From positions 1 through 48,571 of the IMG/VR virus record IMGVR_UViG_3300001850_000317: a stretch of DNA of 48,571 nt. The stretch is one strand, 5' to 3'. A model generated the notes under the pieces. It made no database searches. It worked only from the letters and a program-made list of their open reading frames with translations, and had not been told where the DNA came from. Position numbers and translations under genes: made by a program. Shown here one piece after another: positions 1 through 48,571 of this stretch (positions within the stretch are counted from its first letter, which is position 1; each line of letters opens with the position of its first letter). The stretch comes from a virus.

Positions 1-272
1 TCATTACCCTGGGCGCTATTCCATGTGGCTAGGTCGTTAGCACGTGCACTAAGTAAGGTAGAATGGTCATTACCCTGAGCACTATTCCATGTGGCTAGGT
101 CGTTAGCACGTGCGCTGAGAAGAGTAGAGTGATCATTACCCTGAGCACTATTCCAAGTAGATAGGTCGTTAGCTAAAGCTGAACGATAAGTAGTTAAGTC
201 GTTAGCTAAAGCGATGCTATAAGTTGCAAAGTCGTTAGCAGCGATTTGCAGATAAGTATTATAATCATTAGC
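1..272 (-). repeat. 66-bp tandem repeat coding 11-residue (hendecad) units
   Basis: Near-identical 66-base units start at 1, 67 and 133 and become more divergent up to about 272. Each codes for two 11-residue units, [11 protein letters not shown] and [11 protein letters not shown], with ND at positions 2-3 and Thr or Ser at position 6. An 11-residue period suits a right-handed coiled coil or a repeating fibre shaft. The window edge cuts the array. Confidence 0.85.
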
Positions 273-800
273 AAAATACCAATTATTAGCAGTCGCTACG
301 TTAGCTACGGAGTTAGGAGTAGCACCTAAGTTTAAAACATCTAAATTACTTGCTAGATAAACGTCTCCTGTTGCTAAAAAACCACCTCTAACATTTAATA
401 TATATGCATTAGATGTAGGTAATATAGTTTGACTAGTTCTTCCAATACTAATACTATTACTAGATATTAATAACCCGGCCCCTCCAGTAGTTGATTCTAT
501 GCTAAATACGTTTTCAGGTCTAGTTAAAACTGTCGTAGAATACACTCCATGTTTAAAAAACTGAGTACCATCTACAAAATAGTTAGTAATAGAAAATTTA
601 CTATTAGTCGAATAACCGTAAGCATTAGCATTTGAGTCAAACCAGCTATAAAAACTGCCTACGTTAGCCGAATTAACACTGATATTAGAAAATATGTTTG
701 ATCCAGATAAGTGTCTACTATATATGGCCCCATTAGCAAGCTGTAATGATCCAATACTATTAGCAGCTATTACTGTTCCTGTTACTTGAGTTAATGCCAT
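1..800 (-). CDS. Tail fibre, N-terminal part (truncated by window start)
   Basis: This reading frame opens with ATG at 800, preceded by a strong AGGAGA ribosome-binding site, and runs without a stop through position 1, so its C-terminus is missing (266 codons present). The first 170 or so residues are Ser/Thr/Asn-rich with beta-type patterns, as in tail fibres. They are followed by 11-residue repeats of the form xNDxxTxxSAx that run off the window. The same repeats, in the same frame type, enter at the other window edge, so this may be the N-terminal half of the fibre gene ending at 47514. It sits after another fibre gene (810-1757) and before nothing else visible. The receptor-binding role is inferred from composition and position only. 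Confidence 0.75.
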   Translation of the reverse strand, partial: MALTQVTGTVIAANSIGSLQLANGAIYSRHLSGSNIFSNISVNSANVGSFYSWFDSNANAYGYSTNSKFSITNYFVDGTQFFKHGVYSTTVLTRPENVFSIESTTGGAGLLISSNSISIGRTSQTILPTSNAYILNVRGGFLATGDVYLASNLDVLNLGATPNSVANVATANNWYFANDYNTYLQIAANDFATYSIALANDLTTYRSALANDLSTWNSAQGNDHSTLLSARANDLATWNSAQGNDHSTLLSARANDLATWNSAQGN

Positions 801-809
801 TGGATCTCC

Positions 810-1757
810 TTACCTAACGTCCGGTAGCATGCTGCCATACATATTAGTTCCGTCTGATACAAACGAAAACATATCTCGTCTACTAGCCGTTGTAGTAAGA
901 GTAGGCGCCACTCCTGCTGGCCATTTAAATACGCTATTCCATGTTAGAGTTCTACTGCCTGCGCCGTCTTGTATAACATGAAGTATATATGTTCCTATTC
1001 TCATATTAGTCGGCGCAGCCATCGTTCTGTTACCTCCAAGAGTTACAGTGGCTACTTGACCTAAAAATAAATCCCAATTTATTGTTGCAGCATCTGTAAG
1101 AGTTTGGTTAGAGGCATTAGCATAGGCAGTATTATAAGAATTATATACAGTAAATTGATTATTTGAATTAAGAGTGCTATTTCCTATTGTTACTCTACCA
1201 GATGTATCAAATTTTACTTTACCACCTGTAGCTATCTTACCATCTGAAACCGCAGAGCTAGCAAGTTTAGCTTCTGTAACTGCTGAATCTTGAATAACTG
1301 TAGAGCTAACAGTATCTGCTGCTGGAGCTCCTACGTCAACTATATATGGACTAGAGTTTGAATATTTCATATAAACTCTAGCATTACCAGTAGCGGCACC
1401 GGTATATGTAGTGCTAAAAAACTCTCCTATTTCATATGTACCGATATTAGCAGACGCGTGGGCTAGATCTTTTTCAATACGATAACCTATGCCGTATCTA
1501 GATAGGTTTTGTCCTACTGTACCATTTTTATTAAATGTACTATCTACTTTATATAAGGCTCCAGTAGCAGCATCAACATATAACATACCATTAGGAGGCG
1601 TAGTCGCGTCTCCTTCGTAATTAATATTAGTAGATGTAGGTCTAGCTGTACCGTAGAAATTTTGTAACAAAGCAAATAATGCTTCATTTATCTCTATTCT
1701 AGCAGTTCCTAGAGCAGTAGACGCTGTCGGGGTTATAAATGTATTAGAACTTACCAT
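810..1757 (-). CDS. Tail fibre protein with conserved C-terminal domain
   Basis: A 315-residue protein starting at ATG 1757 with a GGAG site nine bases upstream. The N-terminal half is Thr/Ser/Ala-rich and includes a short SSxxxDGKIA segment resembling fibre shaft repeats. The last 100 or so residues, from [20 protein letters not shown] to the end MLPDVR, closely match the C-terminal domain of the fibre ending at 47514. The two proteins therefore share a terminal beta-rich domain that may be a trimerisation knob or receptor-binding tip. It follows the J-type fibre gene by three bases and precedes the truncated fibre by nine. I recognise no catalytic motif. Fibre role is inferred from position and composition. 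Confidence 0.7.
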   Translation of the reverse strand: MVSSNTFITPTASTALGTARIEINEALFALLQNFYGTARPTSTNINYEGDATTPPNGMLYVDAATGALYKVDSTFNKNGTVGQNLSRYGIGYRIEKDLAHASANIGTYEIGEFFSTTYTGAATGNARVYMKYSNSSPYIVDVGAPAADTVSSTVIQDSAVTEAKLASSAVSDGKIATGGKVKFDTSGRVTIGNSTLNSNNQFTVYNSYNTAYANASNQTLTDAATINWDLFLGQVATVTLGGNRTMAAPTNMRIGTYILHVIQDGAGSRTLTWNSVFKWPAGVAPTLTTTASRRDMFSFVSDGTNMYGSMLPDVR

Positions 1758-1760
1758 TAA

Positions 1761-4700
1761 TTAGGCTCCATCTGCTGTAAAATCTATTGAAATGCCTGTG
1801 GCAGAAGATCCATCGTTAGTATAATACAACGATACTCCGCATTGGTTACTAGTTTTTCCAGTTATTATACTTCCTACAGGAGAACTACCAGAAGTTTGTT
1901 GAACTTTAACTGTAGGTATAATAGAAAAACCAGCAGAACTATAGTTTATAGTAACATTACTAGAATTTACTGTGTTACTTGTAGTAAATTGTTTTTTAGT
2001 TAAGTTAACTGCATATCTAAACTTATCTAAAATACTAGATACTTGCCCTGGTTTAGAATTAGTTATACTAAGTCTTAGTTGAAAATGTCTAAGAGATATA
2101 TCTGATTCTGATAGAGGAGACCACCCGTCATTAATAGCATAACCTACAAAAGCATTGGTGTTTACCTGATTATTACCAGAATAGTAAACATTACTAGCTG
2201 TGGAATACCTCATATCTACGTTATACGATATTGCATTTCCAGGCCCAGAAAAAGTTGTAGTTAATCTATCATTATACTGTGATAAGTTAACTAAAGCATA
2301 GGAAGTAGCTGCCTTACTTAAATTAGCTAAGGTATTTCCACCAGTAGCTACTCCATTTGCATAGTAAGTGTTACTAAATTGAATAACGCCTACTATAGGA
2401 TTTGTTACCATATGAATTAATGCATAGCTATTAGCATTAGAGACGTCTCCTACAAACTGACCGTAATTCCATATAGCATAAACATTACCACTAGCCCCTC
2501 CGCTTGTCAATGTTTTATTATCTTCATCGTATGTTGCTATATTTAAAAATGTTGTAAGAGCATCGTCTTGAAGACGTCCTGGAGCTTGATTAGCATCTGA
2601 TACACTAACTAATACGTTTTCTTTAAAATCATTGTAAGTAGAAGTAATACCTTGTATTAGGTTAACAGTAGAAGTTACTCTACCTGTTAAAAGCTGACCA
2701 AGATCTCTTATCTGTGTATAGTATACTGCATTAGCAGCTGCGTTAAGATCTGTAACACCAACAGCTACAGTAAATCCGGTAGATGTTCCATTAGAATTAT
2801 CTACTATAGATTTAAGAGAGCCTGCCATACCTCCGTTATTTGAATTAGCAAAACTTGGATAATAGTATTCAAAATAGTTATTATTATCTAAATTAGTGAT
2901 ATAGTCGTTAGAGCTAGGGCTATCTTCACTGAACGCTCTAAAAGTGCTAAGATTGGGAGGTCTAATACTAGTAAGAGTATATACAGCTATATTAGTAGCT
3001 TCACACTGATTTCCAGTAGTATCTTTAGTTCTTATTATGTAAGTAAAAGTTCCATATTCTTTAACAGGGGCGTTAGAGAAACTTAAATTAGCAAAGGCCG
3101 TTAATATTGGTGTGGCAGATTCCCAATTAGCATCTGTAACTGATGTATACGTTCCAGATAGTTGTTTAATTTCAAATTGATATAGATCTAATTCTAACGG
3201 GTCTCCATTTGCATCTCTAGGAACTGTCCAAGAAAATAAGAATTGATCTCCCAACTGGCTAACGCTGAATCTTGTTACTCCGCCTGGCTTTGTAGTTTTA
3301 CCAGCTATATCTGCTGAAGATTCTACGGTAACACCTCTGATATCGTTATTTAGAGGAGTAATTCTAAAATATATTCTATAACTACTAGGAGCTCCACCTC
3401 TTTCGACATTATCTACTTCGTAGTATATTTTTCCATCGCTGGCTACTCCAGAGGCAGGAACCTTAACGGTGCTATAAGTGCGTAAATCAGATCCAGAGTT
3501 ATTATCTACTATTTTATAGGAAATCTCATACTCAGTTACAGATTGATTAGCTATAGGTGTAAATCCTACTGTAGATCTTACAGCAACACCTACCTGTTTA
3601 TCTCTATAAAGAGATTCTGTTATCTGAACATCAGTTACTTTACCGATAGGTATAGTTCCTATAGATACCTGTTTTGTAGAAAAAGGACTTTTTCTATTAA
3701 AACTATTTTTATTTCTAGCTTTAATTACGTAGTTTCCTGATGAGATATTTTTAATCTTACTTTCTTTTGTAAGATCTAGTGATTCAAAATCTTTAGAAAG
3801 ACTTATATTATATACTTTATATGTTCCTAGTTCGTAAGATCCCGGATATACGGTATTATCGTAATCTACCGTAAAAGTATTAGCTGTAGAATTTAAATTA
3901 CCTACAGTTCCTTGAACATCGCTAGTTATATTAACACCAGTTACCCCAGAGATATTAGCAGTAAGGCTAGTAGCAAATTTTACTCTATAGATAGAATTAG
4001 TGGTTAATAATACGTTATAGCTAGGACTAGATGGATTATAACTAGTTTCTGATATAGCATATACATTTCCAGAAAATAGAGATATATTATCTCCAGGCTC
4101 TATAATAGGAACTGTATAATGATTAGTACGAATGGTTAATACTTTACCCGTTCCTATCTGGACATTAACATTAGATAGATTATCCCAAGTGAATACTGAT
4201 TGATTTTTTTCTTCATTATCAATATAAACAGATATAGCTTGTTTATATCTAGGAACTATATTAATATCTACATTACAATACCCACTAACAGTTAAAGCCT
4301 CTGCATTAAAAGTTTTCTTATCTAGAGTAGAATATCCTTCTAAATACACACTATTATTGGCAAAATAAAGTTGGTTTAATAACTGACTAACCTTAATATA
4401 AAAAGGAGGATCAGGTAAAGAATCTATTAAGAAAGTCTCTGGATGGTTTGCACTAACACTGTTATTTACCTTCATAGTATTAGTAGCCACGTCATAGCTC
4501 TCAAGAGGTATACTAATCTGTGTTACAATTGGATTATATCCGACATGGTCTATTTCAGCTCCAGAACTAGTTTTCTCATTTATAGGTATACTAACATAGT
4601 CTATACCTTTTAAGTTGCCAAAAACAGATGGATCATCGTTTACAGCTAATACGTGTTGATTAAAATTAAGATCAAATAATGTTGATAGTCCTGATATAGT

Positions 4701-4880
4701 AAATTGAACATTACCATCTTTAATAGATTTATCTCCAGTAACATCAACTTTATTTACAGCACTACACAGTAAAGGTATAGATCCTAAAACAGTATTAAAA
4801 CCATTTTTACCTAATATAGCTACTCCAGCTCCTTCAGTAACATTATTTGTATTTGTAACTTTTATTGTTTTATAAGCCAT
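1761..4880 (-). CDS. Central tail fibre / second J-type protein with FN3-like domains
   Basis: A 1039-residue protein whose ATG at 4880 overlaps the TAA of the J-like gene (TAATG). It is Asn/Ser/Thr/Val-rich with almost no Cys. Around residues 410-630 there are two segments with fibronectin type III character, for example KPGGVTRFSVSQLGDQFLFS followed by WTVPRDANGD and later FTYIIRTKDTTGN. In lambda, gpJ carries such domains in its C-terminal half, so here the J function seems divided between two adjacent genes. The C-terminal 200 residues (YNVDMRYSTASNVYYSGNN onward) probably form the outer fibre tip. Translational coupling to the J-like gene suggests equal dosage. Role inferred from position, FN3 look and size. 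Confidence 0.7.
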   Translation of the reverse strand: MAYKTIKVTNTNNVTEGAGVAILGKNGFNTVLGSIPLLCSAVNKVDVTGDKSIKDGNVQFTISGLSTLFDLNFNQHVLAVNDDPSVFGNLKGIDYVSIPINEKTSSGAEIDHVGYNPIVTQISIPLESYDVATNTMKVNNSVSANHPETFLIDSLPDPPFYIKVSQLLNQLYFANNSVYLEGYSTLDKKTFNAEALTVSGYCNVDINIVPRYKQAISVYIDNEEKNQSVFTWDNLSNVNVQIGTGKVLTIRTNHYTVPIIEPGDNISLFSGNVYAISETSYNPSSPSYNVLLTTNSIYRVKFATSLTANISGVTGVNITSDVQGTVGNLNSTANTFTVDYDNTVYPGSYELGTYKVYNISLSKDFESLDLTKESKIKNISSGNYVIKARNKNSFNRKSPFSTKQVSIGTIPIGKVTDVQITESLYRDKQVGVAVRSTVGFTPIANQSVTEYEISYKIVDNNSGSDLRTYSTVKVPASGVASDGKIYYEVDNVERGGAPSSYRIYFRITPLNNDIRGVTVESSADIAGKTTKPGGVTRFSVSQLGDQFLFSWTVPRDANGDPLELDLYQFEIKQLSGTYTSVTDANWESATPILTAFANLSFSNAPVKEYGTFTYIIRTKDTTGNQCEATNIAVYTLTSIRPPNLSTFRAFSEDSPSSNDYITNLDNNNYFEYYYPSFANSNNGGMAGSLKSIVDNSNGTSTGFTVAVGVTDLNAAANAVYYTQIRDLGQLLTGRVTSTVNLIQGITSTYNDFKENVLVSVSDANQAPGRLQDDALTTFLNIATYDEDNKTLTSGGASGNVYAIWNYGQFVGDVSNANSYALIHMVTNPIVGVIQFSNTYYANGVATGGNTLANLSKAATSYALVNLSQYNDRLTTTFSGPGNAISYNVDMRYSTASNVYYSGNNQVNTNAFVGYAINDGWSPLSESDISLRHFQLRLSITNSKPGQVSSILDKFRYAVNLTKKQFTTSNTVNSSNVTINYSSAGFSIIPTVKVQQTSGSSPVGSIITGKTSNQCGVSLYYTNDGSSATGISIDFTADGA

Positions 4881-7800
4881 TATGATATACCTTGAATAGT
4901 TAATATTTCTGCTGGTTTAGCAATTTGCAATTCCGTTGTAATAGCTACTGGATATCCAGTGGTATCGGTTGCTGTATATACTTCTAAATCATATTGAACT
5001 GATCCGTCTAATTGTTTAATAGGTCTTGGAACTACGTTTAAAACAGGTGCAGGAGGAGGCACTAAAGGATTAGCAGTATCAGTATACTTAACTGGAACAT
5101 AATTAATAATACTATCTGAGTCTGTATATACATTTGATACATATTCTGTAGCTGTTATAGTAACTACCTCATCAGTATCTCTTTCGACATTTACTATTTT
5201 AAATAGTTTATCGTTAGTATTTACGTAGTAGTTAGATGGATCAACTTCTCCCAGTGACCAAATATCACCTTTTACAGGAACATTGTTAGAAGTAAAATTG
5301 GCAAAAGATGCAAAAGTCCTAGTTTGTGGCTTATAGACTTTTTGAACTGTTAACTCAAGAATATCTATGCCTGCATTAACATTAGAACTAGATATAGAAC
5401 TGTAGGTATTTTGACAAATATAAAGCTCTACTCTTTCTGTCTCTCTATTAATTATTCTTAAGGCTATAGGATTAGTATTACCAGTAATTACTGATCCTGT
5501 GATAGCAGGGCTAGTAAAATGTTCTAAGATCACATTACCTGTAGCGGTTGTAGCATTAGCAAAAACTCTACCGCCATAACCCCAAGCAATACCTCCAATT
5601 CTTTGAGAAAGAGCAATAACATCTCCTATAGTAGAAGTCATACCTTCTGCTGGAGTTTTAAAAGTAGCTTTTCTTCTTACATATTTACTAGAAGCTAGTA
5701 AATATTGACCAAATCTCATGGCCTGACTGCGCCTATCACACCCAGGTAAATCTATAGATTTTACATTTTCAATAGAGTTGAGTTCAGATATAGCTGTAGG
5801 ATCATCTATTCTAATTAACTCTCTGCGAGAGTGGTTTCTAGGCTCTAGATAAGAAACCTCTATACCTGTTAGGATTTCTGATTCTTTAATACCACTAATT
5901 AGTAAGGAGTTTTTTAATATATTAGTCTCATTATAAATTGCTACTGGAATTTCATCAGGTAGATCAACATTTAGAGAGATTTTGCCCCCAGAATAGAATA
6001 ATATACCTCTAAAAATAGCAGTGATCTGATTAATAATATCCATAACCTGTTTTTGACTATTGAGAGATATATTACAAGTAAATCTACGCTCTGTGATAGA
6101 CGTTCCTAAACTAATTCCTACTTGATTTTCTCTTACGGTAGTAAATTTTCCACGAGGCTTATGTCTAAAAGTTCCATCAGCATATCCAGTAACACCTATG
6201 AATCTACCAGTTTTAGGATCAACTGCATCACAGTATTGAGCTATTTTATAGAACTTAAATTTATCTATGTTACCTTCCGGTATGCCTAGACCATATGACT
6301 GGTTAGTAAGTAAATCGTATAATATCCAGATAGGATTTTGAGTCCATTTATAGACGAAAGTCCCATCCCAAGATCCTTTATAGATTATAGGATTAGCTTC
6401 AGTTTGTGCAGCTCCGGCACTAAAAGTTACAGAATGCTGTTTATTATAGGGATTAGGCAAATAACCATTACCTGTTTCAGAAATTGTTACGGCTTTAACA
6501 CCGTATAAAACATTTAGAGTGCAACCTGTTCCACCAACAGGGCTAACAGTAGTAGATTTAGCTCCGGACGTAGTTGCAGAGGCTGTCCATGTTCCTCGAC
6601 TTACAGGAGTAACAGACGTTACCACACCTCCGCTAACAGAGGCTGTAAATGTAGCGGTTCCACCACCGTAAGAAACTGTTAAAGTATCTCCGTTAGTATA
6701 TCCAGTGCCGCCTACAGCTACAGTAGCACTAGCTACTTCCATAGAACTTATGGTGCCGGTTGCTAAAACTGCTGCATTAGCCTGGGAGGGCTGAGTAAAA
6801 TCTATTGTAGGCACTACACCACCGGAATACGATCCTCTAGAGGATACACTTACTCCGCTAATTTGAGAGTTACTATAGCCTGAAACTACGTTAAAAGTAG
6901 CATAACCTTCTGCTCTACCAGTGCCTGGATTTTCTTGCTGATATCCGCAAGTAATATAAGAAAATGCACCAGAAGTAGGAGTCTCTAACTCTCTCCAATC
7001 TATCTCCCCAGTATCAAGAATAGGCTGATTATAATTACTAGGAACTTTAATAATTAGTCCTTTTACAAGAGAAGTAATAGTAGGAATAGAACCAGAATAC
7101 TCTGCTGTAGATTTTAGAGCGACCCCTAAAAGAGAAGTTCTGGGATAAGCATGTTTAGAGTTTTCTACTTCATCCCAACCTACAAATGTTATAACATCCT
7201 GTATCTTAGAACTATCAGAATCGTCAGTAGTTTTTTCTATTCTAAACTGATAACCGTTGTTGCTCTTAGCAATGTCAGCTATTAATACGCTAATACTAAA
7301 TTTATAATTTGTATTTGTTTTTCCTGATATGGTTTTTTCTATTATTAAATCTGCTCCATCTGCATCTTTAAGAATAGTAGTTCCAGTATAGTCGTATAAT
7401 GTTATCTTAACACTTACAGAATATGGATTAACATTTCCGTTACCATCCATACTTTGTAATCCAGCTATCAGAAAGTTAAAATCTAAGCTATCCCAAGCAT
7501 ATTGACTTGTATTCTGAATAACTATTACTTTAGGTATGCTTTGTAAGTTACCTTTCTTTAAATTTATAGGTGAATTAAGACCTTGTGGGGTTACTGTTTT
7601 ACCTGTAAAACGGCTTAAGTTAGAAGAAATACCTTTACCAGTTACTGTTCCAGTAGTATGAGCTGTATAGAATAGTTCTGTATTTATTGTCCCGTCGGTA
7701 TCCATTTTAATCAAATCGTCTATACTAGATTCGTTAAATTCAATATCTTGTGGGCCGTTTGGGTTAACTCTATATATCGGACCTTCTCCAAGAGCTAAAG

Positions 7801-8329
7801 TTCCGAAAAAGATGTCCGTAGAAAATAGAGAGTTAGGTGCCTCGACTGCTGGGGCAGCACTTTTGCCGCCACCCTTATTATGAACTCTGATCTCATTAGC
7901 TATATAGGTATGATCATTCTCTACTGTAAAATTATAGACACGATCTTTACCTATATTTTTTATACCTAAAATAGGTCTATAGTATCCAAGCCTATCAACT
8001 AAAACATCGTCTACTTGTAGATTGCCTATAGCTGTAAAAGCCATATTCTCATTGAGAACCCAATGATTAGGAGTTATCTTAAAACTACCATTCCAAAAAG
8101 AAATCTCTACTAATTCATCGTCCTCGTGCTCAAATACTTGGGTAACTTTGTTTTCTGATATTTTACCATAGTGATCAAAGCTGATTACTATATCACCTAC
8201 TTTTACTTGTTCAATAGGTTTAGTGCCTCCAGGAATTTCTATAAGAGTTCCTGCAGCAAAACAACCTCCCTTACCTCCAGAGATAAAGGGAACTGCTTTT
8301 CCGTTTATAATATAGTAAGATTTATACAT
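4880..8329 (-). CDS. J-like tail tip / host-specificity protein with inserted Hint (BIL) domain
   Basis: Residues 1-22 form a leader ending GGKGG; residues 23-151 are an intein-like Hint domain (separate entry). From residue 152 the lambda gpJ-like sequence begins, with KGGGKSAAP then LGEGPIYRVNPNGPQDIEF, much like the start of gpJ. A Gly-rich beta insertion carrying GGTGYTNGDTLTVSYGG lies near residues 550-660. The COG4733-like core follows (YGLGIPEGNIDKFKFYKIA, later LPGCDRRSQAMRFGQYLLAS). I choose ATG at 8329 (1149 residues) because it overlaps the upstream stop as ATGTATAA, the same junction seen at the start of the preceding gene at 8876; a GTG at 8341 is possible. Family gpJ proteins form the tail tip hub that contacts the receptor. 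The usual fibre part seems to be carried by the next gene. Confidence 0.85.
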   Translation of the reverse strand: MYKSYYIINGKAVPFISGGKGGCFAAGTLIEIPGGTKPIEQVKVGDIVISFDHYGKISENKVTQVFEHEDDELVEISFWNGSFKITPNHWVLNENMAFTAIGNLQVDDVLVDRLGYYRPILGIKNIGKDRVYNFTVENDHTYIANEIRVHNKGGGKSAAPAVEAPNSLFSTDIFFGTLALGEGPIYRVNPNGPQDIEFNESSIDDLIKMDTDGTINTELFYTAHTTGTVTGKGISSNLSRFTGKTVTPQGLNSPINLKKGNLQSIPKVIVIQNTSQYAWDSLDFNFLIAGLQSMDGNGNVNPYSVSVKITLYDYTGTTILKDADGADLIIEKTISGKTNTNYKFSISVLIADIAKSNNGYQFRIEKTTDDSDSSKIQDVITFVGWDEVENSKHAYPRTSLLGVALKSTAEYSGSIPTITSLVKGLIIKVPSNYNQPILDTGEIDWRELETPTSGAFSYITCGYQQENPGTGRAEGYATFNVVSGYSNSQISGVSVSSRGSYSGGVVPTIDFTQPSQANAAVLATGTISSMEVASATVAVGGTGYTNGDTLTVSYGGGTATFTASVSGGVVTSVTPVSRGTWTASATTSGAKSTTVSPVGGTGCTLNVLYGVKAVTISETGNGYLPNPYNKQHSVTFSAGAAQTEANPIIYKGSWDGTFVYKWTQNPIWILYDLLTNQSYGLGIPEGNIDKFKFYKIAQYCDAVDPKTGRFIGVTGYADGTFRHKPRGKFTTVRENQVGISLGTSITERRFTCNISLNSQKQVMDIINQITAIFRGILFYSGGKISLNVDLPDEIPVAIYNETNILKNSLLISGIKESEILTGIEVSYLEPRNHSRRELIRIDDPTAISELNSIENVKSIDLPGCDRRSQAMRFGQYLLASSKYVRRKATFKTPAEGMTSTIGDVIALSQRIGGIAWGYGGRVFANATTATGNVILEHFTSPAITGSVITGNTNPIALRIINRETERVELYICQNTYSSISSSNVNAGIDILELTVQKVYKPQTRTFASFANFTSNNVPVKGDIWSLGEVDPSNYYVNTNDKLFKIVNVERDTDEVVTITATEYVSNVYTDSDSIINYVPVKYTDTANPLVPPPAPVLNVVPRPIKQLDGSVQYDLEVYTATDTTGYPVAITTELQIAKPAEILTIQGIS
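7877..8263 (-). other. Intein-like Hint domain (type A bacterial-intein-like)
   Basis: This codes 129 residues from Cys23 to Asn151 of the J-like protein. Block A is CFAAGTLIEIPGG, block B is FKITPNHWVL with its His at about residue 89, block F is YNFTVENDHTYIANE and block G ends in HN. No homing endonuclease is present. The residue after HN is Lys, not Cys, Ser or Thr, which fits a type A BIL domain rather than a classic intein. Both flanks are Gly/Lys-rich (GGKGG before, KGGGKS after). Cleavage or ligation activity is inferred, not shown. Confidence 0.85.
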
Positions 8330-8876
8330 AGCTTGATACACTAATCACTGCACCCTTATCATGATCTATAGTGTCTACGTCTGCACTAATGATCTGACCA
8401 CCTACTCGTAACATACCATAGTTTAAAGGTATAGAATTGCTGCTGTCAACTGTATTTATTATACCATCGAAGGCATCGTTATTTCTCCTATCCTGATCTG
8501 TTATACCGCCATCTTGTCTTTTTGGTTTAGGCATAATAGCTTGTATAACAGCGCCTAAGGCAAAACTAATTACTGTTCCTACTACAGCTTTTACAACGGC
8601 TTGTCCCACTACTGTAGCTGTTATTGCTTCAAGATTACCGCATATCAGAGGCACAATATAACACCCTGTTTGATCTGTAGGTATTTCATCTCTGGTTAAC
8701 CAACTATCTGGAAAAGGTTTAAAGTCTTGATCTAATAAGAGTATTCTAGATTTATCTAAATTTGGGTAGAGATTTTTAATGTAAGATAATAGATCAGATA
8801 CTCTAGAAATATCTGTTGATACTCGAGTCTGTGACCCTATCGGTAATAGTGTTTTGTGAAATCTTATATTATACAT
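8322..8876 (-). CDS. Tail assembly protein I-like (copy 2)
   Basis: A 184-residue protein starting at ATG 8876, overlapping the upstream stop by eight bases. The N-terminal 90 residues (IRFHKTLLPIGSQTRVSTDI...) form a small alpha/beta domain like that of lambda gpI. A Gly/Ala hydrophobic stretch near 95-125 (VVGQAVVKAVVGTVISFALG) could be membrane-active or buried in the tail tip. The last 45 residues, with IPLNYGMLRVGGQIISADVD and ending SSYV, are nearly the same as the end of the preceding gene product, so the two are tandem paralogues. Family I proteins are needed for tail-tip assembly, but their exact action is unclear. Assignment rests on position between K-like and J-like genes plus overall pattern. 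Confidence 0.75.
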   Translation of the reverse strand: MYNIRFHKTLLPIGSQTRVSTDISRVSDLLSYIKNLYPNLDKSRILLLDQDFKPFPDSWLTRDEIPTDQTGCYIVPLICGNLEAITATVVGQAVVKAVVGTVISFALGAVIQAIMPKPKRQDGGITDQDRRNNDAFDGIINTVDSSNSIPLNYGMLRVGGQIISADVDTIDHDKGAVISVSSYV

Positions 8877-9648
8877 AACTTGCCACCGATATTATAGCAC
8901 CTTTATCATGGTTAATAGTATCTACATCTGCACTAATAACCTGGCCTGCTACTCTTAGCATTCCATAGTTTAGAGGTATAGATTGATTTGGGTGTACAGT
9001 ATTTAGCTGACTTTCAAAAGCATCATTATTAAGTCTATCACCAGAATCAGCAGAATCTATACTTTTATTTTTAGGTCTAATAGGCACTAAAACATTTTGA
9101 GCTACGCTACCTATAGCACTAGCAAGACCTGCCGCTAAGTAAGAACCTACCGTAGGCGCTGTTATACCGGACGCTGCGAATCCGCCAGTAGCTAAAGAAG
9201 ATGCTTCTAGAGCTGTAGCCCCAAAACTCTCAAAGGCGCCCGCTCCTAAAGCACCTGCAGCTCCGCCTATTAAGCCTCTTAAAAAGGCTTGTCCAAAACT
9301 GGCTCCTTGCACTAAAGATATAGTAAAACTAGTAGCAAAACCTATAGCAAATCCTATAGCCATAGCCTCTAGACCGCTACCTCTAAAAATAGGAACTAGA
9401 TAATAAGTCTCACCATCTTTAGCTAAAAATAAAAACTCTTCTGCAGATAGACATTTACCTTTATGGATGATGGCTATCTCTTCTAGTTTACTAAACCTTG
9501 CATGTTTTACCAACCTATCTAGTTCTGGAAACAGGTTTAGGGAATTTAAAAATAAAAAATAGATAACATCGGTTGTCATCTCTACTTCCTTAACTCCATT
9601 AGTATAGGGTAGTAGACTTCTGTGAAACGATACTTTCACACTAGACAA
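8869..9648 (-). CDS. Tail assembly protein I-like (copy 1, with longer hydrophobic region)
   Basis: A 259-residue protein, a longer paralogue of the next gene. The N-terminal domain (VSFHRSLLPYTNGVKEVEMT) aligns with the IRFHKTLLP start of its partner. The middle, about residues 90-195, is a long Gly/Ala/Phe hydrophobic region (AMAIGFAIGFATSFTISLVQ and following), much longer than in the partner. The C-terminus repeats the shared NNDAF...IPLNYGMLRV...SYV block. The start is uncertain: TTG at 9648 overlaps the JAB gene, while GTG at 9639 aligns with the paralogue's Met; neither has a strong ribosome-binding site. Tandem duplication of I is not usual in lambda-type tails. The hydrophobic segment might take part in membrane penetration, but that is speculation. 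Confidence 0.7.
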   Translation of the reverse strand: MSSVKVSFHRSLLPYTNGVKEVEMTTDVIYFLFLNSLNLFPELDRLVKHARFSKLEEIAIIHKGKCLSAEEFLFLAKDGETYYLVPIFRGSGLEAMAIGFAIGFATSFTISLVQGASFGQAFLRGLIGGAAGALGAGAFESFGATALEASSLATGGFAASGITAPTVGSYLAAGLASAIGSVAQNVLVPIRPKNKSIDSADSGDRLNNDAFESQLNTVHPNQSIPLNYGMLRVAGQVISADVDTINHDKGAIISVASYV

Positions 9649-10012
9649 GATGTCGCTCTTCTAGCTCTTCATACATAAGAGACTTTAGCTGTTTGTCATA
9701 CCAGTAGATATAAAAACGATTATTGAATCCAACTATGAACCTATAGCAGTCAAAAACTGTGCTAGCCATGTCCTCTTCGCTAGGTATAGGATTTTCACTG
9801 CCTGGATGTGAATGGACTATGCCCCATGTCGTATCTTCATACTGTAATAGACTAACAGGGTCTAAGATAAAGTTAGTCTTAGGTGTTCCACTGATATTTT
9901 TACAAGGCACATATTCCCAGTTAGTAGTTATTATACCACAGGCCTCTCTAGGATACTCATTAATAAAATGAGTAGTCATCTGATCTTTTAATTTATCTAA
10001 AATTGATGCCAT
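9641..10012 (-). CDS. JAB/MPN-type metallopeptidase, K-like N-terminal half
   Basis: A 123-residue protein with a complete JAMM zinc site: Glu23 in PREACG, then HSHPGSENPIPSEED giving His67, His69, Ser78 and Asp81. In lambda, gpK fuses a JAB domain to an NlpC/P60 domain; here the JAB part is a free-standing gene next to two NlpC/P60-like genes. It probably helps process a tail-tip component or local peptidoglycan; the substrate is unknown. ATG at 10012 overlaps the upstream gene end by 16 bases, and its stop overlaps the I-like gene. The active-site residues are intact, so activity is plausible. Confidence 0.85.
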   Translation of the reverse strand: MASILDKLKDQMTTHFINEYPREACGIITTNWEYVPCKNISGTPKTNFILDPVSLLQYEDTTWGIVHSHPGSENPIPSEEDMASTVFDCYRFIVGFNNRFYIYWYDKQLKSLMYEELEERHLV

Positions 10013-10419
10013 CTATGAATATCCACCGTATATTGTTTATAATATCTACCATAAGGAGCTATCCAGCTATTGTGTCCTATCATGGTTTGTAAAATCCTAT
10101 CCTTACCTAAGTAAAGCGCACAATGATTAGCTACATTAGTAGTTCCTATAGACATAACTATAACATCATATTCTTTAGGTATTTTAACAGATTTAAATCC
10201 TACTTTTTCTGCACTCTGCTTACTAAAAAGAGGACTATTAGTTTTTGAATACCACTGCTCACTCTGATCGTAACAAAAAGAAGAAGTAGATAGAGGTATA
10301 TCTATACCTAGTTCTTCTTTATATACTAATCTAATTAAATTAAAACAGTCTATTCCAGAAGTAGAGCTGTCCCCGAGATGTCTATAAGGAAATCCTTCAT
10401 ATTTTAAATATCTTTCCAT
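9997..10419 (-). CDS. NlpC/P60-type cysteine peptidase, K-like C-terminal half
   Basis: A 140-residue protein with the NlpC/P60 pattern: catalytic Cys25 in GIDCFNLIRLVY and His99 in NHCALYLGKDRILQ. This family cuts peptide bonds in peptidoglycan stems; on a phage tail tip it would open the cell wall locally during DNA entry, or act in tail assembly. It overlaps the previous gene by 16 bases and the JAB gene by 16, so the three are probably translated together. It is a distant paralogue of the adjacent 10404-10790 gene. I see no other peptidoglycan hydrolase in the window, so lysis might also draw on it, though that is a guess. Confidence 0.85.
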   Translation of the reverse strand: MERYLKYEGFPYRHLGDSSTSGIDCFNLIRLVYKEELGIDIPLSTSSFCYDQSEQWYSKTNSPLFSKQSAEKVGFKSVKIPKEYDVIVMSIGTTNVANHCALYLGKDRILQTMIGHNSWIAPYGRYYKQYTVDIHRWHQF

Positions 10420-10790
10420 CTAATTACGTATTTTATCCTATCTCTAAAATCTTGATTTAACTCGTCTATCTTAATATATTTTCTATGATGGATAAATCTA
10501 TTTAATCCTATATAAACACCAAAGTGTTGTGGTCTAACATCTCTTAGTTTAAAAAGAATGATATCAAATTCGTCTATATCAGAAAGATCTACTAATCTAG
10601 CTCTATTCAGCTGTATAAACTTTTCTATTTCTTCATAAGATACGGAATTACCCCAGTTATGTTTAAAATGATACTGAGCCATATCTTCTATACCTTTTAT
10701 ACTATACCCCTGATCTTCACATATTTTCTCTATAAGAGTCAAACAGTTATAACTTTCATGTGGCAGATATAAGTATTTAGACCAATCCAT
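10404..10790 (-). CDS. Second NlpC/P60-like protein of the tail tip
   Basis: A 128-residue protein starting at ATG 10790, overlapping the L-like gene's stop by one base. Its layout matches the neighbouring NlpC/P60 protein: Cys16 in ESYNCLTLIEKI, a segment DEFDIILFKLRD just before the second motif, and His89 in QHFGVYIGLNRFIHH. The two genes look like an ancient tandem duplication. The catalytic Cys and His are both kept, so this copy may be active, but it could also be a structural tail-tip part. In related phages this position is held by a single gene. Confidence is high for the fold, moderate for activity. Confidence 0.7.
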   Translation of the reverse strand: MDWSKYLYLPHESYNCLTLIEKICEDQGYSIKGIEDMAQYHFKHNWGNSVSYEEIEKFIQLNRARLVDLSDIDEFDIILFKLRDVRPQHFGVYIGLNRFIHHRKYIKIDELNQDFRDRIKYVIRWKDI

Positions 10791-12343
10791 TACCTTGGTA
10801 AAGTTCCTCCGGTGCCTGGAAATCCACCGAAATGAATTTGATTACGTCGTAATTCACATGCCTGTAGATTTTTAGCACATATATCTTCTCCTAGAGTATA
10901 AACAGGCTCATTACGAATATTGAAAAATCCATTAGCTGTAGCGCCATCTGGTAATATTGTTCCATTAGCAAGGACTAACGTATTAGATCCAGGTATAATA
11001 CCTATTCCACCTTCTGGATACTGACACTCGCTTCCCTTATATACCCATGGGCAAACATTTTTATAGAACTTACGTTTAGGAAGTTGTAGTTTAAAATACT
11101 GTAACCAACTTGTTAATGAGAAACTAGCAGTCTGTTCATTCAACTCACTGAGACTATCTATCTTGAAAGTATCTAGGACATAGTTCTCAGAGTCTTTTTC
11201 CTGATTCATAATGAAAACATTAGATCCAGGTGCAAAATTAGCCCCTACATTTGCGTTACATACTAGATATGGATGATTAATAGCAATTATTTCAAACCTA
11301 TTAGTGCCACTAACATTATTAGCGATAATATCACCAACTCTATAAGGTAAAGTAGTTATCATAGGAACTACGTTGCTATCTATAGTAGTAGTGCTACCAT
11401 TAATAGTATCAGTGACTAAGACAGTGCTGTATTCTGGCCAGACATCTAGGAAATTAGCAAATGTAGTTTTTATCTCTACTACAGCGCCTAAGAGGTCTCT
11501 AGAATCTTGTTTTAATCGATCCCATGTTCCGCCGGTAGATATGGTAGAATCGTAGTCAAAGGTAGCGTTAAGACCTCTAGAATCTCTTACGCTAGAATCA
11601 TACTCTGGTTCTGAAGGAACGGTTCTTGGATCAATTCCATTTACGAGTTCTCCATTGACATAGGCAGTAACAGAATCTGTAGAGTTGTTACCCACAAGAT
11701 AAGGATTTTCTACTAGAGATCCAATAAGGTTATCAAAATTAGATACTACAATAGTTAGGTCATTAATCTTACCAGATGAATCTGTGCTTAAGACACCGCT
11801 ATTAATTGGGTAGGGTATATATTCTTGTCCACCCATATGAACTCTATAACTTATATCAGATATATAATCACCGCGAATCTCTGCAAACCTAAAAGGAAAC
11901 CCATAAGGCCAAGCAAGCCCTGCTCCGTCTCCAGCAGGATTACCGTACTCATTAGTAGGATACCACTCACCTGGATAATAGATAGTATACAGCCTAACTA
12001 GGGGTTTTTGCTCAAACGCATTCTTCTCTTTGATAAAACGACTAACATTAATAGCACTAACGGTAGCAGTTCCTGTTGTTTGTTCAGTATAAGTAGGAGT
12101 AGTCCTCCCGATATCATAGGTATTAGCACTAGTAGTTTTAACTATATAATTACTGAATATTTGCTCACCAACGTGGAACTCTGCAATAGTATTAGAGAGT
12201 TTAACCTTAATATTACTAGTAGCCACATCTACGTTAGCAATAAGAGCTTCAGTTAGTGAGGTAGCACCTATAATGGTGTTACCAGCCTTAAACCCGGTGG
12301 TAGTATCTACCTTTAAGATATAATCATAGTTTCTAGAAGTCAT
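10790..12343 (-). CDS. Minor tail protein L-like, with four-cysteine C-terminus
   Basis: A 517-residue protein, more than twice the length of lambda gpL (about 230). The C-terminal 120 residues carry the L signature: LPKRKFYKNVCPWVYKGSEC then DICAKNLQACELRR, with Cys at about 431, 440, 489 and 496. In lambda gpL the C-terminal cysteines hold an iron-sulfur cluster, so the same is expected here. The N-terminal 400 residues are beta-rich and partly unlike lambda, including RFAEIRGDYISDISYRVHMG. The ATG at 12343 shares bases with the M-like stop. It sits in the M-L-K order that defines lambda tail tips. The extra N-terminal part has no function I can name. Confidence 0.8.
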   Translation of the reverse strand: MTSRNYDYILKVDTTTGFKAGNTIIGATSLTEALIANVDVATSNIKVKLSNTIAEFHVGEQIFSNYIVKTTSANTYDIGRTTPTYTEQTTGTATVSAINVSRFIKEKNAFEQKPLVRLYTIYYPGEWYPTNEYGNPAGDGAGLAWPYGFPFRFAEIRGDYISDISYRVHMGGQEYIPYPINSGVLSTDSSGKINDLTIVVSNFDNLIGSLVENPYLVGNNSTDSVTAYVNGELVNGIDPRTVPSEPEYDSSVRDSRGLNATFDYDSTISTGGTWDRLKQDSRDLLGAVVEIKTTFANFLDVWPEYSTVLVTDTINGSTTTIDSNVVPMITTLPYRVGDIIANNVSGTNRFEIIAINHPYLVCNANVGANFAPGSNVFIMNQEKDSENYVLDTFKIDSLSELNEQTASFSLTSWLQYFKLQLPKRKFYKNVCPWVYKGSECQYPEGGIGIIPGSNTLVLANGTILPDGATANGFFNIRNEPVYTLGEDICAKNLQACELRRNQIHFGGFPGTGGTLPR

Positions 12344-13284
12344 TAACTGAATACCTCTTTTAGCTTCATACTAACGGTGTAAAAATTCTGTGAAGGCTGA
12401 GTGCCGGCACTGGCAACGTGTGTAGTCTGAACAGGGCCATCAAAACGGACAGTAACCTGACCGCTATCATTAATATGGCTAAGATCAAATACAAAGGACT
12501 CATAGTCTCCGCTTCTAGCATTATAGAAATTGTCTATGGCTATCTTATGAACACCAGAGATATTTGTATAGGTTAAGTTGTAATTACGACGAGGACGACG
12601 GCTACGAAGACGTCTAGTCTCATAACCTGCTTGACTCTCAAAGGTTAAGGTATCAAACTGTTTGTCGGTAGAAAATCCACGATCAGGTTTTCTATCTGTC
12701 ATAGTAGTAAAACGCTCTATTTGGGTAGAGGTTCCAGAGAATACTCGAACATCTAGGTTAGCTACGTTAGAAGCAAGGGCTGGTGAGATATCTATACCAT
12801 AACTGCCTAGCGTAGAGCTAGGAAAAGTATATGCGGATGGATTTTGTACTACTCCGTCTACAGACACTAACATTTGATTGGTATCTGAAGGTATAGACGG
12901 TAAGGCCCAGGCTACCTGAGAACCATTTATTGTGTAGGTATTACCGTTCACAGATAGGGCAGAGGTATTACTATAAAATATAGGACTGATCTGAGTGCTC
13001 TGCTTACTAATCTTTAAATATTCTGGAACTGTAAGAGTTTTTATCTCTAAGCTAGTAGCGCCAGGAGCTACTAAGAAATCTACAGTTCCTTTACTATTAG
13101 AAAGCGTATAGCTATTATAGGCCTGAACTATACCGTCAATCACGACTGCCACTTCGGCCGGAGAGCCGACATAGCGGCCTATGTTAAAGCTAGAAGTAGC
13201 ACCTGTAGAGGTATAGGTAACACTACTGACTATAGAGTAGTTATCTGGAGAAACATTGGCTCCACTTGGATAATAAGATACCAT
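12343..13284 (-). CDS. Minor tail protein M-like
   Basis: A 313-residue protein whose ATG at 13284 overlaps the tape measure stop (TAATG). The C-terminal 110 residues (RRPRRNYNLTYTNISGVHKI, then FYNARSGDYESFVFDLSHIN, then VRFDGPVQTTH) have the beta-sandwich pattern of lambda gpM and the related DUF2460-type distal tail proteins. The N-terminal 190 residues look like two repeats of an extra beta domain (FNIGRYVGSPAEVAVVIDGI and VAWALPSIPSDTNQMLVSVD, each followed by VQ...Y). This gives it about three times lambda gpM's size. It should sit at the distal tail between tape measure and L. Function is inferred from gene order and pattern. Confidence 0.7.
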   Translation of the reverse strand: MVSYYPSGANVSPDNYSIVSSVTYTSTGATSSFNIGRYVGSPAEVAVVIDGIVQAYNSYTLSNSKGTVDFLVAPGATSLEIKTLTVPEYLKISKQSTQISPIFYSNTSALSVNGNTYTINGSQVAWALPSIPSDTNQMLVSVDGVVQNPSAYTFPSSTLGSYGIDISPALASNVANLDVRVFSGTSTQIERFTTMTDRKPDRGFSTDKQFDTLTFESQAGYETRRLRSRRPRRNYNLTYTNISGVHKIAIDNFYNARSGDYESFVFDLSHINDSGQVTVRFDGPVQTTHVASAGTQPSQNFYTVSMKLKEVFS

Positions 13285-16200
13285 TACATACCTCTCAAGG
13301 TCTTACGGATCGGACCATTATTTTGAATATCTCTTACTACTATATCAACTATCATATTTGTGCCATTCATAGATACCTTTGGAGTTCCCACAGTTTCCTG
13401 AGAGGTTCCCTGATTATTTACATTTACTGTAACATTACCAGGACCACTTTGTCCAGTTGCATTCATCTGGTTGAGGGTTTGTCCTCCTATAGCCATTGCT
13501 GCAGGTCTGCGAATGACAAACTCTCCAGGTTCCAATAGTGCGGGAACCCGGTCTCTTAGACCCGCATATCCGCCAGCGGCCATGTGACGAACAAGACCTC
13601 CTATAGCTGGTGTAAATAATGGCTCTGCTCCTGGAAAAGAAGTAACTTGTGATACTGGAGTAGGAGTAGGACCCCCACTTCCTCCAAACAATCCACTAAA
13701 CCAACTACCAAACCCACTAAACAGACCCGCACCTGCTCCACTAGCAGCACCACTAAATAGCTGTTTAGTAGCTATCTGAGTTAAGGCAGTTCCAAGTGCG
13801 CTGACTACTGTGTATATAAATGCCTTTTTCCAATCACGGGTGGCTGCTAAGACAGATACGAATGTAGTAGCAGCTATGGTTCCTACTGTTTGGAAATTAA
13901 CTCCTAGATCCTTTAGTTTATCGCCAAATCCTTGTGTTTCTTCGCCAGCTTTAACAACTCCTGGTGTTACGGGACCAGACGCCTGATCAGGTGTAGCACC
14001 TCCAGGAGAGGTTCCTCCGGCCCCAACCATAGTAACTCTTAAGGCGTTGCCTGTAAATACGCTTTGTAATACTTGATCGCCTGTTTTGGCTAGTTTATCT
14101 CCGGTAATGGCTTCATACAGAGAGCCCATCAACCCGCCTACTACATTCTGTAAAGGCTCTATTAAGAATTTCTTTAAAATAGATGTTTGAATGGTTTCTA
14201 ATATACTAACCCCTAATTTTTGTATACCCTCTCTAAAAGCTATTACGGAAGATACGCCTTGATTAATAGCCTTGAAGAAGTCTAGTATAGCAGTAGATAA
14301 GTTATCTTTTATACCTTTGCTAATATCTTCAAATAGTTGTTTTACTTTATTTCTTTGGTCGGCTATATTTTGTAATTCTGATGCGTATGCTTGTGCAGCT
14401 TTGATTTCATCTGTTGCTGCTGAAACTATGGCTGTATCATATCTCTTTTTGGCTAAAATTCCCTCAGTCTTTAGTCCTTCTAGTTTATCATTTAAAGTTT
14501 TAATTTCAGTTTCGTTATTAAGCTCTTGACTCTTTCTAAGTTGATCGCGAGTTTGAGCCTCTTGTTGTTGTATTTTTAATAGATTATCTAGTTCTGCCTG
14601 AGCACCTGAAGCTCTTATATTATTTACATCTATCTCTCCAATGGCTCTTTGCATGATATTTCTAACTTCTTGGTTATATATATTTTCAGATAGTTGTCTA
14701 TTTTTAATAAGAGCAGTTCTTGCTTTAGTTAAGTCAGTTTCAAAGTTTTTGAATATATCGCTAGCAGTAGTTCCACCTGAAGTACCTAGTTGCTTATTAA
14801 TTAATTCTTCGTATTTATCTAAGAATATCTTAAATACTTCTTTCTGTTGCTCTAATAGGTCTAATTGTTTACCTACTAGATCTAATTCAAAATCTCTACG
14901 TAGTCTAGCATCTGCTGCAACATCTCTCTCTCCTCTGGCTCTTGCCCTAGCTAGCTCATTTTGAAGACCTAGTATATTTATCTCATTCTGTAATTTATCT
15001 CTGTCGAGTTTTTCTCTCTTTTTAATTATGCCATCTTCTATTATTTGTTGTTGATTCTGTAAGGTTCTTCTACCTGCTAGAGTTGCTATTTGAGTCTCTA
15101 TCTCTTCTTTTTGAACTTTTAATCTTTCTTGCGTAGCAGAAAATTCTTGTTCAGCTATATTTTTTCTATCTTGTACTAATGCTAGTTCTCTAGCATAGTT
15201 AATATCTGCTATTTGCTTATTTAAACGGATTAAGTCTTCTTCTAACACTAAGTTTTGAGATCTACCTAGAGTTTCTTTTTGTAATGTCGGAGCAGCCAAT
15301 GCTCCTGTGAACTGTCTCTCCGTTCTGGCTTTAGCTAACTCTCTATCAGCATCTCTAAGCTGCTGAGCTCTTTCTATTTGATTTTTTCTAATCTCTAAAT
15401 CAGCAAGTTGAGCTTTAGAAACAGCTTCTACTAAGTTTTCTATTTCTTTTAAGTAATTAATCTGAGATTCATAAAGTCTGATCTGTGATTGACCGCGTCT
15501 TTGATTAGCTTCTGCCTGTGCTTGAGCCAAGTTTATTTTATTTTGAATCTCTAGTTGTTCGCCCTGATTCTTTAAAGAGTCAAGTTGCTTTTGATATTCT
15601 AAGGTTCTTTTTTCTTCCTGGGTTGCAAGTTGGTAGGCCTCTTTTCCTGCTTCTATTAGAAAACCAATTTGAGCAGATAAATTTTTATTTAACTCTACTT
15701 GTCTATTATTAATTATATTAGTAGAATCGCCTATTTCTTTTTCTAGTTTTTCTATGTTAGCTAAAACTAAGGCTCTACGTTCAGTAACATTACTCCCACT
15801 CTCAGCTTGTTCTAAAAGCATATTCAATGTACCTCTTTGCTGAGCTAGAGATTGTTTATTATTATTTAAAGTAGCTTGTTCCGCGGTTATAGCGCCTATA
15901 CTTGCCTGTGCAATGCCTCTTAGAATATTAACTTGATTTCTCTGTACTTCTCCTTGACTTCTAGCTATTGTCGAATCTGGGTTAAGAATACCGCTTACAG
16001 GTAGATTTTCTATAGTTTTAATTTGAGAGGAGAAAGTAGTTTCTATAATTTTCCTAACTCTTTCTCTTTCCGAAAGTTCTTTAGACACTGCCTGAACAGT
16101 TCTTAATTGCCCTTCAAGAGCCTGTCTTTGAGTAGCTACCCTTCTTAAAGCAGCTGTTTGTCTAGCTTTTTCTTGACGATCTTGTATCTCTGCTATTTGA

Positions 16201-18275
16201 AAACCTCTTTTTGCTTCTTCATCTTTAATAGCAGCAATTCTAGTCTCTAAAGCAACAACTCTCTGAGAGGCAGATTCGGCGGTTAACAATCCTGTTTTTT
16301 GTTCTTGGTTAAATTTTTGTAATTCAGTAATACCTAAACCTATATTTAAGGCTAAATCCCCTGTAAATTTATCTATATTACCAGAATTATCTAATATTTT
16401 AACTTGAGCACCTGCATAGTCAAGCGCTCCTTTAGTTAAATTACCTGAAGTAACCAGTTTTATATAGTCACTAACTTGGCCTCCTACCTGCGTAGGGGCT
16501 GTGGTTAGTATTTTTACTAGATCAGAATCTGGTTTTATCTTAGCTATTTCCCCAACTATTTCTTTTGCTAAGAGTATTTTTTTTGTATTTCCAGCTAATC
16601 TATCGAATATCGAAATATCTTTTCTTATAAATTTATTCAGATACTCCTCAATAGAGTCACCAAATAAAGATGCTCCAGATGTAACAGCTTCTTGTATAAT
16701 ACCTTTAGCATATTCAGCGCTGTCTTCAACATCTTTTTTAGATACTCTAAATTTAAGCTCTCCTATCTTCTCTTTAGCTAATTCATTAATAAGACCAGTT
16801 AAAGCTTCGTCTGTATCTTTTATAGTTTGTTGTAGTTTGGTAAGAGAATCCGTTAAATATCCTAATACATCAACACCGAATGCTTGACCTATTAGCTGAG
16901 CCGCGCCTAATGCTCCTAAAAATAAATTGAAATATCCTAAAGCAGTGCTTATTCCTGTAGCAACTCTACTTAGTCCAGCTCCTAGTTTCTCAAAAGTAGA
17001 ACCAGCTATTACAGAAGAGCTAGAAGCTTTCTTCTGTGCTTCTTCCAACTCTCTGATAGCTATAGCCGCTGCATTTGCTTTTGCAATTGATTGGTCTAAG
17101 GCTTTTCCTTGTAATCCCTTATCAAATTGTCTAGTTTGCTGTCTTTCTTGTAAGGCCTTTAATTCGTCTATACGTGCTTGTATCTGCTGGGGCTGAACAG
17201 TTCCTTCTTTAATAGATCTAACAGTTGCTGCTTCTGCTTTAGTTAACCCTACACCAATACCTTTCAAGGCCTCTCCAGCTTTTTCTATATTAGTTGTAAA
17301 AGCAGGGCCTGTTAACGCAGAAGAAACCCTAGCTCCTGTTGCCAGTGCTCTAGCTGAAAGATCTGTAAAAAATATTTCTAATAGGCTTCTTCCCTTACTT
17401 AAGGCTAAGGTTAAAATGCCTAAAAAGATCAATACAGAGTTACCAAGATCTTTTCCGAAAAAATTAGCTATAGGTGCTAAAAAGTCAGTCAGGATACCTC
17501 CTAGTTTATTACCAACATCTACTATTCTAGCTGCTAGCCTATTAAGGGCTTCTGAACTAGTATCAGTAGATAGACTGATCTCTGAGTATTTTCTTGAGCC
17601 TTCATCTATAATTGCATTAACGAATGCCTGTCTACGTTCAAAATTAGTTAAACTAGAAACAGCCTTTCCTGTTTTAGCAGCATAGGCTTCAACAGCAGGT
17701 TCAATTCTTGTAAAAATACCTAATTCGTCTAGTAGTTCTGGTTCTAATTTAGCAGCACCTCTTACTAATCTGTTATATGAATCAGTAAGATCTCTTCCTA
17801 AAGTTCTACTTGCTTTAGTAGCTACAGTAGATAGTGATTCTATTTGTTTAGGGTTAAATCCTGCTGATAAGGCTAAGTTAGCTGCAGCAGAAGCTTCTTT
17901 TAAAGAAAGCTGACCTTTAGTTACTTCTTGAATGTTAGATAGGATTTGAGAGCCAGATTGACCGAAGCTAGCAGCTAGAGCATTTGTTCCTGAGATAATT
18001 TGTTGGAAATCAGCGGCTGACTTTAGCGCAGAGAATGCCTGTTGTAGAGCAAAGGTAGTAGCAGCAGCGCCTGCATAGGCAGCTACCAGACCACCAAGAC
18101 CACTAGCCTGGGAAGAAAAAGCGCGACCGGTATTAGTAGATTCATTGCCTAGACGAGTTTGCTTTTTTGTTGCATCCTCTCCTGCGTTTCCTACCTTATG
18201 TATATCTTGAACTACTTTTTCGGCACCTTGAGATTGAAATAGTGCCCTGATTACTGTTGTTATAGTTCCTGCCAC
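13284..18275 (-). CDS. Tail tape measure protein
   Basis: At 1663 residues this is the longest gene, and it follows the G/GT chaperone pair as tape measures do. It starts with GTG at 18275, supported by AAGGAG six bases before. The N-terminus is Ala/Gly-rich with a hydrophobic stretch (GLGGLVAAYAGAAATTFALQ). Residues from about 650 to 1270 are highly charged Gln/Glu/Lys/Arg-rich helix typical of coiled coil. The C-terminus has hydrophobic segments, a Gly-rich part (FGSWFSGLFGGSGG) and the motif LLEPGEFVIRRPAA common at the end of phage tape measures. By the usual rule of about 0.15 nm per residue the tail would be near 250 nm, an estimate only. The protein sets tail length and leaves with the DNA. 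Confidence 0.95.
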   Translation of the reverse strand: MAGTITTVIRALFQSQGAEKVVQDIHKVGNAGEDATKKQTRLGNESTNTGRAFSSQASGLGGLVAAYAGAAATTFALQQAFSALKSAADFQQIISGTNALAASFGQSGSQILSNIQEVTKGQLSLKEASAAANLALSAGFNPKQIESLSTVATKASRTLGRDLTDSYNRLVRGAAKLEPELLDELGIFTRIEPAVEAYAAKTGKAVSSLTNFERRQAFVNAIIDEGSRKYSEISLSTDTSSEALNRLAARIVDVGNKLGGILTDFLAPIANFFGKDLGNSVLIFLGILTLALSKGRSLLEIFFTDLSARALATGARVSSALTGPAFTTNIEKAGEALKGIGVGLTKAEAATVRSIKEGTVQPQQIQARIDELKALQERQQTRQFDKGLQGKALDQSIAKANAAAIAIRELEEAQKKASSSSVIAGSTFEKLGAGLSRVATGISTALGYFNLFLGALGAAQLIGQAFGVDVLGYLTDSLTKLQQTIKDTDEALTGLINELAKEKIGELKFRVSKKDVEDSAEYAKGIIQEAVTSGASLFGDSIEEYLNKFIRKDISIFDRLAGNTKKILLAKEIVGEIAKIKPDSDLVKILTTAPTQVGGQVSDYIKLVTSGNLTKGALDYAGAQVKILDNSGNIDKFTGDLALNIGLGITELQKFNQEQKTGLLTAESASQRVVALETRIAAIKDEEAKRGFQIAEIQDRQEKARQTAALRRVATQRQALEGQLRTVQAVSKELSERERVRKIIETTFSSQIKTIENLPVSGILNPDSTIARSQGEVQRNQVNILRGIAQASIGAITAEQATLNNNKQSLAQQRGTLNMLLEQAESGSNVTERRALVLANIEKLEKEIGDSTNIINNRQVELNKNLSAQIGFLIEAGKEAYQLATQEEKRTLEYQKQLDSLKNQGEQLEIQNKINLAQAQAEANQRRGQSQIRLYESQINYLKEIENLVEAVSKAQLADLEIRKNQIERAQQLRDADRELAKARTERQFTGALAAPTLQKETLGRSQNLVLEEDLIRLNKQIADINYARELALVQDRKNIAEQEFSATQERLKVQKEEIETQIATLAGRRTLQNQQQIIEDGIIKKREKLDRDKLQNEINILGLQNELARARARGERDVAADARLRRDFELDLVGKQLDLLEQQKEVFKIFLDKYEELINKQLGTSGGTTASDIFKNFETDLTKARTALIKNRQLSENIYNQEVRNIMQRAIGEIDVNNIRASGAQAELDNLLKIQQQEAQTRDQLRKSQELNNETEIKTLNDKLEGLKTEGILAKKRYDTAIVSAATDEIKAAQAYASELQNIADQRNKVKQLFEDISKGIKDNLSTAILDFFKAINQGVSSVIAFREGIQKLGVSILETIQTSILKKFLIEPLQNVVGGLMGSLYEAITGDKLAKTGDQVLQSVFTGNALRVTMVGAGGTSPGGATPDQASGPVTPGVVKAGEETQGFGDKLKDLGVNFQTVGTIAATTFVSVLAATRDWKKAFIYTVVSALGTALTQIATKQLFSGAASGAGAGLFSGFGSWFSGLFGGSGGPTPTPVSQVTSFPGAEPLFTPAIGGLVRHMAAGGYAGLRDRVPALLEPGEFVIRRPAAMAIGGQTLNQMNATGQSGPGNVTVNVNNQGTSQETVGTPKVSMNGTNMIVDIVVRDIQNNGPIRKTLRGM

Positions 18276-18276
18276 T

Positions 18277-19055
18277 CTAGCTCCTTGATCTTGATTGTCT
18301 CTGTCTTTCGTAATAGGTAGTATATTGACCTATTATGTATGTTAGCAGCTCAAATACCTCTCGTCTATCCTCTATTTCGTAGAAATCAAAGATGTCTCCT
18401 ATACCAGAAAACTCTTTGCCTAACCATATACCATTCATACCTTCAATTTTATCTGGTAGTATAGAAAATAGCATAAGAGCCTGTTGAGTTTCAAAAGATA
18501 GATCCCCAGGTTCAATAGGTATATCTTCCTCAACAGGCTCTGTGCCCATCTGTCGACAAATTTCAAAATACTGTTCTTTAGATATACTACCTCCAGCAAA
18601 ACCCTGCTGAAGGTATTTCTCTAGTTTTTTGTTGTATTTTCTCTCTTTTTAACAGAGAATGCCTCTAAGTCATTTACCGTATCAGTAATAAACTGATCGA
18701 AAATGCTACTATTCTTTAAAAGCTCTAGAGCTTCTTCTGTAGAATAGGGTAGTTCTTCTTCTGCATTCATGCTAGAGATATCTACAGGAAGTAGTTTTGG
18801 TAGGTGCTTAACCTTAAGACCTGTCCAGCCTTTAATTACGCGATCAGCGTAAAGCTCAACAAACTTATCATTATCCACCTCCTCTTCTCTTTGGCGGGTG
18901 CGTTTGTTGAATTTATACACTAGTGCCTGATTTCTGATCTTTACTAGATCTTCTCTAGGAACATAGCTAATTTTAACTACGAACCCATCAATTTCTGGAA
19001 ATTCTACATCGATAGTCTTGTCTCCAGATACAAGTAGTGACTTAAGTTTTGACAT
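18277..19055 (-). CDS. Tail assembly chaperone GT fusion made by -1 frameshift
   Basis: This is the extended product of the chaperone gene. Ribosomes read from ATG 19055, slip back one base at A AAA AAC (18630-18624), and continue in the -1 frame to the stop at 18277-18279. The result is 144 residues of G followed by 115 residues of T, 259 in all. The T part begins LEKYLQQGFAGGSISKEQYF and has no good start of its own upstream; the ATG at 18549 lies well inside it and lacks a clear ribosome-binding site. In lambda, gpG and gpGT in a set ratio hold the tape measure and recruit tail tube protein, and the T part is made only by frameshifting. The frame relation, slippery site, adjacent stop and hairpin all agree. 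Confidence 0.9.
18588..18615 (-). promoter_or_regulatory. Frameshift-stimulating hairpin
   Basis: In the mRNA, UACCUUCAGCA pairs with UGCUGGAGGUA (one G-U pair) around a six-base loop, an 11-bp stem. It begins eight bases after the slippery heptamer, the usual distance for a structure that pauses the ribosome and promotes -1 slippage. Confidence 0.85.
18621..19055 (-). CDS. Tail assembly chaperone G
   Basis: A 144-residue protein starting at ATG 19055 with ribosome-binding site UGAGG at 19064-19060. It is mostly charged alpha/beta sequence (VVKISYVPREDLVKIRNQAL, later KGWTGLKVKHLPKLL), fitting tail chaperones of the HK97/lambda class, and lies directly upstream of the tape measure. It ends with AAA AAC TAG, where the AAC forms part of the slippery site, so normal termination gives G and slippage gives GT. 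Its start site may be controlled by the structured RNA at 19056-19183. Function follows from position and the frameshift arrangement. Confidence 0.85.
   Translation of the reverse strand: MSKLKSLLVSGDKTIDVEFPEIDGFVVKISYVPREDLVKIRNQALVYKFNKRTRQREEEVDNDKFVELYADRVIKGWTGLKVKHLPKLLPVDISSMNAEEELPYSTEEALELLKNSSIFDQFITDTVNDLEAFSVKKRENTTKN
18624..18630 (-). promoter_or_regulatory. Programmed -1 ribosomal frameshift site (A AAA AAC)
   Basis: The mRNA reads ACA AAA AAC TAG in the G frame, so the heptamer A AAA AAC is an ideal X XXY YYZ slippery site. The G stop codon follows at once. Shifting back one base enters the open frame that continues to 18277. Confidence 0.92.
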
Positions 19056-19183
19056 ATTTCCTCATATTTAAAATAAAGTGGCGCTTACCGTTTTATCGAC
19101 GCAGGTTCAGATGAGGGGAATTCCGAACTATTGTCGCGGTAAGCGCCTTTGTAGTAAAGTTAACTAGCCCCTCAGCTAGTTAA
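19056..19183 (-). ncRNA. Structured 5' leader RNA between tail tube and chaperone genes
   Basis: This 128-base gap holds nested inverted repeats. P1, right after the tail tube stop, is UUAACUAGC/GCUAGUUAA (19183-19160) with loop UGAGGG. P2 is an 11-bp perfect stem pairing 19147-19137 with 19090-19080. Inside it, P3 pairs CGAC/GUCG (19136-19133 with 19100-19097), and P4 pairs GUUCGG with CUGAAC (19128-19123 with 19110-19105). The P4 loop is AAUUCCCCUCAU. Its CCUCAU is complementary to AUGAGG of the chaperone ribosome-binding site (19065-19060), and its CCCCUCA is complementary to the P1 loop plus closing base UGAGGGG. P1 lacks a strong U-tract, so it is at best a weak terminator. A cis-regulatory role is inferred. 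Confidence 0.7.
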
Positions 19184-20440
19184 TTATTTCTTAGCGTATA
19201 GGTTAACTTCACCACCTGTGGTTACTGTATCGACAGGCTCTTGTGCCTTGAAGTTTACAGATACGGTGATAATGTCTTCGATTCCATGAGTAGGAACGTC
19301 GAACACTACTGCTGGCATATTAAATGCTAGGTATGGTGCAGTTGTTCCGCCAATAACTAGGTTTGCATTTGAATATGCAGTGGGGGCTGGACGACGATCT
19401 GCAGCTAGATCACGTAGGAACTGAGCTGAATCTCCGCTGGCACCACGTAGGTAAGCAGTGAATGATCCTGTAACCTCTCTAGCTCCTGTAAAGCTGCCGA
19501 TAGGTGTATTAACCTTAGATAGTTCTTCTGGAGTTAGGTAGGTAATGTTGTTGTTATAGGTAAATGACAGTGCAGTTACAGGGAAAGTATAGGTTGTAGA
19601 ACCACCACTCTCTGGTTGGAACTTAACACTTAGGCTTGATAGTCTGTTCTTAATGAAGCTTGCGGTAGAGATTGAGCCAGCAACGTTCCACTGATCAAAT
19701 GGTTGGAATGAATGTGTAGCTGTTGTTACATAGGCATTACCATTAGCTGTAACAGTAGTTCCGTTATTTAGAGTTCCACCGAATACAGATACTGCATTGT
19801 TTCTTGGTGTTCCTGTTAGCTCTAGGAGGTTGGTTCCCTGACCAGACCAAGTTGTAGTAGCAACTGCATCAATAGCTGCATCAACTACAGCCTGATTAAC
19901 AGATACGTTAGATACCTGATAGATAACGTTATCCATTTTAAAATACATATTGTAAGTAGTTGGAGAACCGTAGTTAGAAGTATGAGCTGCAGTATTACCG
20001 CTAGCATTCTTAGCAGCAGTTAAGAATTTACCACCAGTATCCCAAACACTAGTTAGCTTATTGGTTGTATAGGTAGCAGTATTTGACATAAGAGCCTGCC
20101 ACATATACCAATCAGCTACTGGCATTGAGTTACCAGAAGTATGAATGTTAGTTCCGCCACTAGTATTTTCCACACCCGTTGGGCGAATGTATGCTTGGAA
20201 GTTCCACTCTACAGGGTTCATAGCGGTCTTGAAACGCTTACTTGAGCGATCAGGTGTAGTGCCGCTTTCTGAGCTGTTAATATCCTGTGTAGCAGCAGCT
20301 TGAGATACTGCGTATCCAGCTAAGATTTCTACTTTCCAGGTATTAGCAGGTGTTAGTGTGCTAACAGCATCACCACCGTCTAAGTTTTGTGTAGAAAGGA
20401 ACACTTCAGAATTTCTTTGAAGGTTCAATGTTTGTGCCAT
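19184..20440 (-). CDS. Major tail tube protein
   Basis: A 418-residue protein from ATG 20440 with AAGGAG upstream. Codon use is richer in G and C than most neighbours, as in the capsid gene, fitting a highly expressed structural protein. It lies between the tail terminator genes and the chaperones, the usual place of the tube subunit. The sequence is Thr/Ser/Ala/Asn-rich and beta-type, with PVEWNFQAYIRPTG near the N-terminus and a C-terminal region GIEDIITVSVNFKAQEPVDT that fits a tube-fold strand. It has its own promoter candidate (20495-20523) and is followed by the hairpin P1. Hexamer rings of this protein should stack to form the tail tube. At 418 residues it is longer than lambda gpV (246), so surface domains are likely. 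Confidence 0.85.
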   Translation of the reverse strand: MAQTLNLQRNSEVFLSTQNLDGGDAVSTLTPANTWKVEILAGYAVSQAAATQDINSSESGTTPDRSSKRFKTAMNPVEWNFQAYIRPTGVENTSGGTNIHTSGNSMPVADWYMWQALMSNTATYTTNKLTSVWDTGGKFLTAAKNASGNTAAHTSNYGSPTTYNMYFKMDNVIYQVSNVSVNQAVVDAAIDAVATTTWSGQGTNLLELTGTPRNNAVSVFGGTLNNGTTVTANGNAYVTTATHSFQPFDQWNVAGSISTASFIKNRLSSLSVKFQPESGGSTTYTFPVTALSFTYNNNITYLTPEELSKVNTPIGSFTGAREVTGSFTAYLRGASGDSAQFLRDLAADRRPAPTAYSNANLVIGGTTAPYLAFNMPAVVFDVPTHGIEDIITVSVNFKAQEPVDTVTTGGEVNLYAKK

Positions 20441-20494
20441 AGTTAACTCCTTAATATAACCCTATGAGTTACGTGGTCCCTCTTATATTTTATA

Positions 20495-20523
20495 AGTATA
20501 GCACCGTGCACTATAGGGCGCAA
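20495..20523 (-). promoter_or_regulatory. Sigma70-like promoter for the tail tube gene
   Basis: On the minus strand TTGCGC (20523-20518) is followed after 17 bases by TATACT (20500-20495), a -10 matching consensus at five of six positions; the -35 matches three. It lies in the 95-base gap before the tail tube gene. A hairpin CTTATA-AAA-TATAAG begins at the last bases of the -10 and covers the expected transcript start. Confidence 0.55.
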
Positions 20524-20535
20524 ATAATAAAAATT

Positions 20536-21018
20536 TCAAATGTTATAATCTTGAATGTATACGATTAAAGCTCTTATCTCTACTACTCCGTATGGTTCCA
20601 TTATACCTTCATCTGTAGATAGTGACTGAACTCTGCATTCGGTTACGTTTAGGTCTTTAAATGTAGGTCTGTATTTCATAGAATCTATAATATATTGTAT
20701 ATCTTGAGCAAGATCTGCTGATACCTCTATAGAGTTGTCATCGCTATATATGTATCCTCTAACCTCTAAGAGAAAGCTAGAAAATACTTGGGCATCTCCT
20801 ATTCTTTCTCTAGTTTCAGGACTAATAGGATAGCAATATACGCTAGGAAAATCGTTGATAGTTCCAAGATATTCTTGTTTAGCAAAAGCATTAGTGTATA
20901 TGTTTGTGCAGAAAGTATATGGGCTACGAGGACTGCCTGATAGGGTTTCCTGAGTTCCATCTATTAGCTTAAGAGCTGTGACTATCTCACTGATAATCTG
21001 TCTACGTTTACTAGCCAT
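20536..21018 (-). CDS. Tail terminator-like protein (copy 2)
   Basis: A 160-residue protein; its ATG at 21018 overlaps the preceding gene's stop. It begins SKRRQIISEIVTALKLIDG and contains INDFPSVYCYP and a C-terminal segment DEGIMEPYGVVEIRALIVYI. The same three blocks occur in order in the preceding gene product (RRREIINYLITQLKTING, INDFPAVYIQA, DSGLMDPYGLGEISIVVQYD), so they are tandem paralogues. A small alpha/beta protein directly before the tail tube gene is expected to be the tail terminator (gpU-type) or head-tail joiner. With two copies, one may act as terminator and the other as neck adaptor. The assignment is positional; the paralogy is visible. Confidence 0.65.
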   Translation of the reverse strand: MASKRRQIISEIVTALKLIDGTQETLSGSPRSPYTFCTNIYTNAFAKQEYLGTINDFPSVYCYPISPETRERIGDAQVFSSFLLEVRGYIYSDDNSIEVSADLAQDIQYIIDSMKYRPTFKDLNVTECRVQSLSTDEGIMEPYGVVEIRALIVYIQDYNI

Positions 21019-21464
21019 TAGTCATCCACATCGTATTGAACCACTATAGAAATTTCTCCTAAACCATAGGGATCCATAAGCCCAGAATCAGTATCAATAG
21101 ATTTTATCTCACTATATACTATTCTATTATCCTGGCTATATTTGATTCTTTCTAATACGTGGGTTACATCTTCCATAATATCTTCTAGTTTGTAAAGGCT
21201 ATTTTCTTCATACGCATAGATTCTAATCATTAAGATTAAGAAAGCCTCTGTACTAGCCTTAGAGTTATACCTATACGTCTCTTCTCCTGCTTGAATGTAT
21301 ACAGCAGGAAAATCATTTATCTGATCTATATATTTAAGACCTTTAAACACACTCTGTGATAAGTCAGTCTTAAACTGATATCCATATTGGCTCGTAGAGC
21401 CGTTTATAGTTTTCAGTTGTGTGATGAGATAGTTAATTATCTCTCTACGTCTACTTGTTGCCAT
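21018..21464 (-). CDS. Tail terminator / tail completion-like protein (copy 1)
   Basis: A 148-residue protein with ATG at 21464 overlapping the previous gene's stop. Its N-terminal helix (RRREIINYLITQLKTING), the INDFPAVYIQ strand and the C-terminal GLMDPYGLGEISIVVQYDVD block match the next gene. The central part has LILMIRIYAYEENSLYKLED, which alternates strand and helix like ring-forming tail completion proteins. In HK97-like and lambda-like phages two or three such small proteins finish the head and tail for joining. It has no catalytic motif. Which copy caps the tail cannot be decided from sequence alone. Confidence 0.65.
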   Translation of the reverse strand: MATSRRREIINYLITQLKTINGSTSQYGYQFKTDLSQSVFKGLKYIDQINDFPAVYIQAGEETYRYNSKASTEAFLILMIRIYAYEENSLYKLEDIMEDVTHVLERIKYSQDNRIVYSEIKSIDTDSGLMDPYGLGEISIVVQYDVDD

Positions 21465-23371
21465 TATTCTAAACTCTGACTAGATTTTACTAGGTTAAAC
21501 CTATTACCAAACAGACTTCTAGTTACGGAATTAAGAGAAGAACCAATAAGATTCTTAGGATCTCTAGAAGTAGCTTCATGAACCCAATAGTTAGGATTAT
21601 AGTAGTATTGCATATTTTGTGTTCTCATATCAGCTATTACTTGTAGACTATTTACAAACCTACCTGTACGATAGGTTAGCACTCTAGAAGACTTAGGAGG
21701 CCCACCGACTGGGCCGATAGGCATACGACGAAGCATTTCTCTTTTAGTTAGGGCAGTTATCGTATCATCGGTGATGAAATCACCCATAGATGGTTTAACT
21801 TTAGTAGCCGCTCTAGTCTCGGATAAAATAGATCTTACAGAACCAATCCTACTTTGAAAAGCTGATCCTGTAGATTTTCTAGAGATCTTAGTTTTTGGTA
21901 TTTTTATTTTTCCTATAGGAATAGATTTAGTCTTAGGTAGGTTTATACGACCTATATATTTACTGTTTACTTTTTCAATCTCAGCGGCGGTATTTAATTG
22001 TGACGCTATGTCAACATCTTTAAATACCTTGTTAAGGGCTTTATCACCTGATTTTTCTAAAGAGTCCAGTAGTTCTGCTATAACTGCTTTTTCATAATTA
22101 TCATTATATGAAAAATATATACTGGTTTCATCTAATAATATTTTTGTATTCGGATATTGAAAACTTCCTTTTAGGTATGCTACGTAATTTTTATTATTTA
22201 CAACATAATTCATAAATAGTAACTCACCCTTAGCTCTAATTTGTTTCATTGCGGGACTATTTCTTATTGCACTAGTAATAGGATCATTGTTTAAATTTAC
22301 ACTTTCTTTTGTAGCAGCTTTCAATAAATTTTCAAGTCTGTTTTCTGACTTATAGTAATTATAAATTAGTCTACCTGACTGAGAACTAAGTTCGTTATCT
22401 AACTGACTTCTAAGCTTTTGTATTTCTTTATCTATCCTTGTAATATTTTCAAGATATGTAGTTTTATCTTGAATGGTAACTTGTTTACCTCTAGATTTGG
22501 ATAAATTACTAAGTTTTTCGCCTTGTTTTCTTTCAATTTCTTTTCTTAATTTTTGTATTTTACCAGAAAAAGTTTCATAAAGTTTACTATTATACCCTAT
22601 ATTTCTCTTTTCTTCGTCAGTAAGAGCTTTAATAGAATCTAGTATCTGAGCCTGTAATGATATTACCATACTACTAGAAGACGGTCTATTTAAAACGTCT
22701 CCCTGATCTATAATGGATCTACCAGATAATCCTCTTGGAACACGTCTTAGTATGCTAGTACTACTATCAATATTTCCTATCTGAAAATTTCTTTCTTTAT
22801 AATTACTCTCAGCTTTAGAAAGTAATCCTCTTAAAACTGCATTTTTATTTGCAATATCATACGTTTCTATAGATTTAATCTCTCTTTTACTTTCATCTCC
22901 TGCTTTAGAAAAACTATACGCTTGCACAAACCTTCTTATTACATCAGACTGTCCTGTAACAGATGACTCACTTCCTTTGACTTCAATTCCAAAGTATTGT
23001 TTGCTATATTCTCTTAAGTTATTATACTCAGGATTTTTCGCAAACTCATTGATATCTGTATAAAGCCCTCGTAAGGCTGCCGTTTGTTCTTTAAGTAACG
23101 GATTTGTATCATTTGCTAATATGTTCTGTAGCTGTTCTACAGTATTTAAATCTATAAATAGATCAGGTCTAGTATCAGAAGTAGAGGCCCTAGGTTCTAG
23201 TTTTAATAGAGCTCCTATATATTCTTCGTTATACTTAAAAAATTCCTCTCTACCCATCTTGCCAGATTTTGGCACACCTTGTTTAGTAGTCTCTATTACT
23301 AAAGCTAAATTTACTCTTGGAGTAAGATTGGTAGGTGTAAAAGAAAAATATCTTTGAGTAGTATTAGCCAT
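21464..23371 (-). CDS. Large neck-region protein of unknown function
   Basis: A 635-residue protein from ATG 23371 (TAATG overlap with the connector gene). I do not recognise the family as a whole. Residues 200-370 are charged and helical (IDKEIQKLRSQLDNELSSQS), probably coiled coil. Residues 480-520 are basic, with PKTKSIPIGKIKIPKTKISR. The last 100 residues contain PIGPVGGPPKSSRVLTYRTG then RFVNSLQVIADMR, where the TGRxxNSLxV pattern resembles HK97 gp10-type tail completion proteins. It may therefore be a gp10-like neck protein with a long N-terminal addition. Its position between connector and tail terminator supports a neck role. No enzyme motif is seen. Confidence 0.5.
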   Translation of the reverse strand: MANTTQRYFSFTPTNLTPRVNLALVIETTKQGVPKSGKMGREEFFKYNEEYIGALLKLEPRASTSDTRPDLFIDLNTVEQLQNILANDTNPLLKEQTAALRGLYTDINEFAKNPEYNNLREYSKQYFGIEVKGSESSVTGQSDVIRRFVQAYSFSKAGDESKREIKSIETYDIANKNAVLRGLLSKAESNYKERNFQIGNIDSSTSILRRVPRGLSGRSIIDQGDVLNRPSSSSMVISLQAQILDSIKALTDEEKRNIGYNSKLYETFSGKIQKLRKEIERKQGEKLSNLSKSRGKQVTIQDKTTYLENITRIDKEIQKLRSQLDNELSSQSGRLIYNYYKSENRLENLLKAATKESVNLNNDPITSAIRNSPAMKQIRAKGELLFMNYVVNNKNYVAYLKGSFQYPNTKILLDETSIYFSYNDNYEKAVIAELLDSLEKSGDKALNKVFKDVDIASQLNTAAEIEKVNSKYIGRINLPKTKSIPIGKIKIPKTKISRKSTGSAFQSRIGSVRSILSETRAATKVKPSMGDFITDDTITALTKREMLRRMPIGPVGGPPKSSRVLTYRTGRFVNSLQVIADMRTQNMQYYYNPNYWVHEATSRDPKNLIGSSLNSVTRSLFGNRFNLVKSSQSLE

Positions 23372-24648
23372 TACATCACAATCCTATAAAGATCTAGAAC
23401 GCGACGAATATGTGGTGCAAAACCACCGGTAAACTCAAATGCAGAAAGACTCTCACCCTGTAAAGACATACTTCTATTCTCAAGTCCCTTGTGTAGTTCT
23501 TTAATGTAATCTAGGGTAACTAGTTTAACGTCACTAGGTATTGTATCATAACCACCATTATAGGTAATCTTAACACCTCTAGTATAGTTATAGAATTGTT
23601 TAACTCCTAAGATACTTAGTGTTTCTCTACCCGTATCTTGTCCAACGTGTTTAGTTACTTCACCTGTAGCACTATACCAGTTATACTGTTCTCTATTTAC
23701 AGAAGAATCATAGGTAGTAGTAGCATCTTTAGCACCGTTAAAGTGTAAGAGTAACTTAGTATTAGTATCTGTAGTATAGGCATAGGTTTGAGGGGTAAAA
23801 TTAGCGTTTGCTCTATAGCTATTTAAAGAAACTCTTAACTCGTCTAGATGACCAGAAAGGTATTGTTTATCTGTAAGGTTTTGTCTTCCTACTTCTAGAG
23901 GAGCAGAAAGATTAGGTAAAGCATTAGCTACTGTCACTACAGGACTTACAAGAGTTCCGTTTCTAAATACCCTACACTCATTATTCTCATCTCTAGAGAA
24001 TAAGACGTGAGTATATTGATTAGCAGTATACCCACTAGTAGAACCGTCTGATACATAGGCAATTTGAGTTCCGCCTTGAACAGCTTCAAAGGTTAATCCG
24101 TCTGTATTACTATATCCTAATTTCCAATAGTTATTTGCATCTTCTACCTGAGAGTAGAGAGTTTGTGAAGTGCTAAAAGTATTAAATCTGAAATATCCTT
24201 CTAAAGCAAAAGGTAGGCTATCAAACCAAAAATCATCACTATCTGTGACAGAAAGATAACCACCTGAACCGTTTAGCTGGCCTGAAGATATACCATATTT
24301 AATTAATCTAGTCTGAAGACTAAATCCAGTATTAGAGTTTACAACTTTATTAGTTTGATTGCCTACTACTATTGTTCCGTCAATATTTGGACCGTCCAAC
24401 ACTTGATACTGTGCTCCATCATATTCCAATACTTGATGCACATTATTTACAGGTATGTTTTTGACAAAGATACTAGAGGTACCGCCATCATATAGCTCAG
24501 TATAGGTATTAGAACTGAAAGTCCTACCACAGTAACTCTCAATAACAGAACATCCATAGGTTATCAAATTTGATAGCCTGCTGTCGTGTTCTGAGCTGTT
24601 TATCTTTAAGTAGTTTTTTACTTCGGCCAGAGTTACATAGTTTGCCAT
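23371..24648 (-). CDS. Head-tail connector (gp6-like) with inserted LamG-like domain
   Basis: A 425-residue protein. Residues 1-95 (VTLAEVKNYLKINSSEHDSR, then ESYCGRTF and PVNNVHQVLEYDG) match the HK97 gp6-type connector, whose usual length is about 100-200. Its C-terminal part resumes at about 355 with VKITYNGGYDTIPSDVKLVT. Between them, residues 120-305 form a concanavalin/LamG-like domain: FALEGYFRFN, YWKLGYSNTDGLTFEA, YTHVLFSRDENNECRVFRNG, LEVGRQ and LSGHLDELRVS. Such domains often bind sugars. It starts at ATG 24648 with AGAGG upstream, directly after the U-tract of a terminator. The connector ring sits under the portal; the inserted domain probably projects from the neck. Confidence 0.8.
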   Translation of the reverse strand: MANYVTLAEVKNYLKINSSEHDSRLSNLITYGCSVIESYCGRTFSSNTYTELYDGGTSSIFVKNIPVNNVHQVLEYDGAQYQVLDGPNIDGTIVVGNQTNKVVNSNTGFSLQTRLIKYGISSGQLNGSGGYLSVTDSDDFWFDSLPFALEGYFRFNTFSTSQTLYSQVEDANNYWKLGYSNTDGLTFEAVQGGTQIAYVSDGSTSGYTANQYTHVLFSRDENNECRVFRNGTLVSPVVTVANALPNLSAPLEVGRQNLTDKQYLSGHLDELRVSLNSYRANANFTPQTYAYTTDTNTKLLLHFNGAKDATTTYDSSVNREQYNWYSATGEVTKHVGQDTGRETLSILGVKQFYNYTRGVKITYNGGYDTIPSDVKLVTLDYIKELHKGLENRSMSLQGESLSAFEFTGGFAPHIRRVLDLYRIVM

Positions 24649-24658
24649 ATTTTCCTCT

Positions 24659-24697
24659 AAAAAAAAGAGGTAGCCATTATCTCTAACAGCTACCTCT
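24659..24697 (-). terminator. Rho-independent terminator after the decoration protein gene
   Basis: In the transcript AGAGGUAGC (24697-24689) pairs perfectly with GCUACCUCU (24674-24666) around a 14-base loop, followed by a run of eight U overlapping the stem foot. The ribosome-binding site of the next gene (AGAGG) begins right after the U-run, so expression of the connector genes must depend on read-through unless an unseen promoter exists. The CCUCU of the stem could alternatively pair with that AGAGG. Confidence 0.85.
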
Positions 24698-24721
24698 CAT
24701 TTGATTATCAGTAGACTAATC

Positions 24722-25342
24722 TTATGAAATTAGTGCTGATACTGTCTTTACCGTATTACCCGTATTTGCTCCACCGCTTCTGCTTGCAATTACTTGAACT
24801 GCCTTTAGAGTGGCGTTTGCTCCGGTAAAGTATGCGTTTGAAGAAGAGTTTAGAACGCTGAATCTTACGTTTGCTGATACTACTGCGTTAGAACGGATTG
24901 CTCTGTCTACTGCGCTAGCATCGCAACGGTCAACCACTAGGGCTACTAGTGCCTGATTATCGATACCAAGGTCTCCATTTGTGAATGTTACGCCTTCAAA
25001 CTTTACTGTTCCTGTAGCTCCATTTGTAATGAATACGCTACGACCAGTGCTTGCTGCTACATCGCTATTTCCGCGTAGTGTAATATTACGGAAAATATTG
25101 GTGTTTGCAGTTGCAGAACCTAGGATTAGATTTGCTAATACTACGTCTGCGGGATTGCCTATGCCTTCAAAAGTGATACTGTCTAGGTTGATGGTTCCCA
25201 TCTCGTAGACACCTGGCATAAATCTAATAGTTGAACCGAAATTAAGAGCATGAGATGGAATTTCATCAAATGTCTTAAACTGAGCATTATAGCTTAGATC
25301 GGCATCAACCATATGTAGGAATTTTTGTCCGGCTCCTGCCAT
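24722..25342 (-). CDS. Probable capsid decoration protein, beta-helix-like
   Basis: A 206-residue protein from ATG 25342 with a strong AAGGAG site. It follows the capsid gene and shares its richer GC codon use, fitting high expression. The sequence shows short repeated strands (INLDSITFEGIGNPADVVLA, NIFRNITLRGNSDV, GTVKFEGVTFTNGDLGIDNQ, VVDRCDASAVDRAI) like turns of a right-handed parallel beta-helix, as in pectate-lyase-like proteins, but it is too short for a full enzyme and I see no catalytic residues. Position and expression suggest a head decoration or head fibre protein. A terminator follows it and a strong hairpin precedes it. Confidence 0.6.
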   Translation of the reverse strand: MAGAGQKFLHMVDADLSYNAQFKTFDEIPSHALNFGSTIRFMPGVYEMGTINLDSITFEGIGNPADVVLANLILGSATANTNIFRNITLRGNSDVAASTGRSVFITNGATGTVKFEGVTFTNGDLGIDNQALVALVVDRCDASAVDRAIRSNAVVSANVRFSVLNSSSNAYFTGANATLKAVQVIASRSGGANTGNTVKTVSALIS

Positions 25343-25357
25343 TTTGTTTCTCCTTAA

Positions 25358-25390
25358 GGGTAGTAGGTAGTATCTCTACTACCTACTCCC
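25358..25390 (-). promoter_or_regulatory. Strong hairpin between capsid and decoration genes
   Basis: The inverted repeat AGTAGGTAGTA / TACTACCTACT, extended by two G-C pairs past a mismatch, forms a stem of 11-13 bp with a four-base loop. It lies between the capsid stop and the decoration gene's ribosome-binding site. No U-run follows, so it is more likely an RNA-stability or processing element than a terminator. Confidence 0.65.
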
Positions 25391-25405
25391 ATACCTAAAC
25401 TAACC

Positions 25406-26773
25406 TTATGCTCCAGAACGAATTACTGATGCCATTGAATACTTAGTTGCATCAAGAGCAGCACTTGAGTTGGTGGTTAGTGCCTTCATATCGAGACGTG
25501 TGCTCATGTAGATTGCAGTTACCTGACGACGTGGATCGTATTCACTCTCAATCTCCATTGCGCGACGCTCAGCTACTAGGAAGCCTGGCTTGTATACTAG
25601 AAGACCGATGTGACGATCTGCACCGCCTACAACGTCTAGGAACTCTGTGATCATTACAGGAATTCCGTATACAGCTCCTAGTGCACCTGTTAGATAGGTT
25701 GCGTTTGGACCGAACTTATCAACTGTGCGGAAGTCTGAGTTAGATACTAGCTCGTTATATCCTTCAATTGTTGTTAGATATACTAGGTGATCTCCGAGCT
25801 GTAGACCATACTTGCCAAGTAGAGCGCGAGCGCTTGCAATATTGGCTGGTGTAGCCTTTGTTGAGTTACCACCGGTCTGGATACGTAGACCAGAGATGTC
25901 ATTAGCTAGAGTTGCAATTCCCTTGAATACAGCTGCATAACCAGTTCCTGCTGTGATAGCATTGGTTGGAGAAGCAGTGAATCCGCTTAGTGAACCGTCA
26001 CCGCGTAGTAGAGCCTTGTCAATTGCGCGGCCCATACGACGCATAGAAGCGGTGCGTAGGAAGTCTAGTAGAGGAAGAATTGTGTCTTCTTCTTCATCCT
26101 TAGCTAGGTGGGTTGTTGCCATAAACTTGTGTGGGGTGAAGTCTACAGCCTTGATGGTGTGCTGATTTGATGTTGGAACGTTAGTAGCGTCAGAGATACC
26201 AGTGGTATATGTTCCGCTAGCGAACTGTGCTACATCACCATCGGTGTCTTCGTCAGCAACTGGAACGCGGAAAGTCTTTGCGTCTACTGACATACGACGT
26301 AGCATCTTTGCGATAACTAGTTCCTGCTGTAGCTCGGTGTATACATCTGAGCTAAAGTTTGATAGGAACTGATCGACAGTTGTTACAGCCTTCATGCGAG
26401 CACCTAGCTTGGTCTCGAATGGTGACTCCTTACGTAGAGCCTTTGATAGCAGATAGGCGTTTGCTAGTTCACGCTGAGTGAACTGAGAAGCGCGTGACTG
26501 CTCCTGGAATACCATCTTGCTGTTGTGTAGAGCAGCAATTTCTTCCTTGTATTTCTTAATCTGAGCCTGTAGTTCAGCAGCCTGCTCTGACTCACGTGGA
26601 GTATACTCTCCGTGCTTGTCCTTAGCGTCAGCTTCCTTGATGATAGCTTCACCAGTCTTTTCAACTAGCTCAGCAACACGAGGCTCGGCAACCTTAACTG
26701 AAGTTACAACTTCAGACTTGGTTTCAGCAGTAGAACCAACTACGATTGGTTCATCAACAGCCTGAGTAGCCAT
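25406..26773 (-). CDS. Major capsid protein from internal start
   Basis: Inside the fusion frame, ATG at 26773 is preceded by AAAGGAG nine bases upstream, the best ribosome-binding site in this part of the window. Starting there gives a 455-residue HK97-type major capsid protein beginning MATQAVDEPIVVG. Base composition shifts at this point: codons become richer in G and C up to the end of the gene, unlike the A/T-rich 190 codons just before. This supports separate high-level translation of the capsid, as lambda does with Nu3 inside C. Residues 50-130 (KYKEEIAALHNSK and following) probably form the delta/scaffold helix cut off by the protease, then the capsid core from VPVADEDTDGD onward. Confidence 0.85.
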   Translation of the reverse strand: MATQAVDEPIVVGSTAETKSEVVTSVKVAEPRVAELVEKTGEAIIKEADAKDKHGEYTPRESEQAAELQAQIKKYKEEIAALHNSKMVFQEQSRASQFTQRELANAYLLSKALRKESPFETKLGARMKAVTTVDQFLSNFSSDVYTELQQELVIAKMLRRMSVDAKTFRVPVADEDTDGDVAQFASGTYTTGISDATNVPTSNQHTIKAVDFTPHKFMATTHLAKDEEEDTILPLLDFLRTASMRRMGRAIDKALLRGDGSLSGFTASPTNAITAGTGYAAVFKGIATLANDISGLRIQTGGNSTKATPANIASARALLGKYGLQLGDHLVYLTTIEGYNELVSNSDFRTVDKFGPNATYLTGALGAVYGIPVMITEFLDVVGGADRHIGLLVYKPGFLVAERRAMEIESEYDPRRQVTAIYMSTRLDMKALTTNSSAALDATKYSMASVIRSGA

Positions 26774-28279
26774 ATTTATTTTCTCCTTTGTTTGAGCTTC
26801 TAAATGACCGTGAAGCTTAAGCATAAGTTCTTTCATACTTGCCTCACTGTGCTCAATTTCTTTCAATCTATTGATAACTTGACAAATTCTATTTGCAACT
26901 ATAAAGTCAGAATCAGTCCAGTCTTTTGTGGACACTAGGTTAAGCGTCCGATTTAGTTTTTCTTGTAGTAGTTGGGTGGTTGTATCTTTGTTGTTTAGGT
27001 GGTTGGTTTTAAGATTATATAAATCTTGTTCGGTTAGGTTATTTAGAGATTTAAAGGTTGATAGGATTTCTTGTTTGTTAGCTTCATCTAGACTGAGTTC
27101 TTTGATCTCTACTAGCTGAATATCAAATTTTGTTCCTATATCACATATATTTAACACTTCTAGGGAAGTAGCGTCAATGTTTAAAATTTTATCAAGATGC
27201 TGGCCCTGTAAATCTACTTGTTTAAACTGGAAAGTTGGACTATCAGAGGTAGCTATCTTTGTAATAGAGTATCTATCTCCGTGTAGTTTTACAAACTGTC
27301 CTAGTGCAAGCTGGCTTGTATCAGCGCTCAGTAGGTTTACAAAAGGAATTGGTGCATATGGATCTGTATCTTCTTCTGCACTCTCATCTTCTTCCTCAGA
27401 ATTTTTAACCTCTACAGTTTTCTGAACTGTGGCTTCTTCTGAGTTCATTAAGAAGATATTAGGAACATTCTCTTCCTCATCTTCCTCTTCTTGACTGCCG
27501 TGAACTGCTGTAGTTAATATTCTATGAGTGTGTCCTTCAGCAGCTTGGATCTGTCCGTTAATAATCTGGTGAACGTGTTCTCTAGAATCAGATCCGAAAA
27601 TTGTGTTACCATCATCATTATCATTCATCTGGAAGATATGATAATGGCCCATATCACGAGTAGTAATACCTACTCTGTGTGGGCCTTCATTTTCTAGCAG
27701 AGCTTTAGCCTCTTCTGGTAGAGAGGCCTTGATTTCTGTTTCTTCAGTCTTATCTTCTACAGGGAAAGACTTTTTAAATTCTTCGTATTCTGCAGAATTT
27801 TCAAAATTCTTCTTAACAGAGAATAGACTTTCTTGATTAGCAGGAACACTAACAACACTGATCTCTAAGAGTTCAACGTCAGAGATTACGAAAGTGTCAT
27901 TAGCCTTATCTAGTTTACCATCTTTTACTAAGAAGCCTACGCTGAAACTCTTTAAGGCTCCGTCTTTAATAAGACTTTGAACACCGTGTAGTTTTTCTGC
28001 AGCCTCGCTGACAGATGCTTCAATATACATACCCTTCTTATCGACTGTAACTTTGTCTACGCGTCCAATAGGGTTATCATGTTTGTGCTGATAGAGTAAT
28101 ACTGGGTTTTTACGAAATCTGTCAATTCCCTTTGCCCAAGCAGCTGGAAGAACTATATCTCCTGCTCTATCTTTATCTACAGTATTAGCATACCCAGCAA
28201 TTCTTAAACTCTTGCTGTTAACTTTCTTCTGTGTGCTATTTTCTGTAAATGAAGCACTTAAGTAGAATTTTTTATCCAT
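25406..28279 (-). CDS. Fused HK97-type prohead protease and major capsid protein
   Basis: A single 957-residue frame from ATG 28279 (AAGGA upstream; overlaps the portal stop). Residues 20-155 are an S78-type prohead protease: YQHKHDNPIGRV gives the catalytic His65/His67 region, LKSFSVGF the Ser at 111-113, and ELLEISVVSVPANQ the closing strand. Residues 165-310 contain paired His motifs (GHYHIF, HVHQII, GHTHRI) and acidic runs (QEEEDEEEN, SEEEDESAEED). Residues 310-500 are charged and mostly helical, a possible scaffold. Residues 503-957 are the HK97-fold capsid protein (VDQFLSNFSSDVYTELQQEL, MEIESEYDPRRQVTAIYMST). Full-length product would need self-cleavage to free the capsid; an internal start probably supplies most capsid (next entry). 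Confidence 0.9.
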   Translation of the reverse strand: MDKKFYLSASFTENSTQKKVNSKSLRIAGYANTVDKDRAGDIVLPAAWAKGIDRFRKNPVLLYQHKHDNPIGRVDKVTVDKKGMYIEASVSEAAEKLHGVQSLIKDGALKSFSVGFLVKDGKLDKANDTFVISDVELLEISVVSVPANQESLFSVKKNFENSAEYEEFKKSFPVEDKTEETEIKASLPEEAKALLENEGPHRVGITTRDMGHYHIFQMNDNDDGNTIFGSDSREHVHQIINGQIQAAEGHTHRILTTAVHGSQEEEDEEENVPNIFLMNSEEATVQKTVEVKNSEEEDESAEEDTDPYAPIPFVNLLSADTSQLALGQFVKLHGDRYSITKIATSDSPTFQFKQVDLQGQHLDKILNIDATSLEVLNICDIGTKFDIQLVEIKELSLDEANKQEILSTFKSLNNLTEQDLYNLKTNHLNNKDTTTQLLQEKLNRTLNLVSTKDWTDSDFIVANRICQVINRLKEIEHSEASMKELMLKLHGHLEAQTKEKINMATQAVDEPIVVGSTAETKSEVVTSVKVAEPRVAELVEKTGEAIIKEADAKDKHGEYTPRESEQAAELQAQIKKYKEEIAALHNSKMVFQEQSRASQFTQRELANAYLLSKALRKESPFETKLGARMKAVTTVDQFLSNFSSDVYTELQQELVIAKMLRRMSVDAKTFRVPVADEDTDGDVAQFASGTYTTGISDATNVPTSNQHTIKAVDFTPHKFMATTHLAKDEEEDTILPLLDFLRTASMRRMGRAIDKALLRGDGSLSGFTASPTNAITAGTGYAAVFKGIATLANDISGLRIQTGGNSTKATPANIASARALLGKYGLQLGDHLVYLTTIEGYNELVSNSDFRTVDKFGPNATYLTGALGAVYGIPVMITEFLDVVGGADRHIGLLVYKPGFLVAERRAMEIESEYDPRRQVTAIYMSTRLDMKALTTNSSAALDATKYSMASVIRSGA
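26783..26789 (-). promoter_or_regulatory. Internal ribosome-binding site for capsid protein
   Basis: AAAGGAG lies nine bases before the in-frame ATG at 26773, within the protease-capsid frame. It decides the start of the free capsid protein. Confidence 0.85.
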
Positions 28280-29555
28280 TAGCTGTTCCTTGTGTATTAG
28301 TATCCTCAAGAGGCACTGCGGTTGCAGGTTCTGTTCTATCTTCCTCTACGGGTCTACCGCCTAAAGCAGGATTTACTGCACTCCCTACTATATTTTGCGG
28401 AACTCTGATCTTATCCATTTCTGGATCTACAGATCGAGACATTCTGAGACCTTCTCTAGCTTCATTAGGAGAGATTATACCTCCATTGACTAGAGTAGTA
28501 TAATACATAGCCTGAGTTCTATTATCAGGTTGAAGCGCAGAAACAGCATATTTATCTGGATATATTTTTACATCTCCGGCAAAGTATAGCTGAAATGCGC
28601 TGCAGTAACTATGTAAAATAGGTAACACAACATGGTTATAGAGAAGTTTTTCATTTACTTCAATATTAGCGTTGTTACCGCTCTTTAACAAGACATATGG
28701 AACACCTAATGCTTTACACATATCCTGCTGTAGTCTATCAACTGAGGCTTCGAAATCTAGCTCTCTAAAGCTGACGTTACTAAACTTTTCTATTTTTAGC
28801 CCACCATCTAGGATGGCTGGACTTCTAGCACCCTGAAATACGTTAGAATAAGTATTTCTCCAGGCTTCTAATAGTCTTTCTTTTACTTTCTGGCTTAATA
28901 CTGAATCAGTCTGTAGCACTATACCAGGGATGGCGTTATTTTTAAAGAACTGTCTTTGAAAGTCTGTTAATGCGTAATACAGTTCTATCAATCTTCTGAG
29001 AGGCTTTAATCTAGAAGTGCCTCTAAATATCGAATCTTCATTATCCGATTTTACATGGATAATCTCATCCGGGTCAAAGTTTATATTATTAACTTTTGGC
29101 TTGTCAAATCCGTAAAGAACAGAACCGCTTCTTAGTTGATACTGATACTTTTTAACAAAGGTTTTTTCATCGGGCTGAATAGCCACTTCGTTAGCAGGTA
29201 ATACATAAAGATGAGTATTGTCGTAATAGAAAAATGCATTACCATCTAACATAAAATCTAGGAAAGATCTACGGAAGATACGAACTCGATCTTCAAAAGG
29301 ATTAGGAGTGATATTAAGTAGTTTATTGAGTTTTTTAGGAGCAGCTCCGCCTTCAATAACTAGCGGAACGCTTGCACAAGCACTGATAATAATATCCACA
29401 GCGCGACGTATTACTTCTACGTCACGATAAGCCCTCTCGTAATCAACGATGGTTTCTGGGACTTGATATCCTGCATCTCTGGCGATGGACGGCTGAACTG
29501 GGTTTAGCTTTTCAGCTAGCCAAGCTCTAGTTCGTCCTACAATTGTATCACTCAA
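28272..29555 (-). CDS. Portal protein, HK97-like
   Basis: A 427-residue protein whose size, place (after terminase, before protease) and motifs fit HK97-family portals: YERAYRDVEVIRRAVDIIIS near residues 40-60, FRRSFLDFMLDGNAFFYYDN near 105, and LGVPYVLLKSGNNANIEVNE near 300. It starts with TTG at 29555 (next Met is far inside), supported by GAGG eight bases upstream. A sigma70-like promoter lies just before it (29574-29602), so it may open a head-gene transcript. The dodecameric portal forms the DNA entry vertex and binds terminase. The C-terminus is Pro/Thr/Glu-rich and probably disordered; it overlaps the protease gene start by eight bases. Confidence 0.93.
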   Translation of the reverse strand: MSDTIVGRTRAWLAEKLNPVQPSIARDAGYQVPETIVDYERAYRDVEVIRRAVDIIISACASVPLVIEGGAAPKKLNKLLNITPNPFEDRVRIFRRSFLDFMLDGNAFFYYDNTHLYVLPANEVAIQPDEKTFVKKYQYQLRSGSVLYGFDKPKVNNINFDPDEIIHVKSDNEDSIFRGTSRLKPLRRLIELYYALTDFQRQFFKNNAIPGIVLQTDSVLSQKVKERLLEAWRNTYSNVFQGARSPAILDGGLKIEKFSNVSFRELDFEASVDRLQQDMCKALGVPYVLLKSGNNANIEVNEKLLYNHVVLPILHSYCSAFQLYFAGDVKIYPDKYAVSALQPDNRTQAMYYTTLVNGGIISPNEAREGLRMSRSVDPEMDKIRVPQNIVGSAVNPALGGRPVEEDRTEPATAVPLEDTNTQGTANG

Positions 29556-29573
29556 GGTTATACCTCATTCAAT

Positions 29574-29602
29574 ATGATAACAACGAGTCTTCACATTGTC
29601 TA
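29574..29602 (-). promoter_or_regulatory. Sigma70-like promoter for the portal/head genes
   Basis: On the minus strand TAGACA (29602-29597) and TATCAT (29579-29574) are separated by 17 bases; each matches consensus at five of six positions. It lies in the 68-base gap between terminase and portal. The expected transcript start is only about 12 bases before the TTG start, with GAGG at its very 5' end. Confidence 0.6.
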
Positions 29603-29623
29603 AACTTTTTTATTTAACTTGTA

Positions 29624-30886
29624 TTATCCGTAGATACTTACTTTATTTTTAGCGTGAGTATATATTGCATACCTAAGAGCATCGCAACAGTGAGAAGACC
29701 AATCATGCAGTGGTTTCTGTTTCTCTCCTCTATCATTCCATCTGTAAGCACACATGGATTGATAAGTTTTGGGAACATCTGTATGAAAAGCAAGCCTCTC
29801 TTGTTCTAACAATACCTGTATATGTGTTATACCTTCGTTTTGAAACTTATTAGCATTTTCACAGTAGATATCATACTCATAGGCAAGGTCTGCTTTCATT
29901 TGCTGAGCAGCACTATCTATGTATATATCTCCTACGCCCCAAGTATCTATTAGTTCTCTAAAATGTTCCGCATGGGTAGATGTAGTAGCTTCTTTGCTGA
30001 CATACTCAGCAACTGCGTAGTAGTGTTCTCCATCAGTGGCAATCACTAGAAATACAGTTTCATCTCTGTATCCTATATCAAGACCTGCGATAAAATCAAA
30101 TCTGCTATCTTTAGGTTGAATATCTGAAAGATCCTTTAAGTGCTTAGTCTCATCTACAGGATAGATCTGTCCTTCGAAGGTTGCCCACTCACACTCATAC
30201 TCTTGTTTAAAGAGTTGAGAGGACATAATACTCTTAGCCTCTTCAATATCACTTACTGAGAGACGCGGATTAGCTCTCCAAGTATGAATAGCACTGCCCC
30301 ACTCAGGATAGCGCTCATCACTACCGCGGTTATAATATTCATAGATATAGTTGTTCTTTCCTCTGGGAGTAGTAATAAAAAGAGCCCTAGAATCATTAAA
30401 GGTAGATAGGGCTGGACGTAGGTCTCTGGTAAAATATTCGTCATCATCTATAACCGCGGCCTCATCTACAATCAAAAAATTAGCCGCCCTACCAACTAGA
30501 GAATCTCTATTATTAGCAGATAGCAGCCTGAAAGTAGAACCATTTATAAGTTTAATGACTTTATCTTTTTGATTGAACCTATCACACTCTATTTTTAGTT
30601 CTTGGATAAGATCTGTTACATAGTCCCAAATAATGGAGCTCAAGGTAAAATTAGGGGCTACAACTATTACCTGTTGATTAGGTTCCAAAAGCTTGGCCAG
30701 TGCAAGTATTGATGCTCCAAAGCTTTTACCAGTACGACGAGCAGCAATATGCACCCAGAAACGATGTTCTTCAAGACCTTTATATAGGTTCCACTGGGAA
30801 TCATTGAATATAACTTTTTCTCCTGGAGCATACCTTGAAGGTATCTTCTCCAAGAGCTTTTGGATATTAACTTTAAAAAACGACAT
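29624..30886 (-). CDS. terL: Terminase large subunit
   Basis: A 420-residue packaging motor. The ATPase half has Walker A AARRTGKSFGAS at about 48-59, Walker B NFLIVDEAAV at about 136-145 and the coupling motif ITTPRG at 171-176. The nuclease half has the RNase-H-like acids: Asp270 in GLDIGYRDET, Asp324 in IYIDSAAQ and Asp402 in SHCCDALRYA. ATG at 30886 overlaps the previous stop as TGATG; a TTG one codon earlier is less likely. No small terminase is recognisable next to it. The short upstream membrane protein and phoH precede it in the same transcript. All key catalytic residues are kept, so it should be active. Confidence 0.95.
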   Translation of the reverse strand: MSFFKVNIQKLLEKIPSRYAPGEKVIFNDSQWNLYKGLEEHRFWVHIAARRTGKSFGASILALAKLLEPNQQVIVVAPNFTLSSIIWDYVTDLIQELKIECDRFNQKDKVIKLINGSTFRLLSANNRDSLVGRAANFLIVDEAAVIDDDEYFTRDLRPALSTFNDSRALFITTPRGKNNYIYEYYNRGSDERYPEWGSAIHTWRANPRLSVSDIEEAKSIMSSQLFKQEYECEWATFEGQIYPVDETKHLKDLSDIQPKDSRFDFIAGLDIGYRDETVFLVIATDGEHYYAVAEYVSKEATTSTHAEHFRELIDTWGVGDIYIDSAAQQMKADLAYEYDIYCENANKFQNEGITHIQVLLEQERLAFHTDVPKTYQSMCAYRWNDRGEKQKPLHDWSSHCCDALRYAIYTHAKNKVSIYG

Positions 30887-31164
30887 CAAATAACTTTAAA
30901 TGTTTTGAGAATAAAAATAAAGAAGGTAAACGCACCTGCTCCTGCACTTAGTAACCATATCATAGTAGAAATACTAGTTTTACCCTGTAAAACTATATTA
31001 GACATATTTTCAAGTTTAGATGTAAGAGCTGCTATCTGACTACTATTTAAATTTAACTTTTCTAGTATCTGTTCATACCTAAGAGCGCAAAGGGCTTCGT
31101 GGGTATCAAGCCTAGCTTTGTTATTGTAGGCGGTCTCTTTGACCTTATCATTATCTTCACTCAC
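30886..31164 (-). CDS. Small coiled-coil protein with C-terminal membrane segment (possible holin)
   Basis: A 92-residue protein starting with GTG 31164 (GAGG nine bases upstream), overlapping the phoH stop as GTGA. The first 60 residues are charged and heptad-like (EQILEKLNLNSSQIAALTSK). The end is one hydrophobic segment, IWLLSAGAGAFTFFIFILKT, near residues 69-88. This layout, soluble coiled coil then one membrane helix, resembles XhlA-type and other small phage lysis proteins often placed near terminase. No lysin gene adjoins it, so a holin role is only a suggestion. It could equally be a membrane-anchored packaging or assembly factor. Confidence 0.5.
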   Translation of the reverse strand: MSEDNDKVKETAYNNKARLDTHEALCALRYEQILEKLNLNSSQIAALTSKLENMSNIVLQGKTSISTMIWLLSAGAGAFTFFIFILKTFKVI

Positions 31165-31826
31165 TGTAGATACCTCATTAGTTCTTTGACAAGATGACTT
31201 CTTACTACATCATCTTGATAGAACCTTACTATAGATACGCTAGAGCAATTAACTAGGCGTCTTACTGCCCACTCTAAACCGTTATCATGTCTAAGATCAC
31301 TCTGCTCTAAGTCCCCTGTAATGGCTACTTTAACACCTTCACCAAACCTGGTTAAAAACATCATCATCTGGTCTCGGGTACTATTCTGAGCCTCATCTAA
31401 GATCACGAAACTTTTATTAAAAGTTCTCCCGCGCATAAATGCTAACGGAGCTAGTTCTATCTCACCAGACTGTATCATTGAGTCTAGCTTCTTAATGCCA
31501 AACCTCTGTTCGAGACAATCAAACAGAGGTCGCATATACGGATCTAGTTTTTCTTCTAAGGTTCCCGGTAAGAAACCGAAACTCTCATTTGTAACTGCGG
31601 GTCTCACTAATACAATTTTGTCTACTGATCCATGCTCATATTCCCAAGCTGCTTGATAGGCTGCTATATATGTTTTACCGCTTCCGGCGCTACCTAATCC
31701 GATGGTAATCGGATAGTCTTGTAAACTAGAGTAATATTTTCTTTGGTTCTCTGTTTTAGGTATAAGACTTTTTTGATACTTGGGTTGTTCTTCTTGTTGG
31801 TGATGTTGTTTATACTTTTTAGACAT
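31161..31826 (-). CDS. phoH: PhoH-family ATPase
   Basis: A 221-residue PhoH-like protein with Walker A GSAGSGKT at 45-52, the family motif IVLVRPAVTN followed by GFLPGTLEEKLDPY, Walker B FVILDEAQN at 140-148, and the VAITGDLEQSDL sensor segment. The N-terminal 25 residues are Gln/His/Lys-rich and unlike the family core. phoH is common in marine phages; it is often linked to phosphate stress or RNA metabolism, but its action is not settled. There is no ribosome-binding site before ATG 31826, and a promoter -10 box lies seven bases upstream, suggesting a leaderless message. It begins the phoH-terminase stretch. Confidence 0.95.
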   Translation of the reverse strand: MSKKYKQHHQQEEQPKYQKSLIPKTENQRKYYSSLQDYPITIGLGSAGSGKTYIAAYQAAWEYEHGSVDKIVLVRPAVTNESFGFLPGTLEEKLDPYMRPLFDCLEQRFGIKKLDSMIQSGEIELAPLAFMRGRTFNKSFVILDEAQNSTRDQMMMFLTRFGEGVKVAITGDLEQSDLRHDNGLEWAVRRLVNCSSVSIVRFYQDDVVRSHLVKELMRYLQ

Positions 31827-31833
31827 TAGAGAT

Positions 31834-31862
31834 ATAATAACTTTCTTATTTATAGCTGTAAA
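31834..31862 (-). promoter_or_regulatory. Sigma70-like promoter for phoH (leaderless)
   Basis: On the minus strand TTTACA (31862-31857) and TATTAT (31839-31834) are 17 bases apart, each five of six to consensus. The ATG at 31826 lies seven bases after the -10, so transcription should begin at or next to the start codon. The spacer also contains TATAAATA, which matches the T4 late promoter box, but no T4-type late sigma factor is visible here. Confidence 0.6.
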
Positions 31863-31869
31863 ATGTTAA

Positions 31870-33321
31870 TTATTTAATTAAGATATCGTTTCCCACTACT
31901 AAAACATCTATAGGCTTAGACGTAAATTCATTCATAGCATTCTGTATTTTACCCGCAATAGGTTTGCCTGCTTCGTTTAGGCTCGTATTTAATAAAACTG
32001 GACAACCAGTTATATCAAAAAATTGTTCTAATAGAGTTCTGAAAACGCCAGTATTTGGAGAGACTGTTTGTGCTCTACAAGTTCCATCTATATGAGTAAT
32101 TGATTGTAAATTAGATTTCTGCGTTGTTCCTAGGTAAAGCATATATGGATTTTCGAAGTCTAGATCAAAGTATTCTTTGGCATACTCAGATAAAATAGAT
32201 GCGCCAAAAGGTCTATATGATTCTCTATTTTTTACTTGATTTATTATATCTTTTCCATTTGGTATTCTTGGGTCCATCAATATAGATCTATGACCTAATG
32301 CTCTAGGTCCTACCTCTCCATGTCCTTGATACCAAGCAACTATTTTTCCTTCGCTTAAAAGTTTTGCAGTTTTGTAAATAGTATCTAAAGTAGGCTCAGT
32401 ATTTGGTGCTTCATCTTCCTGCATGAATGGATATCTAGACATATCAAACTTAGGTAATCTATTAATTATTCTATAAAGTTCCATCATTCCTAAAGATTGT
32501 CCGTCGTCTGCACAATGTGGATATATTACGAGATTTGGATAACGTTTTTTGAGCATAGTATTCCAGACAACATTCTGAGCCACTCCACCAGAATACCCTA
32601 CTCTATCTTCTGGTTTAACATGCTTTTCGAAGTATTCTAACAATAGCTCTCCAATTCTATAATGAATAGTGTGTGCTACATCTAATCTTTCTTGAAAAGG
32701 TAAATCTGAATCTATATAAAATAAGTGATTATTATCAGCATATTCCCACCAATTTTTATTTTTTCTAGATGTTCCTAAAAAATCAATTGTAAATTTTGTA
32801 TAAATTTTTTCATAATGTCTCTCGTTAAATTTACCGTAACTCTGTAACCCCATAAATTTTCCGGATATGTCTAACATATGACCTTTTATATCTAAATCAA
32901 CACCCATAGAATGTGCGCCGTGCCCGAAACCCCTACCCGTTATAGATATTAATTTTCTATCTACTAAATTGCGGTTTTTATATGTAGAAATCCATGCATC
33001 TTCATTATCTCCCATACCGTCTACAACAATATTAATATCGATTGGTTCTTTCTCCATAATATCATTACTTAAGTAATGATATCTATGATGGGAGTGATAA
33101 CTACCGCTATCTATAAATGTAAATTCTGATCTATGTTTACGGTATAAGTATTGACGAATATAATTATCCATAATATTAGTAGGTATTCTTTTAGGATATC
33201 TTCCGCCCACGTGTTTCAGTTGAAATAATCTTTCAAATTTAATGTAATGTAATTTACCTTGATGGATATATGAAATAGAAGAATCATGTCCTAAATGTTT
33301 AGCTACCAGTATTTTATTCAT
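31870..33321 (-). CDS. NodU/CmcH-family carbamoyltransferase
   Basis: A 483-residue enzyme, somewhat shorter than the usual 520-600. The N-terminal ASKHA-fold half has HLGHDSSISY at 9-18, GRGFGHGAHSMG near 129-140, SGGVAQNVVWN at 244-254 and DDGQSLG at 272-278. The C-terminal YrdC-like half has EVGPRALGHRSILMDPR at 336-352, NRESYRPFGAS at 365-375, HIDGTCRAQTV and LLNTSLNEAG. These are the hallmarks of enzymes that make carbamoyl-adenylate from carbamoyl phosphate and ATP and move the carbamoyl to a hydroxyl of a sugar, antibiotic or other small molecule. It overlaps the Fe(II) oxygenase gene by eight bases. The acceptor is unknown; surface glycan or nucleotide modification are options. Confidence 0.92.
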   Translation of the reverse strand: MNKILVAKHLGHDSSISYIHQGKLHYIKFERLFQLKHVGGRYPKRIPTNIMDNYIRQYLYRKHRSEFTFIDSGSYHSHHRYHYLSNDIMEKEPIDINIVVDGMGDNEDAWISTYKNRNLVDRKLISITGRGFGHGAHSMGVDLDIKGHMLDISGKFMGLQSYGKFNERHYEKIYTKFTIDFLGTSRKNKNWWEYADNNHLFYIDSDLPFQERLDVAHTIHYRIGELLLEYFEKHVKPEDRVGYSGGVAQNVVWNTMLKKRYPNLVIYPHCADDGQSLGMMELYRIINRLPKFDMSRYPFMQEDEAPNTEPTLDTIYKTAKLLSEGKIVAWYQGHGEVGPRALGHRSILMDPRIPNGKDIINQVKNRESYRPFGASILSEYAKEYFDLDFENPYMLYLGTTQKSNLQSITHIDGTCRAQTVSPNTGVFRTLLEQFFDITGCPVLLNTSLNEAGKPIAGKIQNAMNEFTSKPIDVLVVGNDILIK

Positions 33322-34072
33322 TATTATAATCTACTTTTGTTAATCCGGTTATAGCTAACATAGGTCTATCGTATATACTAGCATTTGCGGTTGCGTGAGG
33401 TAATGTTTGCCAGTTATACCATAATATATCTCCTGCTTTCCAGCCTTGCCATAAAGTACTTCCTAATTGAAAAAGTTGGCCTGGATGCCAATCATCTAGT
33501 GGAATAAAAAATCTTTGTGGTATATACTCCTCGTATGTCCACAAAGATTTTTTATTAAACAACATATTATTTTTATTTGGATAATTCTTAATCCAAATAT
33601 TATGATAATAATTCTTCATTCCGTCAAAATGCCAAGCATACACCATACCTGGCTTTTGATTTCTTACAGCTAAATGAACACAGTCCAAATTTAAAGTATT
33701 TTCAATTGTTTTTATTATATTAGTTAAAAAGTTTTTACCTTCTACTTCGTTATTAAAATATGAAAAAATATATTCTATTCCCGGCTGTGACTTAACTTTG
33801 TTTTCATTTAAAAAATAAGGGTCCCAACTATTCAAGGATTTTTCAAAGATATTTTTATCGATACTAATGTTATTAATTTTTTTAAATTTACCTTCTTTAT
33901 ATGGCCAGCCGCAGACCCATGCTCTAAAATCTTGTAAAATCTCTTTTTTTTCTAAACTAACTATTTTAATCCAATCTTCAATTGTATTAATTGACGATAA
34001 AACTTTTTCATATAATTTTATTTTATCTTCCGTTAAAGTTAACTCTAATGAATTATATTTGGCAAAAGTCAT
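33314..34072 (-). CDS. 2-oxoglutarate/Fe(II)-dependent oxygenase-like protein
   Basis: A 252-residue protein with the facial triad of the double-stranded beta-helix oxygenases: HFD at 148-150 in VYAWHFDGM, His226 in LPHATANAS, and Arg236 in YDRPMLAITG to hold 2-oxoglutarate. The AGDILWYNWQTLPHAT segment is typical of aspartyl/asparaginyl hydroxylase-like and related families. The N-terminal 120 residues are helical and of unknown role. It overlaps the carbamoyltransferase start by eight bases, so it may hydroxylate a compound that is then carbamoylated. That pairing is inference from gene overlap. Composition is strongly A+T-rich compared with the head genes. Confidence 0.75.
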   Translation of the reverse strand: MTFAKYNSLELTLTEDKIKLYEKVLSSINTIEDWIKIVSLEKKEILQDFRAWVCGWPYKEGKFKKINNISIDKNIFEKSLNSWDPYFLNENKVKSQPGIEYIFSYFNNEVEGKNFLTNIIKTIENTLNLDCVHLAVRNQKPGMVYAWHFDGMKNYYHNIWIKNYPNKNNMLFNKKSLWTYEEYIPQRFFIPLDDWHPGQLFQLGSTLWQGWKAGDILWYNWQTLPHATANASIYDRPMLAITGLTKVDYNNE

Positions 34073-34074
34073 TT

Positions 34075-34920
34075 TTATCTTATATTGTTAAGAAAATTCA
34101 TAAGTATAAGGTTAAATTCGTCTTTTGAGTCCCAGTCAAATACTAATTGACCTCTTCTTTCAACTTGTTTTTTAATCTCATTATTATTAGACATAATCTC
34201 TCTAATTTGTGATCTAATTTTTTTCAAATCAATATTATCGAAACCTTTTGCTATTAAAAAAACTTTAGGCTCAAGGTAATCGTATCTCTCTTTTTCATCA
34301 TTTTTCGTTGGCACATTTGACGTATTCCAAAAACATTTATCTTTAAGTTCTGGAGTTGCGTTTAATCCCGCTCTAAAAATGAAATCTATTTCTCCAGCTT
34401 TCATCATAGTTAAAGTTTCATTATATGTAACTATTTTAACTACACGAACGTTAGAATCATAAGTTTTCGCTAGTCTCTTGATAAAATTTTCCATATCTAA
34501 ACTAGTCATTGTGTTTACAACGTGTATAGATTTTGAATTTTTAAAATCTTCCCAAGTTTTATTGCCCGCCGAACAAAAACTAACCGTACTTTTTGTCAAG
34601 ACATATAGAAGATTATTTTTATTGGTTTCAATAAAACAAATCTCATTTGTTTTATCAGTTGTCGGCTCTACAATTGTTCCTGTAATCATGATTGTTGGTC
34701 GATCTGATTTATTCCATAAATTTTTAGCAAGAGCGCAGTTTAAATTTGTAGTTATTAGTTCTACACTGTAATCATTTGTCTTATTGATGTCTTTAACAAT
34801 TTCTGAAGCATATATTCCATGATTTCCTGTAGGACTACTAGGATTTATAAAAAGAATTTCTTTACCAAAAACGTTTGTCGTTGTAAAAACGCAAACTAAC
34901 ATTAAAAATAAAAATTTCAT
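34075..34920 (-). CDS. TctC-like periplasmic solute-binding protein (TTT family), copy 2
   Basis: A 281-residue protein with a clear signal peptide (MKFLFLMLVCVFTTTNVFG, cleavage near 19-20). I choose ATG 34920 because GGAG lies eight bases upstream; an earlier TTG at 34932 would spoil the signal. The mature part (EILFINPSSPTGNHGIYASE, later KAGEIDFIFRAGLNATPELK) has the two-lobe layout of tripartite tricarboxylate transporter binding proteins but is divergent and shorter than the usual 320. It follows the TctA-like gene by 12 bases. It would bind a carboxylate or other small anion in the host periplasm and deliver it to TctA. The ligand cannot be read from sequence. Confidence 0.65.
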   Translation of the reverse strand: MKFLFLMLVCVFTTTNVFGKEILFINPSSPTGNHGIYASEIVKDINKTNDYSVELITTNLNCALAKNLWNKSDRPTIMITGTIVEPTTDKTNEICFIETNKNNLLYVLTKSTVSFCSAGNKTWEDFKNSKSIHVVNTMTSLDMENFIKRLAKTYDSNVRVVKIVTYNETLTMMKAGEIDFIFRAGLNATPELKDKCFWNTSNVPTKNDEKERYDYLEPKVFLIAKGFDNIDLKKIRSQIREIMSNNNEIKKQVERRGQLVFDWDSKDEFNLILMNFLNNIR

Positions 34921-34932
34921 TGAGAACTCCAA

Positions 34933-36243
34933 TTAAAAATATATGTGTGTTATTTTATATAATATGCCTTCATAATGATTTTGCAACATAAAAGCATACA
35001 TGAAAGGTATTAAATCAAGTTTTTTTAGTATTAAACCAAAAAAACTTGAGATAGTAAAAACAAAAAGATAGTATTCTAATTGAACATAGCTATTTCCAAT
35101 ATACATTATTCCAACAAGTACAAAAGATATTAAAAATATAGGTAAAACATAAGTTGTAGCTATCAATAAACTTTTTATTGGTTTTATTAAAAGCCAACTT
35201 GAGTAAAAACATAATACATTTGAAAAAAACAACAATACAAACATGGAGGTATAATACGGTTCAATTTTTTCAATAGTCAAAGAGTTATTTCCTAAGGGTA
35301 AGATTTCTAGTAATAAAAACTCACTAGGAATAATTGCAATTCCTAAAAAAATAAGAGGTATCAAAACAGAAATGTTTGCTGCATTGTTTGCAGTTTCAGA
35401 AGCTACAGCATTACTTACTAGATCTTTTGTTTTTTTCTTTTTATCAAAGAAAAAGCTAACATAACTACTCATGCTGCTTCCAACATAAGGAAGTAATCCC
35501 ATAAAAAATCCAATAATAGACGAAAATATTATTGTTTTATAATTTGATAATATTAATTGCACCTTTGTATGAGAAAATTTATTTAATATATCGTTAGTAC
35601 TTTCAATTTTTTTTGTATAAGAAATCATTTTAATCAAACTTGGAATCGCATATAAACCCATAATTAATGGTATTGTTGGTATTCCTCCATATAGATAAAC
35701 GTTATTAAAGGTTAAAAAATTAATATTGTTTATCTGATCATAACCAATCTTACTAATTACCCATCCACCAAAAAATAATATGAAAGAAGTTGTCAGTCTA
35801 TTACTACTAAAAGCAATACAAAGAAAAAAACCTAAGATACAAAAAATAAAAATAATATAAGTTTTTAAATAAACTGTAAAAGTCAATAATATTTCATAAA
35901 ATATTAATATTATAATTCCAGAAAAAAGTGAGGCAAAAAAACTACCAAAAGAAGTTAAAAAATATACATCATCTATGCGTTTTAGAAAGTCTTTGTCTTT
36001 CATCAATTCTAGCAAAGGAAGACTAGTTGTTTCTCCGGGTATCCTAAAAGATAAAGTTGTAACACTACCAAAATACTGACTTGCAGAAGAAGCACAACAA
36101 TAAAACAAAAGACAAAAAATTAAAGATTGTTTAATCAATAAAGGAAAAACTATTAGCAAACATAAAGTTAAACCAAATCCCGGCAATAAACCAACAATTG
36201 CTCCAGAAAAAGTTCCCAACAATGCAGAAATAATTAATTCCAT
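34933..36243 (-). CDS. TctA-like membrane permease of the tripartite tricarboxylate transporter family
   Basis: A 436-residue, very hydrophobic protein with about ten to twelve membrane helices. The N-terminus has the TctA marks GTFSGAIVGLLPGFGLTL (7-24) and FRIPGETTSLPLLE. The second half repeats them as GFFMGLLPYVGSSMSSYVS, then SETANNAANISVLIPLIFLG, matching the conserved ANNAA...IPL block of TctA. It is about 60 residues shorter than usual. TctA is the large transport subunit; the small TctB membrane subunit is not found in the window. The binding protein gene follows directly. In infected cells it could add to or replace host uptake of a carboxylate. A+T content is among the highest in the window. 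Confidence 0.8.
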   Translation of the reverse strand: MELIISALLGTFSGAIVGLLPGFGLTLCLLIVFPLLIKQSLIFCLLFYCCASSASQYFGSVTTLSFRIPGETTSLPLLELMKDKDFLKRIDDVYFLTSFGSFFASLFSGIIILIFYEILLTFTVYLKTYIIFIFCILGFFLCIAFSSNRLTTSFILFFGGWVISKIGYDQINNINFLTFNNVYLYGGIPTIPLIMGLYAIPSLIKMISYTKKIESTNDILNKFSHTKVQLILSNYKTIIFSSIIGFFMGLLPYVGSSMSSYVSFFFDKKKKTKDLVSNAVASETANNAANISVLIPLIFLGIAIIPSEFLLLEILPLGNNSLTIEKIEPYYTSMFVLLFFSNVLCFYSSWLLIKPIKSLLIATTYVLPIFLISFVLVGIMYIGNSYVQLEYYLFVFTISSFFGLILKKLDLIPFMYAFMLQNHYEGILYKITHIYF

Positions 36244-36244
36244 T

Positions 36245-37465
36245 TTAATAGTATTTTATATAGTATTTTTTTGTTGAATAAACATTTAGATTTTTGTCTA
36301 TTATAGAAGTTATACTACTATTAGGGAAGAATGAATTTTTCACAATAGATAAAAACTTATTAAAATTACTTGAAGAATCTACTAAATCTTCGCTCATATA
36401 CAACCTAGCGCCTAAATCAATCATTTCATATTTTCTAGATAAAATAGATTTTTCTTTAAGATTATTTACCAAATAGTCAGTAGATTTTAAATCTGTATAT
36501 ATTCTTTTATATTTTCTATTGTATATAACTTCTGAATACAAATCCTCTATCTCTCTAGTGCAAAAAACAGGATTTACTGTAGTACTAATTTTACTTTTAG
36601 GTAATTTATTCATCATAAGATGTGCTTGTTTAATATGAATTTCAACAAATTGTGGATGAATATAAAAAAGCTCCATATTATTAGGCAAATCATATTCTGA
36701 TAAAATATTGTTGATATCTACATAATCTACCACATTAATATCGGATAAGTAAATAAAATACCCTACATCATCATATGATATTTTTGCTTTTTCTTTTCCG
36801 TATATATAACCTATTTTTTTATTCTCGGATATGTTTTTCCAACTATTATTAATATAAGACAAGTTTTTTGATCTAAAAAAAGGTCTATAATTTATTCCTA
36901 AATTACTAGATCTGATATTCTCTTTAAGATTTTTCTCTGATAATGATTTCCAATATAAATTATTCAATTCATATAGATTTTTTTCAATCATAGTAATTTT
37001 TGTTTTTGGAGAAAACGTCTCTACATAAAAGGTAGCTTGCGGTAATGCAGATTTCTCAGCTTCGTAATACTCTGGAAAAAAAGTTAGTAAATCATATTCA
37101 GTTGGAAATTTTTCTATAAGTCTTTTATCGCCTTTTTTAAATATTAAAATTTCATCTATGAATATACCGTTAAGCATAAAAGTTTCAAGAATTTGATTAC
37201 TATCATGTCCTCCGCTATAAAATAATACCAAATAATCATAAGCATGTCTAAGCTGTAATGCTCTTTTTAAATATAACTCAGATAGTGATTCTTCAGGCTC
37301 TTTAGTTATATCTATACTAGCTAATTTACTTTCCCAGTTAGGAAAATGCCATATTATACTATTTGAACTTTGGGTTTTCTCTTTATAGTAAGCGGCAAAT
37401 AATTTCGTAGAAAACGTCTTACTATCTATAGAATAATAATTTTGATAAGAATGATTATTTGACAT
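36245..37465 (-). CDS. PP-loop ATP pyrophosphatase-like protein (trio member 3)
   Basis: A 406-residue protein with the P-loop of ATP pyrophosphatases, YLVLFYSGGHDSNQILE, SGGHDS at 84-89. Before it lies WHFPNWESKLAS and EPEESLSELYLKRALQLRHA, and after it FMLNGIFIDEILIF. These blocks recur in the products at 40687-41754 and 41794-42942, so the three are paralogues. PP-loop enzymes adenylate a carboxyl or carbonyl group for amide or thio transfer, as in asparagine synthase, QueC or tRNA thiolases. The product here is unknown. The gene overlaps its neighbour by 11 bases and precedes tctA by one base, which suggests the enzyme acts on the compound being imported. Confidence 0.75.
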   Translation of the reverse strand: MSNNHSYQNYYSIDSKTFSTKLFAAYYKEKTQSSNSIIWHFPNWESKLASIDITKEPEESLSELYLKRALQLRHAYDYLVLFYSGGHDSNQILETFMLNGIFIDEILIFKKGDKRLIEKFPTEYDLLTFFPEYYEAEKSALPQATFYVETFSPKTKITMIEKNLYELNNLYWKSLSEKNLKENIRSSNLGINYRPFFRSKNLSYINNSWKNISENKKIGYIYGKEKAKISYDDVGYFIYLSDINVVDYVDINNILSEYDLPNNMELFYIHPQFVEIHIKQAHLMMNKLPKSKISTTVNPVFCTREIEDLYSEVIYNRKYKRIYTDLKSTDYLVNNLKEKSILSRKYEMIDLGARLYMSEDLVDSSSNFNKFLSIVKNSFFPNSSITSIIDKNLNVYSTKKYYIKYY

Positions 37466-38255
37466 TAAAAATATAATAGTTCTTAGATTTAGTATTCATC
37501 AATTGAGAGAATGTTTTATTACCTAACATCATTATTTTATTAGAATATATTGGTTTTATTTTAGGTCTATTTTTTACCCTATACAGTTTTGCTTTAAAAT
37601 CTTGTATAGTATCCGTAGAGGATCTATCTATGCTTTTTATATATGAAAAAAATAAACTAGGTGTATAATAAAAAAAAGGTATAGAAACAGATGTTTCGGG
37701 GTATAGTCCAAAAGGGTAGATATCCCAATCATTAATTCCTATTTTAGTTTGAGATATGTAACCTTCGGTATCTAGCATCTCTGCCCCGCATACTAAAGTA
37801 TAGTTTTTTTGTTTTGCATAATATGAGGCAAAGATATGGGGTGCAGCATACAGTCCTACACTTTTTAATCTATATACTATATCGTAGTATATAATTCTTC
37901 TTAACTCGTTGTCCTTTAAGTGTAATATTTCAGGTTGTATACTCAACTCTCTGCAAACGTCTAACGCATATCTTGCTTCAGAAAGATTATTATTACACAG
38001 AACAATTAAAGGTATAAATTCTATTTTATTTCTATGAAATACTCGTACTACATACTCAGAATCCATACCACCAGAAAAAGCTACGCATATCTTATTATTG
38101 AAGCTATCTCTAATTAAGTTAGCAACATTATCGGCTTGTATACTAAAATCTAAAATATCTGATAATTGATATTTCATGTTTGCATAAAAATTTAAACATG
38201 GATCTAACATCCTTTCTTTTAAGTTAGTAGTCATCCAGTTGTTTTTAACAAACAT
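37455..38255 (-). CDS. PP-loop protein, distinct lineage (asparagine synthase/ExsB-like)
   Basis: A 267-residue protein, reading from ATG 38255, one base after the upstream TAA. The PP-loop is KICVAFSGGMDSEYVVRVFH with SGGMDS at 61-66. A second region, YTLVCGAEMLDTEGY, looks like the substrate-side loop of asparagine synthase and ExsB-type enzymes. It lacks the ESLxELYxxRAxxLR block shared by the other three PP-loop proteins, so it is a separate lineage. An earlier start at 38318 in the same frame overlaps the hydroxylase gene by 62 bases and is unlikely. Likely role is ATP-driven activation of a small acid. Confidence 0.7.
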   Translation of the reverse strand: MFVKNNWMTTNLKERMLDPCLNFYANMKYQLSDILDFSIQADNVANLIRDSFNNKICVAFSGGMDSEYVVRVFHRNKIEFIPLIVLCNNNLSEARYALDVCRELSIQPEILHLKDNELRRIIYYDIVYRLKSVGLYAAPHIFASYYAKQKNYTLVCGAEMLDTEGYISQTKIGINDWDIYPFGLYPETSVSIPFFYYTPSLFFSYIKSIDRSSTDTIQDFKAKLYRVKNRPKIKPIYSNKIMMLGNKTFSQLMNTKSKNYYIFNVK

Positions 38256-38256
38256 T

Positions 38257-38715
38257 TTATAGTTTAGCCTTTTTATTAGTTTTAAACAATATGTCAAATA
38301 CTGGAAAAAACAAACCATAGTTATAACGCCAGTTTCGATGGTGTTCTAGATGCCACTTTCCAGTAGTCAAAATAGGATATAGATTTATTTTAGGATTATG
38401 TCTTACGAATTCTTGAACAAACGCTGCCCATACATAAAAAAATATAAACAACCACCAACTATTAGTTACCCAAGAGATAAGGATAGTTGGAATTACTTCA
38501 GACATCCAAGTATCTATTGTGCTGGGAGTATCGTCGTTATATAAGAAAAGTATTTTCCAATTCCAAAGGTTTCCTCTGTTTTTAAAAATATACTTATGAT
38601 GAGCCCAGTGTATTTTTTTTAATACTGCAATATTATGTGTAGCTCTATGTATCCAGTATAAAGTAAATAGCCACAATAAAAAAATACCTATAGGTTCTAT
38701 TATAACATTAACCAT
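38257..38715 (-). CDS. Fatty acid hydroxylase / sterol desaturase superfamily-like membrane protein
   Basis: A 152-residue protein with histidine clusters of the di-iron membrane hydroxylases: HRATH near 24-28, IHWAHHKYIF near 38, and KWHLEHHRNWRYNYG near 125. At least three hydrophobic helices are seen (IIEPIGIFLLWLFTLYW; ILISWVTNSWWLFIFFYVWA). It is shorter than typical family members (200 or more), so one helix pair may be missing. Family members hydroxylate or desaturate lipids, sterols or carotenoids. In a phage this might change host membrane lipid or modify the island's small product. It overlaps the ATP-grasp gene by eight bases and leads directly into the PP-loop gene. Confidence 0.8.
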   Translation of the reverse strand: MVNVIIEPIGIFLLWLFTLYWIHRATHNIAVLKKIHWAHHKYIFKNRGNLWNWKILFLYNDDTPSTIDTWMSEVIPTILISWVTNSWWLFIFFYVWAAFVQEFVRHNPKINLYPILTTGKWHLEHHRNWRYNYGLFFPVFDILFKTNKKAKL

Positions 38716-39829
38716 GAGTAGAATCTATAAAAACATAGTCTCCTAAATGTTTATCTTCAAGATATGATAAAATATATCTTAACGCGTCTTCTACTGAATA
38801 AGCACTCGCTGTTAGAGATCCAAAGACATTTTTCTTACTCCATATAAGTTGGTCTCCAAATTGTATATTTCTATCTTTTACTAGTGTTGGATATATACAC
38901 ATATCTTTTTCTATATTATTATAATCCTTGTGTATTAACTGAATACATACCCCTGCCATACCTGTTCTATCTATATTAGGTAAAGGTTGTGCTGTTGCAG
39001 CTAAGAAAAATAAATTAAATAAATCTATATTTGTAGTAGGATATAATGATTGTGTTTCTGGATCTCCAAATCTGGTATTAATTTCTAAAACGTAGTAGGT
39101 GTTATCTACTTTCATTATATTTAAATTCATTACCCCACAATAAAGAATACCTGTTGAATTTAATAATCTTAATATTTTCTCTATGTAACTATCTATTTCA
39201 GGAATAGATTTTTGATATTGACTAGAGATAGAAGCTATTCCGCAAGTGTTTTTTCTTTTATATTTTTTATAGTCTCTAGATATTCCAAAAAACGTAAATG
39301 AAGATCCATTACATATTGCTTGATACGTAAATTCTTCTCCCGATAAAAACTCTTCTACCAAGACAGGCTTATTTTCAAATTGCTCCCTTAATACAAAAGT
39401 ATTAAAAACAATTTCTGTTTGATCTCCTAAATAATCAGCATCATACTTAACTACTAATGGAGTTTTATCTTTTTTTATATCTTTACCTAAAAATACCTTG
39501 AAAGGCGCAGTAGGTATATCTAACTTAGTTAAAAGTTTTTTTGTTAATATTTTTGAAGTTTCTAAAGTAACAATATCTTTACTAGGAAAAAAGAAAGGGA
39601 TGGTTGACTTTCTGGCTAGATTAAATAGAAAATCACTTTTTTGATATGCATTACCTATTATGACAACTAAATCTATTTTAGATTCTTTAAGCCAATCTTC
39701 CGAGAGTTGGCTTTCTATAACAGCATACTCCATAGTAGTTAAATGTATCAATTTACCACTGTAGTATTTATAGTAGTTATCTATTAACTGAACAGATAGA
39801 GAAGTATAACATAGTAATAAGACATTCAT
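38708..39829 (-). CDS. PurD-like ATP-grasp ligase
   Basis: A 373-residue ATP-grasp protein resembling glycinamide ribonucleotide synthetase: N-terminal DLVVIIGNAYQKSDFL, the ATP-grasp segment TPLVVKYDADYLGDQTEIVF, then VLVEEFLSGEEFTYQAICNG, and the PurD hallmark LEINTRFGDPETQSLYPTTN near 250-270. The C-terminus (ASAYSVEDALRYILSYLEDK) fits the PurD C-domain. It is about 50 residues shorter than PurD and quite divergent, so it may ligate a different amine and acid. It could supply purines, but the surrounding genes point more to a special metabolite. ATG at 39829; the neighbours overlap or abut. Confidence 0.8.
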   Translation of the reverse strand: MNVLLLCYTSLSVQLIDNYYKYYSGKLIHLTTMEYAVIESQLSEDWLKESKIDLVVIIGNAYQKSDFLFNLARKSTIPFFFPSKDIVTLETSKILTKKLLTKLDIPTAPFKVFLGKDIKKDKTPLVVKYDADYLGDQTEIVFNTFVLREQFENKPVLVEEFLSGEEFTYQAICNGSSFTFFGISRDYKKYKRKNTCGIASISSQYQKSIPEIDSYIEKILRLLNSTGILYCGVMNLNIMKVDNTYYVLEINTRFGDPETQSLYPTTNIDLFNLFFLAATAQPLPNIDRTGMAGVCIQLIHKDYNNIEKDMCIYPTLVKDRNIQFGDQLIWSKKNVFGSLTASAYSVEDALRYILSYLEDKHLGDYVFIDSTHG

Positions 39830-39830
39830 A

Positions 39831-40727
39831 TCATTTATATAATTCTATTTGATTATTCCAAAAATCTACAGGAGAAGGATCGTGCATAGTATAACCTAAA
39901 TTATATAACTTTGTCTTGTCAAAAAAGGTATTTATAGATTCTCTAATAGATCTTATCTCTTTATCAGAAAAACCTTTATGAAATAAACCATACCAGTTAT
40001 TAACTTGAATCCTATAACCAAAATCAGTTATAATCGGCACTTGCTGTAGCTGACTAAAATTATTAATATCTAGTATTGTTAAAGGATTTATAGTTTGAAG
40101 AGATATAAGGTGCTCATGATTAGCATATAAAGTGGCATAAATGTCTATTCTTCCAGTCATTATATCCAGTATAGAGGATCCAAAAGATCTATAACCCACT
40201 CTTTGACATTTTTCTAACACTTTATAAGTTTCGCAAAGTAGTTTGTATGCTTCAAAACTACCAGATCCCTGTGTGCTAGAGCCAAACATTATATATCTTT
40301 TCTTAGATTCTTCTATTAATGTTTGAAAATCTTTTATACTATTATGCCCATATACAATAAAAGGAGAACTAGCAAAAAAATAAATTGGATTTACGTGATT
40401 TATAATATCATGTGGATAAGAATCTGTAATATATTGCTTATTCATCAATATATTTTCACTAGTAAATAAGAGAGATTTTTTTGACTGAATAAAAGATCTC
40501 ATACCTATATTCCCAGAAGCCCCTCCTTGATTTAGAATAGTTATTTTTATATCCGAAGTACTTTCAGCTGCATATTCAATATGTCTTGCGATTGTATCCG
40601 CAGGTCCTCCTGCCGAAAAAGGAACATACATTGTAATTGAATTTTGCTCTGATAGTGCTAAAGCATTATTAGTTAATAAGAAATAGCTAATTAATAAAAT
40701 ATTTACGAGACCAAATATCGTTTTCAT
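39831..40727 (-). CDS. tctC: TctC-like periplasmic solute-binding protein (TTT family), copy 1
   Basis: A 298-residue protein from ATG 40727 (GGAAG upstream), with signal peptide MKTIFGLVNILLISYFLLTN then NALA. Mature sequence shows the TctC/Bug marks: ITMYVPFSAGGPADTIARHI near the start, LNQGGASGNIGMRSFIQSKK, SSTQGSGSFEAYKLL, and VNNWYGLFHKGFSDKEIRSI near the end. These loops hold the carboxylate ligand in family members. It is closer to typical TctC than the second copy at 34075. It overlaps the upstream PP-loop gene by 41 bases. It would be secreted to the host periplasm; tctA lies 3.6 kb further on, not adjacent. Confidence 0.85.
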   Translation of the reverse strand: MKTIFGLVNILLISYFLLTNNALALSEQNSITMYVPFSAGGPADTIARHIEYAAESTSDIKITILNQGGASGNIGMRSFIQSKKSLLFTSENILMNKQYITDSYPHDIINHVNPIYFFASSPFIVYGHNSIKDFQTLIEESKKRYIMFGSSTQGSGSFEAYKLLCETYKVLEKCQRVGYRSFGSSILDIMTGRIDIYATLYANHEHLISLQTINPLTILDINNFSQLQQVPIITDFGYRIQVNNWYGLFHKGFSDKEIRSIRESINTFFDKTKLYNLGYTMHDPSPVDFWNNQIELYK

Positions 40728-41754
40728 TATAACTTCCATTTTTCATTTGAATATTAGAAAAATTTTGATTTGCCCAGATAAGCTGTTTAAGATAGTCCTC
40801 ATATATTTTTGAATTTTTATTTTTCAGTATATAACTATCTCTTAAAGATAATATATTATTACTTTTTTTAGATTTAAATTGTAACTTGTTTCTAACAGTT
40901 GAGTATATTAAAGTTTCTCTTATTAGGTCATAGTATTTTTTACTAAAAAATACCTCTTTAGGTATTTTGTTAGTCAATATGTTTTCTATATAAAAACTAG
41001 CTATAATATGAAGCTGTTTTGCTATGGCTTTTGGAAAACTAGGAGACCAGTAGAAAAACTCTCTATAAAGATTATAGTCATTTTTACTATAAAAGCAGTG
41101 ATTTCCAAGTTGAGTAATAGCAAAAGCATTAAATGATACAAAAAACCTATTTTCTTCTATAGAGAAATTGGGTTTATCTGTTCCAAAGATAATAGTTTTT
41201 TTCTTTTTACTTTCTAGATTCAAAAACTGAGGCGTATCCCACCATCTATGATGGATACTAAAATGATTATCTACAATCTGATATTTTTTCTCTGTATTTC
41301 CAAAAGCAACAAATTTCTCTGGAGTATCAAATAGTTTAGTATAGTCGTGATACGTTATTTTTGTATTTCTTAAATCAAAACTATTTAGAGTTGGGATACA
41401 GTTAAGATATATCTCTCCATTATGATTCTCATCAGATCCATATTCAGAGTCTTGAGAGAATGCTCCTACCATAATAATCTCATCAATATGAATATTATTA
41501 TAGTAAAAAGTTTCAAGCATATTAGTAGAGTCTATACCGCCTGAATATGCTAATATTAGATAATCGTAACTGTCTCTTAATTGCTGTGCTCTTAGTTTAT
41601 AAAGCTCGTTTAGAGATTCTCTAGGCTCAACCTTCCAGTTGAATTCTGAAAATTCTTTATCGTAAAAGTAAATATTTATCTTTCTACCACTACGAAGTGC
41701 GTCAAATTTATTATAGTATTTTTGGCCTAAATCATCATAATAAAAATAATTCAT
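40687..41754 (-). CDS. PP-loop ATP pyrophosphatase-like protein (trio member 2)
   Basis: A 355-residue protein with YDYLILAYSGGIDSTNMLE, SGGIDS at 71-76. It shares with its two paralogues the blocks NWKVEPRESLNELYKLRAQQ before the loop and NNIHIDEIIMV after it, and a C-terminal segment FFYWSPSFPKAIAKQLHIIA near residue 240. ATG 41754 is chosen over TTG 41760. It overlaps the TctC-like gene by 41 bases. The late EFFYWSP...AKQxH block might form the second substrate pocket. Function is unknown beyond ATP-dependent activation; a link to a transported acid is suggested by the neighbours. Confidence 0.75.
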   Translation of the reverse strand: MNYFYYDDLGQKYYNKFDALRSGRKINIYFYDKEFSEFNWKVEPRESLNELYKLRAQQLRDSYDYLILAYSGGIDSTNMLETFYYNNIHIDEIIMVGAFSQDSEYGSDENHNGEIYLNCIPTLNSFDLRNTKITYHDYTKLFDTPEKFVAFGNTEKKYQIVDNHFSIHHRWWDTPQFLNLESKKKKTIIFGTDKPNFSIEENRFFVSFNAFAITQLGNHCFYSKNDYNLYREFFYWSPSFPKAIAKQLHIIASFYIENILTNKIPKEVFFSKKYYDLIRETLIYSTVRNKLQFKSKKSNNILSLRDSYILKNKNSKIYEDYLKQLIWANQNFSNIQMKNGSYNENDIWSRKYFIN

Positions 41755-41764
41755 ATTCAAACCT

Positions 41765-41793
41765 ATAGTAACACAGACAAACGGTCTTGTCCA
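41765..41793 (-). promoter_or_regulatory. Weak sigma70-like promoter candidate
   Basis: TGGACA (41793-41788) and TACTAT (41770-41765) are 17 bases apart in the short gap before the trio member 2 gene. The predicted start would leave only about four bases before the ATG, and AT-rich DNA produces such matches by chance, so this is tentative. Confidence 0.25.
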
Positions 41794-42942
41794 TTAAATT
41801 TTTAATTCGTATCTTTTTTCGAAGGTTATTAGCCCGTCAGGGATTTTGCTATTAGAAATAAAAGGTGCACATGTCCTAGATACATAAAAGAGACCTTTTT
41901 TCCATAAGAGGTATTCTAAGGTATTTTTATAACTTTCAATAAACCAAGCATCAAAATCTGAGTGCCAATCGAACATAGCTTTATCTGCTTGAAACCATTC
42001 AGATTTCCAAGTAGTGTATATTAGAGGTCTTAAGATGCGTTCGGAAATGATTCTTGATACTGGATTATTTAGGAAATATTTTTGAAACCCAGGATTTTGC
42101 TTTAACCAATTAATAATAGTATGTGCTTGTTTACATAAGAGATCGCAAGCATCAGGGGACCAGTAGAAATACTCTATCGTGGTATTAGTATAATCTTTAG
42201 CATATTCGCCTATGGGTGTTATGTTAGCCAATCTATCTCTAAAACATAAGTAGAATTTATTAGTCTGTTCATCTAGTTTCACTATAGGTTTATCTACACC
42301 TAAAACTATTGCTATTTTCTTATCAAAGTCTAATTGTGTTTTAAACTCTGAAAATTGTAAATAATTATATCTAGAAGCATCAATAGGGTTTAACTCTTCT
42401 CTAACATGAAATACCCAACTCTCATCCATATGTTTGGAAAAAGCTTTAAATACAGAATCACTGACATCAAAAATACGTATTTTAGTACGAGGAGATAGTA
42501 ATCTAATCTCTTCTAATCTAGGTAAGGTTTGTAAGTAATATTCAGAAGAATAGGCATATTTAGCAGAGTGATCATTTCGATCCACTATTGCATAGTTTTT
42601 CATCGCCTTATCCATGTGAGTTACTACTATCTCATCTATAAACAGTCCTTGGTTTAGAAAAGACATGACTACGTTATGACTATCGGCTCCGCCACTATAA
42701 CTAACTATAATATAGTCATATTGTTCTCTTAAATGTTTAGCTCTTTTTTCATAGAGAGCGGCCAAAGATTCTAGAGGCTCTACGGACCAATTATAACTAC
42801 TAAATTGCTCATCGTTAAAATGCCACTTAACTATATTCGAAGCTTGAATTTTTTCTAATACTTTAGAAGCTAGCTGACAGGCTTTAATTTTAGAATCAAA
42901 TTCTTGTAGACCTATGCTATAATATCCAAGCTTCTTATTCAT
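41794..42942 (-). CDS. PP-loop ATP pyrophosphatase-like protein (trio member 1)
   Basis: A 382-residue protein with YDYIIVSYSGGADSHNVVM, SGGADS at 83-88, preceded by NWSVEPLESLAALYEKRAKH and followed by NQGLFIDEIVVTHMD. A late block EYFYWSPDACDLLCKQAHTI matches FFYWSPSFPKAIAKQLHIIA in trio member 2. It is the first gene of the metabolic island in transcription order and overlaps the previous tail-linked gene by ATGA, so the island is translated as a continuation of the fibre operon. Less A+T-rich than the middle of the island. Function unknown beyond an ATP-pyrophosphatase fold. Confidence 0.75.
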   Translation of the reverse strand: MNKKLGYYSIGLQEFDSKIKACQLASKVLEKIQASNIVKWHFNDEQFSSYNWSVEPLESLAALYEKRAKHLREQYDYIIVSYSGGADSHNVVMSFLNQGLFIDEIVVTHMDKAMKNYAIVDRNDHSAKYAYSSEYYLQTLPRLEEIRLLSPRTKIRIFDVSDSVFKAFSKHMDESWVFHVREELNPIDASRYNYLQFSEFKTQLDFDKKIAIVLGVDKPIVKLDEQTNKFYLCFRDRLANITPIGEYAKDYTNTTIEYFYWSPDACDLLCKQAHTIINWLKQNPGFQKYFLNNPVSRIISERILRPLIYTTWKSEWFQADKAMFDWHSDFDAWFIESYKNTLEYLLWKKGLFYVSRTCAPFISNSKIPDGLITFEKRYELKI

Positions 42943-43385
42943 GCAGTGTTAGATGTAAGCTCCCGTATTAAGGCTTCAATATGATCTTCTGATATTTCTT
43001 TTGTTTCTGGTTTTACTATAGGAGCAGGTTCTTCTGCTATAAACTCTTTTCCTAGTAAGGAGTTTACAGCCGATAACGACGTATCAACATTTGGATTTAA
43101 AACATCGTAGCGTAACTTAAACCAACTATAGGGTGCAGATTGCTTAGCTATAGAGATTAAGTCTTCTTCAGTCGGAGGAGGCTCTGTTTGCCAGATGTTT
43201 ATATTGCAATCTGTTACGCAACGTATGGGCGATCCATCTGGTCTTCTGTCTATGGTCTGCTCTCCTGAGCTACCCGTAATAAAGGAGCTAGCAAGATTAT
43301 CTTCTGTGAAATAATCTGTATAGTATCTTACTACCATAGAGTGTTGGCTAAGATCAGTTTCTATTATTTTAAATTTTACGTTCAT
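42939..43385 (-). CDS. Fibre-region protein, tandem paralogue B
   Basis: A 148-residue protein I do not recognise by family. It opens NVKFKIIETDLSQHSMVVRY and contains TIDRRPDGSPIRCVTDCNIN, both also present in the preceding gene (VKFKILDKDITQHSIVVRYY and VIDRRPDGSPRRCQTDYNIS). The C-terminus is acidic and helical, ending with IEALIRELTSNTA. Start ATG 43385 overlaps the paralogue's stop (ATGA). Given the position directly after fibre genes and the acidic tail, a fibre assembly chaperone or a small base/tip protein is possible, but nothing proves it. The two may form a heterodimer. Confidence 0.6.
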   Translation of the reverse strand: MNVKFKIIETDLSQHSMVVRYYTDYFTEDNLASSFITGSSGEQTIDRRPDGSPIRCVTDCNINIWQTEPPPTEEDLISIAKQSAPYSWFKLRYDVLNPNVDTSLSAVNSLLGKEFIAEEPAPIVKPETKEISEDHIEALIRELTSNTA

Positions 43386-43855
43386 CCAGAACTCCCTGAT
43401 GTGGTATTGCTAAGTATAGTTTGAATTAGCTGTTCAATATCATTTTCTGAAACATCAGCTTGTGCTACAATAGGCTCAATTCTAATAGGTCTTACGGCTT
43501 CATAGGTTTGTCCTATTAGAGAATCAATCAAGACCATGTCAGTATCTACTGCTTCATCTAGGATCTTTTCCTTAAGAGCAAACCAATCGTAAGGCGCGCA
43601 TTCATTGATCTGTTGTATAATTGCATCAGAATTGGCACCTAACTGCGCAGCATGGACATTCCAAACACTAATATTATAGTCTGTCTGACATCTCCTAGGA
43701 GATCCATCGGGACGTCTATCTATAACAGTATTACCATCTCCATCAGTTATAAAGGAAGTGGCTAAACTATCTTCAGTAAGAATGTCGGTATAATATCTTA
43801 CAACTATAGAGTGTTGAGTAATATCTTTATCTAGAATTTTGAATTTAACTGCCAT
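43382..43855 (-). CDS. Fibre-region protein, tandem paralogue A
   Basis: A 157-residue protein starting at ATG 43855, chosen because GGAG lies nine bases upstream and the start then aligns with its paralogue (AVKFKI versus NVKFKI); an upstream ATG at 43891 adds 12 unmatched residues. It shares the QHSxVVRYYTD and IDRRPDGSP blocks with the next gene. The C-terminus IEQLIQTILSNTTSGSSG is helical then disordered. Overlaps the oxygenase gene by 11 bases. No function known; fibre-linked chaperone is a guess from place in the operon. Confidence 0.6.
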   Translation of the reverse strand: MAVKFKILDKDITQHSIVVRYYTDILTEDSLATSFITDGDGNTVIDRRPDGSPRRCQTDYNISVWNVHAAQLGANSDAIIQQINECAPYDWFALKEKILDEAVDTDMVLIDSLIGQTYEAVRPIRIEPIVAQADVSENDIEQLIQTILSNTTSGSSG

Positions 43856-44534
43856 TGAATGTTCTCCAATTTGATACGGGCTGAATACCATAGGCTCTAC
43901 CTATTTTACGATTATAGGTTAATAGGAAATCACCTGCAATAGATATTCTTCTAGGTTTCAGGTCATCAAGGGTTTTACATCCGGTGTCTGGCTGACCTGA
44001 CCCATATCCGCCAGTATGATGATATAGTTTACCTGGAAACATTAAAAGTTGTCCTTCTTGCGGCTTGAAGAACCAAGTAGGACTATTATGGATGTTCCAC
44101 TCTAAGATATTAGCATTAGTCATGCCGTAGAATAGCTCATTAGGTTTATGCTCACAAGAGAAATAGACTGGTTTATCCAGTCCTTCTGGTATCTGCACAT
44201 AGTAGACAAAAGACAGGTGTGCGTCTTGATGATTATGTGGTGGTGTATGAAATTCTGTTATGATATTTAACCATGTTTTGACAAGATTGAGATCGAAAAC
44301 ACCTCTATCTAGTTTTAAGGTATCAAGATATTCGCTAGCACATCCAGCAGCAAAACTAAATAATGGATCAAAGGCCTCATCTAGATGTAAGTCTACGTTT
44401 CCCGTAGTCTCCATAGAGTATCCTCGTTCATCAACATGGTGAAAAATTCTGCTAAATAAAGCCTGCTTAACTATCTCAGGCTCAGGATGTTTCCACTCTC
44501 CAATAAGAGTTGGGAAGAGTTGATGAGAGATCAT
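43845..44534 (-). CDS. 2-oxoglutarate/Fe(II) oxygenase-like (TIGR02466-type)
   Basis: A 229-residue protein resembling the phage-common putative 2OG-Fe(II) oxygenases. The metal triad is H102-x-D104 in PPHNHQDAHLS and His172 or 173 in MFPGKLYHHTGGYGSG, with Arg196 in PRRISIAGDFLLT for 2-oxoglutarate. The N-terminus HQLFPTLIGEWKHPEPEIV is usual for the family. Its ATG at 44534 overlaps the stop of the glycine-rich fibre gene (TAATG), so the two are translated together, which hints that the fibre is its substrate. The reaction could be hydroxylation of a fibre side chain. Confidence 0.8.
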   Translation of the reverse strand: MISHQLFPTLIGEWKHPEPEIVKQALFSRIFHHVDERGYSMETTGNVDLHLDEAFDPLFSFAAGCASEYLDTLKLDRGVFDLNLVKTWLNIITEFHTPPHNHQDAHLSFVYYVQIPEGLDKPVYFSCEHKPNELFYGMTNANILEWNIHNSPTWFFKPQEGQLLMFPGKLYHHTGGYGSGQPDTGCKTLDDLKPRRISIAGDFLLTYNRKIGRAYGIQPVSNWRTFNGS

Positions 44535-45415
44535 TAAGCGACTGGTCCATTTCTTGTGCCTGTTGCAACATATTTAATATTAGAGTTTCCAGAAACGGAG
44601 TTTCCTTGCGATCCTGTAGATCCATTAGGACCTGCAGAACCTCCAGCTTTACCGCCATTTGCACTTCCTATTGGGTAATCAGGATTAGATCCTCCAGCAG
44701 ATCCTGCAAGTCCAAGATTACCGCCATTTCCACCGGCTCCTGCAGCCATGGTAGATCCGCCCCCACCAGGGGAGCCTGCCCCTCCAGTAGTACTAGTACC
44801 ACCGCTGCCGGAGGTATTACCTGCCCCTCCAGCTCCAGCGGGAGATCCGCCTCCACCTCCGCCGCCTCCGCCTCTGTAGTAATCATAATACGCAGAACTT
44901 CCTTTACTAGCAGGATTATAGGTATATCCAGCAGCTCCGCCACCGCCTCCACCACCACCTCCGCTACCACCTGGACCACCCGGACCTCCTGTAAGGGTTC
45001 CACTGGTGTTGTCTAACACAGTTACTAAACCCGTTACGGTATCCGCAGTAAATGCTGGTCCACCTGTACCTCCCGGGGTTCCTGAGGTTCCCGCACTCCC
45101 GGCAGTAGAGTTAATAACGGGACCTACTACAGTAGATCCTACGCCTCCTGCACCGCCAGCTCCATTAGGACCCGTGGTACCGGTGGCTCCAGTAATAGTG
45201 CTGGAATTAGTTATGTATAGTAGAGATCCAGCAGCCCAGCTAGAACCTGTTCTGAAAGCAGGTGTTCCAGATGAGGTCCCAGATATAGGAGCAGTAATAA
45301 AGCAGTAGAGGTCTAATGGGTAAGTTACTCCTTGTGACGTATAGAGATTATAATCACTAGCAGGACTAGAGAGCCTGACTACTTTTTGCGGTCTAGGAAT
45401 AAAAGCTAGTAACAT
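44534..45415 (-). CDS. Glycine-rich tail fibre / adhesin
   Basis: A 293-residue protein from ATG 45415 with AAGGAG upstream. After a conserved N-terminus (LAFIPRPQKVVRLSSPASDY and later LYCFITAPISG) come glycine-rich runs such as [18 protein letters not shown] and [17 protein letters not shown]. It ends with [20 protein letters not shown], nearly the same as the end of the collagen-like fibre at 46048, so both share N- and C-terminal domains around different glycine-rich cores. Polyglycine loops are used by some phage adhesins, such as those of T-even type, for receptor contact. Lies between two Fe(II) oxygenase genes. Confidence 0.75.
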   Translation of the reverse strand: MLLAFIPRPQKVVRLSSPASDYNLYTSQGVTYPLDLYCFITAPISGTSSGTPAFRTGSSWAAGSLLYITNSSTITGATGTTGPNGAGGAGGVGSTVVGPVINSTAGSAGTSGTPGGTGGPAFTADTVTGLVTVLDNTSGTLTGGPGGPGGSGGGGGGGGGAAGYTYNPASKGSSAYYDYYRGGGGGGGGGSPAGAGGAGNTSGSGGTSTTGGAGSPGGGGSTMAAGAGGNGGNLGLAGSAGGSNPDYPIGSANGGKAGGSAGPNGSTGSQGNSVSGNSNIKYVATGTRNGPVA

Positions 45416-45423
45416 GCGTCTCC

Positions 45424-46041
45424 TTATATAAATTTAGGTCCGGTTACCCAGATAACTAGAGAACGTCTTATGCCTTCTATCACAGGAGTGACCCTATGTA
45501 TCACAAAAGACGGAAATACTATAATTCTACCTCTTGGAATGTTGACTGTTTCTGCATCTTCTTCCATCCCAAGATTAATTTGAAACTGACCACCCTTATA
45601 GTCTTCGTCGGGTTTAGTTAAGTTTAAGACTACAGATAGTTTACGTGTATCTGCCAAAGGGTTATGTCCTAGTTGTGTATCCATGTGCCAGTCATATCTA
45701 CCTAATTTGTTGCTATCATATTCAGTATATTGAAAAGCGTCATACCCATTAAGATTGAATCCATAGAACTGTTCGTTTAACCTTACAATAATATCATTAA
45801 ATCTATCAAATATCCAAGCTGTATCATTATCTCTGTGGTGGAAATGGGTTTGAGATACTCTAACTCGTTCTACTTCTTCTTGTTTGTTAGATCCAATGAT
45901 TGTAGAAGATTCAGTCCCTTTAGAGACACAATGGTTAGTTATTAAATCTAGTTCTTCATCAGTAAATGCCCCATCCCAGTAAGCCCAACTATAAGTAGTC
46001 TGAGACCTCTCTCTAGGGTTATTATATATAGTTTTATACAC
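45424..46041 (-). CDS. Prolyl-4-hydroxylase-like 2OG/Fe(II) oxygenase
   Basis: A 205-residue protein of the P4Hc/PKHD type. The triad is His119-x-Asp121 in RYDWHMDTQLGH and His182 in FPSFVIHRVTPV, with Arg192/193 in GIRRSLVIWVTGP as 2-oxoglutarate anchor. KLSVVLNLTKPDEDYKGGQF is typical of prolyl hydroxylase-like enzymes. It starts with GTG 46041. It sits seven bases after the collagen-like fibre gene and nine before the glycine-rich fibre gene. The collagen-like fibre has many Y-position prolines (Gly-X-Pro-Gly), the classic substrate of prolyl-4-hydroxylase. The substrate link is inference from neighbours; the catalytic residues are seen. Confidence 0.85.
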   Translation of the reverse strand: MYKTIYNNPRERSQTTYSWAYWDGAFTDEELDLITNHCVSKGTESSTIIGSNKQEEVERVRVSQTHFHHRDNDTAWIFDRFNDIIVRLNEQFYGFNLNGYDAFQYTEYDSNKLGRYDWHMDTQLGHNPLADTRKLSVVLNLTKPDEDYKGGQFQINLGMEEDAETVNIPRGRIIVFPSFVIHRVTPVIEGIRRSLVIWVTGPKFI

Positions 46042-46047
46042 TAATTC

Positions 46048-47511
46048 TCATCCTACAGGACCGTTTCTCGTTCCTGTTGCTATGTATGTAATATTCGAAT
46101 TACCGGAAACGGAGTTTCCTTGCGATCCGTTTGGGCCCGGAGAACCTGTAGGTCCTGTAGGTCCTGTAGCTCCTGCAGGTCCAGTAGCTCCGGGAGATCC
46201 AGTAGGACCTGTTGTTCCTGGAGTTCCAGCTGTTCCTGCTGGTCCAACTGATCCAGCCGGACCGGTAGGTCCGGTAGGGCCCGCAGCTCCTGCAGGAGTA
46301 GCACCTGATGGGGAACCTAAAGTATATAAGGCATTAGCAGTTCCATTTGTTCCTGCTGATCCCGCAGTCCCACCGGCACCTCCGGCTCCTGCGGCATATT
46401 CTGTGCCTCCAGAACCTGCACCTCCTGGACCTCCCGTATATGGTGCTGTTGTAGTTCCGCCTGTTCCTGCAGTACCTGTTCCGCCAGGCGAAACACCTCC
46501 AGCCCCTCCAGCTCCCGCAGGAGCGCTCCCGCCTCCGCCGCCTCCGCCGCCTCCACCATAATAGGTATAGAAACCTGGAACTCCCTTGCTTGGAGCCGTG
46601 TAAGTACGACCTTGAGAGCCTCCACCGCCTCCGCCGCCTCCGCCTGGACCTCCTGGACCTCCTGCACCTGCTGGGCCTCCTGGACCTGCGCTACCTCCAG
46701 CACCTCCCGGACCTCCAGGCCCACCAGGACCACCGGGACCTCCTGGACCACCGGGACCTCCTGGACCTCCTGGACCGCCGGGGCCTCCTGATCCTGCTGT
46801 ACCACCTGTCAAAGTTCCAGTTCCGTTATCCACTAAAATTCTTACATTAGAATTAGAATCAGCCTGAAAAGCTATACCGCCGGGACCTCCTGGAGTTCCT
46901 GTGCCGCCGGTACCTCCAGGATTACCAGTCCCTCCTGGGCCTCCTGTGACACCAGTTCCACCGGTTCCTCCAGGAGTTCCATTAGTACCATTACCTCCTG
47001 GACCTCCTGTTCCACCAGTCCCGCCTGTAGCTCCGGTTCCTCCAGCACTACCATTAGTTCCTGTAGAGGTTCCACTCCCTGACCCACCAGCTCCGCCGAT
47101 GCCAGGAGCACCCGTACTACCTGTAGCACCTGGAGATCCCGTAGATCCCGGTGTTCCGGCAGGTCCTGTAGAACCCGTAGCTCCTGTAGCTCCTGGAGTT
47201 CCAGTAGTTCCAGGTGTACCAGTAGATCCTGTAGAGCCTGTGCTACCATTACCACCAGTTCCGCCTGTAATAGTGCTAGAATTTTTAATATAGATATCAG
47301 TTCCGCCATGATAGCCGGTTCCAATTTTAAAAGCAGGAGTAGTGTTTGCAGTGGCGCCAATAGTAGCTGTGACAAAACAATACAGATTATGGGGATAGGT
47401 TATACTACCAGCTATTACCCCAGTAGTTCCAGTAGCAGTGTAAAGATTAAAATCATTAGTTGCACCAGATACATTTACTACTTTGATTGGACGAAGAATA
47501 GGAACTAACAT
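46048..47511 (-). CDS. Collagen-like tail fibre
   Basis: A 487-residue protein from ATG 47511 with GAGG upstream. Residues 1-80 share the pattern of the glycine-rich fibre ([31 protein letters not shown]). Then comes a long Gly-X-Y region with units such as [21 protein letters not shown], and a run of Gly-Pro-Gly triplets ([10 protein letters not shown] repeated) around residues 240-290. Pro is frequent in the Y position. The C-terminus is [19 protein letters not shown]. Gly-X-Y regions form triple helices in phage fibres and would make a stiff trimeric rod. The adjoining gene looks like a prolyl hydroxylase. Large reading frames in other frames here are only products of the repeated codons. 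Confidence 0.85.
46640..46800 (-). repeat. Nine-base GGxCCxGGx repeat coding Gly-Pro-Gly
   Basis: Near-perfect repetition of a nine-base unit coding GPG within the collagen-like gene. The coding strand is G-rich and may slip in replication or assembly, so the length may vary between individuals and be uncertain here. Confidence 0.75.
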
Positions 47512-47513
47512 AG

Positions 47514-48571
47514 TTACCTCACGTCAGGAATCATAGCACCGTATAGGTTTGTCCCGTCTGAAATAAATGAGAATACATCTCTTCTACCTACTGTTGTGGA
47601 TAGCGTAGGTGCTACGGCAGCAGTCCATTTAAATACACCGTTCCAGGTTATAGTGTAGCTACCTGCTCCTCCTTGTATAACATGTAGTATATAGGTTCCT
47701 ACTCTAAGATTTGTAGGGGCGCCCATAGTTCTACTAGCTCCAAGGGTGACAGTAGCTATCTGTCCAAGAGAGGTATCCCAGGCTATAGTTGCTGCATCAG
47801 TTAAAGTCTGCTGTAAAACATTTGCTTTAGCAAAACTTACGTTAGTATTAAAAGTAGCTAAATTAGCAGAAAAGCTAATATTAGAATTAAGATAATTATA
47901 AGAACTAAAATCATTAGCAAGAGCAGCATTATAAGTAGCTAGGTCATTAGCACGCGCACTAAGAAGAGTAGAATGATCGTTACCTTGAGCGCTGTTCCAC
48001 GTAGCTAGGTCATTAGCACGCGCACTAAGAAGAGTAGAATGATCGTTACCCTGAGCGCTATTCCACGTAGCTAAGTCGTTAGCACGTGCACTAAGAAGAG
48101 TAGAGTGATCATTACCCTGGGCACTATTCCAAGTGGATAGATCGTTAGCCAATGCTGAACGATAGGTAGTTAAGTCATTAGCCTGATAATCTTGGGTTCT
48201 AGCAATATCATCAGCACTAGTTAAGGTGCCAACTCCTATTCTAAACTTAGATGTTGAAGCTGCTGCAAAAATAAGATTTGCTATAAATGCATTACTCGTG
48301 CCTGCAATTTGAATACCAGCGCCTTCGGCTAACGCATCAGAACTATTCCAATTTATCGCTATACTTTTATCTTCTGTAACTATATTAGATACGTTAGCAG
48401 TAATACTATCACCTAATACAAAGAGATTGCCTTCAATTACAAGATCTGAAGCAAAAGTTTTAGTGCTAGTAAACTTTAAGCTAGGATTGTTAGTGATAGC
48501 TGTATAGGTACTATAGTCATTAGCTAAGGCTGAATTATACGTAGCTAGGTCGTTAGCACGTGCGCTGAGAA
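47514..48571 (-). CDS. Tail fibre, C-terminal part (truncated by window end)
   Basis: This frame is open from the window edge to the TAA at 47514, giving 351 residues without a true start; the TTG at 48152 is simply an internal Leu codon. It contains 11-residue repeats ([22 protein letters not shown] and similar) in two blocks, separated by a beta-type domain ([20 protein letters not shown] to [20 protein letters not shown]) common in fibres. The last 100 residues, from [20 protein letters not shown] to MIPDVR, match the C-terminal domain of the 810-1757 fibre. It probably joins the fragment at 1-800 across the window ends. Receptor binding is inferred. Confidence 0.75.
47890..48182 (-). repeat. 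66-bp tandem repeat coding hendecad units (second block)
   Basis: About three near-identical 66-base units plus partial ones, coding the same [22 protein letters not shown] pair seen at 1-198. A third partial block enters at about 48505 and runs off the end at 48571. Confidence 0.85.

Follow-up and report, generated by a model that had tools for sequence, protein, structure and literature searches.

A candidate RNA switch between the tail tube and tail assembly chaperone genes of a group of uncultured phages

Long-tailed phages need hundreds of tube subunits and few chaperones, and to our knowledge the setting of the tube:chaperone ratio from one message has rarely been explained. Control of neighboring genes by alternative RNA structures is described in other systems. 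In the I-complex switch of the repZ type, the choice between structures depends on translation of an upstream reading frame and its termination there. In the infC-rpmI-rplT operon of E. coli, control by L20 involves a long-range pseudoknot over the rpmI ribosome-binding site (RBS). In phage lambda, which has about 192 tube subunits per tail, gpG and gpGT act in assembly and are not part of the virion, and -1 frameshifting fixes the ratio of G to GT at 30:1 (PMC5009743).

The locus described here lies in a 48,571-nucleotide stretch of viral DNA (IMG/VR record IMGVR_UViG_3300001850_000317), referred to below as the window. On its minus strand, the gap from 19183 to 19056 separates the open reading frame for a major tail (tube) protein (19184..20440; phrog_3575 major tail protein, E 1.4e-56) from the gene for a gpG-like tail assembly chaperone (18621..19055; phrog_313, E 4.5e-15). 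These reading frames and family matches bear out a preliminary description that had sited an RNA between tail tube and chaperone genes. The RNA element is encoded on the minus strand, as are both flanking genes. The plus strand of the gap also gives a stable fold, as expected with inverted repeats; a plus-strand RNA was rejected because no genes run in that direction and the logic of pairing with the RBS works on the minus strand only. A stimulator of readthrough or frameshifting in the tube gene was rejected as well, because the tube frame, read past its own stop, meets a UGA within a few codons.

Several other features of the window's minus strand were seen. A second structured leader (20441-20535; -20.8 kcal/mol) lies ahead of the tube gene, and a similar one is found in the close relative L230, where CUCUA/UAGAG replaces CCCUA/UAGGG; the gap ahead of the tube gene is absent in most relatives other than L230. 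Two adjacent genes (20536-21018 and 21018-21464), each of which matches the tail terminator family phrog_3907, are apparently duplicates. A single frame of 967 aa (25406-28309) has matches to head maturation protease families over its first fifth and, nearer the C-terminus, to families of major head proteins, and apparently encodes a fused protease-capsid protein.

The minus-strand gap (19184-19056) folds with a z-score of -4.81, and none of 200 shuffled sequences folded equally well. In the predicted fold, hairpin P1 (19160..19183) abuts the UAA stop codon of the tube gene (19186-19184); its arms, UUAACUAGC (19183-19175) and GCUAGUUAA (19168-19160), form a stem of 9-10 bp, and the last G of its loop, UGAGGGG (19174-19168), is shared with the 3' arm, of which it is the first base. 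A single-stranded linker of 12 nt, CUUUACUACAAA (19148..19159), leads to P2, in which the 5' arm GGCGCUUACCG (19137..19147) pairs with the 3' arm CGGUAAGCGCC (19080..19090) over 11 bp. P2 encloses P3, with 4 bp between CGAC (19133..19136) and GUCG (19097..19100), and P4, with 7 bp between GUUCGGA (19122..19128) and UCUGAAC (19105..19111). The 3' strand has an A/U-rich bulge, AUAAAA (19091..19096), between P3 and P2. The P4 loop, AUUCCCCUCA (19112..19121), has 10 nt. A U-rich linker of 14 nt (19066..19079; 6-22 nt in relatives) connects P2 to the chaperone RBS, AUGAGG (19060..19065), and the start codon AUG is at 19055-19053. The closing stem of 11 bp and the two inner stems that had been described from the start are thus P2, P3 and P4. 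The loop, which had been given 12 bases, reaches that size only if the closing A-U pair of P4 opens.

The P4 loop contains a sequence, CCCCUCA (19118-19112), with two potential partners. It can pair with the P1 loop UGAGGGG over 7 bp to form a kissing interaction (-13.2 kcal/mol), or CCUCAU can pair with the AUGAGG of the RBS over 6 bp (-8.1 kcal/mol); these energies are for isolated duplexes and ignore loop and tertiary costs. Pairing with the RBS requires that the closing A-U pair of P4 be open. Both the seven-bp kiss and the six-bp pseudoknot of the preliminary description are therefore present as complementarities, and they are mutually exclusive, as had been claimed, since they share P4-loop bases. 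Two exclusive pairings that share bases, one of them over the RBS and both of them conserved, are what characterizes a cis-acting switch that sequesters an RBS. We favor the reading that the gap is an RNA-only, cis-acting translational switch of the chaperone gene, and we give this reading a probability of roughly 0.7.

Relatives of this locus were collected by searching IMG/VR with the tube and chaperone proteins, plus a sequence pattern, which gave several hundred contig stretches. The element is present in all 122 of the distinct upstream regions that came from loci holding the chaperone start and anchored on the chaperone or tube protein, and none is without it. All pattern-found elements on the correct strand sit at the tube-chaperone junction. 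When the triple pattern GAGGGG-CCCCTCA-GAGGGGAAA was run over IMG/VR without regard to context, it matched away from that junction in only three unrelated stretches (L394, L432 and L443), which is about the level of chance. The phages that carry the element form a large, uncultured and mostly aquatic group, and their contigs are metagenomic. One element-bearing contig (L107, LUQU01000016.1) is binned in a metagenome-assembled genome of the SAR86 cluster, which is either a host hint or a binning artefact. In the T5-like Demerecviridae, the homologs of the major tail protein and of the chaperone are about 30% and about 35% identical, respectively. However, in the four regions read from these cultured phages, a minor tail protein gene stands between tube and chaperone and there is almost no gap; the element is absent from these regions, and T5-like phages were dropped as a source of homologous gaps because the tube-chaperone gap is missing there.

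When the whole window was searched with a covariance model and the filters were off, there was one true match (87.5 bits). A second, weak match (25 bits, 24726-24646) was rejected as an ordinary 15-bp hairpin followed by U8. That hairpin, GAGAGGUAGCUGUUA-GAGA-UAAUGGCUACCUC (24649-24721, minus strand), lies directly 5' of the RBS of a 425-aa gene and resembles a terminator; masking of the RBS, AGAGG, by its 3' arm CCUCUUUU is another possibility. Another strong hairpin, GUAGGUAGUA-GAGA-UACUACCUAC (25343-25405, minus strand), is just 5' of the RBS of a 206-aa gene that follows the capsid gene. At the curated gathering thresholds of Rfam 15 there were no matches in the window or in 13 relatives, and there were none at E <= 5 for 18900-19300, which is consistent with the earlier remark that no known riboswitch class was recognized. 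With no Rfam match and no description found in the open-access literature searched, the element is previously uncatalogued.

The stems are paired in relatives whose sequences have diverged. Our analysis of covariation relies on plain MAFFT alignments, made from sequence only. In an alignment of 42 sequences, RNAalifold found P1 and P2 unaided, with compensatory changes in 17 of 18 pairs, and in an alignment of 17 sequences, mainly from another clade, it found P2, P3 and P4, with compensatory changes in 18 of 23. Thus, compensatory changes were found in each of P2, P3 and P4, the stems in which a lack of covariation would have counted against the preliminary description. Across the full named structure, 95.2% of cells are paired, versus 45-54% in six control versions in which the 3' sides were slid by 1-3 columns; changes on both sides are seen in 24 of 31 pairs, versus 6-13 in the slid versions. 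In P2, all 11 pairs have changed on both sides in relatives, and the 5' arm occurs in 52 versions across the 122 elements; P1 has compensatory changes in 5 of 5 aligned pairs; and P3 is CGAC/GUCG, UUGC/GCAG, UAAC/GUUG, CAAC/GUUG or UUGU/ACAG, depending on the lineage. A tree-based null on a structure-fitted alignment, which is partly circular, agrees for P2 and for several pairs of P1, P3 and P4. By these alignments P1, P2, P3 and P4 are conserved stems, and it is virtually certain that the gap encodes a conserved structured RNA.

A strong stem such as P2 could have a different function. It might act mainly as an intrinsic terminator or attenuator that lowers the amount of transcript after the abundant tube gene, with P1, P4 and the kiss shaping or delaying its folding. 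We consider this unlikely, and it is nonetheless the most serious extra possibility among the rivals. P2 contains G+C and is followed by a U-rich segment (a mean of 5.2 U in the next 8 nt, compared to 2.8 5' of the Shine-Dalgarno (SD) sequences of other genes), and 39 of the 122 elements have at least five consecutive U's within 2 nt of P2. However, two thirds of the elements, including that of the window (ACUUUAUUUU), are without a run of five U's near the stem, some are very U-poor, and a terminator scan called none on the minus strand at the element. Termination at P2 also leaves unexplained why the P4 loop matches an RBS that is 6-22 nt downstream.

In contrast to the stems, whose sequences scramble while remaining paired, the loop core GAGGGG/CCCCUC is nearly invariant. 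At least six contiguous Watson-Crick pairs are found in the kissing core of all 122 elements, and the CCCCUC of the P4 loop is near-invariant across them. Because the core hardly varies, covariation cannot prove it (its pairs are not significant against the tree-based null), and the case for the kiss rests on conservation and on a single compensatory change, UGAGGGA/UCCCUCA (GGGA/UCCC) in L104, the only one found. We think that the kiss between the P1 and P4 loops is almost certainly real.

In 118 of the 122 elements, at least 5 contiguous nt of the chaperone RBS are complementary to the P4 loop, compared to 9 of 139 other SD-bearing genes at the same loci; because these sequences are related, the 118 are not independent events. 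By gene, the rate of matching is 96% for the chaperone, 0% (0/94) for the tube gene, about 6% for the pair of terminator-like genes and 14% for a gene of the neck region. The tube gene has AAGGAG as its RBS in 92 of 94 cases, indicating that the hosts of these phages read the canonical anti-SD. Set beside AAGGAG, the GAGGGG of the chaperone departs from the canonical SD towards the complement of the P4 loop, and as an SD it is a little weaker (median -8.2 versus -9.2 kcal/mol for the tube gene). If loop-loop pairing were the sole demand, the two loops would drift together as the stems do; instead, the RBS tracks them. The P1 loop, the P4 loop and the RBS therefore form a three-way set, as mutually exclusive pairing predicts. 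This three-way complementarity, read from the sequences, is the main new evidence for the proposed switch.

The repeated UGAGGGG could instead be a binding site for a protein. A phage chaperone, the tube protein or a host factor might bind it in P1 and at the RBS and repress translation, with the P4 loop presenting or masking one of the copies. GAGGGG does occur twice, and it has stayed frozen between lineages with completely altered stems. On the other hand, its complement in the P4 loop is equally frozen, and where changes occur they track pairing: L104 has the compensatory change noted above, and in L293 the RBS has shifted register to AGGGGG and still makes 6 bp with its own CCCCCU loop. 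In addition, the chaperone RBSs of the window's clade are merely AUGAGG. We find repression by a bound protein improbable.

Competition for the RBS likely controls translation of the chaperone. In the switch that we propose, kissing between P1 and the P4 loop would leave the chaperone RBS free (ON), and when P1 is unavailable the P4 loop would sequester the RBS (OFF). Calculated for isolated duplexes, the kiss is stronger than the pairing with the RBS in 107 of 119 elements, and the duplex of P4 loop and RBS is stronger than that of anti-SD and RBS in 118 of 122. With energies in this order, P1 is plausibly an anti-sequestrator that competes the P4 loop away by the kiss, and ON is the likely resting state. 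That the P1 and P4 loops are transcribed before the RBS also indicates that the default should be ON. The linkers between P2 and the RBS (6-22 nt) are too short to pass a straight rod of 20 bp, so the P3-P4 arm must fold back along P2 for the P4 loop to reach the RBS. The A/U bulge 3' of P3, which is mostly 4-6 nt and is found in almost all elements, is likely the hinge for this fold-back. With linkers of 6-8 nt, the RBS pseudoknot is hard to form without a sharp bend.

The strength of the kiss might also be taken to mean that it is always formed, and that the element is a static folded spacer, serving, for example, mRNA stability or RNase processing, in which the match to the RBS has no role. 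Besides the energies (107/119), the loss of most of the RBS match in two lineages would fit. L047 (4264-4399) and L104 (4266-4399) have kept the kiss, and only 3 nt of complement remain in their RBSs (AAAGGA and AAAGGU, respectively); two others, L049 and L076, have only 4 contiguous nt. The compensatory kiss pair in L104, where the RBS match is gone, indicates that the kiss is under stricter constraint than the RBS match, and L104 and L047 are useful natural controls. However, a match without a role should not distinguish the chaperone (96%) from its four neighboring genes (0-14%), and to us a static spacer seems about as improbable as repression by a protein. Ligand sensing, which the preliminary description had suggested, is disfavored, and a riboswitch with its aptamer in the internal loops of P3-P4 is very improbable: the fold is compact and the nucleotides UUGC/GCAGAU are conserved inside the main clade, but sister lineages have CGAC/GUCGAU, UAAC/GUUGA, CAAC/GUUGGA and others with internal loops of different sizes, such that pairing is kept without a conserved aptamer core, the context is that of phage structural genes, and there is no Rfam match.

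How might a translational switch of this kind be thrown? In nearly all relatives the P1 arm begins 0-13 nt past the stop codon of the tube gene, and GAGGG is at a median of 14 nt past it, a distance that is about the reach of a ribosome sitting on a stop codon. During heavy translation of the tube gene, terminating ribosomes could repeatedly open P1, freeing the P4 loop and shutting the chaperone RBS. The outcome would be a negative coupling that holds the chaperone low relative to the tube protein. We offer the terminating ribosome as the trigger only tentatively. More doubtful still is the notion of a stoichiometry meter, in which each finishing tube ribosome would open P1 and the chaperone would be throttled in proportion, without a protein or a ligand. 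If true, the meter would be an RNA-only negative translational coupling of neighboring structural genes, which is undescribed in the literature that we searched. The switch probably serves to keep chaperone output far below that of the tube protein. For this large group of uncultured phages, the element offers a concrete and easily tested answer on the tube:chaperone ratio. A competitor that acts through kissing loops would also extend the known means of concealing an RBS, and the element would provide a compact, ligand-independent part for switches.

The proposed switch resembles parts of several described systems. In the I-complex switch of the repZ type, a hairpin loop and a sequence just 5' of a downstream RBS form a pseudoknot that sets initiation, and termination on the upstream frame adjoins the control hairpin there as it does here, where P1 follows the tube stop. 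The likeness is one of arrangement only. In the repZ type, the pseudoknot activates and an antisense RNA competes, whereas in the phage element the pseudoknot would cover the RBS itself, competition would come from another hairpin loop of the same RNA, and a full structural gene supplies the upstream frame. As in infC-rpmI-rplT, the RBS of an internal cistron would be paired with a sequence from well upstream. However, the E. coli operon needs the ribosomal protein L20, has no kissing competitor and consists of unrelated genes. The frameshift of lambda sets the stoichiometry of the same assembly proteins, and the window has a slippery heptamer, A AAA AAC, at 18630-18624 (minus strand), directly before the chaperone stop, with a T-like -1 frame open to 18277. 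This heptamer is predicted to give a lambda-like G/GT frameshift, and similar AAAAAAC-stop endings of the chaperone gene are found in most of the relatives listed. The frameshift acts inside the chaperone gene, on G:GT and not on tube:chaperone, and is apparently a separate device, used in addition to the RNA switch, which would set the ratio of tube to G, distinct from that of G to GT.
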